A stretch of 41,756 nucleotides of DNA from positions 1 through 41,756 of the forward strand of contig JAAYUS010000124.1 in assembly GCA_012517605.1 (NCBI GenBank). The letters run 5' to 3'. The position numbers were made by a program, and so were the translations under genes. The DNA is from Bacteroidales bacterium (GTDB taxonomy: Bacteria > Bacteroidota > Bacteroidia > Bacteroidales > VadinHA17). The notes under the pieces are model-generated. The model ran no database searches. It saw only the letters and a program-made list of their open reading frames with translations, and was not told the DNA's origin. This document shows, piece by piece, positions 1 to 41,756 of the stretch (the stretch's first letter is position 1; each line of letters opens with the position of its first letter).

Positions 1-788
1 GGCATATTCATCAGGTCAAACTGGAACCTGCGTGATGAATTTGGAGTATAGACTGCAACGCCATTGGCAATGCCTACCCTTGTTATCCTGCCGCCGGTGG
101 AGATATGATCTACTGTTATATCGCCGTAAACAGACATGTTTCCTGTCCGGTTGAATTTGAAACTTATCCTTGGAACCGTGTCATTGACCAGGGTGAACGA
201 TACATCTGAAATTGTAACTTTTGCCGTCGATTCGCCATTCCTTATAATTACAGGAATAGTAATGCCAAATATGGGTGTGAGTTTTACTGCTATTGCTGTC
301 GAATCGCGTACTGTTTTTTCCTCTCCCAGTGGTAAGGCTTTAGGTACAGCCCTGAAATAGAAATGTGAACGGTATTCTCCTGCCGACATCTCATTGGTTC
401 TCACAACCTGTACTTTAACTACCTGCGCTTCATTCGGGCCAAGGGTTACCGATCTGGGGAAGAAGCGGATGAAACGGTCGGCAAACTGCTGCCCGGGGTC
501 AGGCGTGGTTATCGTCTCAAACCCGCCATCCTCGAGCATCCTGATCTGTATGAGCGAAATAGCATAGGTGGCAGTGTCCTTTCCTGTATTTGCCAGGTTT
601 ATATCTGCAGACCTTTGTGATCCGTCAAAGACTATCCTGCGCGGTGTAATAAGAAGGTCTCCCTGGGCTAGAGCGGGATCTGATGAAAAGGCAAGAAGAA
701 AAGAAAAGCCGGTCAGGAAAATCATAAATGACTTTAACCTGAGGTGCCTTTCAGGTACTGCTTTTTTTCTGTCAATAGAGTTTTTCAT
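1..788 (-). CDS. PapD-like periplasmic chaperone (partial, C-terminus off the left edge)
   Basis: I translated this open frame directly; it runs from an ATG at 788 to the window edge, 262 codons without a stop. A hydrophobic signal sequence (residues about 20-42, ending ALAQ) is followed by a beta-rich region beginning GDLLITPRRIVFDG. Its N-terminal beta pattern, with LGPNEAQVVKVQVVRT and YRSHFYFRAVP, is what pilus chaperones of the PapD family show in their first Ig-like domain. A second in-frame ATG at 725 would give a shorter signal peptide. It lies 21 nt downstream of two DUF4402 genes on the same strand and is probably co-transcribed with them. By family it should fold or cap secreted beta-strand subunits in the periplasm. 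The subfamily is not certain, and the end of domain 2 is missing. Confidence 0.7.
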   Translation of the reverse strand, partial: MKNSIDRKKAVPERHLRLKSFMIFLTGFSFLLAFSSDPALAQGDLLITPRRIVFDGSQRSADINLANTGKDTATYAISLIQIRMLEDGGFETITTPDPGQQFADRFIRFFPRSVTLGPNEAQVVKVQVVRTNEMSAGEYRSHFYFRAVPKALPLGEEKTVRDSTAIAVKLTPIFGITIPVIIRNGESTAKVTISDVSFTLVNDTVPRISFKFNRTGNMSVYGDITVDHISTGGRITRVGIANGVAVYTPNSSRRFQFDLMNM

Positions 789-809
789 CCTGTTAAAATG
801 GTTGAAACA

Positions 810-1358
810 TCAGTTAAAGTCAAATGTAATTGTGTAGGATCCTGTGTACACCCCGACCGGGTTATCATGGATATTCCCGATTTTTAGCGTGGCTCCGACG
901 TTTACCACCTGAAATCCGTTCTGCAAGATTCCGGTGCCGTTGCCCGGAGGCGGCCAGGAATTCCAGTCCTCCAGTACCATCGATCTTTCGCTTGAATTAT
1001 GTTTTAATATTACAGGATCTGAAGGCAGGCTGATGGAATATGAGGCATTTTCATCGCCGGTAACATAGAAGCTTGCAGCATTGTGGCTTCCTGTTCCCAT
1101 GACAATGCTCCCCTGCACCGAAAGAGTGCTTTGAGGTGTAAGTATTATCTTGCCACCCTGGGGACCTGGCGAAAAGCGGCCGAAATTCAGCTGCGATGTC
1201 TCTCTGGCTGAAAAGACCGGAATTACTTCAGCAAACACATGCCCGGTCGCACTTATTGACTGTGTGACCTGGGCGGCTGAATAATTCAGATTAAAAAAAA
1301 TGAATAATCCCAGGCTTAATAATATTTTAGCAGGCCTCAACACTATCCTGATATGCAA
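810..1358 (-). CDS. secreted DUF4402 domain protein (first of two paralogues by coordinate)
   Basis: 182 aa. The N-terminal signal peptide ends near SAAQ (residues about 1-29). The rest is one beta-rich DUF4402-like domain: a strand before LNFGRFSPG, a central ASFYVTG, a SISLP motif, then VNVGATLKIG and a C-terminal strand GVYTGSYTITFDFN. The same landmarks occur in the same order in the neighbouring protein at 1374-1880, so the two are diverged tandem duplicates. The function of DUF4402 is unknown; it is found in secreted proteins. The adjacent PapD-like chaperone gene suggests that it could be a fibre or surface subunit. That is an inference from context. Confidence 0.8.
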   Translation of the reverse strand: MHIRIVLRPAKILLSLGLFIFFNLNYSAAQVTQSISATGHVFAEVIPVFSARETSQLNFGRFSPGPQGGKIILTPQSTLSVQGSIVMGTGSHNAASFYVTGDENASYSISLPSDPVILKHNSSERSMVLEDWNSWPPPGNGTGILQNGFQVVNVGATLKIGNIHDNPVGVYTGSYTITFDFN

Positions 1359-1373
1359 TCAAGACAATACAGA

Positions 1374-1880
1374 TCAGTTATAATTCACTGATACGTTAAA
1401 GGTCCCTGTGTATGTTCCTGATGCCTGATTGGCACCGACATTCAGATCTGCTCCGACATTAAGAGTTGTGGTAGCGCCTGCAAGTGTATATGCTCCTGCG
1501 GCTGGTGTGCTCTGGAAATTATTCACTGTCATATTGTTTGTGCCATCAGTTATTGTGACATCCGTAGCCGGAAGCGTGATTGTGATTACTCTTGTTGGTT
1601 CTCCCGAAATAGTAAACGAGGCAACTGTGTTGGTCGGTGCTAAGCCTGAAAGGGTAACACCTCCTGTAGCGGAACGCACGTTAGCAGGAGTAACGGTAAC
1701 AACACCTGATGTTGTACCTCTCCATATTACACCAAAATGCAAATCTGCTGTCTGCACTATGGAAAGAGGTGCAATTATTACTGCTGATGCCGAGGCTGAA
1801 GCTGTTGTCTGCGCAAAAATCCCGGAAGAGAAACCCAGCATTACAACTGCAATTGCTAAAAATTTAACGATCTTTTTCAT
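1374..1880 (-). CDS. secreted DUF4402 domain protein (second paralogue, operon leader)
   Basis: 168 aa from the ATG at 1880. A longer frame opens at 1931, but residue 18 starts a textbook signal peptide (MKKIVKFLAIAVVML, cleaved after IFAQ), so the shorter start is preferred. The mature part is Ala/Thr/Val-rich with a DUF4402 layout: LHFGVIWRG, VASFTISG, ITITLP, LNVGADLNVG and a last strand TYTGTFNVSVNYN. The alternating hydrophobic C-terminal strand resembles the one in the gene at 810-1358. It heads a probable three-gene unit with that gene and the chaperone. It is likely exported and folds as a small beta-sandwich. No function is assigned. Confidence 0.82.
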   Translation of the reverse strand: MKKIVKFLAIAVVMLGFSSGIFAQTTASASASAVIIAPLSIVQTADLHFGVIWRGTTSGVVTVTPANVRSATGGVTLSGLAPTNTVASFTISGEPTRVITITLPATDVTITDGTNNMTVNNFQSTPAAGAYTLAGATTTLNVGADLNVGANQASGTYTGTFNVSVNYN

Positions 1881-1998
1881 TTTTCTAAACTTCTTTTGGT
1901 TAGTAATAATTTTTATCTGTATCAGAAACAATATTATCCGGATTATCAGGCTTATGGCAATACCTCAGCCATCCATTGCCGGGATAAATTTTGCCAAT

Positions 1999-2006
1999 CA
2001 AAATTA
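1999..2006 (-). promoter_or_regulatory. possible -7 promoter element upstream of the DUF4402/chaperone operon
   Basis: The minus strand reads TAATTTTG, a match to the Bacteroidota -7 consensus TAnnTTTG, about 120 nt before the ATG at 1880. The nearest upstream TTTG (2017-2020) is only 10 nt away, so a properly spaced -33 box is missing and the call is weak. The remainder of the 248-nt gap holds the terminator of the upstream gene. Confidence 0.25.
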
Positions 2007-2075
2007 GTAACATTGACAAATGTGAATTTCCCGGTATTTAATATTATTTAACATACAGGCAAAGTTATTAACACA

Positions 2076-2107
2076 AAAGCCCCGGTTTTATTGTATGCCG
2101 GGGCTTT
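2076..2107 (-). terminator. hairpin terminator of the CBM9/DUF5916 gene
   Basis: Perfect 10-bp arms AAAGCCCCGG (2076-2085) and CCGGGGCTTT (2098-2107) enclose a 12-nt loop. The element lies 21 nt past the stop codon at 2129. Read on the minus strand it ends in TTTTGTGTT, a short U-rich tail. It separates this gene from the DUF4402 operon. Confidence 0.75.
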
Positions 2108-2128
2108 CACACGTTTGATTTTTTAGTT

Positions 2129-4429
2129 TTAAAGGTTGAAGGTATAGGTATATTTTATCATTACAGCCCTGGAATTGTATACAGGAAGATTTGGAAGCTC
2201 CCTGTACAGGTCGGTGTTCCTGTCCTCATTGAAAACAAGATACAGGTCATTGCCTTCTTTCGGGTTGTACCTTATCCTTAGATTTGTAATGATGCCGTCA
2301 AGAGCTGTATTATACTGTATAAATGCATTTACCGACAGCTTTGTGTCGAACATATACAAGGCCTTAACCCCGATGATATGATTGTTCATGGTCACATTCC
2401 TCGCTGAAACCGAAACATGATCGAAGTTGTATGTCCCTCCCAGTTCAAAATGCCTCGAGATGTTCCATGTAGGCTGAATCCTGAACGAAAGCCTTTTACC
2501 GTCATAAAATTGTCCGGTTTCCGTCATAAACATAAGGTAGAAGGGACGCGACATCGGAGTGTTGATGTTCCCCCTGAAATTTAGATAACTGTATCTGCCT
2601 TGTGGTATGTAAAGCTCATCAGCCATAATCTCGAGGGAATCTCTTAACCTTTCATTGTTGTAAACAAGAAAAAGACTTCCCTGCCACTGGCTTTTTGTCT
2701 GGAAATTCCATCCTGAGAAATTTGTGAAACTCATAAAGGTGCCGTCGTCAATGAAATTGCGGTACATAAAACGCGTTTCAGGGCGATGTGTATAAAGCTT
2801 TGACTTTTCCGGAGATATCCATCCGTAACTGAGTCCTCCTCTTACCACAGTGTAATCGTCCATCATTTCAAATCCCATTCCCGGATGAAAGTGTATCCCC
2901 GACTGGGTATAGCCGAGATTGTATGAGAACCCTTTTCTTGACCTTCTTTCCCACGTTGTCATCAGAAGGGTTGGCTCCTTAAGCGATTTGTTCTTTACCT
3001 CATCTTCAAAAGTCTGGCTCCACCTGAATTCGAAATAGTCGTTCCCAAAAACCCTGAAAATACCGTCAAGCCCATATGCAAGATTATATGACCCGTCAGC
3101 GCCCATACGGCTTGTTACCATTGTACCAATATAGCTATTGTCGTTCAGGACCTGTCGCCTCAGCCTTACAACGCTAAAATTCTCTGACGGTATAAATGTC
3201 TGCATTGCGCCCGACAGATCCTCTGCTCTCAGAGGTGCAGTCTGCATATCCATGAATCCGACATCCCAGCCTTTTATCCTTCCTGTAATCCTTGCTCCGC
3301 CATAGATCCTTACAGGCTCCGGAGTTTCATCATTTCTGGCCGGATCATAATCTTCACTGAGACCTATACGCCTGCTGTAAAACAGATTACTGTTTCCGCC
3401 AAGTGAAAAATCAAAAACACTTGCGCGTTCCAGGAAAAATGCTCTCTTTTCCGGGAAGAAAAGTGAATATCTTGTAAGATTTATTTGCTGATCATCCGAC
3501 TCAACCTGAGCAAAATCGGTGTTCACAGTAAGATCCATGACCATGGTTTTGGAAATTCCGTATTTTACATCAAGTCCGGCTTCAAAATCCGGTTTGTTTG
3601 ATTTCGCATATGAACCCTGATCACTTTTCAGCGAGTATGAACTTTCATAGCCTGTAAGTGCATAAGGTGCAATATATAGGGGCTTGTCGGGGACTATATC
3701 CCTGAAAACTATTTCCTGGGCCTGAGATGGCTTCATCACCGATGTCTCTCCCCAGTTTGGAGGTATGGCGGGAAAGATAACAGTTTCATTTTTTGATGGA
3801 ATCCACCTCTCGACTGTAAGACCCATCCTTACTTCTCCGTTAACAGACTGGAACCTGAGACTCGACAGTGGTATTCTGAATTCAGCTGACCAGCCATATG
3901 CCCCTTTCTTTGTAGCCACATCCCAGAATGTATTCCAGCTGAGGTTCATAGGCTGCTGATCAGGCATAAAAACGACGGCGTCCTTCTGAATTCCGGCATC
4001 AAACCTGAGCCCGTCGGGCGTGGTGAAAAACATCATCGAGTTTTCCTTATCGTTATATGTATCGAGGAAGATGCCGAGCCAGTCTGACCCCATACCCATA
4101 TAATCACGCTTAAAACTTGCCGACTGCATCATTGATGAATCCCTGAAATAAACCCATGCTCCGATATAAAGGTTTTTATCATCATATGTGATCCTGACAT
4201 CAGTGGCTTCTGTAGGTTCTTTTCCGAAAACAGGGGAATGCATTGTCATCTTTAACGGCTTCATCTCTTTCCAGGCATCCTCATCCGGGATTCCGTCAAA
4301 ATTTATTGCTGAAGTCAGCCTGTCAATGACTATTGCCTGCTTGCGCGAAGCCAGGGAGTCGGGCGGGGAACAAAAAGAATACCCGGTAAAGGCAAGAAAA
4401 ACAGTGAATAACAGGAGCTTTTTAATCAT
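2129..4429 (-). CDS. CBM9-like domain plus DUF5916 outer-membrane protein
   Basis: 766 aa from the ATG at 4429; residue 9 of the longer frame begins the signal peptide MIKKLLLFTVFLAFTGYSF. Residues about 30-230 look like a family 9 carbohydrate-binding module (INFDGIPDEDAWKEM, YDDKNLYIGAWVYFRD, GWSAEFRIPLSSLRF). The rest matches the DUF5916 architecture, with MDLTVNTDFAQVESDDQQIN, FFPEKRAFFLE and many alternating amphipathic strands ending in YTYTFNL, as expected of an outer-membrane beta-barrel. The substrate is unknown, and the family is often found near proteases or glycan-handling genes. It has its own terminator and a 101-nt upstream gap, so it is probably a separate transcription unit. 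Confidence 0.85.
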   Translation of the reverse strand: MIKKLLLFTVFLAFTGYSFCSPPDSLASRKQAIVIDRLTSAINFDGIPDEDAWKEMKPLKMTMHSPVFGKEPTEATDVRITYDDKNLYIGAWVYFRDSSMMQSASFKRDYMGMGSDWLGIFLDTYNDKENSMMFFTTPDGLRFDAGIQKDAVVFMPDQQPMNLSWNTFWDVATKKGAYGWSAEFRIPLSSLRFQSVNGEVRMGLTVERWIPSKNETVIFPAIPPNWGETSVMKPSQAQEIVFRDIVPDKPLYIAPYALTGYESSYSLKSDQGSYAKSNKPDFEAGLDVKYGISKTMVMDLTVNTDFAQVESDDQQINLTRYSLFFPEKRAFFLERASVFDFSLGGNSNLFYSRRIGLSEDYDPARNDETPEPVRIYGGARITGRIKGWDVGFMDMQTAPLRAEDLSGAMQTFIPSENFSVVRLRRQVLNDNSYIGTMVTSRMGADGSYNLAYGLDGIFRVFGNDYFEFRWSQTFEDEVKNKSLKEPTLLMTTWERRSRKGFSYNLGYTQSGIHFHPGMGFEMMDDYTVVRGGLSYGWISPEKSKLYTHRPETRFMYRNFIDDGTFMSFTNFSGWNFQTKSQWQGSLFLVYNNERLRDSLEIMADELYIPQGRYSYLNFRGNINTPMSRPFYLMFMTETGQFYDGKRLSFRIQPTWNISRHFELGGTYNFDHVSVSARNVTMNNHIIGVKALYMFDTKLSVNAFIQYNTALDGIITNLRIRYNPKEGNDLYLVFNEDRNTDLYRELPNLPVYNSRAVMIKYTYTFNL

Positions 4430-4450
4430 GGCGAGGTGTTCAAAAGCACG

Positions 4451-4458
4451 CAAAAATA
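4451..4458 (-). promoter_or_regulatory. possible -7 promoter element of the CBM9/DUF5916 gene
   Basis: The minus strand reads TATTTTTG, fitting TAnnTTTG, 21 nt before the ATG at 4429. I find no TTTG at the expected -33 distance. A 12-bp perfect palindrome TGTATATATACA lies at 4473-4484, upstream of it, where an operator could sit. Confidence 0.3.
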
Positions 4459-4530
4459 CACTTTTTCCTGAATGTATATATACAGGATTTAAGAATGAAA
4501 TGAAATATTCCCTATAAAGCTGGCCGAGTT

Positions 4531-6183
4531 TTAAAATTCAAGTATCTGACCATCCCCGACAAGCTTTTTTCTTATCTCATCATAAGTAAGGTCGTGAATG
4601 TTCTTTTTTCCTTCAATTGCCATCGAAGCTACAGTCCCGGCACTCTGGCCGAGTATCATGAAAACCGGTTCCATCCTTATTGATCCGAAGGCAATATGCG
4701 AGCAGGAAACACATACTGGAACTATCAGGTTGCTGCACTGTTCCCTTTCGGGCAGTATCGATCCGAGACTGATCCTGTAGGGGCGGGGAGCCGCTACCCC
4801 GATGTCGCCTTCGTTCTGAACATATCCTTCGGCAGTCACATATCTCTGAACGTTGTGGGAATCCATTGTATATGATCCCATGCCTATAGATTCAGGGACA
4901 TCTCTTTTACAGAGGACATCATTCTCAGTCATAACATATTTTCCTATCATTCTCCTAGCTTCCCTTACATATATGTTGTACGGCCAGTAACCGTTATCAG
5001 CGAATTCATCGCGTGAAAATCCCCATGTGTTCATGGTATCCCTTACCCACTGAGGCAGACGTTTATCCGTTGCCATGAAATACAGAAGTCCTTTCTGATA
5101 AGTTATATGTTCCTTCAGTATCTCTTTTCTTTTTTCATAGGAGGCTTCGGGGTATTCCCAGCTCATGCCGATATTGTCATAACTGAAAGGCCCGTGATTG
5201 TTCACATCGGTTTTACGGTTGGGTATGGCATCATATTTTGCAAAAAACTCGTTCCATCTTGTTTCCGCTACTCGCACCAGCAGCTCATACTGGGTACTGT
5301 CATATCCTTCAGGCTTCGTTATCGGCACTTTATTATCAGGATTCTGAGTAAGGCAAAGCCGGTAGCAGTAAGCCTGTACTTTGTGATCTCCGGTCCCGTT
5401 CTCTCCGGGGGTTTCTGCAGATATCCGGGGTAAGAGTCCGCTTGACGGATCTCCTGGGATTTTGTAAGGTGAGATTTTATCCTTGAAATAATGTCCATGA
5501 TGGAAGACTCCTGCCTGTACGCCGTTCCATGTCTCGCCGTAAAGGCTGTTATCTTCCCTTCCGACGGTGTATCTCACACCTGCCGAAGCCATTAGATCTC
5601 CTTCATAAGTTGCATCAATGAAAACTTTCCCTTTATAGAGTTTGCCGCTTAAAGTCCTTATCGATACGATCTTCCCATTTTTCATCTCAATCCCGGTCTC
5701 CCTGTCGAGCCATTCATCCCTGTGTACAGGTATGTTGTTCCGGCTGATCATGGTCTCAAAAGCCTCTTCTGCAACATGAGGTTCAAATATCCACATTGTC
5801 CTTTTGTCTCCGTCAATTGCCGGATTGCCCTGCCCCCTGTTGCCATATTCGGAACGCTTCTGCCAGTTCCATGATTCAGGCTTTTCGTAATGCTGGTAAA
5901 TAAGCTGGTAGAATTCCCTGGCAAGGCCTCCGATAACTTCCTTGTTGCCTGTATCGGTAAAGCCAAGGCCTGAGGACGACATTCCCCCAAGGTGCCTGTC
6001 GGGTGATACAATTATCACAGAAAGGCCCATCCTGTGAACCTGGACTGCGGTCGTTACAGCTGCCGAGGTCCCTCCGTAGACTATTACGTCTGCCTTGAAT
6101 GTTCCGGTTGCTGTCTCCCTGCTGCAGCCTGTTGCGGCAAATATCAGCATCCCAATGAATGTCAGATTAATGAGTTTTTTCAT
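4531..6183 (-). CDS. lipid-anchored FAD-dependent oxidoreductase (FAD_oxidored family)
   Basis: 550 aa. The N-terminus is a lipoprotein signal with the cysteine at residue 20 (AATGC), which predicts a membrane-anchored, extracytoplasmic protein. Directly after it is a Rossmann-type dinucleotide site DVIVYGGTSAAVTTAVQVHR, then HLGGMSSSGLGFTDTGN and IGGLAREFYQ, the usual opening of the PF12831-like FAD oxidoreductases. Further on are VFIDATYEGDLMASAGVRY and a C-terminal MILGQSAGTVASMA, also typical. Its substrate is not evident. The start overlaps the upstream GH78 gene by 17 nt, pointing to translational coupling and a shared role in carbohydrate processing. Some members of this family are loosely annotated as xanthan lyases; I see no support for that activity. 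Confidence 0.85.
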   Translation of the reverse strand: MKKLINLTFIGMLIFAATGCSRETATGTFKADVIVYGGTSAAVTTAVQVHRMGLSVIIVSPDRHLGGMSSSGLGFTDTGNKEVIGGLAREFYQLIYQHYEKPESWNWQKRSEYGNRGQGNPAIDGDKRTMWIFEPHVAEEAFETMISRNNIPVHRDEWLDRETGIEMKNGKIVSIRTLSGKLYKGKVFIDATYEGDLMASAGVRYTVGREDNSLYGETWNGVQAGVFHHGHYFKDKISPYKIPGDPSSGLLPRISAETPGENGTGDHKVQAYCYRLCLTQNPDNKVPITKPEGYDSTQYELLVRVAETRWNEFFAKYDAIPNRKTDVNNHGPFSYDNIGMSWEYPEASYEKRKEILKEHITYQKGLLYFMATDKRLPQWVRDTMNTWGFSRDEFADNGYWPYNIYVREARRMIGKYVMTENDVLCKRDVPESIGMGSYTMDSHNVQRYVTAEGYVQNEGDIGVAAPRPYRISLGSILPEREQCSNLIVPVCVSCSHIAFGSIRMEPVFMILGQSAGTVASMAIEGKKNIHDLTYDEIRKKLVGDGQILEF

Positions 6184-8356
6184 ATGTCATAATTATTTTA
6201 CTTTTCCCGGGTCCGAGCCTGATAATTCCTGTTGTTTCCCCTGCATTTTTCCCGTTAACACTGATTGTTAAATATTTAACACTGTCAATAATAAAATCAC
6301 ATTCCATATTTCCGGGAATGCTTATTGTAAATTCCTTTAATCGTTCTGTTTTGCGATATTCTGCAGAAATACTTCCCCTTATTGTCGGAACAACAACCGA
6401 TGAGTTTTTAAGCGTGCTTAGCTGGGGTTTTATTATTGCTTTGCTGAATCCGGGGCAGGCAGGTCTGACGCCCCACATATAACCGGGAATAATGTTAGCC
6501 GGAACAGCTCCCCAGGCATGATTCCAGTCGGAATTAGGCTTGTACTTCATGTCCCATGCTTCCATCGTTATCGTCGATCCCGTCCTTATCATGTTATACC
6601 AGCTCCTGTCGTGAGTTGCAGTCATAAGGCTGAAAGCATAGTCTTGTTCACCTGCTTTGTAAAGGCCTTCAAGAAGAAACTGGGCACCATAAACGCTGCA
6701 TGCCATCCCCCTCGATTTGATGAATTCAACAACACTCTTTTTGTACTCCTCCGGGACAATGTCAAAAGCAAGGGCCATCATATTTGCATGCAGCGAAGAG
6801 TGGTGCGAATTTTCACCATCGAGATAGATCCCCTTTCCCCTGTCGAACAGTTTTTCATTGATTGAATTCCTGACTTTTATGGCCCGGCTTATGAACAAAA
6901 GGGAATCGACCGGTTTGCCAAGATATCCCGCCATTTCAGCCATTAATACCAGGCTCCTGTAATGGAATGCGTTGACAACCGTGTTTACTTCAGTCATGTC
7001 ATATCCGTCCCTTTCACCTTCGGGAGTGGCAAGCTGCCACCCGGTATCCTTCTGCGAAGGAGGCCAGTCAACGATATCCCTGATCCTTTCCTTCGCATTT
7101 GAGAAGCCCAGGTTAAGCATGACTTCATCAGTGACATTTTTCGAACTTATAAGTCCGTCGGGACGAGCAATTTCATAAAGCGTTTTATATTGCAATGCCT
7201 TGTAGTATTTCGCAAGAGATTCCATGTTCCCGGTAAACATCAGGTCGTTGTGGAACAGCAGAACAGTCTGAAGTATCCATTCAGTGGGCCAGGTAGGATG
7301 GTCAATGAAATACTCGTTCGTCCTGCGGGCAATTGAATACTCCCTGTCGGAATAGTAATGGCCAAGCTGGTTTATATATGCATCCGCCTCATATGGGATC
7401 CGCTCCCTGTCGCCGTCGATATAAAGTCCTGCGAAGGAAGTGGCTTTCATTGAATATTTACAGATCTTCCACACGTTATTCAGGATGGAATCAGGACTTT
7501 CAAAAGAGCTTTCTGTATCGTCAAAAAAATACCAATAAGCTTTCTGGTATATGCGGGCGGGATCGGGTTCAATATTGCAGTTTTCCAGTTCACAATAGCG
7601 GAAGGGCGTGATGACTCCCAGCGAATCGGGTAGAATGACAGCCGACGGACCAGTATTCCTTTCATCCCGCGGTATATTGACCTCATAGCTTCGCCTTCCC
7701 GGCTCAACGGTTAACAAGAGCCGATGGTATCTTATTGTTCCACCCGGGTTTCTGTCTATGGTATATGTCCCCGAAAGTTTCTCTCCCAGATGCACAATTA
7801 TGGTATCGCGGCGTGGTGGATCTGCCTCAAGAACAAGGGTACCAAAGGCATCTTTCCCGAAATCAATGAAGTACCTGTTGCTGCCTGTTCCCACAAATAA
7901 GACCGGGCTGATTTTGTTTTCTAGGAATACATTGGCTGCAGTTCCGCCGTCAATAAGAATGCCTGTCCTGAACGACTGTATATCAGACCATTTAGAAGGA
8001 TCCCCGTTCTGGTCCCATATCCTTACTTTCCAGAAATACCTGGTATTGTCTGAAAGATTTCCTCCTGAATATTCAATTTCAGAAGACCTGGAGCTTATTC
8101 TTTTGTTGGTGTTCCAAAGGTCTGCCTCATCTCTTTCAAGAATTTCGGGTGATGTTGCGAGCATTATCTGATAAGCTGTCTGCCTTACAGCTTTTTCAGG
8201 GACTATCCAGGTGAATTCAGGTTTTGAGTCAGTGATCAGGACATATGCTGGTTTTCTGATAAATTCGACCATGAGCCCAGCAGGCGGATCATTACCCTGG
8301 TTTTTGTTTACAGGCGACAGCAGAGTCAGAAAAAACAACAACCAGATCATTTTCAT
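6167..8356 (-). CDS. alpha-L-rhamnosidase-like glycoside hydrolase (GH78 type)
   Basis: 729 aa with a probable N-terminal signal peptide (MKMIWLLFFLTLLSP). Residues about 30-135 form the Fn3-like N-terminal domain usual in GH78 (WIVPEKAVRQTAYQIMLATS, YFWKVRIWD, WSDIQSFRTG). The (alpha/alpha)6 catalytic region contains DGDRERIPYEAD at 314-325, matching the conserved acidic motif, and E599 in TITMEAWD, the expected position of the second catalytic acid, followed by WNHAWGAVPANIIPGYMWG. A short beta domain closes the protein. Family knowledge predicts removal of terminal alpha-L-rhamnose from glycans or glycosides; substrate specificity cannot be read here. The gene lies between a lipoprotein gene (13-nt gap) and the overlapping FAD oxidoreductase gene, and is likely co-transcribed with both. 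Confidence 0.85.
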   Translation of the reverse strand: MKMIWLLFFLTLLSPVNKNQGNDPPAGLMVEFIRKPAYVLITDSKPEFTWIVPEKAVRQTAYQIMLATSPEILERDEADLWNTNKRISSRSSEIEYSGGNLSDNTRYFWKVRIWDQNGDPSKWSDIQSFRTGILIDGGTAANVFLENKISPVLFVGTGSNRYFIDFGKDAFGTLVLEADPPRRDTIIVHLGEKLSGTYTIDRNPGGTIRYHRLLLTVEPGRRSYEVNIPRDERNTGPSAVILPDSLGVITPFRYCELENCNIEPDPARIYQKAYWYFFDDTESSFESPDSILNNVWKICKYSMKATSFAGLYIDGDRERIPYEADAYINQLGHYYSDREYSIARRTNEYFIDHPTWPTEWILQTVLLFHNDLMFTGNMESLAKYYKALQYKTLYEIARPDGLISSKNVTDEVMLNLGFSNAKERIRDIVDWPPSQKDTGWQLATPEGERDGYDMTEVNTVVNAFHYRSLVLMAEMAGYLGKPVDSLLFISRAIKVRNSINEKLFDRGKGIYLDGENSHHSSLHANMMALAFDIVPEEYKKSVVEFIKSRGMACSVYGAQFLLEGLYKAGEQDYAFSLMTATHDRSWYNMIRTGSTITMEAWDMKYKPNSDWNHAWGAVPANIIPGYMWGVRPACPGFSKAIIKPQLSTLKNSSVVVPTIRGSISAEYRKTERLKEFTISIPGNMECDFIIDSVKYLTISVNGKNAGETTGIIRLGPGKSKIIMTYEKTH

Positions 8357-8369
8357 AAAGGAGACGGCA

Positions 8370-8885
8370 TTAAATCATTTGAAAAGTGACATTCTCTCCG
8401 GTATCATTATAATCGCCGTCATTATTCAGATCTCTCCTTAAAGTAAGCAGATTGTCTTTTACTTCGTATTCAGCCGGAACTGCTTTTTCAAAATACTGAA
8501 TGTTCAGATTCCAGTAAGCGGTTCCTTCACCATACCATTCAACCTGTTCGGTACATTTGTCCATCTCGTCCTGAACACATGTGCCCAGCTCATCAAGATA
8601 AAAGACAAGCGATGTATGCGACATTCCCAGCTTCCCCCTTGTACCGATTATTGCCGAGATATCGGCAGAACCCTGGCGTTTTATGACATATGTCTCCTCC
8701 CAGGAACTTCTTGCAAGGGTGAGTGTCCTGGTTGTGCTGTATACTATATCATCAGCCGTAATCTGTTCGGAGAACTGCCAGGTGCCGATGAACTGGGGAT
8801 CATTCTTGAATTTGTCACAGGCCGGAATGAAAAAGGCGGTTACAATTAAACCAAGCAGGAGGTCCGGCAGAAAATGCCTGTTCAT
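8370..8885 (-). CDS. small putative lipoprotein with lipocalin-like beta pattern
   Basis: 171 aa. The signal peptide ends in the lipobox IPAC, cysteine at residue 23, so the protein is probably lipid anchored. The mature part starts FIGTWQFSEQI and continues as alternating strands (TLTLARSSWEETYVIKR, LVFYLDELG, LLTLRRDLNNDGDYND), a pattern seen in lipocalin-like proteins of Bacteroidota. The segment DLNNDGDYND is acidic and may bind calcium, but this is not a proven EF loop. I do not recognise a characterised family. The gene follows the photolyase by 34 nt with no visible terminator, so it may be read from the carotenoid operon, and it precedes GH78 by 13 nt. Confidence 0.7.
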   Translation of the reverse strand: MNRHFLPDLLLGLIVTAFFIPACDKFKNDPQFIGTWQFSEQITADDIVYSTTRTLTLARSSWEETYVIKRQGSADISAIIGTRGKLGMSHTSLVFYLDELGTCVQDEMDKCTEQVEWYGEGTAYWNLNIQYFEKAVPAEYEVKDNLLTLRRDLNNDGDYNDTGENVTFQMI

Positions 8886-8919
8886 AATTTTAGGGTTTTA
8901 CGAAATAAAGATATTCAAT

Positions 8920-10230
8920 TTAACCTTTTATGGCAATACCTTTCCTTTTCATTCCCTCCCTGTATGCATCAAGAGCCCTTGCCCTTGCAAAAACATGTTC
9001 AACAATTTTCCGGGGATAGCCGGGTTTGTCATAATCACCGGCCCATTTTTTTACATATTCATAGTTCCTGTCGAATTTCATCTGCTGCGTTTCGGGGTTG
9101 AAAATCCTGAAATAAGGTGCGGCGTCACAGCCCGTTCCGGCAGCCCATTGCCAGTTGCCGTTGTTTGATGAGAGTTCATAATCGAGGAGCTTTTCTGCAA
9201 AATACGCTTCGCCCCATCTCCAGTCAATAAGCAGGTGCTTGCAGAGAAATCCGGAGGTTATCATCCTTACCCTGTTGTGCATGTATCCCGTCTCGTTAAG
9301 TTGGCGCATCCCTGCATCAACTATGGGATATCCGGTTTCACCGCGGCACCACCTGAGGAATTCCTTTTCATCATTCCTCCATACTATATCATCGTACAGG
9401 CTCTTAAAGTTATTGCTTACAACTCCCGGGAAACTGAAAAGTATCTGCATAAAGAATTCCCTCCAGATAAGCTCGTTCAGAAAAATGAGATTCTGATCAA
9501 GGGCCGTTTTTACAAGCTTTCTAACGCTTATAGTTCCAAAACGCAAATGGGGAGAGAGATAGCTTGTCCTGTCGGCAGCAGGCAAATCGCGGTACTTATG
9601 ATAATCAGGAATTACAGAGAGATCATATGGTTTAACCTTAACCTGACTTTCAGAGAATCCCAGTTCATTCAATGACGGAAATGGTAGATCTGATTTGAAG
9701 AAATTATTCTCTCTGTGAGCAGGGGACTTAACTGTTTCAGACACTTTTTCAACCAGCATTTTCATCCACCTGTTTTTATATGCGGTAAACACCGTGTACG
9801 GTGTATTGTCAGGTTTGGCAATTTCATTCTCTTCAAAGATAACCTGGTCCTTGAAACTCAGGAACCTGATGCCCTTTATGCCAAGCAAATTCTGTACAGA
9901 GCTGTCACGTTTTGTGGCATATGGCTCATAATCCCTGTTGACAAAAACAGTATCGATGTCATATGATTCTGGGAGTTTTCTCCATATTTCTTCCGGTTTT
10001 CCTTTAACCACAAGGAGAGAACTTCCCGATATTTTGAGTTTATTGTTGATTGATGAAAGGTTTTTGTAAATGAAATTTATTCTTGCATCATTCGGAGCAA
10101 GCTCATCCGTAATGTTTGTATCGAAAATGAATAACGGCAAAACCGGGATATCAGACGATAATGCTGCATTCAACGCTGTGTTGTCATCGAGCCTGAGATC
10201 CCTTCTGAGCCAAACAATATTTATTTTCAT
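8920..10230 (-). CDS. phrB: deoxyribodipyrimidine photolyase, class I CPD type
   Basis: 436 aa, slightly shorter than the usual 450-480. The N-terminal Rossmann domain for the antenna chromophore starts IVWLRRDLRLDDNTALNAAL. The C-terminal FAD/DNA-binding part contains LIWREFFMQILF, WCRGETGYPIVDAGMRQL, GYMHNRVRMITSGFLCKHLLIDW, NGNWQWAAGTGCDAAPYFRIFNP and YVKKW, all hallmarks of the cryptochrome/photolyase superfamily. It repairs cyclobutane pyrimidine dimers using blue or near-UV light. Its start overlaps the stop of the upstream CrtI-type gene by 4 nt (ATGA), so it belongs to the carotenoid operon. This links DNA repair to pigment synthesis in one light-stress transcript. Confidence 0.93.
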   Translation of the reverse strand: MKINIVWLRRDLRLDDNTALNAALSSDIPVLPLFIFDTNITDELAPNDARINFIYKNLSSINNKLKISGSSLLVVKGKPEEIWRKLPESYDIDTVFVNRDYEPYATKRDSSVQNLLGIKGIRFLSFKDQVIFEENEIAKPDNTPYTVFTAYKNRWMKMLVEKVSETVKSPAHRENNFFKSDLPFPSLNELGFSESQVKVKPYDLSVIPDYHKYRDLPAADRTSYLSPHLRFGTISVRKLVKTALDQNLIFLNELIWREFFMQILFSFPGVVSNNFKSLYDDIVWRNDEKEFLRWCRGETGYPIVDAGMRQLNETGYMHNRVRMITSGFLCKHLLIDWRWGEAYFAEKLLDYELSSNNGNWQWAAGTGCDAAPYFRIFNPETQQMKFDRNYEYVKKWAGDYDKPGYPRKIVEHVFARARALDAYREGMKRKGIAIKG

Positions 10231-11702
10231 GGTTTGCTGTATTGCTCAACCCTTTCGGTTGCCAGTCTGGAGCTTATTATTACCATTGGCAGTCCTGTCC
10301 CGGGGATTGTTGAAGCTCCCGCATAAAATACATTTAGGAATTCCTCATCAAAATTCTTCGGACGGAAACCTCCTATCTGAAGCATTTTGTGTGAAAGGCC
10401 AAGTCCGCTTCCCCTGTGGAGATTGAACTGATCGCGCCAGTCAACAGGGGTGTAGACAGTCCTGGATATTATCTCAGGCCTGATATCCTTTTTTATCCTA
10501 CCTGAGAAATCATCGATGATGCCATCCACAATGGCATCCCTGTCATCCCAGTTGTTTTTGAATCTCAGGTCAGGGACCGGACAAACGAAGAACAGGCTTT
10601 CACAGCCTTCAGGAGCACAACCGGGGTTTGATCTGGAGAGGACATTTACATAGTAATATGGTTTTTCCATCACACCGGGATGTTTGAACACCTTTTCGGC
10701 ATATTCCCTGTAATTATCGCCGAGATAATAGTTATGGTGACTGATGCCGGGCAGTTTGCATCTGAGACCAAGATAAATTGTGAGTGAACCCATTGTCCAG
10801 TCCATTCTGTCGAGTTTCTCTTGAGAGTATTCTTTTCTTCTGAATACACTGCCCCTGAAAACAGCGGCGTCCCCGTTTACAATTATAATATCAGACCCCC
10901 ATTTCCTGCCATTCTTGTCGACAAGGTACTTCAGGGTTCTTCCTTCAGCAATGAAATCAACTATCTCAGTATTGTAGTGTATTTTTACATTTTCCTTTTC
11001 AAGCTCTTCAACAATACCTTCAACGATTTTGTACATACCCCCTACGACATTGTAATATCCATCGTGCATGAATTCGGTATATGAAAGCAGGGTGTAAACT
11101 GCTGCAGTATCGAAAGGAGTCTTGCCGAGGAAAAAAGCAACAAGAGACAGGATTTCGCGGGCGTCGTTTGATTTAACATAATGGGAAACCTGCTGCCAGA
11201 AATTCCTGAAAATGACAGGCAGGTGCACTGGATTCACTTTCATCAGGGTAAGCAGATAGTCAAGCAATGAATCATAATTACTTTTAATGACTATGTTGGT
11301 GTCGTGGTAGAGCCTCCTGCATTTGTCAAGATACTTTCTCATGCCCTGTTCAAAATCTGGTTCTGTTTCACTGAACTGGGCGGCAAGTTTACTTATATCC
11401 TTATAAAGATGATAGGGAAAGTCATTCTTTCTGAAAGTGACCGAGTATAAGGGATCAAGCTCGTAATATTCAAAGGGCAGCCTGATATTGCATTCCTTTG
11501 CAAAGTTTGTGAATTCGTACGACATGCTGAAAAAGCTGGGACCCGTATCGAAGGTAAATCCGTCCTTTTTAAGCTGGTTTAGCCTTCCTCCTGCATTATC
11601 GTTTTTTTCAACAATTTCAACCCGGTAGCCTTTTTTCGAAAGCCTAAGGGCAGTTGCCAGACCTGCCAATCCGGCGCCGGCTATCAAAACGTTTTTAGCC
11701 AT
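10227..11702 (-). CDS. crtI: CrtI-family carotenoid desaturase (operon copy)
   Basis: 491 aa, normal length for phytoene desaturases. An N-terminal FAD-binding site (VLIAGAGLAGLATALRLSK, then EKNDNAGGR, residues 5-40) and the C-terminal FAD motif FYAGASTIPGTGLPMVIISS place it in the CrtI/CrtD/CrtN superfamily. GFTFDTGPSFFSM is the usual substrate-side motif. In the pathway it would desaturate phytoene towards lycopene, or act as the CrtD-like 3',4'-desaturase of myxol/saproxanthin synthesis. Sequence alone does not settle which, because a second divergent CrtI-family gene lies at 25066-26559. It starts 5 nt after the TPR gene and overlaps the photolyase by 4 nt. It is probably membrane associated. 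Confidence 0.88.
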   Translation of the reverse strand: MAKNVLIAGAGLAGLATALRLSKKGYRVEIVEKNDNAGGRLNQLKKDGFTFDTGPSFFSMSYEFTNFAKECNIRLPFEYYELDPLYSVTFRKNDFPYHLYKDISKLAAQFSETEPDFEQGMRKYLDKCRRLYHDTNIVIKSNYDSLLDYLLTLMKVNPVHLPVIFRNFWQQVSHYVKSNDAREILSLVAFFLGKTPFDTAAVYTLLSYTEFMHDGYYNVVGGMYKIVEGIVEELEKENVKIHYNTEIVDFIAEGRTLKYLVDKNGRKWGSDIIIVNGDAAVFRGSVFRRKEYSQEKLDRMDWTMGSLTIYLGLRCKLPGISHHNYYLGDNYREYAEKVFKHPGVMEKPYYYVNVLSRSNPGCAPEGCESLFFVCPVPDLRFKNNWDDRDAIVDGIIDDFSGRIKKDIRPEIISRTVYTPVDWRDQFNLHRGSGLGLSHKMLQIGGFRPKNFDEEFLNVFYAGASTIPGTGLPMVIISSRLATERVEQYSKP

Positions 11703-11707
11703 ATGTT

Positions 11708-12448
11708 TCAGTTTTTCATTTTTGCCAACAATTTGGGATACAGGTCATCCTTCACATATAAAAATCCCGGTTCGATCTGCAGGATATTTTCATATGTCTT
11801 TTTTGCCTTGTCATATTCTTTCAGATAGGTGTAGGTCTGGCCTATTAAAATCATAAGGCTCATATAATTCCAGTCGCCTTTCAATGAATCAGGGTTCTTT
11901 TCAAGTACCTCTTTTGCCTTGAGGTAGAATTCAAGGGCTTCTTTTTTCGATCCTCCGAATGCAGCAGGCATGTAAAATTCTATATTTCCATGCTGGACAT
12001 ATGCAAGGTAATTTGAAGGATCAAGTTTAAGGGCGGTCTTTGCATTTTCCATGCTTTTTTTCCCGTTGACGGGTGCAGTGACAGGATTAAGTCCGATCCT
12101 GAAGCCATAAAATGCCGATTTATATGCGCTAACCATCGAAAGCATGTATCCGCGTTTTTCAAGAATTTCAAGATTCGCCTGAGCAACTGAAAGATATTTC
12201 CTTGCTTCATCCTTTCTTTCAAACCCGATGCAATAGCCGATATATCCGTACTGATAGTTGACAAGTTCAAGGAGCAAAGCATTATCCTTGTCAGGCATTG
12301 CAGCCATCCTGTCAATGACTGTTTTCCACCTGTCCATCCTGTTGTTTATGTATGCAGAATAAATCTCCGATCCGTAATCAGCTTTAACAGGCAGAAATGC
12401 CATTATGAAAATTACTGACTGGATCAGCCTAAATTTCGCCCCTTCCAT
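11708..12448 (-). CDS. TPR-repeat protein embedded in the carotenoid operon
   Basis: 246 aa from the ATG at 12448, which is preceded by AGGAG about 7 nt upstream. The frame is open to 12763, but that extension lies inside the glycosyltransferase gene and is Cys/Phe-rich without any domain, so I rejected it. A probable signal peptide (FRLIQSVIFIMAFLPVKA) is followed by helical repeats. NAKTALKLDPSNYLAYVQHG, KEALEFYLKAKEVLEKNPD and DKAKKTYENILQIEPGFLYV are recognisable tetratricopeptide units. The gene overlaps the glycosyltransferase by 25 nt and precedes crtI by 5 nt, so it is an integral operon member. No carotenoid enzyme activity is expected; a scaffold or pigment-export role is speculation. 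It is probably periplasmic. Confidence 0.78.
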   Translation of the reverse strand: MEGAKFRLIQSVIFIMAFLPVKADYGSEIYSAYINNRMDRWKTVIDRMAAMPDKDNALLLELVNYQYGYIGYCIGFERKDEARKYLSVAQANLEILEKRGYMLSMVSAYKSAFYGFRIGLNPVTAPVNGKKSMENAKTALKLDPSNYLAYVQHGNIEFYMPAAFGGSKKEALEFYLKAKEVLEKNPDSLKGDWNYMSLMILIGQTYTYLKEYDKAKKTYENILQIEPGFLYVKDDLYPKLLAKMKN

Positions 12449-13518
12449 TGAAATCTCCTGAATATTTTGTTTATGGATGCCCTGTAAATAAAAAGTCCCA
12501 GTGAAAATTGTAAAGGTATAATTAAAAGCAAATTGTAAAACACATTCTGTCTGCTGGCAACGGAAATAATGATCCTTGCAGTGATACAGGCCACAACATA
12601 TGCTGCAAAAATGCTTAACGGCATTGAGGCCAGTACTGCAAGGAAACCAAAGGTTGTAACAAGGAAAAACAGCACAGCCAGAAGGAACGAATTGCCGAAA
12701 AAAGCTATCACGTTTTTTGAAAACCCATTTACCGCATCCCGGAAACCTCTGTACATCCTGCACGAAAGGTCATTGTCACCAAGCAAACAGGAAACATTTT
12801 TCCCGGCTTTTTTGAACATTCTTGCAATGTGGATGTCCTCAACCATGTTGTTCCTTACCTTTTCATGAGGCATGAGTTCCTTGTAGGCGCCTGCCCTGAA
12901 AAACATGAACTGACCGTTTGCTGCCGACAGCGAGATGAAACGTGTACTTCTTACAAGGACCAGTGGAAGCAGTGAAACAAGTATATAGTTCATTACCGGA
13001 ACAGTAATCATTTCGCCAGGTGTTTCAATAAGCTGCCGCGGGAAAGAGGAGATAAGGTCGAGACGCTTTTTATCCGAGAAGGATACTGCCCTTCCAATTA
13101 CATTTCCGGATATTCTGACATCGGCGTCGAGAAAAAGGAAATATTCACCTTTTGCACTTTGTGCGAGGGAATGACAGGCATAATTCTTTCCCAGCCAACC
13201 TTCAGGGAGTCCTGCCGAATCGATTAAACTTATTTTTTTTTCGCGGATTGTATATAATGTTACAATTTCAGGAGTTCTGTCATCCGACTGATCGTCAAAG
13301 ACTATAACCTCAATATTCCTGTATTCCTGTGCAAGAAGATCATCAAGAATGTTCCCGATATTTTCTTCTTCATTCCGGGCAGGAATCAGAACAGAAACGA
13401 GAGGTCCGTCTTTTTTGCCTTCGGCGGGAAGATAAGTCTCAAAAATCAGATTGACGGCTGAGACAAGCAGCTGAATAAAAGCAAAACTGATGACAATATA
13501 TGCAAGTATGGTCATCAT
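12424..13518 (-). CDS. family 2 glycosyltransferase, probable carotenoid glycosyltransferase (CruC/CrtQ-like)
   Basis: 364 aa. One N-terminal membrane helix is followed by a GT-A fold: VSVLIPARNEEENIGNIL, VIVFDDQSDDRT, then LFLDADVRI (the DxD-type metal/nucleotide site), MVEDIHIARMFKKAG and an acceptor-side region. Two or three further helices and FQWKGR near the C-terminus fit membrane GT2 enzymes of the CruC/CrtQ kind. The start is ATGATG at 13518, overlapping the acyltransferase stop. Given its place between an acyltransferase, CruF and CrtI-type genes, it probably transfers a sugar to the carotenoid hydroxyl introduced by CruF. The sugar donor cannot be read from the sequence. Confidence 0.8.
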   Translation of the reverse strand: MMTILAYIVISFAFIQLLVSAVNLIFETYLPAEGKKDGPLVSVLIPARNEEENIGNILDDLLAQEYRNIEVIVFDDQSDDRTPEIVTLYTIREKKISLIDSAGLPEGWLGKNYACHSLAQSAKGEYFLFLDADVRISGNVIGRAVSFSDKKRLDLISSFPRQLIETPGEMITVPVMNYILVSLLPLVLVRSTRFISLSAANGQFMFFRAGAYKELMPHEKVRNNMVEDIHIARMFKKAGKNVSCLLGDNDLSCRMYRGFRDAVNGFSKNVIAFFGNSFLLAVLFFLVTTFGFLAVLASMPLSIFAAYVVACITARIIISVASRQNVFYNLLLIIPLQFSLGLFIYRASINKIFRRFQWKGRNLG

Positions 13519-14141
13519 TTCAGGGCAAGTCTGATATTGTCAGCCCTGCAGGCTGAAAAGAAAGTGTTGTATTCTTTCTCAAGGTTTGCCGTGGAAAGCT
13601 CATTCCCTGAAAATTCAGTGAAATGGATTATCAATCCGGGTTTTTCTTCCGAAAAATACTCTATAAAATTTGCCACAAAGATTATATGGATCGTATTCTG
13701 CACTCTGCCAAGTACATAACCAACCCCTTTTTCAAACCTGATGTTGTGATTATGCATTGAATCGAATCTTCCCTGTGGGAACATAAGTACGAGATTCCCT
13801 GGGTTTGCAAGGAGTTCGGCAGTATAATTGAGCGATTCTATAACTGATGATGAGCCTTTCTTAACCGAGTAACCTCCTGTTTTGTTGAAGAACATATGCT
13901 TTTTCAGCTGCTCCTCGAGCATCATGAAATAGAATTTCCGTTTGAACACTTTCATATTGAGATATTCTGCCCAGAAGCCGTCCCACCAGCTGAAATGGTT
14001 TGAAATGATCAAAACAGGCAGTCCCCTGTCGGTGAATTCACCTTTGATCCTTACCCCGTGGAAGTTCCTTTTTATTTTCAGGCAGGTGTATAATCTGAAA
14101 AAGGCATATATGAGTTTGTTATGTGAAGCTTTGTATATCAT
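13515..14141 (-). CDS. PlsC-type acyltransferase, probable carotenoid-glycoside acyltransferase
   Basis: 208 aa. The HX4D catalytic motif is present (H49 to D54 in NHFSWWDGFW) and the phosphate-site motif FPQGR is at 121-125, as in lysophosphatidate-acyltransferase-like enzymes. It is short, about the size of CruD of green sulfur bacteria, which acylates a glycosylated carotenoid. Here it sits directly upstream of the glycosyltransferase gene (4-nt overlap) and directly after cruF (4-nt overlap), so acylation of the carotenoid sugar is the best guess. A housekeeping role in phospholipid synthesis is possible but less likely from the context. It is expected at the cytoplasmic membrane. Confidence 0.78.
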   Translation of the reverse strand: MIYKASHNKLIYAFFRLYTCLKIKRNFHGVRIKGEFTDRGLPVLIISNHFSWWDGFWAEYLNMKVFKRKFYFMMLEEQLKKHMFFNKTGGYSVKKGSSSVIESLNYTAELLANPGNLVLMFPQGRFDSMHNHNIRFEKGVGYVLGRVQNTIHIIFVANFIEYFSEEKPGLIIHFTEFSGNELSTANLEKEYNTFFSACRADNIRLALK

Positions 14142-14812
14142 TGAATAAATCTGAAGATCAAATAAAGGATCAGGAAAAAGGAACCCTGGATGATAAATAT
14201 AAACGTTGCTATCCTGTTCGAGAAACGCAGGCCGGCAATTTTAATCACAGTATGAAATATCAGGGCAAAAACAAACCACATGATATAATTCTGAGCGGGG
14301 ATGCCATCCTCAAAACTCCACATCCTCATTATCGGGGCCATCTGCTCCATGATCAGGTCATACAACACCATTAATGCTGAGGCAGCTGGTATTTTCAAAA
14401 CCCCGGGAACTGATAATTTATCAGCGACAATTGCAGTGCAGTATGTAAGAATCAACCAGTTCACTCCTATAAGCAGCGGGGTATTGAATATTTTCAAACC
14501 GAGGCCGTTTCCGTATTCATAATTTCCGAATATCCTGCCGGTATTAACTCCTGCAGTTTCCACAAAAAAGCCTGCAAGCAGAATTGCACCAAACACAATT
14601 GCATCCTTTCCGGAGTTTTCAGACCGGTGATATGAAATGATAGCTGCAAAGCAAAGCAGCAGGGCAAGAGGAGTCAGTGAAATAAAAATGTCACGCGTAA
14701 GATCAACGGCTGTACCAGCAACGCCCACAGCAAAAAAGACAATCAGAAGAACTTTAGAGATACCGGTTCTTTCGTCAACATATTTCTTTATCTGAGCTGT
14801 AGTGATATCCAA
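14138..14812 (-). CDS. cruF: carotenoid 1',2'-hydratase-like integral membrane protein (CruF family)
   Basis: 224 aa with about seven hydrophobic segments. The central motif GRIFGNYEYGNGLGLKIF followed by NTPLLIGVNWLILTY, plus DLIMEQMAP and the C-terminal YIMWFVFALIFHT, are the conserved blocks of the CruF / carotenoid-biosynthesis membrane family (PF04240). CruF adds water across the 1',2' double bond of the acyclic psi end of gamma-carotene-type pigments, and haloarchaeal relatives do the same on C50 pigments. It starts 2 nt after the lycopene cyclase gene. Its presence implies that the product keeps at least one acyclic end, so the cyclase probably acts as a monocyclase. Confidence 0.85.
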   Translation of the reverse strand: MDITTAQIKKYVDERTGISKVLLIVFFAVGVAGTAVDLTRDIFISLTPLALLLCFAAIISYHRSENSGKDAIVFGAILLAGFFVETAGVNTGRIFGNYEYGNGLGLKIFNTPLLIGVNWLILTYCTAIVADKLSVPGVLKIPAASALMVLYDLIMEQMAPIMRMWSFEDGIPAQNYIMWFVFALIFHTVIKIAGLRFSNRIATFIFIIQGSFFLILYLIFRFIQ

Positions 14813-14814
14813 TT

Positions 14815-15513
14815 CTATTTATTTTTCCGGGTACTTATCAGTTTCTGAAAATAATCCATAAGCAGTAGGTTAATGAATATCAGGCTGAATCCATATGCAA
14901 AATCCTCGACAGGGATTGTAATCAACCTGATGCCTGTTATCTCAGCCTCATTATACCATACAACCTCTCCTTCGATAAGGCTTCCCGTGAGTATCCCGTT
15001 GACAATGATGAAAGGGATTAGTATAACAAGGAACGATAAATAAAATTCATTTAAAAGTTTCCGTTTATGAAATAGTGAAATCATAAGGACAAGCATCATA
15101 AGTGAAAAATATGTGACTGAATATGCTTTGTCGTGTTCTGCCATGATGACTGCTGCCTGGATAAATATAAGGGCAAATGTAATTGTTCGTGTTGTTTTAT
15201 CCTTAAGTCCCATGCCCGGGAAATAGGCTTTCAGAACGAAATGGATAAAAATGCTCGAATATGGGATAAGGATGAAGAAAAGCCACTCCTCGAGAGGCAG
15301 ATGAGCTAAAACGATGCCGGTATGATAGCGCGGATTGAATCCCCATATTCCTTTTGCTGCAAAAAAACTGTCGAATGCAGCAAAGAAGACTCCTGTGATA
15401 ATTATGGATGGGAAAAGTGCAGGCCAGTATCTGTAAAAAGCCACTTTTCTGTCGAAGCTAAGCAATAAGGGGATGCTTATGGAAGCCAGCACAAGGGCAA
15501 GATACAACGGCAT
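14815..15513 (-). CDS. crtY: lycopene cyclase, fused CrtYc-CrtYd (CarR-like) membrane type
   Basis: 232 aa, with six to seven membrane helices. It contains two copies of the lycopene cyclase domain: the first carries GIWGFN (55-60) and PLEEWLFF (73-80), the second VVWYNEAEITG (184-194) and PVEDFAYGF (201-209). The paired P(L/V)E(E/D) motifs are the signature of heterodimer-derived cyclases, here as one polypeptide. It converts psi ends of lycopene to beta rings. It is flanked by crtZ (5-nt gap) and cruF (2-nt gap). Whether it makes gamma- or beta-carotene is not decidable from sequence; CruF next door favours one ring. Confidence 0.9.
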   Translation of the reverse strand: MPLYLALVLASISIPLLLSFDRKVAFYRYWPALFPSIIITGVFFAAFDSFFAAKGIWGFNPRYHTGIVLAHLPLEEWLFFILIPYSSIFIHFVLKAYFPGMGLKDKTTRTITFALIFIQAAVIMAEHDKAYSVTYFSLMMLVLMISLFHKRKLLNEFYLSFLVILIPFIIVNGILTGSLIEGEVVWYNEAEITGIRLITIPVEDFAYGFSLIFINLLLMDYFQKLISTRKNK

Positions 15514-15518
15514 GGCTT

Positions 15519-15968
15519 TCAGTTGAAATATCTTTTGCTGAAAACAAGAAGCCCGAAATTATTGAAATCTGTCCTGTTCTTTGGCCGGTGATGTGCATCA
15601 TGAGCCTTTATTATGGCTTTGACATACGAATTTTTCGGATTCCTGAAAAAAGGCAGCCTGTGATGATAAACCACATCATGGAAAATGAAATATGTTATGC
15701 CGTAAAGAGTTATGCCTGCTCCTGCAGATATCATGTATGGATTGCCTGCCGAAAAACCCCATATAATAAGCACTATGGCCGGTATGGCGTATATCAGGAA
15801 AAAAAGGTCGTTTTTCTGCAAAACAGGTTTCCCTGCTATATCCGTAAGATGATGATCCTTGTGAAGAGGCCACAGGAAGCCATGCATTACATATTTATGG
15901 TTCGACCATGCAACGAATTCCATAAATGCAAATGCGGCAGCAATGATGAGTATCAGAGTCAATATCAT
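15519..15968 (-). CDS. crtZ: beta-carotene 3-hydroxylase (CrtZ, fatty acid hydroxylase superfamily)
   Basis: 149 aa with membrane helices and the full di-iron histidine set: H24-x4-H29, H36-x2-HH (39-40), H97-x4-HH (102-103) and H123-x2-HH (126-127). HKYVMHGFLWPLHKDHH is a classic CrtZ block. It introduces a 3-hydroxyl on the beta ring, using O2 and an electron donor, so the pathway product is an oxygenated xanthophyll and synthesis needs at least some oxygen. The gene overlaps idi by 4 nt. Confidence 0.93.
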   Translation of the reverse strand: MILTLILIIAAAFAFMEFVAWSNHKYVMHGFLWPLHKDHHLTDIAGKPVLQKNDLFFLIYAIPAIVLIIWGFSAGNPYMISAGAGITLYGITYFIFHDVVYHHRLPFFRNPKNSYVKAIIKAHDAHHRPKNRTDFNNFGLLVFSKRYFN

Positions 15969-16501
15969 TCCGGTAGGAGTTTGTTTTCAGAAATGTGTGA
16001 ATTCACCCTTTCATAGATCATTTTAAACCAATATGTATAATCATCGGGGTTCTCCCGGATGTCTTTATGAAGCTCATCGAATGACACAGCTTCCCATTCC
16101 TCGACCTCTTCAGTGTTTATAACAGGCTCCATGGCTGTTATACCCAGAAACACATGATCAAATTCATGCTCTGTAAGGTCATTGTCAAGTTTTTCAATGT
16201 AGGTAAAAGCAAACAGTTCCCTGAGATCACATTCGAGGCCCATTTCCTCTCTGAGCCGCCTGTGGGCGGCATCTGTTGATGATTCTCCGGGATGGGGATG
16301 GGTACAGCAGGAATTTGTCCAGAGCCCTTTTGAATGGTATTTGTCCAGGGCACGTCTCTGCAGTATCCATTTGCCTTCCGGATTTATGATGAACACTGAT
16401 ACAGCCCGGTGAAGAAGTGCCTTTTTATGTGCTTCCATTTTCCCTGCAACTCCTTTCGGATTATCGTTTTCATCGACAAGTATTACCAATGGTTCTGTCA
16501 T
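15965..16501 (-). CDS. idi: isopentenyl-diphosphate delta-isomerase, type I
   Basis: 178 aa Nudix-fold enzyme. The catalytic cysteine lies in TNSCCTHPHPGE (C66), the Nudix helix in AHRRLREEMGLEC, and the second catalytic region in EHEFDHVFLG, with a glutamate before FDHVF. It interconverts IPP and DMAPP, supplying the 5-carbon units for prenyl diphosphates. It lies 11 nt after crtB and overlaps crtZ by 4 nt. No GGPP synthase gene (crtE) is present in the window, so the C20 precursor must come from elsewhere in the genome. Confidence 0.95.
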   Translation of the reverse strand: MTEPLVILVDENDNPKGVAGKMEAHKKALLHRAVSVFIINPEGKWILQRRALDKYHSKGLWTNSCCTHPHPGESSTDAAHRRLREEMGLECDLRELFAFTYIEKLDNDLTEHEFDHVFLGITAMEPVINTEEVEEWEAVSFDELHKDIRENPDDYTYWFKMIYERVNSHISENKLLPE

Positions 16502-16512
16502 AGCATGTGATT

Positions 16513-17367
16513 TCAGTTCCGGCTGATTAAAGGCATTCCGAGCTTCGATACTATAAGTGCCCTGATAAGCAAAAGCATTTTTACCGCATCAGGTACCCTG
16601 ACCCGTTTTTTCATCAGTTCCTTTGCCGGCGTCCTCCTTATTATTTTAAGGAGGTTCCTGTAATAAAAGTAAGCTGTAAGAACTCCTGTTTTAACATTCC
16701 CTGGCAGTTTTTCGATCCCGTATAATGAGGATTGAAAATCACTTTCAACCTCATCAACTATCTTTGCTTTAACATCGTCGTTAAATCCGTTTTCAAAGGA
16801 TTGGTGAAAATACTGCCTGTTAAGAATCTCCAAGTCGTCTTTTATATCACGGAGGAAGTTGACCTTCTGAAATGCGGCCCCGAGTTTTCTGGCTGGTTCT
16901 TCCAGTTCCCTGTAAAGTAGCTCATCTCCCCTTACAAAAACTTTAAGGCACATAAGGCCTACAACTTCGGCGGAACCATAGATGTAATCATCAGTCTCAT
17001 CCTTGGTTTTATGGCTTTGTTTAATGAGGTCGGTTTTCATGCTTTTCAGAAAAGCCTGAATAAGATCGTCTGAGATATTGTATTTTCTTACAGTAAGCTG
17101 AAATGAATTCAATACAGGATTCAGGCTGATTCCCTTCTCAACAGCGTGATAATAATCGTTCTCAAATTTCTGAAGCAGGTCTTCCTTGTTAAAAGCATGA
17201 AAAGTATCTACAATTTCATCGGCAAGACGCACGAAGCCGTAAATGCCATAGATGGCATCCTGCGTCTCCCTGTCAAGAAGCCTTACAGCGCTTGAAAATG
17301 ATGTGCTGTAGGAACTTGTTAAGAGTGTACTGGTCCTATATGATATTTCACTGTAAGGGTCAGTCAT
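16513..17367 (-). CDS. crtB: phytoene synthase (CrtB)
   Basis: 284 aa, all-alpha prenyl synthase fold. The two Asp-rich motifs are intact: DEIVD at 50-54 and RDIKDD at 173-178, the latter within KVNFLRDIKDDLE. YGSAEVVGLMC is also characteristic of trans-isoprenyl head-to-head synthases. It condenses two GGPP to phytoene, the first committed carotenoid step. The gene is 35 nt downstream of a 75-aa membrane protein gene and 11 nt upstream of idi. A second, quite different member of the same superfamily is at 24118-25053. Confidence 0.92.
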   Translation of the reverse strand: MTDPYSEISYRTSTLLTSSYSTSFSSAVRLLDRETQDAIYGIYGFVRLADEIVDTFHAFNKEDLLQKFENDYYHAVEKGISLNPVLNSFQLTVRKYNISDDLIQAFLKSMKTDLIKQSHKTKDETDDYIYGSAEVVGLMCLKVFVRGDELLYRELEEPARKLGAAFQKVNFLRDIKDDLEILNRQYFHQSFENGFNDDVKAKIVDEVESDFQSSLYGIEKLPGNVKTGVLTAYFYYRNLLKIIRRTPAKELMKKRVRVPDAVKMLLLIRALIVSKLGMPLISRN

Positions 17368-17402
17368 ACAAATTTTCAGGCAACCAGGTTGTTAACAATT
17401 AT

Positions 17403-17630
17403 TCAATTGCTTTTGTTTAGCCTTTGGTTTAATTTTTTCAGTTCTTCAATTATGTCCTTATAGAAAACATTGTTCCTGTAAGCCATCATTATCAGTTTTA
17501 CCGAAACCAGAAGTATTCCGGCTTCGAGAAGTATATCATGGGTGAGGCCTTTTGTAAAAAGGGCCAGTACAAAAAGCATTAAAGTAATCAGAATAACTAT
17601 TATGGATCCGATGTCAAAATATTTGCGCAT
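17403..17630 (-). CDS. small two-helix membrane protein leading the carotenoid operon
   Basis: 75 aa. Two hydrophobic helices (about residues 9-27 and 32-50) are followed by a charged, probably cytoplasmic helix (DIIEELKKLNQRLNKSN). I do not recognise a named family. It lies 35 nt before crtB, with no terminator between, and is the first gene after the 257-nt region that should hold the operon promoter. Its position suggests a part in the pathway or its membrane organisation, but this is inference. Confidence 0.65.
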   Translation of the reverse strand: MRKYFDIGSIIVILITLMLFVLALFTKGLTHDILLEAGILLVSVKLIMMAYRNNVFYKDIIEELKKLNQRLNKSN

Positions 17631-17776
17631 TTCCTTTCAGGCTCTATGAATAATACGTACACAAATAAATCGGTAACAACGACCGTAAGATTCAAAGAAT
17701 AAGGATTGAAAACAGGGTTTAAAATACAAAGGATTTTGCAGATTTATGCATGGCATATTGAAAATTTCACATATCT

Positions 17777-17816
17777 CAATCATTGATTGCATATAGCAGG
17801 GAAATATAGCAGGGAA
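17777..17816. repeat. palindrome plus 13-nt tandem repeat upstream of the carotenoid operon
   Basis: A 13-nt interrupted palindrome CAATCA-T-TGATTG (17777-17789) is followed at once by two perfect adjacent copies of ATATAGCAGGGAA (17791-17803 and 17804-17816). The block lies in the 257-nt intergenic region, between the terminator of the Ser/Arg-rich protein gene and the first operon gene. I found no consensus-spaced promoter there; a TATTCTTTG (minus, 17693-17701) with TTTG 25 nt upstream is the nearest. A regulator-binding role is possible but unproven. Confidence 0.5.
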
Positions 17817-17831
17817 AATAGTGCAAAATAA

Positions 17832-17858
17832 AGGAGGCATCCTTGCGGGATGCCTCCT
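17832..17858 (-). terminator. strong hairpin terminator of the Ser/Arg-rich protein gene
   Basis: Perfect 11-bp arms AGGAGGCATCC (17832-17842) and GGATGCCTCCT (17848-17858) with a 5-nt loop lie 29 nt past the stop at 17888. On the minus strand the stem is followed by TTATTTTG. This cleanly separates the gene from the carotenoid operon, which must therefore have its own promoter. Confidence 0.88.
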
Positions 17859-17887
17859 GTTGTTTATATGCTTAACGTTACGATTCT

Positions 17888-19468
17888 TTATTTCCTGCGT
17901 GAAGAACTGCTTTCCGATTCCTTGCTTTTACCGCTGCTTTTGCTGCTGCTTTTCGTACTCTGTCTCATCACAGTCTCTTTAGGAGCTCTTTCAGAACTTC
18001 TGCGGGCCTGGGGGGCCGATGATGACTCCTGCCTTGAAGAAGATCTTGATGACTCAACCCTTGTAGCTGAGGACCGGGATCCTGGTTCGGGCGCTGACCT
18101 TACTACAGTTTCTGCCGATCTTCTGTTGGTAACGGTTGTTCTCGAAGCTTCGGATCCGTTGTTTGCCCTGCTGTTGACAGTGGTGGTCGACCTGTTTACG
18201 GTTCCGTTGCCCGACCCTGATGATGACCGGCTCATGTTACCGTTATCCTGGCCTGCAGATGAATTCGGGCCGGGTCTTTCATTTCCGGTTGTCGTTGAGG
18301 ACCTGCGCACAGTTCCTGTACTCTGGTTGTCTGAAGGACTGTTAGTCCTGTTCTTGTTAACCGTTGTTGACGATCTGCGGGTTGTACCTGCCGGCTGACC
18401 TTCCTGGCTGCGGCCGCTTGAATTGCCGTTGTTCATTGTACCTGATGATCTGCGGTTAGCACCTGCTGCCTGGCCCTGCTGGGTGCGGCCCGTTGCATTG
18501 CCGTTGTTAACCGTTCCTGACGACCTGCGGGTTGAGGTGCCTGCTGAACCATTGCTCTGTCTCGATGAGGAAACCCCTGCTGCTGATCTTCTGTTGCCTG
18601 AAGTCGACATGGTGGCTGCCCTTTCAGGGTGTACCTTTGCATAGAGAGCTTCCCCTTCTTTTCTCTGTTCGGGACGGGAGTAGGTAGTTTTGTACCTTCC
18701 TTCATTTATATTGAGGACGACGTTTCTCGAGTAAACCCTTTTGTCCCTGTAGTAATATCTGTCCCATCCATCCCATCTGTGCCGGTCATATCTGTGGAAA
18801 TGACCGTAGTATTCAGGGAACCAGTGGTAGTGATATCCGTAGTAGTAATGCCAGTAGTAGGGACGCCAAGGGTTCCAGTATACAGGGTAGTATCCCCAGT
18901 ACCAGGAGGAGCGCCATACTACATAGTTGGGCATGTATATGAACCTTATTACAGGCCATGCCGAAACTTCAACGTAAGTGGTCCTTACAACTGTAGTATT
19001 GTACCTGTTTGCCCTTCCGGTATAACCGGGATTGGGTGTTTCGGCATAATAGGGTTCTATAATGTAATTCCTTCCGTAAAGTGCTTCGTCACCTACAAGC
19101 TGTATCTGTACCGATCCGTCGCGGAGACGCTGAACGGTGAATACGGCTACGTCCTGACTTTCGTTCCTGTCGAGAACTGCCTGAAGCACTATTGTATGAA
19201 CATTCCCGTCAACATAGTCAAGGACCTTTATATAATCGATGTAATTATCGTTATTCAGGTCAAGATTGTTGATCCTGGTGTTCTCATCGTTCAGGCTCCT
19301 TTCAAACCCTTCAAGGGTTTCAGATTCCTGGAACAATTTCATTACTGCATAAAGATTGAAATTATCACCCGGCAGACCCAGATATTCATCCGGATAGTCC
19401 TGAGGCATCATTGCTGTCCCGGTTGCAACTATCGCTGCTAAGATCGAGGAGATTAAGAATCGTTTCAT
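17888..19468 (-). CDS. secreted protein with aromatic-rich middle and Ser/Arg/Gly repeat tail
   Basis: 526 aa from the ATG at 19468 (residue 16 of a longer frame), where the signal peptide MKRFLISSILAAIVATGTA begins. Residues about 20-150 form a compact domain with LDLNNDNYIDYIKVLDY, which resembles a calcium-binding loop. Residues about 165-245 are extraordinarily rich in Tyr, Trp and His (for example WYWGYYPVYWNPW). From about residue 280 the sequence is low complexity, with degenerate repeats built on RRSSGTVNNGN-type units and a Ser/Lys/Arg terminus. The tail is basic and probably disordered. Function is unknown; cell-wall or extracellular matrix interaction is a guess. It is a monocistronic unit with a strong terminator. 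Confidence 0.8.
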   Translation of the reverse strand: MKRFLISSILAAIVATGTAMMPQDYPDEYLGLPGDNFNLYAVMKLFQESETLEGFERSLNDENTRINNLDLNNDNYIDYIKVLDYVDGNVHTIVLQAVLDRNESQDVAVFTVQRLRDGSVQIQLVGDEALYGRNYIIEPYYAETPNPGYTGRANRYNTTVVRTTYVEVSAWPVIRFIYMPNYVVWRSSWYWGYYPVYWNPWRPYYWHYYYGYHYHWFPEYYGHFHRYDRHRWDGWDRYYYRDKRVYSRNVVLNINEGRYKTTYSRPEQRKEGEALYAKVHPERAATMSTSGNRRSAAGVSSSRQSNGSAGTSTRRSSGTVNNGNATGRTQQGQAAGANRRSSGTMNNGNSSGRSQEGQPAGTTRRSSTTVNKNRTNSPSDNQSTGTVRRSSTTTGNERPGPNSSAGQDNGNMSRSSSGSGNGTVNRSTTTVNSRANNGSEASRTTVTNRRSAETVVRSAPEPGSRSSATRVESSRSSSRQESSSAPQARRSSERAPKETVMRQSTKSSSKSSGKSKESESSSSRRK

Positions 19469-19622
19469 GACTTTTGTTATTTGAAGAACTTGTTTACAAT
19501 TACAATATGTCAAAACTTATGCCATAAGCTGTTTAATCGGATTTTAATAAGTTTTATTGTTCTCTAATATGCTAAATAATAAGAAATTACTTGTAAATAT
19601 ATTTTTTTGACCCGATTTGGAT

Positions 19623-19630
19623 TATATTTG
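19623..19630 (+). promoter_or_regulatory. possible -7 promoter element for rluA-tspO
   Basis: TATATTTG fits TAnnTTTG on the plus strand, about 220 nt before the rluA start. A TTTG at 19606-19609 is only 13 nt upstream, too close for the canonical spacing. The long leader would contain the GCAAAG inverted repeat. Weak call. Confidence 0.25.
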
Positions 19631-19716
19631 AGAGAACTGAATGGACATTTACATTTCGACCGGCACATTGAGATTGAAATTTCACTTTATGCTATTTGAC
19701 TTTTAAAATTCATAAA

Positions 19717-19815
19717 CTTTGTGAACCCTTTGCGAACCCTATGCGAAATCATTAGCGTTTGCGGTTAAAAATTTTACCACAAAGACCTCGAAGGATATCA
19801 CAAAGTAACGCAAAG
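19717..19815. repeat. GCAAAG-type inverted repeat, copy 1 (back-to-back arrangement)
   Basis: The left half carries CTTTGTG, CTTTGCG, TATGCG and TTTGCGG, and the right half CACAAAG, CACAAAG and CGCAAAG, meeting at the near-palindrome GGTTAAAAATTTTACC (19763-19778). The arms could form a long imperfect hairpin. Related elements occur at 22451-22555 and 34889-34990, always in intergenic DNA. Confidence 0.55.
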
Positions 19816-19853
19816 AAATACAATAAATTAAGGAGTTATTAAATTTAAACAGG

Positions 19854-20723
19854 TTGAAGACAACAGTAAATAAAACATACACTTTATTCGAGTTCCTCAA
19901 GGAAAAATATCCCGATTCGCCAAGGACAAGAATAAAGAAACTCCTTCAAAACGGCTCCGTAAGGGTTAACGACCTGACGGTAACGCTTCATTCCTTCAGG
20001 CTGAATAAGGGTGATACTGTTGAAATATCATCACATAAGGGAATTAAAGCATCAGATTTCCTTCCTTTTCCGGTTCTTTATGAAGATGAAACAGTCATAG
20101 CCGTGGATAAGCCTGCCGGTTATTCGACATCAAGTATGGACGGAAGCGCAGATATAGTAAGTGCTGTAAGCAGCGCATTGAGGGATGCGTCCAGGGGGAA
20201 TGTCAGGGCTTATGTTGTTCACAGGCTCGACAAGGAAGTGTCGGGCGTCCTTCTTTTTGCAAAGTCAGAAAAAGCGATGGACACTCTTAAGGAAAACTGG
20301 AAGGAGACCGAAAAACATTATTATGCTTTTGTTGAGGGAGTCCCCGTGAAAGAACAGGACACTGTCAGAAGCTGGCTTGTTGAAGACAATAAACAAAAAG
20401 TCCATTCAACGGCTAAATCTGAAAATGCAAAATATTCAGTAACATCATACAAAGTAATTAAAGTCATCGGAGAAAATGCCCTGCTTGACGTAACTACCGA
20501 AACCGGAAGAAAGAATCAGATAAGGGTTCACCTTGCCGACATTGGCTGCCCTATCATCGGTGACCGCAAATACGGAGCTTCAGATAAGTATATCCGCAGG
20601 ATCAGGCTCCATGCGTTTTCGCTTTCATTTCCCCATCCTGTGAAGGGAATTAAGATTACGGTCAAATCTCCGATGCCTGATGGATTTCTGGTTCTGAATT
20701 CAGCAGACGAACATTACAAATAG
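19854..20723 (+). CDS. RluA-family RNA pseudouridine synthase with S4-like N-terminus
   Basis: 289 aa, apparently starting at TTG: the frame is open back to 19827 but contains no ATG until residue 95, and the S4-like domain needs this N-terminus. Residues about 10-58 (TLFEFLKEKYPDSPRTRIKKLL ... NGSVRVND) look like an S4 RNA-binding domain. The catalytic motif HRLDKEVSGVLLFAKS has the nucleophile D126, and GRKNQIRVHLADIGCPIIGD is the usual later block. It isomerises uridine in rRNA or tRNA; the target site cannot be named. The tspO-like gene follows by 33 nt on the same strand. Confidence 0.87.
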   Translation: MKTTVNKTYTLFEFLKEKYPDSPRTRIKKLLQNGSVRVNDLTVTLHSFRLNKGDTVEISSHKGIKASDFLPFPVLYEDETVIAVDKPAGYSTSSMDGSADIVSAVSSALRDASRGNVRAYVVHRLDKEVSGVLLFAKSEKAMDTLKENWKETEKHYYAFVEGVPVKEQDTVRSWLVEDNKQKVHSTAKSENAKYSVTSYKVIKVIGENALLDVTTETGRKNQIRVHLADIGCPIIGDRKYGASDKYIRRIRLHAFSLSFPHPVKGIKITVKSPMPDGFLVLNSADEHYK

Positions 20724-20756
20724 AAACTGTTTTATCTTACCTTAATACCCGAAGCC

Positions 20757-21473
20757 ATGGTAAAATACTTTAATGTTCTGTTTTTTGTGATGATGCTGGT
20801 AATGAATTACCTGGCAAATGCCCTTCCGCTTAATAACAAGACAACAGGCGAACTGTCTGACTCCTTTCCCAATCTGTTTGTACCTGCAGGGATCACATTT
20901 TCGATCTGGGGGGTGATCTACATTCTGCTCCTGATCTTCACTGTTTTTCAGTTCACAGCCAGGGGGAAAGAGGCGTCGGCTGAAATAGGATGGCTCTTTG
21001 CAATATCATGCATTCTGAATGCTTTGTGGATTGTCTTCTGGCATTACGGGAAACTGCCTCTCTCACTACTTGTAATGGCCGGACTTCTTTTGACCCTTAT
21101 TTATATCGGACTGACAATCAATAAATTGCCGTATGGAATTATAAAGGCATCTTTCGGGATTTATCTTGGATGGATATGCATTGCCACAATAGCCAATGTT
21201 ACTGCATTGCTTGTATATTACGGATGGAACGGATTTAATATCTCACAGGAGATTTGGACAATAGTAATGATTTTTGCAGGGACCCTTATCGCTTCCGTGG
21301 CAATGTTCCGGATTGACAATCCATTTACAGGATTAGCTGTAATCTGGGCTTTTATCGGCATTGCCATTAAAAGACAGGATGACCACAGAACAATATTCAT
21401 CGCGGCTTTGATTGCAATGTTTGTGGTAGCCTTTGTCACAGTCTGGAGTTTTTTCAGAAAAGAACCTGCTTAA
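20757..21473 (+). CDS. tspO: TspO/MBR-family membrane protein (tryptophan-rich sensory protein)
   Basis: 238 aa with about six to seven hydrophobic helices, longer than the 155-165 aa of classical five-helix TspO. FVPAGITFSIWGVIYILL, ILNALWIVFWHYGKLPLSLL and YLGWICIATIANVTALLVYYGW match the conserved TspO blocks. Bacterial TspO binds porphyrins and related ligands, and in purple bacteria it lies in the carotenoid/photosynthesis cluster and affects pigment gene expression. Here it follows rluA by 33 nt and converges on the CarH-like gene with a 6-nt gap. A role in light or tetrapyrrole sensing is plausible but inferred. The extra length suggests the extended subfamily of heterotrophic bacteria. 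Confidence 0.8.
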   Translation: MVKYFNVLFFVMMLVMNYLANALPLNNKTTGELSDSFPNLFVPAGITFSIWGVIYILLLIFTVFQFTARGKEASAEIGWLFAISCILNALWIVFWHYGKLPLSLLVMAGLLLTLIYIGLTINKLPYGIIKASFGIYLGWICIATIANVTALLVYYGWNGFNISQEIWTIVMIFAGTLIASVAMFRIDNPFTGLAVIWAFIGIAIKRQDDHRTIFIAALIAMFVVAFVTVWSFFRKEPA

Positions 21474-21479
21474 ATTTGA

Positions 21480-22361
21480 TTATTTAACTTTGAGCAGTTT
21501 TCTGAGATCACTTTCGTTCCTGCATATATTTAAGTGATATTGTTTTCTTTTTTCCGCCATATCTGCAAGGGCGCCGGCAACGATTATTCTTTTACTTTGG
21601 AAGGCATTTCTTAATTCCTTTAGAAATAAGTCCGGATCAGCAATTGGGAGCACAGAAAGAACACCTGTAATAATAATATCAGGATCCCATACACGGGCTG
21701 ACTCCGTTGCAGCCAGAAGAGGGGTTGACTGGCCCAGATAAAGTACTCTGTGACCCTCCTTGCGGGTTATATAAGCATAATATAATAATCCCAGTTCATG
21801 AAGTTCTTTTTCCGGGAGGAACAGCATTACTTTTTTGCTACCATCAACCGGAGGTTCGTTCAGGTTATCGAATGCGGCGATGAGCCTTCTCCTGAAGATG
21901 TTTGAAATGAAGTGTTCCGAGCCGATATTTATCATTCCCGTATGCCACATCATCCCCACGCGGTCAAGAAATGGGAAAACGATATCTGAGAATGTTTTTT
22001 CAACGCCAAACATAATCACTGCCTTAAGGAGGATCTCATTTACCGCAACTTCATCAAACTTTGTCATTGCTGATAAAAGTAATAGAATGAAATCATCATT
22101 TTTTGTTTTTGTAAGTAAAACGTTGGCTGTGTTTGAATCCAGGTCATTAACTGACATTTCGGCTATCTGTGATATCCTGTAGCCGCTCTTCAGCAGAACG
22201 GATATGTTAAGTAATTTACGGAGGTCTTCATCTGAATACCTTCTCCTGTTAGTGGAGGTACGCCCGGGGATGGTCAGGCCGTATCTTTTTTCCCAGATCC
22301 GGATTGTGTCAGGTTTTATTCCGGTCAGTCGTTCCAGATCATTCAGGGTATAATATTCCAT
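21480..22361 (-). CDS. carH: CarH-type B12-dependent photoreceptor repressor (MerR HTH + B12-binding)
   Basis: 293 aa. Residues 3-70 form a MerR winged helix (YYTLNDLERLTGIKPDTIRIWEKRYGL). The middle helical domain has W139, H140, E149 and H150, exactly the W-H-x8-EH pattern that caps and later ligates adenosylcobalamin in characterised CarH. The C-terminal Rossmann domain has E186-x-H188-x2-G191, a conservative variant of the B12 motif DxHxxG, plus the downstream serine in GVLSVLP. In CarH the dark, AdoCbl-bound tetramer represses carotenoid genes, and light breaks the Co-C bond and releases DNA. Its position between two carotenoid gene sets fits this job. It converges on tspO. Confidence 0.88.
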   Translation of the reverse strand: MEYYTLNDLERLTGIKPDTIRIWEKRYGLTIPGRTSTNRRRYSDEDLRKLLNISVLLKSGYRISQIAEMSVNDLDSNTANVLLTKTKNDDFILLLLSAMTKFDEVAVNEILLKAVIMFGVEKTFSDIVFPFLDRVGMMWHTGMINIGSEHFISNIFRRRLIAAFDNLNEPPVDGSKKVMLFLPEKELHELGLLYYAYITRKEGHRVLYLGQSTPLLAATESARVWDPDIIITGVLSVLPIADPDLFLKELRNAFQSKRIIVAGALADMAEKRKQYHLNICRNESDLRKLLKVK

Positions 22362-22450
22362 AGCCCGAAAGTTTTATTTAAAAATAATGAAAATCAAAAT
22401 GATATGTTAATCTGGGCAAAGAGAATCCCGATTATCAGCAGAAAATATAA

Positions 22451-22555
22451 AACCGCTAAGGGAACGCGAAGCTCAGCAAAGTACTCAAAGTCGGGATATA
22501 GAAAATATCAACTTTGTGATTTTACAGATGAAGCTTTGCGATCCCCTTAGCGGTT
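22451..22555. repeat. GCAAAG-type inverted repeat, copy 2 (long hairpin)
   Basis: Outer arms AACCGCTAAGGG (22451-22462) and CCCTTAGCGGTT (22544-22555) are perfectly complementary over 12 bp. The inner segments AACGCGAAGCT and AGCTTTGCGAT extend the pairing with two mismatches. GCAAAG and CAAAG words lie in the loop side. It sits between the fasciclin terminator hairpin and the carH start. Confidence 0.65.
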
Positions 22556-22559
22556 GAAC

Positions 22560-22586
22560 AGGGAGGTCTTTTTACCAGCCCTCCCT
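22560..22586 (-). terminator. probable terminator of the fasciclin gene
   Basis: Arms AGGGAGG (22560-22566) and CCTCCCT (22580-22586) with a 13-nt loop lie 17 nt beyond the stop at 22604. There is no good U-tract after the stem on the minus strand, so the call is moderate. The long inverted repeat follows directly. Confidence 0.5.
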
Positions 22587-22603
22587 ATTAAATTAGTATG
22601 GTA

Positions 22604-23524
22604 TTATTCAGCCGGTAAAAGGACTTCGTCAATTACATGTATCACTCCGTTTGATGCCTGTACATCGGTAGCAATGATTTTGCTGGTGCTGTTGATTGCA
22701 GGAGATGGGCTCAGAGTTACATTAATGTTGCCGTTTAAGGTTGCAACCGGTCCTGCCGAAAGCTGGTTCGATCTTACATTTCCACTGACTACATGGTAGG
22801 TAAGCACAGGAATGAGCTGAGCAGCTGTCAGGTCATTTATCCCAGATATGCCAAGTGTGGTAAAGAGTTTTTCGAATGCGGCGTTTGTCGGGGCAAATAT
22901 TGTAAAAGGACCTGCTCCGCTGAGGGTTTCGACAAGACCTGCTTTTACAACAGCCTGTACAAGAATGCTGAATGATTCGTTGGCAAGTGCAATGTCAACA
23001 ACTGTTGGTGGAAGAAGGACCTTGTCAATTGCATGTATCACGCCGTTCTTCACGTCAACGTCGGCTGCTACGACATTTATATCCTTATTTAGCTTTACAC
23101 CACCCATGGTGCTGATCTTCAGACTTGCATAACTGGTCTGGGCTGGACTCAGAGTATTAATATAGCCATCTGAGAGTGAAGCAGCTTTCTTCTCTTCTCC
23201 TAACACATGATAAAGAAGAATAGGTGTGAGAGTTTCTTTGGACAGATCTGAAATTCCGCTTACTCCTAGCTGTGTGAACAAAGCATTGAAGGCATCATTG
23301 GTAGGGGCAAACACCGTAAAATTACCTTCTCCCTGAAGTACGTTTGCCAGATCGGCTTTGTAAAGAGCCTGGAGAAGAATTGAAAAGTTAGGATCATAAG
23401 ACACATACTCCGCTACTGTCATATCTTTCACGGTAGTCATTTCATCATTGTCTTTTTCACAGGATGTCAGGATAAATAATCCCATTATCACTGCAAGGCT
23501 TGTTAAGAGAGTCGTCTTTTTCAT
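22604..23524 (-). CDS. lipoprotein with two fasciclin (FAS1) domains
   Basis: 306 aa. The lipobox TSC places the lipidated cysteine at residue 22. Two FAS1 repeats follow (about 37-170 and 172-304), each with the H1/H2-like boxes: GNFTVFAPTNDAFNAL and PFTIFAPTNAAFEKL, then LLYHVLGEE and LTYHVVSGN, and a closing GVIHAIDKVLLP and GVIHVIDEVLLP. FAS1 proteins mediate adhesion and, in some cases, bind carotenoids or other hydrophobic ligands. It is in the interval between CarH and the second synthase/desaturase pair, with its own upstream region of 174 nt. Confidence 0.9.
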   Translation of the reverse strand: MKKTTLLTSLAVIMGLFILTSCEKDNDEMTTVKDMTVAEYVSYDPNFSILLQALYKADLANVLQGEGNFTVFAPTNDAFNALFTQLGVSGISDLSKETLTPILLYHVLGEEKKAASLSDGYINTLSPAQTSYASLKISTMGGVKLNKDINVVAADVDVKNGVIHAIDKVLLPPTVVDIALANESFSILVQAVVKAGLVETLSGAGPFTIFAPTNAAFEKLFTTLGISGINDLTAAQLIPVLTYHVVSGNVRSNQLSAGPVATLNGNINVTLSPSPAINSTSKIIATDVQASNGVIHVIDEVLLPAE

Positions 23525-23611
23525 TTTATTCTATTTTTAATTGGTTACTTATTTTGAACAGTAAACATGAAAATGACGAAATATGTTCGTGAAAAAACAA
23601 TAAATAGCGGA

Positions 23612-23619
23612 CAAATATA
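23612..23619 (-). promoter_or_regulatory. possible -7 promoter element of the fasciclin gene
   Basis: The minus strand reads TATATTTG, matching TAnnTTTG, about 87 nt before the ATG at 23524. No TTTG stands at the canonical -33 distance. The larger inverted repeat at 23629-23661 begins just upstream, where a regulator could contact the polymerase. Confidence 0.3.
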
Positions 23620-23628
23620 GTAAAAACA

Positions 23629-23661
23629 GCATATCAGAATAGGTATATATACTTGATATGC
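23629..23661. repeat. nested palindrome, candidate operator upstream of the fasciclin gene
   Basis: Outer perfect 8-bp arms GCATATCA (23629-23636) and TGATATGC (23654-23661) enclose the perfect 10-bp palindrome GTATATATAC (23643-23652). The same 10-mer occurs at 4474-4483 upstream of the CBM9/DUF5916 gene. It could be an operator or the end of the PH-protein transcript; no U-tract supports a terminator. Confidence 0.45.
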
Positions 23662-23698
23662 AATATTTTAAAAGTGAATGTTAAAAAATGTTAAAATA

Positions 23699-24067
23699 TT
23701 AACAAAGTTCCTGAAAAGCTTTCCTGAAGCTTAGTGGTTTTGAGATATTATGAAAGGTTTCCCGGGTACCTCCGGTTCCGATAATTGTAATTGAACCGAA
23801 ATTAAAGATCCTTCCGGCCACACTCTGATCGACATTTACACTTTCTATTTTTGAAAGATTCATTTCAAAAGTGCTGCGGGCAATAAATCCTGTTTTTATA
23901 ATTATCCTTCTGTTGGTAATTACAAATTCAGAAAGTGCTCTCTGGAGCATCGGGGCTATGGTCAGTGTAAAGAGTGACCGCAAAGTAAGAAAGATAACCC
24001 AGTGATATTTAGTCTCAAATACCACCGATTCATCCTTTATCAGATGGGTGTTGACATATCTTCCCAT
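23699..24067 (-). CDS. bacterial PH-domain (bPH2-like) membrane-associated protein
   Basis: 122 aa. One hydrophobic stretch (HWVIFLTLRSLFTLTIAPML) precedes a small PH-like domain: EFVITNRRIIIKTGFIARSTFEMNLSKIESVNVDQS and GRIFNFGSITIIGTGG are the standard motif of the bPH2/YdbT-like family (PF03703). The C-terminus is short. Function is unknown; such domains often occur in membrane stress proteins. It follows the second squalene/phytoene synthase gene by 50 nt on the same strand and may be co-transcribed with it. Confidence 0.82.
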   Translation of the reverse strand: MGRYVNTHLIKDESVVFETKYHWVIFLTLRSLFTLTIAPMLQRALSEFVITNRRIIIKTGFIARSTFEMNLSKIESVNVDQSVAGRIFNFGSITIIGTGGTRETFHNISKPLSFRKAFQELC

Positions 24068-24117
24068 TGTTCAGGTAATTTTAATATGCTTATTCAACTT
24101 AATACAACCGGATTTCA

Positions 24118-25053
24118 TTAACTGAATTTTTCAATTGTTTCCCAAACTCTCCGTCTGGTCTCTTCAGGGGAAGGGTTGAGCTCATATGTGGAGAAATTTC
24201 CTCTTTCAGGGTTTATCCTTTCAAAAACCATCAGATACAGCCGGAAAATGATCTCGAGGCTTAGCTGGTAGCGTGGTTCCATCTTTGGCTTTATGTCTTC
24301 TATTATTATAAGTGTTTTCTTTCTGTACTCGTCCGCCAGTTCATAATATTCCCTTATCAGATTCCTGAATCCATCTGTTACCGGACTGCCCTGTGCAATG
24401 TTCCTGAGAACTTTCCGGGTAAGCCCGTACTTTGCAACAAGTTCATCAGCAAAATAATTAAGGTTATTGAACTGATCCTTCTGAAAATCTCTTATAATAT
24501 GAACAAGATAACTGAACATGGCGCAGGGAGTTGCAGCTTCCCTGACGTCAAAGGACGGCTCTTCGTATGTTTCGCCGTTCTTTGTTATTCCGGTGAGATG
24601 GACAAAAATTGATGCCGGTGCAACCGATGCCCCTTTTGAGTATTCAATGAAATCGTTCAATGTCGGAAATCCGTCATTGTTGATATCATAGATCATCGAC
24701 TTTGCAAAATCTTCAATGGGCCACAAAGGGATCCTGAACCTTTCAATTGTCTTGATAAGCTCAATTTTATCAGGATTACAGTCGTCTGTGATTATAATCA
24801 TTTTAAGCCACTCATTAACATCCGCGACAAACTCCTTTCTGTCTGAGGGCATGATGCTTCTGTTTGCTGCTTTATAATTGTCGATGAGGTCATCAATTGT
24901 ACGCATGAATTTATAGCATGTCTTTGCGGCGCAATATCTTTCCTCATCCCAGAATTTTGCAGCAATCAAAATATTCGGATGATCCAGGATTCCTGTAAAA
25001 TCAATTGAATCGAAAATCTCTTTGAAATTATTTCCTTTTGAGTTGGTTGACAC
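24118..25053 (-). CDS. second squalene/phytoene-synthase-family enzyme
   Basis: 311 aa. Both substrate-binding Asp motifs are intact: DDLID at 54-58 and RDFQKD at 188-193, with NLNYF just after, so it is probably active. It is clearly distinct from CrtB at 16513-17367: the spacing and flanks differ, with WDEERYCAAKTCYKFMRTID and YSKGASVAPASIFVHLTG. It should join two prenyl diphosphates head to head. The product could be squalene, dehydrosqualene or phytoene; sequence does not decide. It is 12 nt downstream of a CrtI-family gene, so a C30 or alternative C40 carotenoid branch is a reasonable inference. Confidence 0.85.
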   Translation of the reverse strand: MSTNSKGNNFKEIFDSIDFTGILDHPNILIAAKFWDEERYCAAKTCYKFMRTIDDLIDNYKAANRSIMPSDRKEFVADVNEWLKMIIITDDCNPDKIELIKTIERFRIPLWPIEDFAKSMIYDINNDGFPTLNDFIEYSKGASVAPASIFVHLTGITKNGETYEEPSFDVREAATPCAMFSYLVHIIRDFQKDQFNNLNYFADELVAKYGLTRKVLRNIAQGSPVTDGFRNLIREYYELADEYRKKTLIIIEDIKPKMEPRYQLSLEIIFRLYLMVFERINPERGNFSTYELNPSPEETRRRVWETIEKFS

Positions 25054-25065
25054 TTTAATCGGGAT

Positions 25066-26559
25066 TTATTTGTGTGTTTCTTTAAGAATTCTCTCTGAAA
25101 CCAATTTAGCTGAAATAAGGACATTGGGTATGCCATTGCCCGGATGGGTGCTGCCTCCGACAAAATAAACGTTAAGGTATTTGTCATGGCGGTTATGGGG
25201 ACGGAAATAGCCCATCTGAAGAATATTGTGGCCAAGGCTTCCGAAGACAGATCCTCTTGATATATTGCATATATTCTGCCAGTCCGCGGGAGTCAGGCAT
25301 ATTTCGGTCTTGATATGTTCCTCAAAATCTTCAAGTCCCAGCTTTTTCAGCCGCGAAATTACTGATTTCCGTGTTCTTCTTACAATTTCATCCCATTCCT
25401 GCCTGAACCTGGGATCAAGATGCCCGGCTGCAACAATTACAGACAATGCGTCGCATCCTTCAGGAGCCGCCGAAGGGTCACTCCTGGCCGGTGCATGAAC
25501 ATAAAAGCTCGGGACATCACTTACCGATTTATCCCTGAAGATCCTGTCGAGGCCCTCCCTGAATCCATCTGATAAAAACACATTGTGATGATCAAGAAAA
25601 GGATATGTTTTATCCATTCCCCAGTGAAAACAGATTGCCGAGCATGAGTATTTAAGACTATCCAGATGTTTCGACATTCTTTTTCCGGGCAACAGTTCCC
25701 GGTAAACATAAGGCAGATCGGCATTGGCAACAATAATATCCGCATTGACCACTGTACCGTCGTCAAGTTCTATCCCGCCGGCTTTATTCCCTTCCGGCAT
25801 TATCTTTTTCACCGGACTGCTGAAATTGAATTCAACACCCGACTCTGATGCGGCATTGTACAGCTTTTCAGGAATTGAAAAAAGTCCTCCTGCCGACGGG
25901 AAAAAGCTTCCTTCAGTCAGTTCTGCTGCCGGCACCATTGAAAAAAGTGCGGGGGAGTTAAAAGGACTTTGTCCCACATATATATTCTGAAATGTAAATG
26001 CCATAAGAAGATGAGGATGGCGGAAGTACTTCCGTGCATAGTCAAAATGAGGAGTAAATGCCTTTATCCTGAAAAGAAACGGTATGTTCCGGAAATTGAC
26101 TAGCTGAAACAGGTTGTAAAAATTTCTGTCGATCAGATTCGTCATGCTTGAGGTAAATATTTCATAGCCCTTAGCTATGTACTTCCTGTAATTCTGATAG
26201 CTGCCCGGTTCCGTCTTTTCGAGCTGCTCCTTCATCCTTGCATTATCGGTTGTAAAATCAAGGAATGAATTGTTGTCAAACCAGATCCTGTAAAGATTCT
26301 CAAGAGGAATTAAATCCTTTCCTTCTTCAAGTTTTATATTCAATGATTTGAAAACCTCATGATAAATACCCGGCATCAAGACCATTGTTGCACCAAGATC
26401 GAACCTGTATCCATCCCTTTTTATCTGACCGCAGCGGCCCCCGGGAGAAGGGTTCTTTTCATAAACCCTGACTTTGTATCCTTCCCTTGCAAGATAAACG
26501 GCAGTGGTCAATCCTCCTATTCCTGCACCGATTATAACTGCCGTTTTGTTTTTACCCAT
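25066..26559 (-). CDS. second CrtI-family desaturase, divergent from the operon copy
   Basis: 497 aa. The FAD site AVIIGAGIGGLTTAVYLAREG and EKNPSPGGR (7-42), and the C-terminal VYFVGGSTHPGNGIPNVLIS, are typical of CrtI enzymes. Central features GQSPFNSPALFSMVP, FFPSAGGLFSIPEKL and CSAICFHWGMD followed by FYVHAPARSDPSAAPEG look more like the canonical phytoene desaturases of proteobacteria and fungi than does the operon copy. It may therefore be the true phytoene desaturase, with the operon enzyme doing a later step, or it may act on a C30 product of the adjacent synthase. It heads a unit with that synthase (12-nt gap) and possibly the PH protein. It diverges from the alpha/beta hydrolase over a 200-nt gap. 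Confidence 0.86.
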   Translation of the reverse strand: MGKNKTAVIIGAGIGGLTTAVYLAREGYKVRVYEKNPSPGGRCGQIKRDGYRFDLGATMVLMPGIYHEVFKSLNIKLEEGKDLIPLENLYRIWFDNNSFLDFTTDNARMKEQLEKTEPGSYQNYRKYIAKGYEIFTSSMTNLIDRNFYNLFQLVNFRNIPFLFRIKAFTPHFDYARKYFRHPHLLMAFTFQNIYVGQSPFNSPALFSMVPAAELTEGSFFPSAGGLFSIPEKLYNAASESGVEFNFSSPVKKIMPEGNKAGGIELDDGTVVNADIIVANADLPYVYRELLPGKRMSKHLDSLKYSCSAICFHWGMDKTYPFLDHHNVFLSDGFREGLDRIFRDKSVSDVPSFYVHAPARSDPSAAPEGCDALSVIVAAGHLDPRFRQEWDEIVRRTRKSVISRLKKLGLEDFEEHIKTEICLTPADWQNICNISRGSVFGSLGHNILQMGYFRPHNRHDKYLNVYFVGGSTHPGNGIPNVLISAKLVSERILKETHK

Positions 26560-26759
26560 ATTTTCTGATCAGTAAGTTCAAGTTTAGCTAAAGACGGGCA
26601 AAAAGTATAATTGTCACTGAATTGCCAAGTAAAATTATATTTTCTTTCGTTTCGAAAAGGATCAGAACAGGTTTTGCAGGATTATTTTCTTTTTCGGTAA
26701 ATTAGTACTTGAAACATACCAAGAAAAACAAACCATAATCATTAATCAGATTATCCTTT

Positions 26760-27773
26760 ATGAAAAACAAAATGAAAAAATATCTGATCCGCACTTTAAT
26801 TGCCGTCCTTGCCGCCGGCGTTTTTATGGTTGTATTTCCGGTTGCATGGTCAGCCCTAAGTCCCGGTAAGCCTCCTGTAGGTTATCATTTCATGGCACCA
26901 GTCTATATTGCGATATGGACAGGCCTGGAAAAACTTGTCGACACTTCTCCTGAGATTCCCCCTGACATTGAAGAGTTCAGGGACATTGAATACAAGAACA
27001 TTGACGGGAAATCACTTCAGCTCGACATTTTCAGGCCGCGCAAACTTAATGAACCTGCTCCGTTGCTGATTTTCATTCATGGCGGAGCCTGGAAAAGCGG
27101 AAAACGTTCAGATTACCTTGTTTATCTGATCCCTTTTGCACAAAAAGGATATGTCACGGCAACAGTTTCGTACAGACTTCTGGCCGACAGTGTTTATCCT
27201 GCCTGCATCGAAGATATAACTGATGCAGTGGGTTGGTTTATTGACAACCATGACAAATACGGGTATGATCCTGAAAGGATAGCGCTGATAGGCGGATCAG
27301 CAGGAGGCCACCTGGCTGCACTTGCCGGTTTAGGATGGAAGAAGAACGGGTACACTGATGACACTTCCTCATTGTCCATAAATAACAAAAGTCACCGGGT
27401 AAAAGCAGTTGTGGATATTTACGGACCGGTCGACCTTACAACGGAATATGCCAGATCCCATCCTCTTGTGACTGCATTTATTGGACATTCATATGCAGAA
27501 TCGCCCGGTCTTTACTCAGATGCATCTCCTGTAAAATATCTTGACAAGAATGACCCTCCTGTCCTGATTCTTCACGGCACGTCCGACAGGCTCGTTCCCA
27601 TAAGCCAGTCTGATGATTTTAAAAAACGCCTCGACTCTCTTGGCATCCCCTGTACATATTACCGCCTTCCTCTGTGGCCCCATACAATGGATATTGTCAG
27701 CAGAGTCAACATATTCTGCCAGGAAAAAATGGAGGAGTTCTTCAGGGAATATCTTATCACCGGTCAGCCCTGA
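26760..27773 (+). CDS. alpha/beta hydrolase, carboxylesterase-like (BD-FAE type)
   Basis: 337 aa with an N-terminal membrane anchor or uncleaved signal (residues about 6-32). The oxyanion block is HGGAW (107-111), the nucleophile S180 lies in GGSAGGH, the acid is in HGTSDRLVP, and the likely histidine is in WPHTMD. This is the complete triad of acetyl-esterase or lipase-like enzymes. It probably hydrolyses acyl or acetyl esters outside the cytoplasm; the substrate is unknown. It overlaps the 3' end of the convergent deacetylase gene by 10 nt, so the two transcripts would be complementary at their ends. Confidence 0.85.
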   Translation: MKNKMKKYLIRTLIAVLAAGVFMVVFPVAWSALSPGKPPVGYHFMAPVYIAIWTGLEKLVDTSPEIPPDIEEFRDIEYKNIDGKSLQLDIFRPRKLNEPAPLLIFIHGGAWKSGKRSDYLVYLIPFAQKGYVTATVSYRLLADSVYPACIEDITDAVGWFIDNHDKYGYDPERIALIGGSAGGHLAALAGLGWKKNGYTDDTSSLSINNKSHRVKAVVDIYGPVDLTTEYARSHPLVTAFIGHSYAESPGLYSDASPVKYLDKNDPPVLILHGTSDRLVPISQSDDFKKRLDSLGIPCTYYRLPLWPHTMDIVSRVNIFCQEKMEEFFREYLITGQP

Positions 27774-28783
27774 CGGCGTTTCATGATCTCCCTCCAGGTG
27801 GTTATGATTATATCATTTTCAATGAAGAACTTTTTTACAACGGGATCAGAAAACAGTCTGGCTTCCCATACACGCTGTTGCCATGATCCTGTTATGGTTT
27901 TAAGGTTTTCCGTTTCCACTGACGGGTGAAAGATTATTTCCGTAATCCCGGGTTTCAGCGACCTGACAAGATTAAAGAAGTTCTCCCTTTTGGCTTCATA
28001 GGTTTTCCCATCAGGGACACTCGAAAAATTATCAAGTTTCGGCAAGGGATAATTATTCAGCAGGTCAACAACTTCGGTGGTTATAGGATAACCCTGCTGC
28101 CTGAAGTTTTCAGCTATCTCCTTATCCGAAACATCAAGCGCATTTGCCGGGATGTCATATTCTACAGCCAGCTTCAGGAATATTTTTAGGTAATCAGGCG
28201 ATCCGTAAAGGGTACCCATATGGGTGTCGATATGTGATGGCCTGTATCCAAGGCCGATAACCTTATCTATCTGAGCCCTTACCTCTGTTTCAATTTCTGA
28301 GGGTGAAGCATGAGTCACAACATCAGGAACATCACGCCACATCTTGCCTTCAGGATCGATAAGTCCGGGAACTTTCGACTGATCGCTGACAGGTCCCCAG
28401 CGATATGTTTTCCATTCACTCGTCAATGTAAGATGAACACCAATGTCAGGAGAATCCAGAGTTTTTGCCCATTCAACAAGCGGAACGGCATACGGACATG
28501 GAACCATTACTGCAGCTGACTGTATGTCGCCCGTTGTAAAATAGTGCATCACGGCCTTGTTCGCCTCATCGCACATTCCGGCATCATCGCAGTGAAGAAG
28601 AATTACCTTTTTCCCTGCCGGATAACCAAGTTTCTCCGCATTGGTCATCGTTTTTTCCTGTGGATTGTCCCCTGCGGAAAGCCCAACAGCCTTGGCTGTC
28701 TGGCCATAAAGAAGAACCATTGCCAGAGAGATTGTCAGAATGAATTTTATTCTGCTTAACAGCCTGTCTTTGAGTCGATTCAT
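27764..28783 (-). CDS. ChbG/HpnK (YdjC-like) family carbohydrate deacetylase, secreted
   Basis: 339 aa with a signal peptide (FILTISLAMVLLYG, cleaved near AKA). The metal-binding pattern of the family is visible: HCDDAGM near residue 63, GVHLTLTSEW, HIDTHMGTLYGSPDY and FHPSVETE. Members remove acetyl groups from chitooligosaccharides or related molecules. The periplasmic location differs from cytoplasmic ChbG and is common in Bacteroidota paralogues. It follows the AI-2E-type transporter by 7 nt and converges with the alpha/beta hydrolase. Confidence 0.85.
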   Translation of the reverse strand: MNRLKDRLLSRIKFILTISLAMVLLYGQTAKAVGLSAGDNPQEKTMTNAEKLGYPAGKKVILLHCDDAGMCDEANKAVMHYFTTGDIQSAAVMVPCPYAVPLVEWAKTLDSPDIGVHLTLTSEWKTYRWGPVSDQSKVPGLIDPEGKMWRDVPDVVTHASPSEIETEVRAQIDKVIGLGYRPSHIDTHMGTLYGSPDYLKIFLKLAVEYDIPANALDVSDKEIAENFRQQGYPITTEVVDLLNNYPLPKLDNFSSVPDGKTYEAKRENFFNLVRSLKPGITEIIFHPSVETENLKTITGSWQQRVWEARLFSDPVVKKFFIENDIIITTWREIMKRRQG

Positions 28784-28790
28784 GATATTT

Positions 28791-29894
28791 TTAATCTTTG
28801 TTTATTGTTTCTGTTATTTTCTTAACAATCCTGAATTGCTGAAAGAATTCACCTGCAATAACTCTGAAGAGTGTATAGACTGGAACCGCAAAAAGCATTC
28901 CGACAATTCCTGCCAGGCCGCCTCCTACAATTATCACTATGAAGATCTCCAGCGGGTGCGATTTGACGCTTTTTGAATATATGACGGGGACGAGTATATT
29001 GTTGTCGATGAAATTGACGACGGCAAATACTCCTGCCAGCTTAAGGACTGCAGGCATAAGTTCATTATATGAACCGAAGGCAAGGGTTGAGGTAATTCCG
29101 AGGACAATGCCGATAATTGCTCCTATCCATGGACCGATGTATGGGATTATATTCATCATACCACCGAAGAATCCTATCAGGAGGGCATTCTTTATCCCGA
29201 AAATTTTCAATCCTACTGTAATTAGGGTCATTACACATATCAGTTCCAGTATCACACCTATGTAATAGCGAATAAGCAGCTTCTTTGATTCTTCAATGAC
29301 TTTATGCGTGCTTGCATGTTTTTTTTCCGGGATGAAGAGCAGAAGGGTGTCTTCGAAAAGTGTGTCGTCCTTCAGGAAGAAGAATGCAATGAAAACTATT
29401 GAGAACAACCCTAGAAAAATATTCCCTGCGGCGCTGATGAATCTGCTTATCATGCCTCCGACATTTCCCACATTCACAACTGATTTCACTTTTTCAACGA
29501 GAAAGTCCTGTATGCTCTGTCCCTCCGGAAGCGCTCCCAGTCCCCGGATCTTTTCATTCAGCCATTCCATAGGTCCTGCAAGACTCTGAGTAAGAGCCGA
29601 AACATCGATCCTTGATATTGTATCGGCCTGACTGATTATAAGGGGAACAAAAACTGCAATTAATCCAAGGAAGATCAGAACAATAATCAGCAGAGCAAGA
29701 AGAGCGCTTAATCCGTGGGGTATCCTGATTTTTCTGATATGAAAACTGTCGAAGAACTTTACAAGTGGTGCCCCCATGAACGACAGGGCAGCTGCCACAA
29801 AGATCCAGACAATGATATAGTAGAATTTATAAAGGAGATATGCAATGATCAGTACGGTCAGGATATAACCTGTATATTTCAGAACCTGTTTCAT
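28791..29894 (-). CDS. AI-2E family transporter (PerM/TqsA-like)
   Basis: 367 aa with about eight membrane helices in the family layout: two at the start, an extracytoplasmic amphipathic region (about 90-150), then IFLGLFSIVFIAFFFLKDD and the conserved MMNIIPYIGPWIGAIIGIV and VNFIDNNILVPVIYSKSV blocks. Despite the name, most members have no shown role in AI-2 transport; some move Na+/H+ or other small molecules. It sits upstream of the deacetylase gene and after a 288-nt gap. Confidence 0.9.
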   Translation of the reverse strand: MKQVLKYTGYILTVLIIAYLLYKFYYIIVWIFVAAALSFMGAPLVKFFDSFHIRKIRIPHGLSALLALLIIVLIFLGLIAVFVPLIISQADTISRIDVSALTQSLAGPMEWLNEKIRGLGALPEGQSIQDFLVEKVKSVVNVGNVGGMISRFISAAGNIFLGLFSIVFIAFFFLKDDTLFEDTLLLFIPEKKHASTHKVIEESKKLLIRYYIGVILELICVMTLITVGLKIFGIKNALLIGFFGGMMNIIPYIGPWIGAIIGIVLGITSTLAFGSYNELMPAVLKLAGVFAVVNFIDNNILVPVIYSKSVKSHPLEIFIVIIVGGGLAGIVGMLFAVPVYTLFRVIAGEFFQQFRIVKKITETINKD

Positions 29895-30182
29895 GGGACC
29901 GGCTTAAAAATCAAGACATAAATTTAAGAAATTCCTGGAGAAGGCTCGTTAAGAAATTTATCTTGTATGACCCCTTTCTTTTTTCCCCCAAGGGGGAAGG
30001 GATGGTTCATTAATTGTATAAAATCTGTGTAAGAGGAAAAGCCTGAATCTGAAGACTTCCTTCCACACTGAGGGAAGGCCGGGTAGGTTTTGCGTAAATC
30101 TTTGCACCCCGTTAGCAAATAAGAAACGTTTTGAAAGAGCTTCAACAATATTATTGAGGTTTGGAGCAAGTTCTCTTCAATG
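29895..30182. other. 288-nt gap with short symmetric elements
   Basis: I see no credible gene. Two small inverted repeats are present: TTCCCCC-AA-GGGGGAA (29983-29998) and CCTTCC ... GGAAGG (30059-30078). A 93-codon ORF across here lacks domain or signal features. The region may carry the promoter of the AI-2E-type gene and the transcript end of the MFS gene. Confidence 0.5.
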
Positions 30183-31379
30183 TCATTTATGATTTCTGTA
30201 AACACAGCAGTAAACTGCCATTAGTATTGCCGATAATGCCGCGGTGGAGGCACCGAAATAAAAAGGTACTGATGAGTTAACCTTATCGTACAATGTACCT
30301 GCTATGAGGCTTGCGGGAAGAAGGGTAATACCAAGCAGCCCGTTGTAAATTCCAAGTCCGGTGCCTTTTTTATTCTCGTCGATCATATCAGAAATGTATG
30401 CCTTCTGGATACTGTCGGTTGCTGCCGAGTAAAGACCATACAGCGCGAATAATGCAACTATTGCGCCTGTGCTTGTTGTGATCCCGAATCCAAAATATAC
30501 GACAGCATAAATCGTGAATCCCGCAATGAGTATCTTTTCCTTTCCGATACGGTCGGCAAATGCCCCGACGGGAATTGACACGGCAACTGCGACAAGGCTT
30601 GTTACCAGGTAGACAAGGGGGATAAGGGCTACCTTAACACCTACATCATTTGCCTTTACCATGAGCAATGCATCTGTTGAATTGCCAAGGGTAAAGACAA
30701 AAATAATGGTGAGGAAAAAGTAATATTTTGAAGGGAACTCCCTGAATTGAAATTTTGTGAAAAGCTCTTCCTTTTTCTTTCTTGCCTCCTTTATCCCGAA
30801 TACAAGAACGAAAATTGCAAGTATTGCCGGTATTCCCGCCAGAAGAAAAATAAGCCTGTAATTTTCAGGGAATGCCGACAGCATGGCGAATGCAAACAGA
30901 GGTCCGGCAATTGCGCCGCTGTTGTCCATTGCTTTCTGAAGCCCGAAACTCTTTCCGCTTTCTCCGCCTGTTATGGAACCGGCTATCAGAGAATCGCGTG
31001 GCGCTGTTCTTATTCCTTTTCCGAATCTCTCTATGAATCTCAGAATCAGAACATGAAGAGGAGAAACGACAAAAGTGTAAAGAGGAATTATAATGGCTGA
31101 TAACCCGTAACCTATTATCATGAATGGTTTGTTCCGGCCGATCCTGTCGCTCCAGAAACCCGAAAATGCCTTTATAAGGGAAGCCGTACTCTCGGCAATG
31201 CCTTCAATCAGCGAAAGGCTTGTTTTCGATGCTCCGATCGACATCAGGAACATTGGCATCACCGAGTAAACCATTTTGACCGATGTATCGGTCAGAAAGC
31301 TTGTCATTCCGGTGAAAAGTATGTTCCTGCCAAAACCAAGAAATTTCTTTTCCCGGGGCATTTCAGACGCTTTTTTCAT
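30183..31379 (-). CDS. MFS transporter
   Basis: 398 aa, with twelve predicted helices. FSGFWSDRIGRNKPFMIIGYGLS is the loop 2-3 signature, and RFIERFGKGIRTAPRDSLIAG the motif of the drug/bicyclomycin-like group. GAFADRIGKEKILIAG is the repeated motif in the second half. The substrate is unknown. The start overlaps the upstream P-type ATPase by 17 nt; an internal ATG at 31361 would place it just after that stop. It is likely co-transcribed with the ATPase. Confidence 0.88.
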   Translation of the reverse strand: MKKASEMPREKKFLGFGRNILFTGMTSFLTDTSVKMVYSVMPMFLMSIGASKTSLSLIEGIAESTASLIKAFSGFWSDRIGRNKPFMIIGYGLSAIIIPLYTFVVSPLHVLILRFIERFGKGIRTAPRDSLIAGSITGGESGKSFGLQKAMDNSGAIAGPLFAFAMLSAFPENYRLIFLLAGIPAILAIFVLVFGIKEARKKKEELFTKFQFREFPSKYYFFLTIIFVFTLGNSTDALLMVKANDVGVKVALIPLVYLVTSLVAVAVSIPVGAFADRIGKEKILIAGFTIYAVVYFGFGITTSTGAIVALFALYGLYSAATDSIQKAYISDMIDENKKGTGLGIYNGLLGITLLPASLIAGTLYDKVNSSVPFYFGASTAALSAILMAVYCCVYRNHK

Positions 31380-34041
31380 CCCTGGTTGTGTTGATCTTTA
31401 ACAACTTGAACAGATCCACCACCACAATCGGGATCAGCGACATCAGAATTACTGCGATCCAGTGATTCCTGTCAAGGGGAACAAGCCTGAACGCGTCGCG
31501 TATTGCAGGGACAAGTAGAACGAGAAGGGCAAGGCCTGCAGAAAAGGCAATTGCAACAATTAACGGCTTGTTCTTCAAAGGGCTGATCGCAAGGGATGAT
31601 CTTGTATTTGAATGCAGGTTACGCACATGTACCAGCTGGGCAAACATGAGGGTAGCAAAGGCCATCGTCTGGCCGAGGGCTACACCTGCCTCATGAAGCC
31701 CGACAATGAATGCTGCCAGCGGAATAAGTCCTATCATTACACCCTGGTACATAACCCTCCATATCATTCCGTTTGTCATGAAGCCCTTTTTGGAATTTCT
31801 GGGTTTGCGGTTCATTATGTTATCTTCTGCAGGATCAACGCTCAGGGCGAGTGCCGGGAGACTGTCGGTAACAAGATTTACCCAGAGAATATGTATAGGA
31901 AGCAAAGGTGTTCCCAGGTTGAAAACAGATGTCACAAGCAGAAGGAATATTTCTCCGACATTGGTGGAAAGCAGGAACTGAATGGCTTTTAATATGTTGT
32001 CGTAGATCCTGCGGCCTTCCTCAACTGCCGATACTATTGTTGCAAAATTGTCATCTGTAAGGACCATGTCTGAAGCGCCCTTGGCCACATCAGTACCCAC
32101 TATACCCATGGAAGCTCCTATGTCGGCCTGTTTCAGCGCCGGAGCATCATTTACTCCGTCGCCGGTCATTGCCACAACCTCCCCGGCCGACTGCCATGCC
32201 TTTACTATCCTGACCTTATGTTCAGGTGCAACCCTTGCATACACGGAGTATTTTGACACATTCTCTCTGAAATCATCCTCACTCATCTTTTCAAGTTCAG
32301 CGCCGGTTATTGCAAGATCTCCTTCCCGGTATATTCCTATTTCGCGGGCGATGGCCATGGCAGTGCTTTTGTGATCGCCCGTTATCATAACAGGGCGTAT
32401 TCCTGCTTTATTGCATTTGCCAACAGCATCGATCACCTCCGGACGGGCAGGATCTATCATGCCAAGCATTCCTATGAAAATCAGGCCATTCTCGATATCA
32501 CCTATATGTATATTCTGAGGTGGTTCAGCCATATCCTTGTAAGCCATGGCCAGAACCCTCAGGGCTGAATTGGCCATCAACTCATTTGCCTGGCGGATCA
32601 TTGCCTTATCGTCCTCATTAATGGCTCTCACATTGCCTTCAATGATTATCTTGTCGCATACGCTGAGAACTTCATCAAGCCCGCCCTTGACATTTATCCT
32701 GGTCGTATTTTCCGACATCCTGTTGACAGTTGTCATTCGTTTTCTTTCGGAATCGAAAGGGATTTCAGCAATTCTAGGATATTTCTTTTCAACGTCGTCC
32801 TTGTACATATTGTAAAGCGTCCCGAAGTCGAGAAGGGCAGTTTCGGTGGGATCTCCGGTAAACTCATACTTGCCATCCTCATTAGTCCTGATCTGAGCAT
32901 CGGCACATAATACAGATATGGCAAGGAGCCTTTCCTCCTCCTGGTTAAGCAAGGTGGCCGGAGATGACCTGTTTATGATATCTTTCCTGTGATTCACATA
33001 TGCCTCGACCACAGTCATTTTATTCTGGGTCAGCGTCCCGGTCTTGTCAGAACATATAACAGTTGCGCTTCCAAGGGTCTCGACCGAGGGCAAATTACGG
33101 ATTATTGCATTTCTCTTTACCATCCTTTGAACGCCGATGGCAAGCACCACAGTCGACACTGCAGGAAGACCTTCGGGGATAGCTGCCACGGCAAGGCTTA
33201 CTGCTGTCATGAACATATCCATGACCGAATTGCCGTAGAGAACACCAACAGCAAAAATTATGGCACAGATGACCAGGGCTGCCATGCCCAGCATTTTTCC
33301 AAGCTGTTCAAGCCTCCGGCTCATTGGGGTTTCAGTGTCGGAAGTCTCCCTAAGCATGCTGGCGATCTTGCCAACTTCGGTTCTCATACCGGTTTTTACC
33401 ACAATGCCACGGCCGCGTCCATAAGTTACCATTCCTGTAGAAAATGCCATATTGACCCTGTCTCCAAGAGCTATATCATCTCCCGGCAAAGGCAATATGT
33501 TTTTTTCGACCGGGACAGATTCGCCGGTAAGTGATGATTCCTGGATCTTTAGGTTCACTGCTTCGGTAAGACGCAGGTCAGCCGGAACAACTGCTCCTGT
33601 TTCAAGAATTACAATATCACCGGGGACAAGTTCCCTGGTTGGTACTTCCTTGATGGAGCCGTTCCTTAACACTTTTGTGACAGGAGCGGCAAGGCTCTTG
33701 AGAGCTTCAAGTGATGTCTCGGCTTTTCTTTCCTGAAAAGCCCCGATAAGAGCATTCAGGACAAGAATGCCGAGTATTACGAACGTATCGAGCAGGCCTT
33801 CTCCTTCCATCATTCCGGTTATGCCTGAAATGATCGCAGCAATAAGCAGAATAATTATCATGAAGCTTTTAAACTGTTCGAAAAACATCTTTAAGAAGTT
33901 CTTTCTTCTTCCTGTTTGAAGCTGATTGTAGCCATATTCGTTAAGACGGTTGTTAACTTCATTATCGTTCAGGCCGGAAATTAAATCTGAGCTTAAAAGT
34001 TCAATAATTTGCGGGATCTCCTGATTGTAGAATTTCATCAT
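31363..34041 (-). CDS. SERCA-like calcium/cation-transporting P-type ATPase (P2 type)
   Basis: 892 aa. N-terminal cation ATPase domain, then TGES (172-175) in the actuator, PEGLP (289-293) in M4, and the phosphorylated D332 in DKTGTLT. TGDGVNDAPALKQADIG completes the P domain. M5 has NVGEI and M6 NLVTDSLPALAL, the calcium-site pattern of SERCA-type pumps, so calcium export is the best prediction; manganese or monovalent cations are not excluded. The MFS gene follows with a 17-nt overlap. Confidence 0.9.
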   Translation of the reverse strand: MMKFYNQEIPQIIELLSSDLISGLNDNEVNNRLNEYGYNQLQTGRRKNFLKMFFEQFKSFMIIILLIAAIISGITGMMEGEGLLDTFVILGILVLNALIGAFQERKAETSLEALKSLAAPVTKVLRNGSIKEVPTRELVPGDIVILETGAVVPADLRLTEAVNLKIQESSLTGESVPVEKNILPLPGDDIALGDRVNMAFSTGMVTYGRGRGIVVKTGMRTEVGKIASMLRETSDTETPMSRRLEQLGKMLGMAALVICAIIFAVGVLYGNSVMDMFMTAVSLAVAAIPEGLPAVSTVVLAIGVQRMVKRNAIIRNLPSVETLGSATVICSDKTGTLTQNKMTVVEAYVNHRKDIINRSSPATLLNQEEERLLAISVLCADAQIRTNEDGKYEFTGDPTETALLDFGTLYNMYKDDVEKKYPRIAEIPFDSERKRMTTVNRMSENTTRINVKGGLDEVLSVCDKIIIEGNVRAINEDDKAMIRQANELMANSALRVLAMAYKDMAEPPQNIHIGDIENGLIFIGMLGMIDPARPEVIDAVGKCNKAGIRPVMITGDHKSTAMAIAREIGIYREGDLAITGAELEKMSEDDFRENVSKYSVYARVAPEHKVRIVKAWQSAGEVVAMTGDGVNDAPALKQADIGASMGIVGTDVAKGASDMVLTDDNFATIVSAVEEGRRIYDNILKAIQFLLSTNVGEIFLLLVTSVFNLGTPLLPIHILWVNLVTDSLPALALSVDPAEDNIMNRKPRNSKKGFMTNGMIWRVMYQGVMIGLIPLAAFIVGLHEAGVALGQTMAFATLMFAQLVHVRNLHSNTRSSLAISPLKNKPLIVAIAFSAGLALLVLLVPAIRDAFRLVPLDRNHWIAVILMSLIPIVVVDLFKLLKINTTRDEKSV

Positions 34042-34091
34042 CAGATCTTAAAGTTTGAAAAATAATAATATCTGTAAAAATACATTATTAA

Positions 34092-34123
34092 CCTGCAAAA
34101 GCCAACATAGACCATTTTGCAGG
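34092..34123. repeat. inverted repeat upstream of the P-type ATPase
   Basis: Perfect 9-bp arms CCTGCAAAA (34092-34100) and TTTTGCAGG (34115-34123) with a 14-nt spacer, 51 nt upstream of the ATG at 34041. It could be an operator or part of the leader. No promoter consensus is evident beside it. Confidence 0.45.
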
Positions 34124-34131
34124 ATGGAAAG

Positions 34132-34161
34132 AAAAAGGCAACTCATTTAATTTGCCTTTTT
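34132..34161 (-). terminator. terminator of the XRE regulator gene
   Basis: Perfect 10-bp arms AAAAAGGCAA (34132-34141) and TTGCCTTTTT (34152-34161) with a 10-nt loop lie 33 nt past the stop at 34195. On the minus strand the stem ends in a run of U followed by CTTTCC. The element is symmetric enough to work in both directions. Confidence 0.8.
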
Positions 34162-34194
34162 CAACGACCATGACTTTTTTATTGGACAATCGGT

Positions 34195-34386
34195 TCAATC
34201 GAAAATAAATATATCCTCTATTCTCGATTCAAATACGTTTGCAATATCGTGGGCAAGCTTAAGTGAAGGATTATATTTGTTTTTCTCCAGAAAGACTATT
34301 GTCTCCCGGCGGACATTCACCTTCTTTGCCAGATCTTCCTGGGTAAGATTGTATCTTGCCCTGAATTCCCTGATGCGGTTATTCAT
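34195..34386 (-). CDS. small XRE-family (Cro/CI-like) transcriptional regulator
   Basis: 63 aa from the ATG at 34386; a longer frame (72 aa) only adds residues overlapping the upstream gene. Nearly the whole protein is a helix-turn-helix: [50 protein letters not shown]. Its C-terminus [10 protein letters not shown] is typical of the short YozG/YgzD-like regulators that pair with a small membrane protein. The start overlaps the end of that gene by 8 nt, so the two are translated together. It probably binds the inverted repeats at 34801-34848. Confidence 0.9.
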
Positions 34387-34777
34387 TTCTGATCCCCCTG
34401 AAATATAAAACAATCCAGCAGATGGCGAAAGTAATTGCCATCCCTAGTATTCCTCCTCCTATAAGTTCTTCGGTATCGAGGCTGACCCTGTCTTTGATGA
34501 ACAGGATGGCGACCCAAAGATAAAGTGAAATGTAATACGACACTGCAGCAGTTCTCTGTATGATCTTTCTAGACATTTCATCCTCTGCCGGCTCCCCACG
34601 CCGGACGCTGGTTATTCTTTTGTAACCGAAAAACAAGGCAAAACCGATAACAACTATTATCACACCGAACGACAGGGCATCATAGGGTTTCAGAACTCCA
34701 TCTGTCGAGGCCAGCCATAAAGCGGTTGTGATAAGGACAAGCAGGGCAATAATCAAAACAGCAATTCCTTTTTTCAT
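34379..34777 (-). CDS. small four-helix membrane protein paired with XRE regulator (DUF2178-like)
   Basis: 132 aa with four hydrophobic helices (about 5-25, 36-54, 78-98, 105-127) and a charged loop [20 protein letters not shown] between helices 2 and 3. Such proteins (DUF2178-like) are regularly encoded with short XRE regulators. Function is unknown. The motif DEMSRKI is conserved in these families and may face the cytoplasm. The gene starts 25 nt after the likely transcription start. Confidence 0.75.
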
Positions 34778-34800
34778 GGTTAATCGTATTAGTTAAATAA

Positions 34801-34819
34801 TTCTAACACAAAGTTAGAA
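34801..34819. promoter_or_regulatory. operator-like inverted repeat over the -7 box
   Basis: TTCTAAC-ACAAA-GTTAGAA is a perfect 7-bp inverted repeat that fully contains the -7 element at 34809-34816. A second perfect 8-bp inverted repeat AATAACAT ... ATGTTATT (34823-34830 and 34841-34848) overlaps the -33 box. Binding by the XRE protein encoded just downstream would block the promoter, suggesting autoregulation. Confidence 0.6.
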
Positions 34820-34841
34820 ATAAATAACATGAATTTCCAAA
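34809..34841 (-). promoter_or_regulatory. Bacteroidota-type promoter of the membrane-protein/XRE operon
   Basis: On the minus strand a -33 TTTG (34838-34841) is separated by 21 nt from TAACTTTG (34809-34816), matching TTTG-N19-21-TAnnTTTG. Transcription would begin near 34802, about 25 nt before the ATG at 34777. This is the best promoter match I found in the window. Confidence 0.7.
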
Positions 34842-34888
34842 TGTTATTATGTTTTTTTCAGGGAGCATGTAAAAAAATAGAAATCCAT

Positions 34889-34990
34889 TAACCGCAAAGT
34901 GAGCAAAGTTAATGCAAAGAACGCAAAGCTAATATATTGATATATTGCGCTCTGAGTGCTTTGTGCAAACCTTTGCGACCTTCGCGGTTA
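34889..34990. repeat. GCAAAG-type inverted repeat, copy 3
   Basis: The left arm starts TAACCGC and contains GCAAAG at 34894, 34903, 34914 and 34923, spaced 9, 11 and 9 nt, near one helical turn. The right arm ends CTTTGCGACCTTCGCGGTTA (34971-34990), which pairs with the left arm over 16 of 20 positions. It lies downstream of the GH95 gene (stop at 35025) and could end that transcript. Confidence 0.65.
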
Positions 34991-35024
34991 GTTTCTGATT
35001 TAAGACAATTTCTGTGATGAAGTG

Positions 35025-37364
35025 TTATTCGCTCTTTAATCCTGAGTCCGTTTCTCTGAAAATATACGACTTTCCCTTTTCAGTTGATTTAATTTCGACG
35101 GCTTGTCCTTTATAGCTTAACCTGAGCGGACCGCCAAGCTTTGACAATATTTTCGCCTGTCTGAGACGGCCGTTTTCCCAGTCTATGTCAACCTCAAACC
35201 CTCCCCGGGCCATAAGGCCGTAGACATGTCCCTTGCCCCAGGCTGAAGGAAGGGCAGGAAGCAATTCGACTTCACATGCATGGCTCTGAAGAAGCATCTC
35301 GGTGATACCCGCGGTGCCCCCGAAATTTCCGTCAATCTGGAATGGGGGATGGTTGTCGAAGAGATTATTAAGAGTTGATTTCCTAAGTAATTCAAGCACA
35401 TTCTCATATGCTTTTTCACCATCCTTAAGCCGGGCATAGAAATTGATTATCCAGGCGCGGCTCCATCCCGTATGTCCTCCTCCGTGTGAGAGACGATATT
35501 CAATTGTTTTTCTTGCGGCTTCCATAAGTTCGGGATTTTTCTGCCGGGTTATCTGGTTCCCCGGATGAAGGCCGTACAGATGCGATATATGGCGGTGACC
35601 CGGCTCGGCTTCCACGAATTCCTCCGACCACTCCATGATCCTGCCGTCTGAGCCAATGCTGACAGGAGTAAGCTTATTAAGCGTCTTTTGCATTTTTATC
35701 CTGAACGCCCTGTCTGTTCCCAATATTTCAGATGCCTTTATTGTATTCTGAAGAAGGTCGCGGATTATCATGTGATCCATTGTCGGGCCCATTACCATGC
35801 TGGCACGGCCGTTTCCTCCGGGAATAATGAAACTGTTCTCGGGCGAGATTGAAGGTCCCGATACAAGAAGTCCGGTTAAGGGATCAGGAACAAGCCATCC
35901 TGTGCAGAATTCAGCAGCTTCCCTCATGACAGGATAAGCTTTGTTTTTAAGGTAGGAGGTGTCGCCGCTGAATAAAAAATGGTCCCATATATTCTGGCAG
36001 CTCCAGGCTATTCCCATCGGCCACATCCCATAACCGATAGCTCCAAGAGGTTCTGTATAATGCCAGACATCAGTTGTATAATGTGCAACAATTCCCTTCA
36101 ATCCGTACACTTCTTTTGCCGTTCTACGGGCACTGGGTCTCATTGCATCAATGAAATCTGCAAACGGAACTGCCAGTTCGCCGAGATTTGTTATTTCAGC
36201 GGGCCAGTAGTTCATCTGGATGTTGATGTTTATATGATAGTCGGCGCTCCATGGCGGATTAAGTCCGTCGGCCCAGATTCCCTGAAGGTTGGCAGGCAGG
36301 TCACCGGGCCTGGAACTGCTGATCAGGAGATAACGTCCGAACTGGTAATAAAGCTCAATCAGGTCAGGATCATTATAGCCATTCTGGAACGCGGTAATCC
36401 TTGCATCGGTTGTGAAGTAACCGCCATCACCCGATCCAAGTTCAAGGGATACTCTTTTAAAGTAAGACTGGTAATCATTAATATGGTTCTGCCTGATTTC
36501 AGAATAGGGGAGTTTTGCAATACTCTGCATTCTTGATTCTGAAACAGCTGCAGGATCTTCTCCTGAGTAATCAGTTGCTGCAGTAATGAATATGGTTGCG
36601 GAATTTGCTGCTGAGACTTTGAGGCTGTCGCCCCCTGATATAATTTGCCCTCCGTCGGTAATAATCCTTAACCGTGTTTCCATTTTAACTCCCACTCCGT
36701 CGCCCACATGTTCACTCATGGTGATGCCGTTATCTTTTGCGTGGATGGCAGCCTTGTTCCCCGGCCGTGTAAGTTTAGCAGTGAAAGCAACGGTTCCCGG
36801 CCTGTCGGCTGTTAATCTTATAACAATAGCCTGATTAGGAGCCGAAGAAAATATCTCCCTTGTGAATTTAGTCTGCCCCGAGCTGTAACTTACTCTCGCT
36901 ACAGCTTCGTTTATGTCGAGTTCACGGCGGTATCCCGACACAGAACGTAGTGGTCCGAAGCGCAGGGAAAGATCTCCCAGTGTCTGATAGCTTGATGCCT
37001 CGTCACGCCTGAATTGACCCATTATGCCGCTCTGGGCAAGTTTCTCAGCTTCGGCGTATTTTCCGGCGAAAAGGAGTTTCCGCACTTCAGGGAGGTTCTT
37101 AAGTGCATCAGGATTTGCATCCCATCTTGGCCTGCCTGTCCAGACCGATTCCTCATTCAGTTGTATCCTCTCATTTTCGATACCGCCGAAGATCATTGCC
37201 CCGAGCCTTCCGTTGCCGACAGGAAGGGCTTCGTTCCATGATTCCGCCGGCCGTGAGAACCATATTTTCATACCGGCAGGATAGTCGTAGCTCACCTGTG
37301 ATGATAAGGCGGGGTAACATATTACCCGTAAAATGAAAAGAAAAACGTAGGAGCGATATTTCAT
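35025..37364 (-). CDS. GH95 family alpha-L-fucosidase-like glycoside hydrolase
   Basis: 779 aa, with a signal peptide ending near LSSQ (residue 23). The N-terminal beta domain begins [19 protein letters not shown], as in GH95. In the (alpha/alpha)6 domain N379 and N381 ([11 protein letters not shown]) and E509 (SPEN) match the catalytic Asn pair and general acid of the family; [13 protein letters not shown] near residue 685 carries the conserved acidic residue. A C-terminal beta domain follows ([11 protein letters not shown]). It likely releases alpha-L-fucose or, as in some members, alpha-L-galactose, in the periplasm. It stands alone, without SusC/SusD partners, so it is not part of a classical polysaccharide utilisation locus here. 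Confidence 0.9.
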
Positions 37365-37382
37365 GTTTTAAGGTATTATATT

Positions 37383-37418
37383 TTGAAAAGGGACATGCCA
37401 TGACATGTCCCTTTTCAA
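37383..37418 (-). terminator. mscL terminator
   Basis: Perfect 15-bp arms (37383-37397 and 37404-37418), rich in GGGACATG/CATGTCCC, with a 6-nt loop. On the minus strand the stem follows the mscL stop (37462) by 43 nt. A separate 14-bp perfect palindrome CATGCCATGGCATG (37445-37458) lies right after the stop codon. The tail AATATAAT is not a clean U-run. Confidence 0.75.
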
Positions 37419-37461
37419 GTCCCCATGGTATGTCTTTAAAAGGTCATGCCATGGCATGTTC

Positions 37462-37860
37462 TTATTTCTTAAGAAGATCCCTTATCTCGGTAAGGAGGGC
37501 CTGATCCTTTGTAGGAGCGGGAGGTGCTGCGGGGGCCGCTTCTTCCTTTTTCTTGGCTGCATTCATTGCTTTGACGATCATGAATATTGCCCATGCAACG
37601 ATCAGGAAGTCGATGATAACCTGGATGAAATTACCGTAGTTCCATGTAACTGCAGGCACTGTTTCGGTTGCGGCTTTCAATACAACTTTCAGGTCGGTGA
37701 AATTGACACCGCCAAGCAAAAGACCTATTGGCGGCATAATGATATCATTGACAAGCGAGGAAACTATTTTTCCGAATGCTGCACCGATGATGATACCAAC
37801 AGCCATGTCGACCATATTGCCTTTCATGGCAAATGCCTTGAATTCGTCTAAAATTTTCAT
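37462..37860 (-). CDS. mscL: large-conductance mechanosensitive channel MscL
   Basis: 132 aa, normal length. [44 protein letters not shown] is the MscL N-terminal helix and TM1. TM2 ([22 protein letters not shown]) is followed by a Pro/Ala linker and the C-terminal bundle helix ending IRDLLKK. It opens under membrane tension to release solutes on osmotic downshock. It lies 25 nt downstream of the DUF3078 gene and may share its transcript. Confidence 0.97.
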
Positions 37861-37885
37861 TTTGTCAGGTTTTAGTTAGTTAATA

Positions 37886-38839
37886 TCAGAAATTATGTGA
37901 AAATCCTACACCAAAAAGTTCCTTGAATTGTGTTCTCGGTCCTGGAGCCTCATTAGATTCAAATTCACCGTTACCGTTTCTGTCGACAGGCACTTTTATA
38001 TTATCATCATAAATAAGAACGGTATTGAAATTGACATTGATATATTTGTTCACTTTAAGGGCAATAAGATTCTCCCACATCACATCTATATTCTGGGGGT
38101 TATCCCTGTAATTTGAGAAAAGATCTATTTTTGTTGTAAAGGAGACGTTTTTAAGGAATTCACCCTTGAAATCATTTTTGCTGTAAGCGGCTCTTAAATA
38201 ACCTCCAAGTTCGCTTCTTGACTTTTCACCTGGTGTAACCCCGAATGCCCCGGCTGCCGATAATGCAGGATCATTTACGAAGGTGAATTTCCCCGTCAAT
38301 GGTGCAACAAAAGCTGTAAAGTATGGAGAGGGCTTGTAATCGATACCTGCTGCAAGAAGCAGATAGGCCGGCGAGAAAATATCCGAAATCTTGTTGTCGG
38401 TATCAGGATATTTATATCCCGGGCGCATCTGTGTCCTGAAATTCAGAAGTGCAGCATAATAGATGTTTTTAAAGGCTTCACGTCCGTATTTGGACAGGAA
38501 ATCTATTTTGTCATCAGTCTTCATTGCAATGCCATCCTTCCCTTGTTTCAGTATGCCGTAGCCAAGGTCAAGTGTATTGTCCCAGGCCGATTTGCCCTGT
38601 TTGTAATTGGCAAATGCACTGAAAATCCCGTTCATGGCAAAGGAGTTCTGACCGCCTGCAGCCCAGTTTGAAAGCGAGGTCTGGGCAAGGTTCAGCGCGA
38701 ACACCCCGCCTTTCTTCCAGCCCATTATTGTATCAGTGTTCAGAGTCTTCAGCTTTTTTTCAGCATCTGTGACCTGCCCTGTTGCAAAAGAACAGACAAA
38801 GATCATTATCACAAAAATTGAAACGGTCCTGGATTTCAT
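37886..38839 (-). CDS. DUF3078 outer-membrane-like protein
   Basis: 317 aa from the ATG at 38839; the upstream 34 codons of the longer frame lack features, while MKSRTVSIFVIMIFVCSFATG is a signal peptide. The mature N-terminus GWKKGGVFALNLAQTSLSNWAAGGQNSFAMNG is the DUF3078 signature, followed by many amphipathic strands (GKSAWDNTLDLGYGILKQG, GKFTFVNDP, FTTKIDLFSNY) and the C-terminal GVGFSHNF, as in small outer-membrane beta-barrels. Its function is unknown. mscL is 25 nt downstream. Confidence 0.88.
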   Translation of the reverse strand: MKSRTVSIFVIMIFVCSFATGQVTDAEKKLKTLNTDTIMGWKKGGVFALNLAQTSLSNWAAGGQNSFAMNGIFSAFANYKQGKSAWDNTLDLGYGILKQGKDGIAMKTDDKIDFLSKYGREAFKNIYYAALLNFRTQMRPGYKYPDTDNKISDIFSPAYLLLAAGIDYKPSPYFTAFVAPLTGKFTFVNDPALSAAGAFGVTPGEKSRSELGGYLRAAYSKNDFKGEFLKNVSFTTKIDLFSNYRDNPQNIDVMWENLIALKVNKYINVNFNTVLIYDDNIKVPVDRNGNGEFESNEAPGPRTQFKELFGVGFSHNF

Positions 38840-39040
38840 GCCTGTATAAGATTTAATCTGGATAATCTGGTATAAATATCTGTCTGCATTCCTGATAGTT
38901 AAGGTACAATTCAGGCAATACAATATAAACGTAAAAGCCATAAGGGGCCATACGCATAATACCTGCCGAATTTATTGCATTATTGCAAAATACCGGATCT
39001 CTGTCTCTTGCAAATATTCAGCCGTCCTGTCAGGGCGGTT

Positions 39041-39376
39041 TTACTTTTCAACCTCTTTAATCTCGGCTTTACCGGCATTTCTTATTACCGACTCGATACC
39101 ATTGTCGCGGCCGCTTTCACTTTTATAATTCTGACTTGTACCTATAACCTGATTATTGGCAGCAGTCATGGTAAAACGAAACATATTGGTCGGAGTTTTG
39201 GTTTTGGTGAACCTTTTGGGATCTGATGCATTTTTCTTTACCGATTCGATACCATTCAGGCACGATGCTTTGCTTGAATAACCTTCGCTGCTAAGAATGG
39301 TCTGGCCATTGTCGGCTTTCAGACGAAAGCGGAATTCATTGTTTTTGCCACTCTGGTAAACTTCAAACTTTGCCAT
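39041..39376 (-). CDS. yegP: YegP/DUF1508 protein with two repeats
   Basis: 111 aa, with two copies of the DUF1508 unit: EFRFRLKADNGQTILSSEGY ... CLNGIESVKKN and MFRFTMTAANNQVIGTSQNY ... DNGIESVIRNA. It is a small soluble protein. Its role is not defined; homologues have a compact beta-alpha fold with two symmetric halves. It diverges from the HerA-like gene over a 182-nt gap and precedes the DUF3078 gene by 201 nt. Confidence 0.93.
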   Translation of the reverse strand: MAKFEVYQSGKNNEFRFRLKADNGQTILSSEGYSSKASCLNGIESVKKNASDPKRFTKTKTPTNMFRFTMTAANNQVIGTSQNYKSESGRDNGIESVIRNAGKAEIKEVEK

Positions 39377-39430
39377 ATCAATTAGATTTAGTGAATAATG
39401 AGATTAAAAGTGAAAACAATCATCATAGTT

Positions 39431-39438
39431 CAAATATA
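39431..39438 (-). promoter_or_regulatory. possible -7 promoter element of yegP
   Basis: The minus strand reads TATATTTG, fitting TAnnTTTG, 54 nt before the ATG at 39376. No TTTG lies at the right -33 distance, though the flank is strongly AT-rich. Confidence 0.3.
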
Positions 39439-39558
39439 GTATTATATTAACATTTTTTAAATATTTGATTAATTAAATATGAAACAAACAACATTTTTGA
39501 AAATTGCTGCCAAACTGCTAAATTGCATTCCTCTGAAACTTGATTAACATACGATGTC

Positions 39559-41100
39559 ATGGATATAAAAGAAAAATTCTCAACCCATATTAATGAAGGT
39601 TATGCCTGCAAAGGCGATGCCATTATTCTTGGCGGAGCAATTATCAACGGTGAGCCGTTGAACAATGCCCTTGTCAAAGTCCCTTTGAAGACAATGAACA
39701 GGCATGGGCTTATAGCCGGTGCGACCGGTACCGGCAAGACCAAATCACTCCAGGTGATTGCCGAGCAGCTTTCCCAGAAAGGTGTTCCGGTTCTTCTTAT
39801 GGATGTCAAGGGCGACCTTAGCGGAATTGCTATGCCGGGTGTGGAGAAACCTTTTATAACTGAACGGCATGGTAAGATTGGCCTCCCTTATTCCACAAGC
39901 GGGTGCCCTGTTGAACTTATGACAATATCAAAGCAGGATGGAGTGCGCCTCAGGGCAACGGTATCAGAGTTCGGACCTGTCCTTCTTTCAAGGATACTTG
40001 ATCTGAACGATACTCAGGGAGGCGTTCTCGCTGTCATATTTAAATATTGCGACGACAAGGGAATGCCGCTTCTCGACCTGAAGGACCTGAAAAAGGTTAT
40101 CCAGTATGCCACTGGAGAAGGGAAAGCTGAATTTGAACGTGAATATGGTAAAATATCAACCTCCACAACGGGTATAATCCTCCGTAAGGTGATGGAGCTT
40201 GAACAGCAGGATGCCGACCTCTTTTTCGGCGAACTGTCTTTCGAAGTAAAGGACCTTATGCGGCGCGACAGGGATGGGAAAGGGTATGTGAATATTATAA
40301 GACTTACTGATATACAGGATAAACCTAAGCTCTTTTCAACGTTTATGCTTTGCCTTCTTGCCGAGGTATACGACACAATGCCGGAAAGAGGCGATGTCGA
40401 AAAGCCCGAGCTTGTGATCTTTGTCGATGAGGCTCATCTTGTCTTTAACCAGGCCAGCAAGGCTCTTCTGAATGAGATTGAGAACATTGTCAAGCTTATA
40501 AGGTCAAAAGGGGTAGGGGTATTCTTTGTCACACAGAACCCGATGGATGTGCCAAATGATGTGCTCGCCCAGCTGGGACTGAAGATACAGCATGCATTAA
40601 GGGCATTTACGGCTGTCGACAGGCAGGCAATAAAGCTTACAGCTCAGAATTTCCCGATTTCCGAATTCTATAAGACTGATGAAACACTTACATCACTTGG
40701 AATAGGAGAAGCACTTGTAACGGCACTTAACGAGAAAGGTATCCCGACACCCCTTGCAGCAACGATGATGAGAGCCCCCATGAGCAGAATGGACATCCTT
40801 TCACAGGACGAGATTGACACAATAAACAGGAATTCAGACCTGGTAAGAAAATATGCTCAGTCGATCGACCGTGAAAGCGCTTTTGAAATCCTTTCCAGGA
40901 AGATTGATACCATACAGAAACAGGCAGCAGAGGAGGCTGAAAGGAAAGATTGGGAGAAACAGAGAGGGGGAGAATGGGGGAGAAGAACCACGGGTACATC
41001 AGGCCGCAGAAGAACCACTGCAAGCCCCGTGGTAAAGGTGCTGACAAGCGCCACTTTCATAAGGGGTGTGCTTGGGATTATGAAAAAAGTGATGAAATAA
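39559..41100 (+). CDS. HerA/YjgR-like ATPase (DUF853)
   Basis: 513 aa. Walker A GATGTGKT at 54-61, followed by LLMDVKGDLSGIAMPG and FVDEAHLVF (Walker B), then FVTQNPMDVPNDVLAQLG, the conserved run of the DUF853/YjgR family. The C-terminus has a charged helix, then a Gly/Arg/Thr-rich linker (GRRTTGTSGRRR) and a last hydrophobic helix. The family belongs to the HerA-FtsK superfamily of hexameric ATPases; the cellular role is not settled. The start ATG is at 39559. It diverges from yegP. Confidence 0.92.
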   Translation: MDIKEKFSTHINEGYACKGDAIILGGAIINGEPLNNALVKVPLKTMNRHGLIAGATGTGKTKSLQVIAEQLSQKGVPVLLMDVKGDLSGIAMPGVEKPFITERHGKIGLPYSTSGCPVELMTISKQDGVRLRATVSEFGPVLLSRILDLNDTQGGVLAVIFKYCDDKGMPLLDLKDLKKVIQYATGEGKAEFEREYGKISTSTTGIILRKVMELEQQDADLFFGELSFEVKDLMRRDRDGKGYVNIIRLTDIQDKPKLFSTFMLCLLAEVYDTMPERGDVEKPELVIFVDEAHLVFNQASKALLNEIENIVKLIRSKGVGVFFVTQNPMDVPNDVLAQLGLKIQHALRAFTAVDRQAIKLTAQNFPISEFYKTDETLTSLGIGEALVTALNEKGIPTPLAATMMRAPMSRMDILSQDEIDTINRNSDLVRKYAQSIDRESAFEILSRKIDTIQKQAAEEAERKDWEKQRGGEWGRRTTGTSGRRRTTASPVVKVLTSATFIRGVLGIMKKVMK

Positions 41101-41132
41101 TAGGGCCTTTTGCTTGATACCCTGGCGTCAGC

Positions 41133-41555
41133 TTAGTTCCTCACAGCAATGCTGTCGACAATGTAACGTGAATCTCCTCTCCAGGGAACAGTCCCTTTTT
41201 TCTCACGATAATGCACAATGACATTTCTTCCCTGAAGTGTATCGAACATGGGAGAGACGTCCTTTTTTAGTACAGAAAACTGAAATTTCTCGGATGCGAG
41301 TGCAACATTCGCCGAGCTCGACACACTGCTTAATATCAATTCCCCTTCATATGTCTTGAATATCACGCCCTTGTTGGAGAATTTCTGAAGAAGTCCGGCT
41401 CTGTAGCCTTCACTGTAAGTGAAAAAGTATTTGAGATAGACAAAGCTGACCAACAGTACAGCAAGCAGGTACACTGTCCATTTGAATATTTTCTTTGTCT
41501 TTTTTACCACTCCTGTCCATCTGGAAGGTTTTGTCTGATTCAGTTCTGCTGCCAT
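41133..41555 (-). CDS. small conserved membrane-anchored protein, unknown function
   Basis: 140 aa. One membrane helix (about residues 26-46) is followed by YSEGYRAGLLQKFSNKGVIFKTYEGEL, a block I have the impression is well conserved in Bacteroidota proteins of this size, sometimes misannotated as 6-phosphogluconate dehydrogenase. The remainder is an extracytoplasmic beta-rich region ending DSRYIVDSIAVRN. No enzyme motif is present. It converges on the HerA-like gene with a 32-nt gap. Confidence 0.78.
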   Translation of the reverse strand: MAAELNQTKPSRWTGVVKKTKKIFKWTVYLLAVLLVSFVYLKYFFTYSEGYRAGLLQKFSNKGVIFKTYEGELILSSVSSSANVALASEKFQFSVLKKDVSPMFDTLQGRNVIVHYREKKGTVPWRGDSRYIVDSIAVRN

Positions 41556-41665
41556 AGTGATGAATTTTAGATTAGTCTTTGCTTGTCATACTTTACTGTT
41601 AAGTAAATATGCGAATAAAGTTAAGTTATTTCTCAGAATAAAATAAAGTTAAAGATGATCTAAAA

Positions 41666-41756
41666 TTATTGTTTTAGCGCCGCCTTCGTAAAAATGTATT
41701 CAGGTATCTTCTGGTTGAACTTTATTGAGGTTATTTTAAATTCGGTGCCTTCCCCC
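41666..41756 (-). CDS. C-terminal fragment of a LolA-like outer-membrane lipoprotein carrier protein
   Basis: Only the last 29 codons are in the window, ending at the TAA at 41666-41668; they read FKITSIKFNQKIPEYIFTKA and close with LKQ. This resembles the final strand and tail of LolA-like carrier proteins, which typically end with a strand followed by a short hydrophobic-basic segment. The fragment is too short for certainty. The 110-nt gap to the 140-aa gene shows no strong promoter. Confidence 0.4.
   Translation of the reverse strand, partial: GEGTEFKITSIKFNQKIPEYIFTKAALKQ

Follow-up and report, generated by a model that had tools for sequence, protein, structure and literature searches.

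A Bacteroidales CarH homolog has a histidine rare among its relatives and lies beside a fasciclin gene

CarH of Thermus thermophilus (TtCarH), also named LitR, lies in a carotenoid gene neighbourhood. The histidine that follows a tryptophan in many, but not all, members of CarH/class I LitR gives TtCarH a bis-His light state, and the words "semi-conserved histidine" stand in the title of a paper published by Takano and co-workers in 2016. Three or four tandem 11-bp repeats mark the target promoters of TtCarH and CarHBm. Among B12 photoreceptors, the residues published at the place of this histidine (TtCarH H132) include Arg, Gln and Tyr (excerpt of PMC11796333), and the TtCarH H132A variant is disputed, having been reported both as dissociating and as mostly tetrameric (excerpt of PMC10442372). 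For CarH in Bacteroidetes, the matches listed among open-licence papers comprised one general review and nothing specific; light-induced carotenoids are reported in a Chryseobacterium (excerpt of PMC7064467). Exposure of Mycobacterium kansasii to light switches on crt genes, two fasciclin genes and a photolyase-tspO-mmpL locus, and the excerpted text states that its authors knew of no earlier report linking fasciclin to light or carotenoids (PMC9861118). MliR was considered as a possible relative and dropped, as the excerpted description gives it no effector domain (PMC9478572).

We analysed a carH gene in a 41,756-nt stretch of Bacteroidales DNA (the window, meaning that whole stretch), which is contig 159 of draft genome G000 (3.4 Mb, 94.6% complete). 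An earlier note on this DNA had called the product CarH-like, and homology to TtCarH, residues and predicted fold all agree with that identification. The gene and its key codons, placed by alignment with coordinates computed from the ORF, are:

21480..22361, minus strand: carH, 293 aa from an ATG start, with MerR DNA-binding, four-helix and Rossmann B12-binding domains
21942..21947, minus strand: codons TGG CAT for W139 and H140 (TtCarH W131 and H132)
21912..21917, minus strand: codons for E149 and H150 (TtCarH E141 and H142)
21798..21800, minus strand: codon for H188, the predicted lower axial ligand (TtCarH H177)

The best solved relatives of window CarH were the TtCarH structures (3whp/5c8d; phmmer, E ~2e-26); identity to TtCarH is only 26-28%. 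Because phmmer aligned residues 3-251 to TtCarH, W139, H140, E149, H150 and H188 stand at homologous places and are no chance motif. The earlier note had named these five as light-switch residues, with H188 in an E-x-H-x2-G motif, and had proposed an alignment with Thermus CarH. We ran it; over 249 residues the note's numbering proved exact and all five residues were kept, pairing in order with TtCarH W131, H132, E141, H142 and H177. The near-identical spacing that it claimed was also found: the Glu and His follow the Trp at +10 and +11 in both proteins, and the lower-ligand His lies 38 residues past H150 here versus 35 in TtCarH (H142 to H177).

The Wx9EH motif of class I LitR/CarH is present in the four-helix bundle (W139, E149, H150), together with the His after the Trp, H140, which is likely, from its position, to be the post-light cobalt ligand. 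The lower-ligand motif E/DxHx2G reads E186-L-H188-E-L-G191, the downstream GG motif reads GA (second Gly to Ala), and the MerR domain bears RxWE(K/R)RY, with R21, W23, E24 and R26 invariant in alignment A1. Pfam matched MerR_1 (4e-17) and B12-binding_2 (1.5e-7); its Rossmann B12-binding model gave a marginal match, under the cut-off (0.0023). The library's top NCBIfam match was CarH NF052513, a narrow equivalog model rather than a family definition; it scored 106.9 bits, where the cut-off is 400.

An AlphaFold2 model built with 40 homologs reached a pLDDT of 93. Foldseek ranked full-length TtCarH first, with TM-scores of 0.85-0.89 (~2.4 A) to most TtCarH B12-domain chains among the matches listed and 0.76 for 3whp. 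Homology, residue set and predicted fold are established for window CarH. At the positions of the TtCarH dimer salt bridge R176-D201 and of G160, the window protein has L187, S212 and N168, and of the four interface residues R176, D201, G160 and G192 it keeps only the last, as G203. Because R176-D201 and G160 are absent, a TtCarH-type tetramer cannot be assumed.

We consider it probable that the gene encodes a CarH-type AdoCbl photoreceptor repressor, with the fasciclin gene and the crt-photolyase operon described below as its likeliest targets. In the dark, AdoCbl made by a PduO-type adenosyltransferase would bind base-off with H188 below the cobalt, its adenosyl group packing against W139 and E149, and the loaded protein would oligomerise and repress. 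Green or blue light would break the Co-C bond, the adenosyl group would depart, and H140 would move in as the upper cobalt ligand; the resulting stable bis-His light state would release the DNA. The adjoining fasciclin gene and the crt-photolyase operon would make up a photo-protection set. We infer AdoCbl binding, light response, oligomer change and targets. A PF01923 (PduO-type) adenosyltransferase occurs in 57/62 genus genomes, including that of the window (contig C110); none was found in the carH genomes G019 and G028, some genomes being incomplete, and no BtuR-type enzyme was found in any of the 12 genus genomes with carH.

Homologs occurred at E 0.001 or better in 42/60 relatives and at 1e-20 in 51/62 genus genomes. 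The genus holds two kinds: kind A, that of the window, in 12 of 62 genomes (including G008, whose carH is in broken pieces), and kind B, by our own count, in 50 of 62. Kind B is ~30% identical to kind A; each of the 24 copies read carries Gln at the H142 place and Ser/Thr at that of H177. The kind-B paralog of the window genome (L004:3363-4265, contig C188) keeps the Trp and, by its residues, is likely a B12-independent regulator; genes of sigma-70 type, a KdsB-like cytidylyltransferase and a chaperonin lie on the same stretch. In family f32 (that of L116; also L236-L262 and G243), we read the best 30 of 111 matches. Twenty-six lacked the lower His, had no crt, photolyase or fasciclin gene within 1.5 kb and mostly read W-L, E-N/S and Q; the four competent ones comprise two next to fasciclin, one next to crtI and one next to neither. 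Judged by these positions, the f32 relatives without the lower His are CarH-like proteins that have lost the B12 ligands. Such losses, in every genus paralog copy read and in 26 of 30 f32 homologs, would fit a window protein that, in the manner of CarA or class II LitR, represses without B12, but unlike those paralogs it keeps all five residues, and we regard this possibility as very improbable.

Competence and gene neighbourhood went together across the phylum. In a pooled set of 159 distinct Bacteroidota homologs, with competent defined as keeping W, E, H and the lower His and neighbours called by tblastn at 1e-5, a crt, photolyase or fasciclin gene lay within 1.5 kb of 80/99 competent versus 3/60 degenerate homologs (Fisher 9e-23, a test that ignores shared descent; two sets supply 50 of the 60 degenerate rows, with 24 from the kind-B paralog of the genus and 26 from one family). 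Two genomes of the genus carry damaged copies: G008 has carH in separate broken pieces (L049), and G025, which keeps crtB, has a short carH remnant with stops (C10:70441-70590). As read from their sequences, these are cases of light-sensor decay.

We then compared the residue at the H132 place. In an even sample of the phylum, 75 of 395 genomes matched at E 1e-30 or better, and 83 CarH-like loci were read. W, E, H and the lower His were kept in 74 of the 83; the H132 place held Gln in 48, Leu in 10, other residues in 24 and His in a single locus, L142. Kind A has both states: His in the window, L005, L006, L007, L050, L051, L052 and the broken L049, and Gln in L008, L009, L018, L145 and L146, with Ser in L010. 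The His codons CAT/CAC and the Gln codons CAA/CAG stand a single base apart (window and ten loci; L010 has a Ser codon). Window CarH is, by its residues, a member of a known family in an unusual state, among the rare His-bearing Bacteroidota proteins.

In the tree, the kind-A rows grouped as a single clade (99/99); it branches near the base of the Bacteroidia homologs, and Gln is more frequent there than any other residue. The His, which marks part of one genus, is nested among Gln relatives. A single origin of the His shared by the genus rows, TtCarH and L142 was rejected (p-AU 4.5e-63); a single clade of the genus His rows was not rejected (p 0.287). The fewest changes at this place were four over all rows and two within kind A, counts that are independent of the root. 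We read the pattern as an apparent early loss of the His in Bacteroidia followed by one or two regains; retention with about five separate losses (our own count on the tree) is the less economical alternative.

Eight of the 99 B12-competent homologs have the His. Seven of the eight have fasciclin within 1.5 kb, and L142 has neither crt nor fasciclin there; the 64 B12-competent homologs read with a crt gene inside this distance all lack the His. Carotenoid linkage, and probably light control, therefore do not need the His. The earlier note had stressed the "complete" residue set. As an argument for light control this is not supported in that form, since the His is neither needed to suspect such control nor typical: it is rare, yet most B12-competent homologs adjoin crt or fasciclin genes, and so light sensors cannot be told from other homologs by completeness.

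The carotenoid genes and other neighbours in the window are:

8920..10230, minus strand: DNA photolyase, last gene of the crt operon, ~11 kb from carH
10227..16501, minus strand: rest of the crt operon, namely NUDIX (idi-like), hydroxylase, lycopene cyclase, CruF-like, acyltransferase, glycosyltransferase, TPR protein and crtI2
16513..17367, minus strand: crtB-like phytoene synthase
17403..17630, minus strand: conserved small ORF upstream of crtB, 75 aa, no Pfam hit
20757..21473, plus strand: tspO, convergent and tail to tail with carH
24118..26559, minus strand: second synthase (SQS_PSY) and second CrtI-type desaturase, near the fasciclin gene

The carotenoid region with tspO and a photolyase-containing operon that the earlier note described is borne out by this map. 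The photolyase also ends the crt operon in L153, L154, L158, L160 and L164. The 75-aa ORF precedes crtB in the window, L153, L158 and L159 and follows crtI2 in L161; from its position it is possibly the first gene of the operon. The SQS_PSY-CrtI pair possibly serves a C30 or squalene-type branch. Outside the window's order, tspO linkage recurs, since three Daejeonella loci (Sphingobacteriales; L147, L148, L149) have tspO homologs; these loci also have crtB, idi and photolyase homologs, and their carH has Ala at the H132 place.

Across the genus, crtB was detected in 17/62 genomes, in 8/12 with carH versus 9/50 without (Fisher 0.002, ignoring shared descent). It was not detected in the carH genomes G023, G019, G008 and G028, some genomes being incomplete, so carotenoid genes cannot be the sole CarH target. 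Bacteroidales are largely anaerobic, and this, together with the keeping of carH where no crtB was detected, would suit a protein that binds AdoCbl chiefly to sense B12 supply or the redox/oxygen state, with light secondary in such a host. The light steps of TtCarH are oxygen-dependent (excerpt of PMC10442372), which points the same way. We nevertheless think such a sensor distinctly unlikely, because carH is linked to photolyase-bearing crt operons and fasciclin genes, and because the His that stabilises the TtCarH light state is present here and missing in most relatives.

The gene directly upstream of carH, which the earlier note had left unnamed, is a steady carH partner. It and the surrounding elements are:

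22451..22555, no strand assigned: ~105-bp element in the fasciclin-carH gap, bounded by 12-bp inverted ends
22604..23524, minus strand: fasciclin gene with two FAS1 domains, conserved carH partner
23563..23588, minus strand: GAACAT-N14-ATGTTT, conserved promoter element 38 nt before the fasciclin start
23679..23694, minus strand: TTAACATTTTTTAACA tandem pair with a 10-bp period, candidate regulator site

In 12/14 kind-A loci, fasciclin is the same-strand gene immediately upstream of carH; the exceptions are L038 in G002, where fasciclin stands on a different contig, and L049 of G008, which is short. Of the 62 genus genomes, 13 have a fasciclin homolog (1e-20 or better), 11/12 with carH versus 2/50 without, and the sole carH genome without one is G008, whose carH is broken. 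With the caveats that shared descent is ignored and some of the 62 genomes are incomplete, the co-occurrence of fasciclin is stronger with carH (Fisher 1.8e-9) than with crtB (4.7e-4). In distant Bacteroidota fasciclin also adjoins carH, in tandem in L087, L112 and L231, which form one lineage, and divergently in L085, L088 and L116, which form another (the tree covers five of the six); it lies near carH in L142 as well. In the order of L087, carH occurs at 1e-30 in 3/128 genomes, all three with fasciclin. Gene linkage and co-occurrence are established for window carH.

An intrinsic terminator parts fasciclin from carH in 12/14 loci, and the two genes are therefore probably separate units; it is absent in the window and in L036. 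The region 22362-22603, which the earlier note had suggested for footprinting, holds the inverted-end element, possibly a small mobile repeat, and no terminator; the conserved promoter elements lie instead upstream of fasciclin. There, GAACA-N14/15-ATGTTT/C stands ~40 nt before the fasciclin start in 10/11 loci (one per carH genome), a pattern that we take to resemble an ECF-type promoter. The fasciclin genes of carH-free genomes (L174, L178) lack this element, and the second G004 copy (L179) has a looser match. Sites of the form GAACAT-N13/14-ATGTTY occurred 1-11 times per genome (both strands) in all 17 genomes searched, with 0-5 in the reversed control; since five of these genomes lack carH, we rejected the pattern as a carH-specific regulon mark.

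The promoter-like distance of the element in 10/11 loci and the terminator in most fasciclin-carH gaps raise the possibility that CarH does not regulate the fasciclin gene and that both belong to one ECF sigma stress regulon, which would explain GAACA-N-ATGTTT. Mycobacterial fasciclin genes with SigK promoters (excerpt of PMC9861118) favour this too. However, fasciclin is tied more tightly to carH than to crtB, and the divergent (L085, L088, L116) and tandem (L087, L112) layouts are usual for a regulator with its target. On balance a shared ECF regulon appears unlikely, and the fasciclin gene stays among the likeliest candidate CarH targets.

Triple 11-bp TnnACA repeats (nnnnTnnACAn), the form of a CarH operator, were absent from the whole window, where only the 10-bp-period pair before fasciclin was found. 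Looser CarH operators are published (excerpt of PMC9304148), so the missing triple repeat weakens and does not exclude an operator here. The TTAACATNNNTTAACA pair (TTAACAT repeats) precedes 7/14 fasciclin genes in carH-bearing genomes (second G004 copy counted), and also crtB (L153, G004); the TTAACAT pair is rare genome-wide, with two sites in G000. TTAACATNNNTTAACA also stands 56-59 nt before a Crp-type gene in L212, L216, L217, L218 and L228 (also L209), in genomes with and without carH. Because of the carH-free cases we do not claim it as the CarH operator. Paper titles indicate that LitR of Thermus acts together with a CRP/FNR protein, and by analogy a shared CRP-CarH circuit via TTAACATNNNTTAACA is conceivable.

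The fasciclin protein is likely a lipoprotein: judging by eye, Cys22 follows an N-terminal signal. Both its fold and its sequence match AstaP (8c18), although the matches to human TGFBIp and periostin are better, and carotenoid is not bound by a cyanobacterial homolog (excerpt of PMC10147662). We therefore rejected the AstaP likeness as a sign of carotenoid binding, which is a guess for this protein. Among the matches listed from open-licence papers we found none linking fasciclin and CarH, the co-mentions of both words being non-bacterial by title. Tentatively, carotenoid genes may not be the only widespread kind of CarH target in Bacteroidota: a surface fasciclin (FAS1) protein may be another, acting perhaps as an adhesin induced by light or as a shield that holds carotenoid, and in one Bacteroidales genus a single base change from Gln to His may have restored the bis-His state in a fasciclin-linked clade.

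Overall, what makes this locus valuable is the natural His/Gln pairs and the fasciclin partner, rather than a complete residue set in itself. Bacteroidota offer a natural experiment on the need for the post-light His, disputed in TtCarH (excerpt of PMC10442372): the B12-competent crt-linked CarH proteins read are without it, and one genus-level clade has both His (window) and Gln (L145, L008) members, so the need for the His is directly testable. If true, a fixed CarH-fasciclin pairing would tie bacterial fasciclin proteins to a signal and to a regulator.

Among known systems, T. thermophilus CarH/LitR (5c8d, 5c8e, 3whp) has the same domain order, fold and five residue equivalents as window CarH. 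The two differ in identity (26-28%), in the R176-D201 pair and G160, absent here, in the triple repeat, not found in the window, and in the fasciclin partner. Chloracidobacterium CtMerR (8jbs) is a MerR-type B12 photoreceptor with a fold in common with window CarH; it has Arg at the H132 place, where the window protein has His, and no bis-His state was observed for CtMerR (excerpt of PMC11796333). Myxococcus CarA and class II LitR belong, like the window protein, to the CarH/LitR family (excerpts of PMC9304148 and PMC9758184), but they are held to be B12-independent, whereas the window protein keeps the B12 residues and the paralog on contig C188 resembles the B12-independent state. The kinds of gene induced by light in M. 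kansasii are those found in the window, although the pigment regulator there is of MarR type (excerpt of PMC9861118). Closest to home, the Bacteroidota W-Q relatives, such as L145 from Bacteroidales UBA4070, share the clade and the fasciclin neighbour of window CarH and have Gln at the post-light ligand place where the window protein has His.
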